A DNA stretch of 13,175 nt, taken from Nocardioides sp. (GTDB taxonomy: Bacteria; Actinomycetota; Actinomycetes; Propionibacteriales; Nocardioidaceae). The DNA is taken from NCBI GenBank assembly GCA_003519585.1, contig DOWL01000138.1, positions 8,985 to 22,159 of the forward strand. Reading direction: 5' to 3'. The first letter of the stretch is position 1. The number at the start of each line of letters is the position of its first letter. Both the position numbers and the translations under genes were made by a program. A model generated the notes under the pieces. That model was not told where the DNA came from and did not search any database. It was given only the letters and a program-made list of their open reading frames with translations. Positions 1 to 13,175 of this stretch are shown piece by piece.

Positions 1-112
1 GTGTCGGAAGTTGTTGGATGGTTGGCGTGCTCAAGGTGCGTGCATCGCGAGGCGCAGGAACGACGCTCCACCTGTACATCCAGCGAGTTGCGGTAACGGA
101 GCGAGGTTGGTT

Positions 113-205
113 CCGCAGGCTCTTCGACAGCTTGGCGTTGGTCACGCTCTTGGACGCGAGCTCGCGGCTGGTGATCGTGCCCTTGGCGAGGTCCTTGCCC
201 TGGAT
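113..205 (-). pseudogene. Possible remnant of a low-complexity surface or collagen-like protein
   Basis: On the minus strand, bases 205 to 113 translate to a segment containing IQGKDLAKGTITSRELA and SVTNAKLSKSLR. This wording (GKDLAKGTI, SRELASKSV, NAKLSKSL) resembles the short repeated segments found before collagen-like or tail-like regions in many actinobacterial secreted proteins; that resemblance is from memory. The frame is open from the modC stop (260-262) to the window edge, but it has no convincing start or ribosome binding site, and the sequence after SLR loses the pattern. I read it as a broken fragment or the edge of a decayed gene. Nothing else in bases 1-259 looks coding on either strand. 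It could also be a chance open frame in GC-rich DNA. Confidence 0.3.
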
Positions 206-259
206 TGGCTGACCCGATCGGGCGGTTTCGGCCTCGGGCCGCACTGGCGCCCTTGACGC

Positions 260-1315
260 TCAGCGGCCGTAGACCGATACCTCGGTGGCCTTGACGGAGA
301 AGGTGACGCGGAGCCCGGGAGCCAACTCGAGTTCGGCGGCGGCTTGCACGGTCACGTCGGCGTGCAGAGATCCCGCGTGCACCCGGATGGATTCGGCCAT
401 CGGCTCCACCTCGGTCACGGTCACGTCGAAGGTGTTGCGGGGGCTGCCCTCGACCCGGTTGCGATAGACGGCCACGGCACCGGGCCGGAATGTCGCGATC
501 GCCTCCGCGCCCTCGACGGGCGTGTCGCCCTCGGCGTGACCTTGGACGCGCACTCCGTCGGCCGTCTCGACCGCGCCCGCGCGCCACGTGCCGGTGACCA
601 GGTTGAGGCCGGCCAAGCGGGCCGCGAACGGCCTCCGTGGCCGCGTCAGGACGTGGTTGCTGGCGCCTTCCTCGACGACTCGTCCCTGTGACAGAACCAC
701 GACGCGGTCGGCCATCAGGAGCGCGTCGAGGGGATCGTGGGTGACGATGATGGCGGTCTGGTCGGCCAGGACCCGGCGGAGGGTCTGGCGCAGGGCCGGG
801 AGCACGGCGACGTCGAGGGCCGCCATCGGCTCGTCGAGGAGCAGCAACGCGGGCTCGGTCGCCAGCGCTCGCGCGACGGCGACGCGCTGCGCCTGCCCAC
901 CGGACAGCTGGGCGGGGCGACGTTCGGCCAGCTCTCCCACACCGACCTCCTCGAGCCAGCGGTGAGCGCTCTCCCGCGCAGCGGCCTTCCTGATGCCTCG
1001 GCTTCGTGGTCCGAAGGCGACGTTCTCAAGAACGCTCAGGTGCGGGAAGAGCAGCGGCTCCTGGCCCAACAGCGCCGTACGGCGGGCGTGCGGCGGGACG
1101 CTGACCGAGAGGCCCGACGGCGCTGCATCCGTGAGCGTCTCGCCGTCCAGGACCACCCGGCCTCGGTCGGGCACCAGCAGTCCGGCAGCGACGGCAAGTG
1201 CGGTCGACTTGCCGGAACCGTTGGGGCCGAGCAGTGCCAGCGTCTCGCCGGAGGCGACAGCCAAGGCGACATCGACATCGCGGTTCCGCACCGCGCACGA
1301 CAGCTGGAAGCTCAT
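260..1315 (-). CDS. modC: Molybdate ABC transporter ATP-binding protein ModC
   Basis: This is the ATPase that powers molybdate (and usually tungstate) import through ModB. The 351-residue protein has all ABC landmarks: Walker [10 protein letters not shown] at 30-38, Q-loop Gln85, signature LSGGQAQR at 137-144, Walker B LLLLDEP at 157-163 and the switch His193 in VTHDP. Residues from about 290 to the end fit a TOBE/Mop-type oxyanion-binding domain ([16 protein letters not shown] onward), as expected for ModC rather than a generic ABC ATPase. The ATG overlaps the modB stop by 4 bp (ATGA), so the two are very likely translationally coupled. It is the last gene of modABC, with only a possible gene remnant downstream. 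Confidence 0.95.
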
Positions 1316-2082
1316 AGTGCGCTCCGACTCTGGCGCGCCAGCCCGATCACCAGCACGGCCACGACCACCAGGACCAGAGCGAGCGCGACGGCGGCGTCCG
1401 GGTCGGTCTCCCGTTGCAGGTAGATCTCGAGCGGAAGGGTGCGGGTCCGGCCTTGCAGGCTCCCCGCGAAGGTGATGGTCGCTCCGAACTCACCCAACGA
1501 ACGAGCGAAGGCGAGCACCGCGCCGGACATCAATCCGGGGAGGACGAGCGGCAGGGTGATCCGGCGGAACACCGTGGTGGGCCCCGCGCCCAACGACGCG
1601 GCCACGACCTCGTACCGCTGCCCAGCTGTCCGTAGTGCGCCTTCGAGGGACACGACCAGGAAAGGCAATGCGACGAAGGTCTGCGCCATCACCACGGCCA
1701 CGGTCGTGAACGCGATCTGGATGCCCAGCGCGTCGAGCTCCGAGCCCAGCAACCCGCGCCGGCCGAAGGTGTAGAGCAGTGCCAGCCCGCCCACGACCGG
1801 TGGCAACACCAGTGGCAGGAGGACCAGCGATCGCAGCACGCCCAGGCCCGGAAAGTCGCGTCGTGCCAGCACCAGCGCGAGTGGCACCCCGAACACGACA
1901 CACAGACCGGTGCTGGCTGCCGAGGTCTTCAGGCTCAACCAGAACGCCGCACGCGAACTCTCCGAGGTGATCAGCGTGCCGAAGTTGGGCCAATCGACCC
2001 GAGCCACGATCGCCAGCAGGGGGAGGAGCACGAAGCCCGCCCCGAGGACGGCCGGCACGTAGATCCAACGCGGCAGCCCCAC
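1312..2082 (-). CDS. modB: Molybdate ABC transporter permease ModB
   Basis: This is the inner-membrane channel subunit for molybdate uptake. From the GTG at 2082 it is 256 residues, beginning [17 protein letters not shown] and closely resembling mycobacterial ModB proteins, which also start just before a PRW-Y-PA segment. Several hydrophobic helices are visible ([39 protein letters not shown]). The EAA-type cytoplasmic loop that contacts ModC is [15 protein letters not shown], followed by [12 protein letters not shown] longer frame reaches an ATG at 2205, but its first 30 or so residues would lie inside the end of modA and are Ser/Arg-rich without family likeness, so I chose GTG, with GGAG 11 nt upstream. 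It lies 37 bp after modA and overlaps modC by 4 bp. Confidence 0.92.
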
Positions 2083-2119
2083 CTGAGGTGGTGCTCCGCG
2101 AGCGCCGCGCCCGCGGTCG

Positions 2120-2899
2120 TCAGGGCTTGCCGAAGCCTGCTTCTTCCAGGATCGACTGGCCCTGGTCGCCGAGGACGAAGTCGATGAAGTCCTGCGCCAG
2201 GTCACTGTTCTCCGAGTCCTTCAACGCGACGATCGGGTAGGTGTTGACCACCTGGTCGGACTCGGGGAAGGGTACGCCCTCGACCGCGTCGCCTGCCGCC
2301 GTCACGTCGGTCACGTAGACGACGCCGGCGTCGGCCTCCCCCGAGGTCACCTTGCCGAGCACATCGGTGACCGACTGCTCCTCACTGACCGGGCTGATGG
2401 TGACGCCCGTCGCCGCTTCCATCTTCTCGGTCGCGGCACCGCATGGCACCTCGGGAGCGCACACGACGACCTTGAGGTCGGGGTTCGCCAAGTCCGCGAA
2501 CGACGTCACACCGGCCGGGTTGCCGGGCGGTGTCGCAATCTCGAGCGTGTTCGTCGCGAAGTCCTGCGGCTCCCCGTCCTGGAGATCGTCGGCGGTGACC
2601 TTGTCCATGTTCGCTGTGTCTGCCGAGGCGAACACGTCGGCCGGCGCACCTTCCTGGATCTGCGAGACCAGGTCGGAAGAGCCGCCGAAGCTGAACTCGA
2701 CCTTCACGCCATCGTGATCGGCCTCGAAGTCCTTGCCCATCTCGGTGAACGTGGAGGTCAGTGACGCTGCCGCGAACACGGTCAGGGTCGTGTCACCTCC
2801 GCCGTCCCCGTCCGAATTGCCCGAATCGCCGCAGGCCACGAACGCCGCCGCACTCAAAGTCAGCGCGACGAAGAGCCGCACTCCGCCGGTCATTCCCAT
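2120..2899 (-). CDS. modA: Molybdate-binding lipoprotein ModA
   Basis: This is the extracytoplasmic solute-binding protein that captures molybdate and passes it to ModB/ModC. The 259-residue product begins with a signal peptide ([17 protein letters not shown]) ending in a lipobox-like AFVAC, so it is probably a lipid-anchored protein, followed by a Gly/Asp/Ser-rich linker. The mature part opens with [17 protein letters not shown], the typical ModA N-terminus; [14 protein letters not shown] and [11 protein letters not shown] segments are also family hallmarks. The ATG at 2899 is chosen; an ATG at 2893 is equally possible, and neither has a clear Shine-Dalgarno sequence. A TTG at 2929 would run through the upstream palindrome and is rejected. 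It is the first gene of modABC. Confidence 0.94.
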
Positions 2900-2920
2900 G
2901 ACGTCGATACAATCACAATA

Positions 2921-2937
2921 CCTATGCAATGCCTAGG
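2921..2937 (-). promoter_or_regulatory. Candidate operator upstream of modA
   Basis: On the minus strand the 17 bases read CCTAGGCATTGCATAGG, an inverted repeat of two 8-base arms around one central base with one mismatch per arm. It ends directly before TATTGT, a possible -10 element about 20 bases above the modA ATG. The palindrome would therefore fill the spacer of a promoter, a common position for a repressor site. The -35 hexamer would be weak. The regulator is not in the window; a ModE-like or TOBE-domain molybdate sensor would be a natural guess. Confidence 0.4.
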
Positions 2938-3016
2938 TAGACCGCTGTCAGGCACCGCCGTACACGCCCGTCGGCCTCGAGCTTGCGGGCCGACCCCACG
3001 TCCTGGCTGACACGCC

Positions 3017-3973
3017 CTAGCCTCGGTTCGACGGCTTGGCGCGCGCCTGGGGTCGCGCACCTGGGTCTGCGTGAGGTTCGCGGAGCGCGATGACAACGGT
3101 CGACAGCACGATGACCGTGGCGCCGGCCCATTGCCGTGGGTCGAGTCGATCACCGGTCAGGTAACCGGCGGCCACTCCGAACGCGGGGATGAGGGTCAAG
3201 AACGCCCCCGCGTACGACGCAGGGACCTGCCGGAGTCCCGCGAGGTAGAAGGTGAAGCCAAGGCCGTAGTACAGGACACCGGATGTACCCGCAGCCAACC
3301 AGACCCCGGGAGACGCCAGGCCGTCCGCGTCCCATCCGGTGCCGCCGAGCAGAGCGACGACTGTCGCGAGGACAACGGCGAACGCCAGGGCCGCGACCTG
3401 CTGCGCGAGCACGACCATCGACGAGGAGTCGTCGAGCAACAGCACTCGGGTGAGCACGGTGTAGACGGCGCAGAAGCCGATCGAGACCACCGTGAGCGTG
3501 ATGCCTCGCACGTCGCCGGTGGCACCTGGTTGATAGACCACCAGAAGTGCGCCGGTGACCGCGAAGCCGAGGGAGACCGCGAGTCCGAGTGGGATGTGCT
3601 CGCGGAGCACGAGTGCCGCGAGCAGCACGATGGCCACAGGTTCGAGTGCCCACAGCAGGACGGACATGCTGGCGGAGATGGTGGTGAGCCCGACGAGGCC
3701 GAGTGCGTAGGCGATGCCGGGGTTGATGACTCCGAGCACGCTCAGCCGTCGCATCGGGGGAGTCCAGGAGAACGTCTGGCGGCGCATCAGCGCGAGGACG
3801 AGCAAGAAGGCCCAACTCGCGGTCAGTTGCATGGGTAGCAGGGTGAGGGGCGCGACATCGTCGACGGCCTGCTTGGACGCGACGGTGCCGAGTCCCCAGC
3901 AGGCGGCCGCGGTGATGAGCGAGGCCACGGCGATGGGTGGCACGGAACGGCGGGGGGTGGTTCGAGGAGGCAT
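3017..3973 (-). CDS. EamA/DMT-family permease
   Basis: This 318-residue membrane protein has the two-fold repeat of the drug/metabolite transporter (EamA) family. The first half begins IAVASLITAAACWGLGTVASKQAV and the second half starts near RGITLTVVSIGFCAVYTVLTR; about ten hydrophobic helices are visible. The end is basic (ARPQARAKPSNRG). The ATG at 3973 has GGAG seven bases upstream. It lies 67 bp after the cysteine-rich small ORF, on the same strand as the flavoprotein and MFS genes, so it may be the last gene of that operon, although a GGCGCC hairpin (4016-4033) lies between. DMT proteins export amino acids, nucleosides or drugs; the substrate here cannot be read from sequence. Confidence 0.88.
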   Translation of the reverse strand: MPPRTTPRRSVPPIAVASLITAAACWGLGTVASKQAVDDVAPLTLLPMQLTASWAFLLVLALMRRQTFSWTPPMRRLSVLGVINPGIAYALGLVGLTTISASMSVLLWALEPVAIVLLAALVLREHIPLGLAVSLGFAVTGALLVVYQPGATGDVRGITLTVVSIGFCAVYTVLTRVLLLDDSSSMVVLAQQVAALAFAVVLATVVALLGGTGWDADGLASPGVWLAAGTSGVLYYGLGFTFYLAGLRQVPASYAGAFLTLIPAFGVAAGYLTGDRLDPRQWAGATVIVLSTVVIALREPHADPGARPQARAKPSNRG

Positions 3974-4015
3974 GACCAGACTCCGGTCGAGGTCGAGAGG
4001 GCAGGACTGAGCGAC

Positions 4016-4033
4016 GGCGCCGCGTGGGGCGCC
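4016..4033. terminator. Weak hairpin between the small ORF and the EamA gene
   Basis: GGCGCC, six bases (GCGTGG), then GGCGCC form a perfect 6-bp stem starting 8 bases after the small-ORF stop. There is no T-run on either strand, so if it acts it may only attenuate or protect the transcript. Chance is plausible in DNA this GC-rich. Confidence 0.25.
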
Positions 4034-4040
4034 AGCGGCG

Positions 4041-4148
4041 TCAGTTCGCCGGGTCCTCGGCCTCGCAGCAGTCGTAGCCGGGAAGTCGGCAGGGCTTCGC
4101 CGGTCGACGCGAGCAGACCTCGCCGCCCGCGGGAGACACGGCGCTCAT
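4041..4148 (-). CDS. Cysteine-rich 35-residue peptide coupled to the MFS gene
   Basis: A short frame encodes MSAVSPAGGEVC, then Cys20 in KPCRLPGY, then a vicinal pair Cys27-Cys28 (GYDCCEAEDPAN, C-terminus). Its ATG overlaps the stop of the MFS gene as ATGA, the arrangement seen at modB/modC, which argues for coupled translation. About 30 of 35 codons end in G or C, matching the neighbours. The product is soluble, with the spacing CX7CX6CC. I do not recognise a family. Four cysteines in a peptide encoded beside arsenic genes suggest thiol binding of As(III), perhaps as a chaperone or sink for the adjacent permease; this is inference. It could also be a chance frame, but the overlap and the cysteine content make that less likely. 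Confidence 0.55.
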   Translation of the reverse strand: MSAVSPAGGEVCSRRPAKPCRLPGYDCCEAEDPAN

Positions 4149-5389
4149 CGCGGGCCGTTCGGGGCGGGCACCGGCTCCGCGGCGGGGTCGTGTGGACGGA
4201 CGAGGGCGGTCGCGCCGAGACAGCCGAGGGCCAGAACGACGAACGCGGCGGCGTATCCACCAACTGCGGACGCGAGGAGGGTCCCGACCCACGGGGCGAA
4301 GGCGGCTGCGGCCATGACCGCGCCGGAAAGGATGCCGTTGCGCGCCCCGAAATCATGGGTTCCCCAGCGGTCACTGACCGCGGTGGCCTGGATGAGGGTG
4401 AAGATGCCGCGGGCCGTCCCCGCTGCGAAGGACAGGGCGCAGACGACGAGCACCGGTTGGTGGACGACCGCCAACGCCAGCGTCGTGAGGCTGGCCGCCC
4501 CCAAGGTGCCCACCGTACGGACCCGGGCGGAGTACCGGATGAGGACCGGCCTGTAGAACAGCCGGCCGACCACCTGGCCGGCGCCCCCGATGCCGAGTGC
4601 CACCGCGGCTTCGGTGGTGGTGAGCCCGTGCTGGATAAGCAGCGGGACGAGGTTCACCACGACGGCGTACACGCAGAACCCGCCGAGCGTCATCGCCGCC
4701 ACGAGCAGCACGAACTCCGGCTGGTGTACGACGCGGCGCCGCGCGGGGTCGTGGAGCACGGACCCGGCGAGGTGGCCGGTGAGCGGCGTCCAGGAAGCGG
4801 CGAGCCCGAGCCAATGGAGCGGGATGGTGCCGACAAGCACCACCGCCAGGCAGACGTACGTCGTGCGCCAACTCACGTGGTCGACCAGTACCGCGGTGAT
4901 CGGCGCGAAGACAGTGGAGGCCAGTCCCGCGACGAGTGTGACCGCGGTGAGCGCCTTGACCCACTGGTCGCCGGCCCAGCCGGTAACGGCTGCGAACGCC
5001 GGTGCGTAGAGGGTGCCGGACATGGCCACCCCGGCGAGGAGCCAGGCCAGCAGGAAGCTGGGGAGATTGGGCGCGGCAGCGATGAGCACGACCGCGACGA
5101 CGCCGAGGCAGGACCCAGCCGTCATCACCGAGCGGGGGCCGTGGGAGTCGATGCGCCGGCCGACCCACAGCCCGGCGGCCGCCGCGACCAACTGGGCGGC
5201 AGTGAAGCAGGCCACCAGCCACGTCAGCGACCAGTCCTCGGTGTCGCGAATCGTGGTGCTGAGGACCGGGAACGCGTAGAAGAGGATGCCCCAGGAGATG
5301 ATCTCGGTCGCGCACAGGACAGCGACGACCCCGCGCAGCTGTCCGGCGGGGAGGCCGGGGGGCGTCGTCCGCGCGATGTCGGACGTCAC
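4145..5389 (-). CDS. MFS efflux permease of the arsenic operon
   Basis: This is a 414-residue Major Facilitator Superfamily transporter with about 12 hydrophobic segments. A motif-A-like loop GRRIDSHGPR lies at 77-86, and the second half begins after the central charged region HDPARRRVVHQPEF. The GTG at 5389 lies 22 bp after the flavoprotein stop, with a purine-rich GGTGG just before it; a longer frame to 5515 would run into the flavoprotein gene and is Ser/Ala/Arg-rich without family likeness. A GTG at 5407 is an alternative. Placement between the ArsO-like gene and the cysteine-rich peptide suggests that it exports an arsenic-containing or acetylated/oxidised product. It does not look like ArsB or Acr3. 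The specific substrate is unknown. Confidence 0.88.
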   Translation of the reverse strand: MTSDIARTTPPGLPAGQLRGVVAVLCATEIISWGILFYAFPVLSTTIRDTEDWSLTWLVACFTAAQLVAAAAGLWVGRRIDSHGPRSVMTAGSCLGVVAVVLIAAAPNLPSFLLAWLLAGVAMSGTLYAPAFAAVTGWAGDQWVKALTAVTLVAGLASTVFAPITAVLVDHVSWRTTYVCLAVVLVGTIPLHWLGLAASWTPLTGHLAGSVLHDPARRRVVHQPEFVLLVAAMTLGGFCVYAVVVNLVPLLIQHGLTTTEAAVALGIGGAGQVVGRLFYRPVLIRYSARVRTVGTLGAASLTTLALAVVHQPVLVVCALSFAAGTARGIFTLIQATAVSDRWGTHDFGARNGILSGAVMAAAAFAPWVGTLLASAVGGYAAAFVVLALGCLGATALVRPHDPAAEPVPAPNGPR

Positions 5390-5411
5390 GCGACCACCCG
5401 ACCCCACCGCA

Positions 5412-6749
5412 CTAGCCGCGCGCTGTTCCGAGCCCGCCGATGCTGATGAGTTCCGGCGTCGGCGCGCAGCATCCGCCGCTCTCGACGGTGTCGTCGAAGA
5501 CCCCGGACCCACCACAGACCCCAGTCTCGGGGAGGACCAGTTCGACCCGGTCGGCGGCCGCGTGGTCCCCGGCGATCGCGGCCACGACCGACCGCGCCTG
5601 CTCGCAGCCGGTCAGGGTCAGGAACGACGGCGCGCGGCCATAGGACTTCATGCCCACGAGGTAGAAGCCCGGCTCCGGCTGCGCGAGCACCTTCGCGCCG
5701 TGCGGCTCGACGCTCCCGCACGAGTGGACATTGGGGTCGATCATCGGCGCTAGCTCGCGCGGGGCCTGGAGCACTGGGTCGAGGTCGAGGCGAATCTCGC
5801 TGAGGTGGTCGAGGTCGGGCCGGAACCCGGTCACGGCGATGATCTCGTCGACGTCGGCCACGACCTGCCCGTCGAACGCGGACACCGACAGGCGACCGTC
5901 GGGCTGCGCCTCGACCGACGCCGCCCGGAAGGAGGCGATCGGGGTGACGGTGCTGCTGGCTGCGGCTTCCTCGGCGGACCTGCCCAGCGCGCCACGCGCC
6001 TGGAGTTGGTCGTTGTCGCCACCGCCGAACGCGTTGCTCGCGCTGGGTCGCCGGAGCAGCCAACTGACCCGGGTGCCGGGGGCCGTCTCTGCGAGCTTCG
6101 CCAACTCGATCAGCGTGTTCTGCGCCGAGGCACCCGTGCCGGCGACGACCACGTGCTTGCCGGCGTACCGAGCCCGGCCCTCGTTGCTGCGCAGATCGGG
6201 GATCCGGTAGCTGATCCGATCGGCGTACTCGGTCTCCCCGAGCGCCGGGAGGCCGTCACCGCCGAGCGGGTTCGGACCACCCCAGGTGCCCGAGGCGTCG
6301 ATGACGGCGGCAGCGGTGACCCGGACCAGCCCCTCGGGCGTCTGGACCTGCAGGACGAGCGGCTCGGTGTCTCGGCCCGCGTCGACCAGGCGGTCGCGGC
6401 CTGCGCGGGCCACGCCGATCACACGGTGCAGGTAGCGGACGTCGACCTCGGGCGTCGCCTGGAGTGCATCGGCCAGAGGCTGGAGGTACGCGTCGACCCA
6501 CTCGTCGCCAGTGGGATAGCGGGTGGCTGCCGGCGAGTCCCACCCGGCTCGATCGAGCAGTTCGGTGGCCGCGCCGTCGGTCAACTCGGACCACGGCGAG
6601 AAGAGTCGGACGTGACCCCATTGGCGGATCGCGGAACCAGCCACCGGCCCAGCCTCGAGGACGATCGTGGCCAACCCTCGAGCCTGGGCGTGGGCTGCCG
6701 CGGCCAGGCCGATGGGTCCGGCACCGATGATCGCGACGGGGTGGTTCAT
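5412..6749 (-). CDS. ArsO-like FAD/NAD(P)-binding flavoprotein with a cysteine-rich tail
   Basis: This 445-residue flavoprotein has an N-terminal FAD fold (VAIIGAGPIGLAAAA, 6-20), a second dinucleotide fold for NAD(P)H (VVVAGTGASAQNT, 200-212) and the IIAVTGFRPD motif (303-312) of flavin monooxygenase/disulfide-reductase relatives. Flavoproteins of this sort accompany arsR in actinobacterial ars clusters (often called ArsO), but the reaction is not firmly known. It lacks the CxxC or CxxxxC redox motif of thioredoxin reductases. Cysteines sit at 344, 382, 412 and as a pair at 427-428 (ESGGCCAPTPE) in the C-terminal tail, which could bind As(III). The ATG at 6749 has AAGGAG five bases upstream (6760-6755), so an ATG-like extension to 6785 is rejected. 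It is the first gene of the leftward operon, divergent from the ArsR-GNAT gene. Confidence 0.88.
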   Translation of the reverse strand: MNHPVAIIGAGPIGLAAAAHAQARGLATIVLEAGPVAGSAIRQWGHVRLFSPWSELTDGAATELLDRAGWDSPAATRYPTGDEWVDAYLQPLADALQATPEVDVRYLHRVIGVARAGRDRLVDAGRDTEPLVLQVQTPEGLVRVTAAAVIDASGTWGGPNPLGGDGLPALGETEYADRISYRIPDLRSNEGRARYAGKHVVVAGTGASAQNTLIELAKLAETAPGTRVSWLLRRPSASNAFGGGDNDQLQARGALGRSAEEAAASSTVTPIASFRAASVEAQPDGRLSVSAFDGQVVADVDEIIAVTGFRPDLDHLSEIRLDLDPVLQAPRELAPMIDPNVHSCGSVEPHGAKVLAQPEPGFYLVGMKSYGRAPSFLTLTGCEQARSVVAAIAGDHAAADRVELVLPETGVCGGSGVFDDTVESGGCCAPTPELISIGGLGTARG

Positions 6750-6762
6750 GCCTACTCCTTGC

Positions 6763-6778
6763 ATCGATGAACGTCGAT
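6763..6778. promoter_or_regulatory. ArsR operator copy 1 (ATCGA-N6-TCGAT)
   Basis: ATCGATGAACGTCGAT: perfect 5-base inverted arms around six bases. It sits two bases above the AAGGAG ribosome binding site of the ArsO-like gene and a few bases into its predicted transcript, where a bound repressor would block early elongation. Confidence 0.6.
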
Positions 6779-6793
6779 ATGTCACGTGATCGG

Positions 6794-6822
6794 ACTATAT
6801 CGATACGCGTCGATGAATGCAA
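6794..6822 (-). promoter_or_regulatory. Promoter of the leftward ArsO-like operon
   Basis: Read on the minus strand, TTGCAT (6822-6817) is followed by a 17-base spacer and TATAGT (6799-6794), a good sigma-70-type promoter. The expected start near 6787 gives a leader of about 38 bases with an AAGGAG site. Operator copy 2 lies within the spacer, touching the -10 element, so repressor and polymerase should exclude each other. Confidence 0.6.
6799..6814. promoter_or_regulatory. ArsR operator copy 2 (ATCGA-N6-TCGAT)
   Basis: ATCGATACGCGTCGAT repeats the same inverted arms; its first base is shared with the -10 of the leftward promoter. Its centre lies 36 bp from copy 1 and 26 bp from copy 3. Confidence 0.62.
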
Positions 6823-6824
6823 TC

Positions 6825-6840
6825 ATCGATGCAGATCGAT
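6825..6840. promoter_or_regulatory. ArsR operator copy 3 (ATCGA-N6-TCGAT)
   Basis: ATCGATGCAGATCGAT has the same arms and overlaps the first base of the TATGAT -10 box of the ArsR-GNAT gene, placing autorepression directly at that promoter. Flanking bases CATCGATG and CGATATG are also shared with copy 1. Confidence 0.62.
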
Positions 6841-6851
6841 ATGATCTTTCC
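6840..6851 (+). promoter_or_regulatory. -10 box for a leaderless ArsR-GNAT transcript
   Basis: TATGAT (6840-6845) is followed by six bases and the ATG at 6852, so transcription should begin at or next to the start codon. No Shine-Dalgarno sequence precedes the ATG, which fits leaderless translation, common in actinobacteria. The matching -35 (6817-6822 on this strand, ATGCAA) is poor. Confidence 0.45.
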
Positions 6852-7742
6852 ATGACGGCCTCTGCGATGGACCGCATCACCCGCCCCGACAACCTCGAGC
6901 TCCTCGGCGACGACGTTGCGGCGACGTACGCCGAGTGGTTCGGCACCATCGCCGACCCCACGCGGCTGAGACTCCTGCACGCCGTAGCCTCGTCCGCCTC
7001 GGGCGCCCTGACGGTCGGCGACCTCGCCGAGCGGTTGGGGATCTCGCAATCGACCTGCTCTCACCACGTGCGCAAGCTGTCCGAGGTGGGGTTCCTGGTC
7101 GTAGACCGGGTGGGTCGCGCGAGCGTCGTGTCGGTCAACCAGGCGTGCTGCACCGGTCTGCCGCACGCGGCTGACGTCGTGATGGGCACGATGGTGACGA
7201 GTCCGTGCTGCCCGACGGACTGGCCGGCATCGGTCACGACGCGCGCCATGGCGGACGACGATCTACCGATCGTCAGGGAGATCTACGCGCAGGGCATCGC
7301 GACTCGCAACGCCACGTTCGAGACCGAGGTCCCCGGCGTGGCGCAGCTGGGGGCCTCCTGGCTGCCCGACCACCGCTGGGTGGCTCAGGTCGACGGACGG
7401 GTCGTCGGGTGGGCCGCGGCGACCCGGGTCTCTGACCGCGCCTGCTACGCGGGAGTGGCTGAGACCTCGGTGTACGTCGCCGACGGTGTTCGCGGGCAAG
7501 GCATCGGCAAGGCCCTGCTGTACCGGCAGGTCACCGAGGCCGACGCCGGCGGTCTCTGGACCCTCCAGACCTCGATCTTCCCCGAGAACCGCGCCAGTAT
7601 CGCGCTTCACCACTCGGCCGGTTACCGCACTCTCGCGGTCCGCAGCCGCATCGCGCAACTGGACGGCGTCTGGCGCGACACCGTCCTCCTCGAGCGCCGG
7701 AGGGACGACGACGGACAGGGCGAGGACTGCGGCCCCTGCTGA
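6852..7742 (+). CDS. ArsR repressor fused to a PAT/ArsN-type GNAT acetyltransferase
   Basis: One 296-residue polypeptide joins two domains. Residues about 18-125 form an ArsR/SmtB winged helix: ADPTRLRLLHAVA, then the HTH LTVGDLAERLGISQSTCSHHVRKL, then the wing. Residues about 128-285 form a GNAT of the phosphinothricin acetyltransferase family: VTTRAMADDDLPIVREIY, NATFETE, ETSVYVADGVRGQGIGKAL (acetyl-CoA loop at 214-219) and NRASIALHHSAGY. ArsN1 enzymes of this family acetylate the arsenical antibiotic arsinothricin. Classical ELCVCDL is absent; candidate As(III) ligands are Cys69 in the recognition region, Cys99-Cys100 and Cys119-Cys120. The protein ends EDCGPC, another thiol pair. The ATG at 6852 is chosen because the frame upstream runs through the promoter and operators. 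Divergent from the ArsO-like operon, it probably represses both. Confidence 0.88.
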   Translation: MTASAMDRITRPDNLELLGDDVAATYAEWFGTIADPTRLRLLHAVASSASGALTVGDLAERLGISQSTCSHHVRKLSEVGFLVVDRVGRASVVSVNQACCTGLPHAADVVMGTMVTSPCCPTDWPASVTTRAMADDDLPIVREIYAQGIATRNATFETEVPGVAQLGASWLPDHRWVAQVDGRVVGWAAATRVSDRACYAGVAETSVYVADGVRGQGIGKALLYRQVTEADAGGLWTLQTSIFPENRASIALHHSAGYRTLAVRSRIAQLDGVWRDTVLLERRRDDDGQGEDCGPC

Positions 7743-7754
7743 GCAGCGCTCAGC
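7738..7754. terminator. Hairpin across convergent stop codons
   Basis: GCTGAG, five bases (CAGCG), then CTCAGC make a perfect 6-bp stem. It overlaps the TGA of the ArsR-GNAT gene and the TGA of the convergent arsC, only 7 bp apart. It could stop transcription from both sides, but no T-run is visible. Confidence 0.3.
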
Positions 7755-8427
7755 GGAGAGCGTCCGCCCGCTCGACCGGCAGGCCCAGCTTGTCCTCGAG
7801 CAGGTGGATGACTCGTCGCTCGATCTCGTCGCGGATGGGTCGCACGGCAGCAAGGTCCTGCCCCGCCGGGTCATCGAGCTCCCAGTCCTCGTACCGCTTG
7901 CCGGGGAAGATCGGGCAGGCGTCGCCGCAGCCCATCGTGATGACCGCGTCAGCGGCTCGCACGACCTCGTCGGTCCAGGGCTTGGGGTATTCGCCGCTGA
8001 TGTCGATGCCACGTTCGGCCATGGCCGCGATCGCCGACGGGTTGATCTGCGAGGCGGGTTCGGAGCCTCCCGACCAGGCGACCGCTCGACCGGCGGCGTG
8101 GTGCTCGAAGAAGCCGAGGGCCATCTGGGAACGCCCGGCGTTGTGGACACACAGGAACAACACGATGGGCTTACCGTCGCGCGCCTTGCCCTCGACGCGG
8201 GCCAGCGCCTCGAGCCGCTGACGTGCGAATCGCTCGGCGAGCAGGGGCAGGAAGTTCGCCACCGTCGAGGACTCGCCGAACTCGTCGTAGGAGGTGTGCA
8301 GGAAGCGTTCGACGGTCTCGCTGCCGAAGATGCCGTCGTACTCCTGCGCGAGGCGGGTGGCCGAACGTCGCAGCGCTAGCTGCTGGTCGAGTGAAATGTC
8401 GCTGCGCTTGTACAGGTCGTCGAGCAT
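7750..8427 (-). CDS. arsC: Arsenate reductase with N-terminal helical domain
   Basis: This enzyme reduces arsenate to arsenite in the cytoplasm. Residues about 1-80 form a helical domain (LALRRSATRLAQEYDGIFG, then SSTVANFLPLLAERFARQR), as in actinobacterial ArsC proteins with a three-helix bundle. Residues 86-215 form the low-molecular-weight phosphatase fold, with the nucleophile loop CVHNAGRS (Cys93, Arg99), the MGCGDACPIFPG segment (Cys167, Cys171) and the acid loop DWELDDPAG. Cys167/Cys171 correspond roughly to the resolving-cysteine region of thioredoxin-coupled ArsC; mycothiol coupling is also possible in actinobacteria. The ATG at 8427 has AGGAG six bases upstream (8438-8434). It lies 20 bp after the ArsR-phosphatase fusion and is surely co-transcribed with it. 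Convergent with the ArsR-GNAT gene. Confidence 0.93.
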   Translation of the reverse strand: MLDDLYKRSDISLDQQLALRRSATRLAQEYDGIFGSETVERFLHTSYDEFGESSTVANFLPLLAERFARQRLEALARVEGKARDGKPIVLFLCVHNAGRSQMALGFFEHHAAGRAVAWSGGSEPASQINPSAIAAMAERGIDISGEYPKPWTDEVVRAADAVITMGCGDACPIFPGKRYEDWELDDPAGQDLAAVRPIRDEIERRVIHLLEDKLGLPVERADALR

Positions 8428-8447
8428 GTGGTTCTCCTAGGTCTTGG

Positions 8448-9128
8448 TCACGAAGCCTCGGACAGGCGCTCGGCCAGCCCGTGGACGCGGGAGTCGAGGT
8501 CGCGGAGTACGCCCTCGAAGGCAGAGACGGTGCCGAGTGGCACCGGGTCGGGCACCGACCAATGCAGCGCGGCAGGGCTGGCCAACTCCTCGTAGGCGCG
8601 GTCACAGACGGTGACGACGAGGTCGCCCGACCTGAGCACCTCGTCGAGGTGCTGGGGCCGGGTGGTCTTGGCCAGCCGCAGGCGGTGACGGCGGGCCGCC
8701 GCGACCGCGCCGGCGTCGACGGCGTCAGCGGGATGCGTTCCCGCGGAGGCGACCGGCAGGTCGGACATCGCGGCCCAGAGCAGGGCAGCCAGCTGTGACC
8801 GAGCGGTGTTGGCGGTGCACACGAATAGCACCCGCTGGGGTGCGGCCAGCGACGTACCGGCCACCACGGGCAGCCCTTCGCTCACCAACTGCACGTAGGT
8901 CCGGCGTCGGTCACCCTCCGAACGCTGCCGCTGAATCAGCCCGGCTGACTCCAGCACCTTGAGGTGGTGGGCCAGGAGGTTGCTGCCGATCCCCAAGTCG
9001 TGAGCGAGTTGCGAGGGGAGCGCGTCACTGAGCGCGAGTCGCTCGACGATCGCCAGCCGCGCCGGCTCGCCCAGTGCGGCAAAGGCCCCTGCTCGCCGTT
9101 CCCGATCAGCAATTAAATCAGCATTCAT
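8448..9128 (-). CDS. ArsR repressor fused to an ArsC-type (LMW phosphatase) domain
   Basis: A 226-residue fusion. Residues about 10-85 are an ArsR winged helix (FAALGEPARLAIVERLAL, QLAHDLGIGSNLLAHHLKVLE, then a basic wing RQRSEGDRRRTY). Residues about 97-225 are a low-molecular-weight phosphatase/arsenate reductase fold with the active loop CTANTARS (Cys104, Arg110) and the acid loop VPDP (194-195). The DNA-binding half contains no cysteine at all; the only cysteines are Cys104 and Cys175, so the usual ArsR As(III) site is missing and sensing, if any, must use the catalytic domain. It is the first gene of the leftward unit with arsC 20 bp behind, and divergent from the aquaporin, whose shared promoter region it probably controls. 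The ATG at 9128 lacks a clear ribosome binding site. Confidence 0.9.
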   Translation of the reverse strand: MNADLIADRERRAGAFAALGEPARLAIVERLALSDALPSQLAHDLGIGSNLLAHHLKVLESAGLIQRQRSEGDRRRTYVQLVSEGLPVVAGTSLAAPQRVLFVCTANTARSQLAALLWAAMSDLPVASAGTHPADAVDAGAVAAARRHRLRLAKTTRPQHLDEVLRSGDLVVTVCDRAYEELASPAALHWSVPDPVPLGTVSAFEGVLRDLDSRVHGLAERLSEAS

Positions 9129-9138
9129 TGAGGCAAGT

Positions 9139-9168
9139 TTGACTGAGGCATCTCAGTGCCGTCAAGAT
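9139..9168 (+). promoter_or_regulatory. Promoter of the aquaporin gene, leaderless
   Basis: TTGACT (9139-9144), an 18-base spacer, and CAAGAT (9163-9168) are followed by six bases and the GTG at 9175, again implying transcription starting at the start codon. On the other strand TTGACG (9165-9160) is a possible -35 for the divergent ArsR-ArsC gene, with only a weak -10 after it. Confidence 0.45.
9142..9157. promoter_or_regulatory. Candidate operator between arsR-arsC and aquaporin
   Basis: ACTGAGGCATCTCAGT is a perfect inverted repeat: ACTGAG, four bases, CTCAGT. It overlaps the end of the aquaporin -35 and lies in its spacer, and it would also lie in the spacer of a divergent promoter for the ArsR-ArsC fusion. 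TGAGGCA also occurs once more as a direct repeat 15 bases upstream (9129-9135). Its sequence differs from the ATCGA-N6-TCGAT sites of the other unit. Confidence 0.5.
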
Positions 9169-9174
9169 GCCGCC

Positions 9175-9891
9175 GTGACTCCACATCTCACGCGACGCCT
9201 GCTGGCCGAGTTCCTCGGGACTGCACTCCTGGTCACCGTCGTGGTCGGCTCCGGCATCGCGGCCGAGCAGCTGTCGCCCGGCGATGTCGGCATCCAGCTG
9301 TTCGAGAACTCGACAGCGACCGTGTTCGGGCTCGCCGCGCTGATCCTGCTCTTCGGCCCGGTCTCGGGCGCGCATTTCAACCCGGTGGTCTCACTCGCCG
9401 ACTGGTTCCTGGGCCGTCGGGCGGGGCGCGGTCTGACTCTCTCGCACGTGGCGGCATACGCCGTAGCCCAGCTCGCTGGCGGAGTCTGCGGCGCGCTGCT
9501 CGCGAACGAGATGTTCGACATCGACGCCGGGCTCTCCACCAAGGACCGCGTCTCAGAAGGACACCTTGTCGCCGAGATCGTCGCCACCGCAGTGCTGATC
9601 GCACTGATCTTCGCACTGGCCCGCACGGGACGAGGCGCCATCGCTGCACCGGCCGTCGGCGCTTACATCGGCGCGGCGTACTGGTTCACCAGTTCCACCT
9701 CCTTCGCCAACCCGGCCGTCACGGTCGGCCGGATGTTCTCCGACACCTTCGCGGGGATCGCGCCCGCGTCGGTGCCGCCGTTCATCGCGATGCAGCTGGT
9801 CGGCCTGATGGTCGGTGTCGTCGTGACCTCAGTGCTCTACCCGGACGCCGGTGAGCACGCCGACGACGTCGTCCTACCCCACTCGAACTGA
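9175..9891 (+). CDS. Aquaglyceroporin (MIP family), probable arsenite exit channel
   Basis: This 238-residue channel protein has six hydrophobic helices and the two half-helix motifs of the aquaporin family: HFNPVVSLADW (Asn69-Pro-Val, unusual NPV in place of NPA) and FANPAVTVGR (Asn179-Pro-Ala, with Arg186 as the selectivity-filter arginine). Undissociated arsenite passes through aquaglyceroporins, and a channel paired with ArsC in place of ArsB is known from AqpS of Sinorhizobium: arsenate is reduced inside and arsenite flows out down its gradient. The divergent arsR-arsC unit supports that job here. The GTG at 9175 is chosen because it matches the -10 spacing and the usual short N-terminus; a TTG at 9139 would run through the operator. 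Confidence 0.9.
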   Translation: MTPHLTRRLLAEFLGTALLVTVVVGSGIAAEQLSPGDVGIQLFENSTATVFGLAALILLFGPVSGAHFNPVVSLADWFLGRRAGRGLTLSHVAAYAVAQLAGGVCGALLANEMFDIDAGLSTKDRVSEGHLVAEIVATAVLIALIFALARTGRGAIAAPAVGAYIGAAYWFTSSTSFANPAVTVGRMFSDTFAGIAPASVPPFIAMQLVGLMVGVVVTSVLYPDAGEHADDVVLPHSN

Positions 9892-9919
9892 CCGAACAGT
9901 GGGCCCGCTGTGCACCTGA

Positions 9920-9942
9920 CCGGTGGTCGGCGACCAGACCGG
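9920..9942. terminator. Hairpin between convergent aquaporin and HdeD-like genes
   Basis: CCGGTGGTC, a three-base loop (GGC), then GACC-AG-ACCGG gives a 9-bp stem with a two-base bulge, in the 70-bp gap between two convergent genes. It could terminate both transcripts. No T-run is present. Confidence 0.35.
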
Positions 9943-9961
9943 CGCCGTCGGCCGGGATCGT

Positions 9962-10534
9962 TCACAGAGCCGAGGGACCACTCGGGTCCTTGCGCGCGAC
10001 GAACGCGAGCGAGACCAGCAGGATGCCGCCCAGCAGGATGAAGAGACCGAACAGCCACGACAGGCCGGTCGCCGACTTGTCGGGGTGCGTCACGAACACG
10101 ATCCCCAACACGAAGTCGACGACGGCGCCCAGCAACGCGAGCCAGCGTGGCATGCCCAGACCGCTCCCGAAGGCGGCGAAGAGCTCGAAGAGGCCGCGGA
10201 TGATCAACCAGACGCCGAGCACCCAGATCACCGTGCTCGCGGCGACACCGGGCCGGAAGATGCAGAAGAACGCCGCGACGAGTGCCAGCAGACCAAGCAG
10301 GCCGTACAAGCCCTTCGCGGCTCCGGACTCGGCGCGAAATGCCGCGACGATCAAGCCTATGCCGTCGATGAGGACCCAGATCCCGACCAAGATCACCAAG
10401 ATCTTCAGGGTGATGTCGGGCCAGACCATGACGGCGATCCCGATCGCCGCGGCGACGAGACCACGCACGAGCAGCGACTTCCAGTCGGGCTTGGTGAATG
10501 CGACGCCGAAACTTGTCGTGGTTTCTCCGACCAT
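9962..10534 (-). CDS. HdeD/DUF308-family membrane protein
   Basis: This 190-residue protein is nearly all hydrophobic, with about six helices in pairs (LVRGLVAAAIGIAVMVWP, ILVILVGIWVLIDGIGLIV, GLLGLLALVAAFFCIF, VIWVLGVWLIIRGLFELF, LLGAVVDFVLGIVFV, LFGLFILLGGILLVSLAF). The repeated G-x-W-L-I-x-G pattern is typical of HdeD-like proteins, named after an E. coli acid-resistance membrane protein; in actinobacteria the function is not established. The ATG at 10534 has GGGAG five bases upstream (10544-10540); the open frame continues to 10717 but that part is Ser/Arg/Pro-rich and unlike the family. It stands alone between the convergent aquaporin and tRNA-Arg, and nothing ties it to arsenic. Confidence 0.85.
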   Translation of the reverse strand: MVGETTTSFGVAFTKPDWKSLLVRGLVAAAIGIAVMVWPDITLKILVILVGIWVLIDGIGLIVAAFRAESGAAKGLYGLLGLLALVAAFFCIFRPGVAASTVIWVLGVWLIIRGLFELFAAFGSGLGMPRWLALLGAVVDFVLGIVFVTHPDKSATGLSWLFGLFILLGGILLVSLAFVARKDPSGPSAL

Positions 10535-10642
10535 CGCTGCTCCCTCACCAGGTGGTGGCGCCGCGAACGCGGTGCCACAGACTCTCGCCGACGACGGCTG
10601 CACGATAGTGCTTTCGGAGCGCCCCGGTCGGGTACCACGCCG

Positions 10643-10667
10643 GGCCCCGATGTATTGGACCGGGGCC
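10643..10667. terminator. GC-rich hairpin downstream of tRNA-Arg
   Basis: GGCCCCG (10643-10649), an 11-base loop, then CGGGGCC (10661-10667) form a 7-bp stem about 100 bases beyond the tRNA-Arg 3' end. It may end the tRNA transcript or lie in the HdeD-like leader. No T-run; low certainty. The rest of 10535-10763 shows no gene. Confidence 0.3.
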
Positions 10668-10763
10668 GACGAACAGTCGCGGGAACCAGCCCATGGTGAC
10701 GACGACGTGGGGGCCACGGAGGAAGAACAGCGTTTCCGCAGGTCACAGCGGATGTTCGGGAAG

Positions 10764-10835
10764 CGCCCCCGGTAGGATTCGAACCTACGCTCCCGCCTCC
10801 GGAGGGCGGTGCTCTATCCCCTGAGCTACGGGGGC
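10764..10835 (-). tRNA. tRNA-Arg (anticodon CCG)
   Basis: Read on the minus strand the 72 bases fold into a full cloverleaf: acceptor GCCCCCG with CGGGGGC (7 bp), D arm GCTC/GAGC with loop AGGGGATA, anticodon stem CCGCC/GGCGG around CTCCGGA (anticodon CCG, reading the arginine codon CGG), a 4-base variable loop GAGC, and T arm GTAGG-TTCGAAT-CCTAC. The discriminator is G and CCA is not encoded, as is usual in actinobacteria. It is divergent from argS, the gene for the synthetase that charges it. Confidence 0.95.
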
Positions 10836-10849
10836 CAGGGACGACCGGA

Positions 10850-10855
10850 ACCATA
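10850..10855 (-). promoter_or_regulatory. -10 box of tRNA-Arg
   Basis: TATGGT on the minus strand ends 14 bases before the mature 5' end of the tRNA, giving a short leader. The -35 region is not convincing. Confidence 0.4.
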
Positions 10856-10909
10856 CCCGTGCGGTGTCCGCGCGGGGAAACTGGTGCGAGAGGCGGGTCG
10901 ACGCGCCGA

Positions 10910-10921
10910 TACCCTGGGCCG
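10910..10921 (+). promoter_or_regulatory. -10 box for a leaderless argS transcript
   Basis: TACCCT (10910-10915) is followed by six bases and the GTG at 10922. It matches the TANNNT form of actinobacterial -10 elements and would place the start of transcription at the start codon. No Shine-Dalgarno sequence and no clear -35 are seen. Confidence 0.4.
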
Positions 10922-12556
10922 GTGACTCCCGAGCAGCTGTCCGCCGCGATCGTCGAGGTGTTGACGGCGCTGTCCGAGGAGGGTGCGCTCGCCCTGCCCG
11001 ACGGCGTACCCAGCGCGGTGACGGTGGAGCGTCCGCGGCAGAAGGAGCACGGCGACTACGCGACCAACGTCGCGTTGCAACTGGCCAAGAAGGCCGGCCA
11101 GAACCCTCGCGACCTGGCCGGCCGGATCCAGGACCGGCTGGTCAAGATCGAGGGCATCGCGGCGGTCGACATCGCCGGTCCCGGATTCCTCAACATCAGC
11201 GTGGAGGCCGGCGCGCAGGGGGTCGTGGCGGAGCAGATCGTGGCCGCGGGGCGCTCGTACGGCCGCAGCACGCAGCCGTACGGCGGCAAGGTGAACGTTG
11301 AGTTCATCTCGGCCAACCCGACCGGTCCGCTCCATCTGGGCCACACCAGGTGGGCGGTGGTCGGAGACGCGTTGGCGCGGGTCCTCGAGGCTGCCGGCGC
11401 CGAGGTGGCCCGCGAGTTCTACATCAACGACCGGGGCCGGCAGATGGACCTGTTCGGTGAGTCGCTGGCCGCGGCCGCCCTGGGTCAGCCGGTGCCCGAC
11501 GACGGCTACCACGGCGCCTACATCGCCGATCTGGCGCGGCAGGTGATCGCCGACGATCCGGGCGTCGCGGGGATGGAGGCGTTCCGCGAGGCGGGCTATG
11601 CACTCCAGCTGAAGGAGCAGCGCGACGAGCTGACTCGGTTCAACACCGTCTTCGACGTGTGGTTCTCCGAGCGCGACCTGCACCGCGGCGACGTGGCCGC
11701 CCAGCTCGAGAAGCTCCGCGAGCTCGGCCACCTCTACGACGCCGACGGCGCCCTCTGGATGCGGACCACCGACTTCGGCGACGACAAGGACCGGGTGCTG
11801 ATCCGGTCCAACGGTGAGCTCACCTACTTCGCCAGCGACACGGCGTACTACGTCAACAAGCGCAGCCGTGGCTTCGACACCTGTATCTACCTGCTCGGTG
11901 CCGACCACCACGGTTACGTCGGCCGTCTCAAGGCGATGGCCGCGTGCGTGGGCGACGACCCCGAGAAGAACATCGAGGTCCTGATCGGCCAGTTGGTGAA
12001 GATCATGCGGGGCAGCGAGGAGGTCCGGCTCTCCAAGCGGGCCGGCGACCTGGTGACGCTCCAGGAGCTGATGGACGAGATCGGCGTCGACCCGCTGCGC
12101 TACTCGCTGGCGCGTTACCCGCAGGACTCTCCGCTCACCCTCGACATCGAGCAGATCACCCGGGCCAGCAACGACAATCCCGTCTACTACGTCCAGTACG
12201 TCGCCGCCCGGACCGCGAGCCTGCTCCGCAACGCACACGACCTCGGCCTCAACCCCGAGTCGCACCCCGAACTGCTGTCCCACGAGAAGGAGGGCGAGCT
12301 GCTGAGGGCGCTCGCGGACTACCCCCGGGTGGTGCAGGGCGCGGCCGACCTGCGCGAGCCGCACCGCATCCCGCGCTACCTCGAGGAGACCGCGGCGACC
12401 TTCCACCGCTTCTACGACGGGTGCCGGGTGCTGCCCAAGGGCGACGAGGAGCCGACCGACCTCCACCGGGCCCGCCTGCTGCTGGTGCAGGCGACCCGCA
12501 CCGTCTTCGAGAACGGCCTCGATCTGGTCGGCGTCACCGCCCCCGAACGGATGTGA
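10922..12556 (+). CDS. argS: Arginyl-tRNA synthetase
   Basis: Class I aminoacyl-tRNA synthetase that attaches arginine to tRNA-Arg in the cytoplasm. The 544 residues show the N-terminal additional domain (VTVERPRQKEHGDYATNVAL), the HIGH motif as ANPTGPLHLGH (131-141), the LLGADHHGY segment (324-332), the RLSKRAG segment (369-375) in place of canonical KMSKS, as in many ArgRS, and a C-terminal helical tRNA-binding domain beginning near DNPVYYVQYVAAR. The length is usual for the family. The GTG at 10922 is chosen because the protein starts with the family's short N-terminal helix there; the frame upstream to 10859 lacks homology. It is followed after 7 bp by lysA, an order common in actinobacteria. 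Confidence 0.97.
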   Translation: MTPEQLSAAIVEVLTALSEEGALALPDGVPSAVTVERPRQKEHGDYATNVALQLAKKAGQNPRDLAGRIQDRLVKIEGIAAVDIAGPGFLNISVEAGAQGVVAEQIVAAGRSYGRSTQPYGGKVNVEFISANPTGPLHLGHTRWAVVGDALARVLEAAGAEVAREFYINDRGRQMDLFGESLAAAALGQPVPDDGYHGAYIADLARQVIADDPGVAGMEAFREAGYALQLKEQRDELTRFNTVFDVWFSERDLHRGDVAAQLEKLRELGHLYDADGALWMRTTDFGDDKDRVLIRSNGELTYFASDTAYYVNKRSRGFDTCIYLLGADHHGYVGRLKAMAACVGDDPEKNIEVLIGQLVKIMRGSEEVRLSKRAGDLVTLQELMDEIGVDPLRYSLARYPQDSPLTLDIEQITRASNDNPVYYVQYVAARTASLLRNAHDLGLNPESHPELLSHEKEGELLRALADYPRVVQGAADLREPHRIPRYLEETAATFHRFYDGCRVLPKGDEEPTDLHRARLLLVQATRTVFENGLDLVGVTAPERM

Positions 12557-12563
12557 GCAGCCG

Positions 12564-13175
12564 ATGACCCACGAGGCCGGCTGGGCGCACGCGCCCGGCG
12601 CCCTCCGCGCGCCGTCCTGGCTGCGCGAGCCGAGCGACCCCAACGCACTGGTCAGCCAGCTCTGGCCGCAGACCGCGCACAAGCGGGATGGCGTTCTCAC
12701 GGTCGGGGGTGTGCGACTCACCGACCTGGTCGCTGAGCACGGCTCGCCGACGTATGTCCTCGACGAGCAGGACTTCCGAGCCCGAGCGCGTGCCTTCGGC
12801 ACCGCGTTCGCCGACTACGACGTGTTCTACGCCGGGAAGGCGTTCCTCTGCACGACCGTGGCGCAGTGGGTGGCCGATGAGGGGCTCTGTCTCGACGTCT
12901 GCAGCCTCGGCGAGCTGACCGTGGCCGAGCGGGCCGGCTTCGACATGGCCAGGGTGGGTCTGCACGGCAACAACAAGAGCCTCGCCGAGATCGAGAAGGC
13001 CGTCACCCTGGGTGTCCGCCGGATCGTCCTCGACTCCTTCGAAGAGATCGAGCGAGTGGCCGAGGCCGCCGAGCGGCTGGGTCGTACCCAGTCGGTGATG
13101 GTGCGGGTGAAGGCCGGGGTCGAGGCCCACACCCACGAGTACATCGCCACCGCCCACGAGGACCAGAAGTTCGGC
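12564..13175 (+). CDS. lysA: Diaminopimelate decarboxylase (5' part, cut by window end)
   Basis: The first 204 codons are present in one open frame to the window edge. LysA decarboxylates meso-diaminopimelate to L-lysine, the last step of lysine synthesis. The PLP-binding lysine is Lys92 in VFYAGKAFL, at the start of the alanine-racemase-like barrel, and CLDVCSLGEL and GLHGNNKS are family segments. The first 45 residues (an Ala/Pro-rich stretch, then SQLWPQTAHKRDGVLTVGG) are the usual actinobacterial N-terminal extension. The ATG at 12564 is 7 bp after the argS stop, so the two are probably one transcript; hom and thrC often follow in this lineage. The rest of the enzyme lies outside the window. 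Confidence 0.95.
   Translation, partial: MTHEAGWAHAPGALRAPSWLREPSDPNALVSQLWPQTAHKRDGVLTVGGVRLTDLVAEHGSPTYVLDEQDFRARARAFGTAFADYDVFYAGKAFLCTTVAQWVADEGLCLDVCSLGELTVAERAGFDMARVGLHGNNKSLAEIEKAVTLGVRRIVLDSFEEIERVAEAAERLGRTQSVMVRVKAGVEAHTHEYIATAHEDQKFG

Follow-up and report, generated by a model that had tools for sequence, protein, structure and literature searches.

An ArsR-acetyltransferase fusion in actinobacteria, a candidate self-regulating resistance enzyme against arsinothricin-type compounds

Introduction

Why should an arsenic sensor and an acetyltransferase be made as one protein? The question is raised by a gene of Nocardioides sp., found in a window of 13,175 bases (contig DOWL01000138.1; the window is the whole stretch of DNA analysed), in which a winged-helix ArsR domain is followed by a GNAT domain resembling phosphinothricin acetyltransferase (PAT) and ArsN1. 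A preliminary description had taken the gene, along with a flavoprotein, an MFS pump and a cysteine-rich peptide placed under its control, for a dedicated module against arsinothricin-like compounds, rather than for plain arsenite resistance. According to the accessible text of PMC6465285, PpArsN1 of Pseudomonas putida KT2440 (PDB 5JTF, 5WPH, 6M7G) is an arsinothricin N-acetyltransferase, and the spread of arsN1 is predicted there to reflect a wide occurrence of producers. The available text of PMC12159101, a review on actinomycetes, names arsinothricin only from Burkholderia; in that of PMC8552651, ArsL orthologues are described as spread more widely, in an unclear role.

The fusion gene and its distribution

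Both domains reside in one polypeptide, with neither stop nor frameshift, as had been described (Table 1). The fusion scores over the curated cut-off for ArsR/SmtB metalloregulators, its GNAT half matches Pfam Acetyltransf_1 with 45.7 bits (gathering threshold 20.7; hmmscan), and the acetyl-CoA loop previously read in it is real. Relatives are encoded at 216 places in the GTDB contigs, and the best 80 of the 216 were fetched, a sample which leans to close kin. A single frame runs through both domains in 81 of 81 loci (the 80 fetched plus the window), which makes it very unlikely that the fusion arose by chance or from a frameshift artefact. The CGPC motif at the C-terminus is unconserved across the 81 loci. 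Confidence in the predicted structure is low to moderate (mean pLDDT 66.2, below 50 at residues 100-123 and in much of 240-270), and nothing is therefore concluded on the arrangement of the domains.

Table 1. Features of the fusion gene and its surroundings (positions in the window)
Feature	Position	Strand	Evidence
MFS transporter, ArsK-like below cut-off	4145..5389	-	NF033733 141.5 bits vs 400
Divergent FAD/NAD(P) flavoprotein, weakly ArsO-like, conserved Cys tail	5412..6749	-	Pyr_redox_3 60.1 bits
Putative operator copy 1, ATCGA-N6-TCGAT, adjoining flavoprotein start	6763..6778		exact copy
Putative operator copy 2	6799..6814		exact copy
Putative operator copy 3, 11 bases 5' of fusion ATG	6825..6840		exact copy
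ArsR-GNAT fusion gene	6852..7742	+	ATG 6852 to stop 7742, one uninterrupted 296-aa frame
ArsR winged-helix domain, residues 27-99	6930..7148	+	NF033788 HTH_metalloreg 61.7 bits, curated cut-off 55 (hmmscan)
Cysteine pair C99-C100, candidate As(III) site	7146..7151	+	each residue in 81/81 loci
Cysteine pair C119-C120, interdomain linker	7206..7211	+	C119 81/81, C120 80/81 loci
GNAT (PAT/ArsN1-like) acetyltransferase domain, residues 131-282	7242..7697	+	profile scores, tree
Acetyl-CoA loop RGQGIG, residues 214-219	7491..7508	+	R214, G215, G217, G219 invariant (49-row alignment)
ArsC-like protein, three-helix dimerization domain	7750-8427	-	NF046112 57.3 bits, cut-off 25
ArsR + low-molecular-weight phosphatase-type ArsC, second sensor-enzyme fusion	8448-9128	-	profile matches
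MIP channel, divergent from ArsR-ArsC gene	9139-9891	+	profile match

The architecture is no rarity. A protein search with the whole fusion returned 5152 matches at E<=0.001 among 7997 scored; each of the 120 matches listed covers at least 88% of the query, and the nearest named sequences are from Nocardioides. Within Pseudonocardiaceae, 220 of 390 genomes match the fusion at E<=1e-80, a stop lying inside the match in some of the rows listed. The plasmid collection contains 42 records that match at least 80% of the query in one place. Of these, 40 are listed: 10 are split pairs, and 30 look fused (28 from Rhodococcus, one each from Nocardia and Pseudonocardia), of which the four inspected proved to be single frames. 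As many as 27 of the 30 fused-looking proteins are named only metalloregulator, and database names show that annotation pipelines have already met the ArsR-GNAT architecture. The ArsR half alone, used as query, retrieved no more than 78 short proteins (69-197 aa; six have names marked as partial) against the 5152 whole-protein matches, and this type of ArsR seems therefore to exist mostly in fused form. Comparison of the ArsR half with PDB chains gave five listed alignments which all stop before C99, leaving the candidate cysteine site outside.

Operators and neighbouring genes

Three exact copies of a palindrome, ATCGA-N6-TCGAT, are found between the fusion and the flavoprotein gene. A site with one mismatch (6789-6804) overlaps the second copy, and no operator other than these four was detected in the whole window at up to one mismatch. 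The motif is conserved among loci. In 77 of 81 loci, ATCGA-N4-8-TCGAT is present in the interval from -180 to +45 relative to the start of the fusion, against 0.04 loci expected from mononucleotide shuffles. With the N6 spacer, 166 copies fall within this interval, in 77 loci, and 9 elsewhere in the same loci; in a control, the N6 form was found in 6 of 5375 stretches of 225 bases taken from these loci. Control of the flavoprotein and MFS genes by the fusion, as earlier proposed, is well compatible with putative operators suitably placed in the divergent promoter region. Scanning of positions 6700-7800 for sigma-70 promoters and terminators gave nothing. The ArsC, ArsR-ArsC and MIP channel genes have no operator copy nearby, and given the lack of further operators in the window they are probably outside the regulon of the fusion.

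The start of the flavoprotein gene at 6749 is deduced from an upstream AGGAG (the open frame listed reaches 6785), and that of the MFS gene at 5389 is similarly deduced (the open frame listed reaches 5515). The flavoprotein scores 54.4 bits with the ArsO model (NF040505), which it misses, the cut-off being 425; lying so far below, it is perhaps a member of an unnamed enzyme family. Residues C356, C424 and C440 are present in 74 of 74 rows, C439 in 71 of 74, and this tail with vicinal cysteines may hold trivalent arsenic. In our view, what the preliminary description called cysteine-rich corresponds to these conserved cysteines; a separate gene for a peptide of this sort is missing among the window frames of at least 60 aa. 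Homologues of the partner genes reside near the fusion in different proportions: the flavoprotein in 74, the MFS protein in 44, an ArsC-like protein in 57 and an aquaporin in 10 of 80 loci, several of which are shortened by contig ends. The flavoprotein-MFS-fusion unit is also found on plasmids pROB01, pREL1 and pPaSha1, whose incomplete gene tables list neither ArsC nor Acr3 up to 8-9 kb away from the unit. Elsewhere in the window, ABC transporter genes (260-2929, minus strand) resemble in their translations a molybdate modABC set, and a tRNA-Arg gene is located at 10763-10835 (minus strand).

The acetyltransferase half

The GNAT half is of the PAT/ArsN1 kind, as described, but it falls outside each of the curated families. 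ArsN1 family A (NF040503) is the best NCBIfam model, and is missed with 139.6 bits against a cut-off of 170; the scores are 69.1 against 210 for ArsN1 family B and 49.4 against 300 for phosphinothricin acetyltransferase (NF040502), both likewise missed. Membership in curated ArsN1 family A is accordingly rejected. The cut-off of 170 is missed as well by other fusion GNATs (L067, 136.1 bits; L167, 147.1 bits), and by the GNATs found in ArsL clusters of two Pantoea and one Klebsiella plasmids (142.4, 144.8, 150.5 bits). To judge from the scores, such a miss decides membership in the curated family, and leaves function undecided.

All sampled fusions form one clade, both in a tree of 68 rows (28 fusions, support 100/99) and in one of 79 rows (33 fusions, 100/100). 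In the latter a clade of 44 rows (100/100) includes the 33 fusions, the three enterobacterial ArsL-cluster GNATs and eight solo GNATs, among which those of Hymenobacter, Arthrobacter and Streptomyces all reside in ars loci. The expected kinship to assayed enzymes holds in part. The fusion-containing clade is on the ArsN1 family A side of the tree, yet separate, and the joint group (100/99) includes other GNATs too. PpArsN1 is on the opposite side, together with the GNAT of a Pseudomonas amygdali ArsL cluster (98/92); also opposite to the fusions is Bar, on a long branch. The ArsL-cluster GNATs of Priestia and Alicyclobacillus, named ArsN1 family A in RefSeq, make a third group, on the ArsN1 family A side. 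As these three sets are placed apart, ArsL clusters draw on three or more GNAT lineages, with one of which the fusion groups.

Adjacent arsR and GNAT genes occur on Arthrobacter and Streptomyces plasmids. Direct descent of the fusion from such pairs is not adopted: the paired ArsR carries a cysteine pair at its N-terminus and is devoid of the C-terminal ones, and these GNATs group only weakly with the fusions (82/71), both of which argue against it.

Substrate residues, compared by using the PpArsN1 ligand positions given in the accessible text of PMC6465285, bear out the earlier assignment only in part. F33, R77, Y80 and Y89 of PpArsN1 are kept in the window as F156, R196, Y199 and Y208, and an acid is retained at catalytic D85, which is E204 in the window (E as in PAT). 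In turn, 7 of the 12 ligand positions listed differ (I31A, R75S, A76D, V86T, G122S, A124F, V158T). A31, S75 and F124 are each common to 6 of the 7 ArsL-cluster GNATs compared; for this reason the pocket differences would count little against arsinothricin as substrate, yet they are no proof for it.

Link to ArsL clusters

ArsL is rare among carriers of the fusion. Only one of the 78 distinct genomes behind the 80 fusion loci has an ArsL above cut-off, and in a sample of the phylum ArsL was above cut-off in 0 of 296 genomes, weaker relatives being present in 18. In Pseudonocardiaceae, ArsL is above cut-off in 7 of 390 genomes. In all six above-cut-off loci uncut by contig ends, some 6-7 kb separate the fusion from arsL. 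These six clusters share the order ArsP_1-ArsL-FemAB-ArsM-ArsR-ATP-grasp plus the one place in the genome that matches the fusion at E<=1e-40, and a GTP-binding protein is encoded in all five in which it was looked for (L167-L171). In the same five, ArsR and ATP-grasp are separate overlapping frames, and the stop-to-stop frame of the fusion opens at most 40 bases from the end of the ATP-grasp frame, where an operator copy is found. The sixth cluster is that of Amycolatopsis anabasis (L155/L156, G339:C129), in which ArsR and ATP-grasp are encoded in one frame. In the seventh genome (G584), ArsL is 2.5 kb from a contig end and the cluster is split; ArsM-ArsR-fusion-aquaporin reside on a 9.2-kb contig which ends at ArsM, with no ATP-grasp match.

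The operator precedes arsL in 7 of 7 above-cut-off Pseudonocardiaceae loci; six have it in the interval from arsP to arsL, and the G584 locus is without an ArsP match. It was found before arsL in 0 of the 2 sub-cut-off loci (441 bits), as first fetched. Nine Pseudonocardiaceae genomes have ArsL at E<=1e-110, and the fusion is present at some place in each of them, compared with 220 of 390 genomes in the family. One sub-cut-off genome (G448) has no fusion near ArsL; in the other (G373) the fusion is some 15 kb off, with its own flavoprotein and MFS genes, and the operator is present only at the fusion. The L167-L171 clusters are near-copies (ArsL 95-98% identical), and the link to producers rests on about two lineages, L167-L171 plus G584 being one, A. 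anabasis another.

The fusions of L167-L171 and G584 (L177), linked to ArsL, differ from the others in the sensor: C100 is replaced and the C119-C120 pair is gone, so that sensing must be different there. The same loci carry a separate ArsR gene. The A. anabasis fusion retains both cysteine pairs. While sensor cysteines have been lost, the letters of the GNAT pocket have not in L167-L171; the G584 copy seems, from the alignment, to lack the R196 equivalent.

As to the product, the cluster ArsL carries an RCCVKC tail, and the FemAB-like protein of A. anabasis has CC near its end. The A. anabasis permease matches Pfam ArsP_1 (157.1 bits), and no NCBIfam model over cut-off. The A. anabasis ArsM misses the cut-offs of its models, with 242 bits against 263 for arsenite methyltransferase, and 110.4 against 500 and 62.7 against 240 for the arsinothricin ArsM models. 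Because the arsinothricin-specific cut-offs are missed, the product of this cluster may be other than arsinothricin itself, and the ATP-grasp ligase and FemAB-like protein of the actinobacterial clusters suggest a peptide.

Sixteen records of the plasmid collection have ArsL at E<=1e-60. Seven of the 16 were opened (two Pantoea, one Klebsiella, two Priestia, Alicyclobacillus and P. amygdali), and all seven clusters hold a GNAT or a named ArsN1. The enterobacterial ones (L135, L149 and L150, two Pantoea and one Klebsiella plasmid) are organized as ArsL-ATP-grasp-MFS-ArsM-GTP-binding-aquaporin, with the GNAT on the opposite strand. The Pantoea plasmid whose GNAT is 47.4% identical to the fusion GNAT half has an ArsL of 639.9 bits (cut-off 450) and an ArsM of 338.1 bits (cut-off 240). 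Enterobacterial plasmid relatives of the GNAT occur mostly without ArsL: among Klebsiella plasmid records, 1050 have a match to the GNAT half at E<=1e-5 (with 28-47% identity among those listed), and only one has ArsL at E<=1e-60.

Proposed role and alternatives

The relatives of the fusion sit in clusters seemingly built for an arsenic antibiotic, and the fusion is for this reason probably an antibiotic-resistance device rather than a component of ordinary arsenic resistance. We favour, with moderate confidence, the view that it is an enzyme which controls its own gene and protects against arsinothricin or a closely related amino-arsenical; gene context is what argues for a substrate of this type, and the link of the fusion clade to ArsL clusters supports the dedicated role earlier proposed. 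According to this view, the fusion would be a dimer whose ArsR half occupies the three operators, and represses both its own gene and the divergent flavoprotein-MFS operon. Trivalent arsenic, either inorganic or in the form of reduced antibiotic, would bind the C99-C100 and C119-C120 pairs and release the fusion from DNA, and the derepressed fusion would then act as resistance enzyme. The flavoprotein would probably re-oxidise the trivalent arsenical, and the MFS protein would be an arsenical exporter. Arsinothricin is proposed, in the accessible text of PMC8552651, to be formed in the trivalent state and oxidised afterwards; reduced arsinothricin itself could be both the inducer and the substrate of the flavoprotein. 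Dimer, DNA binding, ligand, acetylation substrate, oxidation and export are points which we infer, the sensor and enzyme steps because known families behave in this manner (ArsR/SmtB; ArsN1, in the available text of PMC6465285). A broader scenario is tentative, and slightly more open to doubt than to belief: the fusion would be the standard device of actinobacteria against an arsinothricin-type, probably peptide-linked antibiotic made by some Pseudonocardiaceae, whose clusters carry the fusion and its operator; the linker cysteines would couple sensing to the enzyme, and the sensor would decay where the cluster has its own ArsR.

The same device might act on another substrate, as phosphinothricin, methionine sulfoximine, hydroxyarsinothricin or an arsenic-containing peptide. 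Among solved structures, the nearest in both sequence and fold is a PAT of P. syringae (PSPTO_3321), determined with L-phosphinothricin, and the divergence of the pocket from PpArsN1, D85E included, as well as the peptide product hinted at by the ATP-grasp and FemAB-like proteins, fit in with this possibility. The context, however, is one of arsenic and not of phosphonate (ArsR, ArsC, ArsP_1, ArsM, ArsL), and the PAT model is missed by far, and we regard a different substrate as rather unlikely. Plain resistance to arsenite, arsenate or antimonite, the ArsR half being the regulator and the GNAT half a regulatory (self- or protein-acetylating), accessory or relic domain, is a good deal less probable. 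In its favour, ordinary arsenate-resistance genes (ArsC, ArsR-ArsC, MIP channel) adjoin the fusion in the window, 77 of the 78 carrier genomes tested lack an ArsL above cut-off, and arsN along with arsC or arsD confers arsenate resistance according to the text available of a review (PMC12607644). Against it speak the catalytic positions and the acetyl-CoA loop of the GNAT half, which are nearly invariant, and the clusters L167-L171, where it is the sensor that has lost its cysteines and not the pocket its letters. Least credible, and very improbable, is the formation of two overlapping in-frame products, the full-length protein and a GNAT started internally at M111 or M114. At the border of the domains, Met 111 does not vary in the 49-row alignment; by eye, no clear ribosome site is found upstream, and the few short proteins retrieved with the ArsR half speak against it. 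A toxin-antitoxin reading (HTH proteins paired with GNATs, as in the accessible part of PMC2701414) is rejected because of the arsenic context.

Relation to known systems

PpArsN1 and the fusion share the GNAT fold, the ars context, F33, R77, Y80, Y89 and the acid at 85. All 50 Foldseek matches listed for the predicted structure of the fusion are GNATs, and PpArsN1 ranks 28 among them (TM by target 0.70). Unlike the fusion, PpArsN1 is a stand-alone protein without sensor, found on the other side of the tree, and seven of its twelve ligand positions differ. Closer are the GNATs of the enterobacterial ArsL/ArsM clusters, which belong to the same 44-row clade and have the letters of the fusion at PpArsN1 positions 31, 33, 75, 77, 80, 85, 89 and 124; they differ in being stand-alone, encoded on the strand opposite to the cluster, and adjoining an aquaporin gene. 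ArsR-M of Brevundimonas sp. M20 is, in the available text of PMC10190100, a single polypeptide which binds its own promoter and modifies arsenic, as proposed for the fusion, but its enzyme is a methyltransferase and not a GNAT, the substrate is As(III), and the gene resides within a met operon.

Fused arsenic-resistance proteins described in the accessible parts of PMC6205960 and PMC6514093 are ArsR-ArsC (of which the window has one), arsN-arsC and arsN-arsD; an ArsR-ArsN fusion is not named in these accounts. Already in print, as far as the available texts go, are stand-alone ArsN1 and fusions of ArsR with ArsC, of arsN with arsC or arsD, and of ArsR with a methyltransferase. In the accessible passages of the open-access texts found for the fusion or for arsinothricin there is no description of an ArsR-GNAT fusion or of its link to ArsL clusters, the sole ArsR-ArsN text match appearing to be the gene order arsH-arsR-arsN-arsB-arsC.

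If the proposed role is true, many actinobacterial genomes (in Pseudonocardiaceae, 220 of 390) have resistance to an arsenic antibiotic built in, hidden by names such as metalloregulator and GNAT protein. The linked Pseudonocardiaceae clusters would denote actinomycete producers of an arsinothricin-type compound, and the prediction on arsN1 spread and producers, as worded in the accessible text of PMC6465285, would become testable. In their own right, L155/L156 and L167-L171 are candidate arsenic natural-product clusters, and the ArsR/ATP-grasp frame of A. anabasis (L156, 3652-5268, plus strand, 539 codons) is possibly a further ArsR-enzyme fusion.
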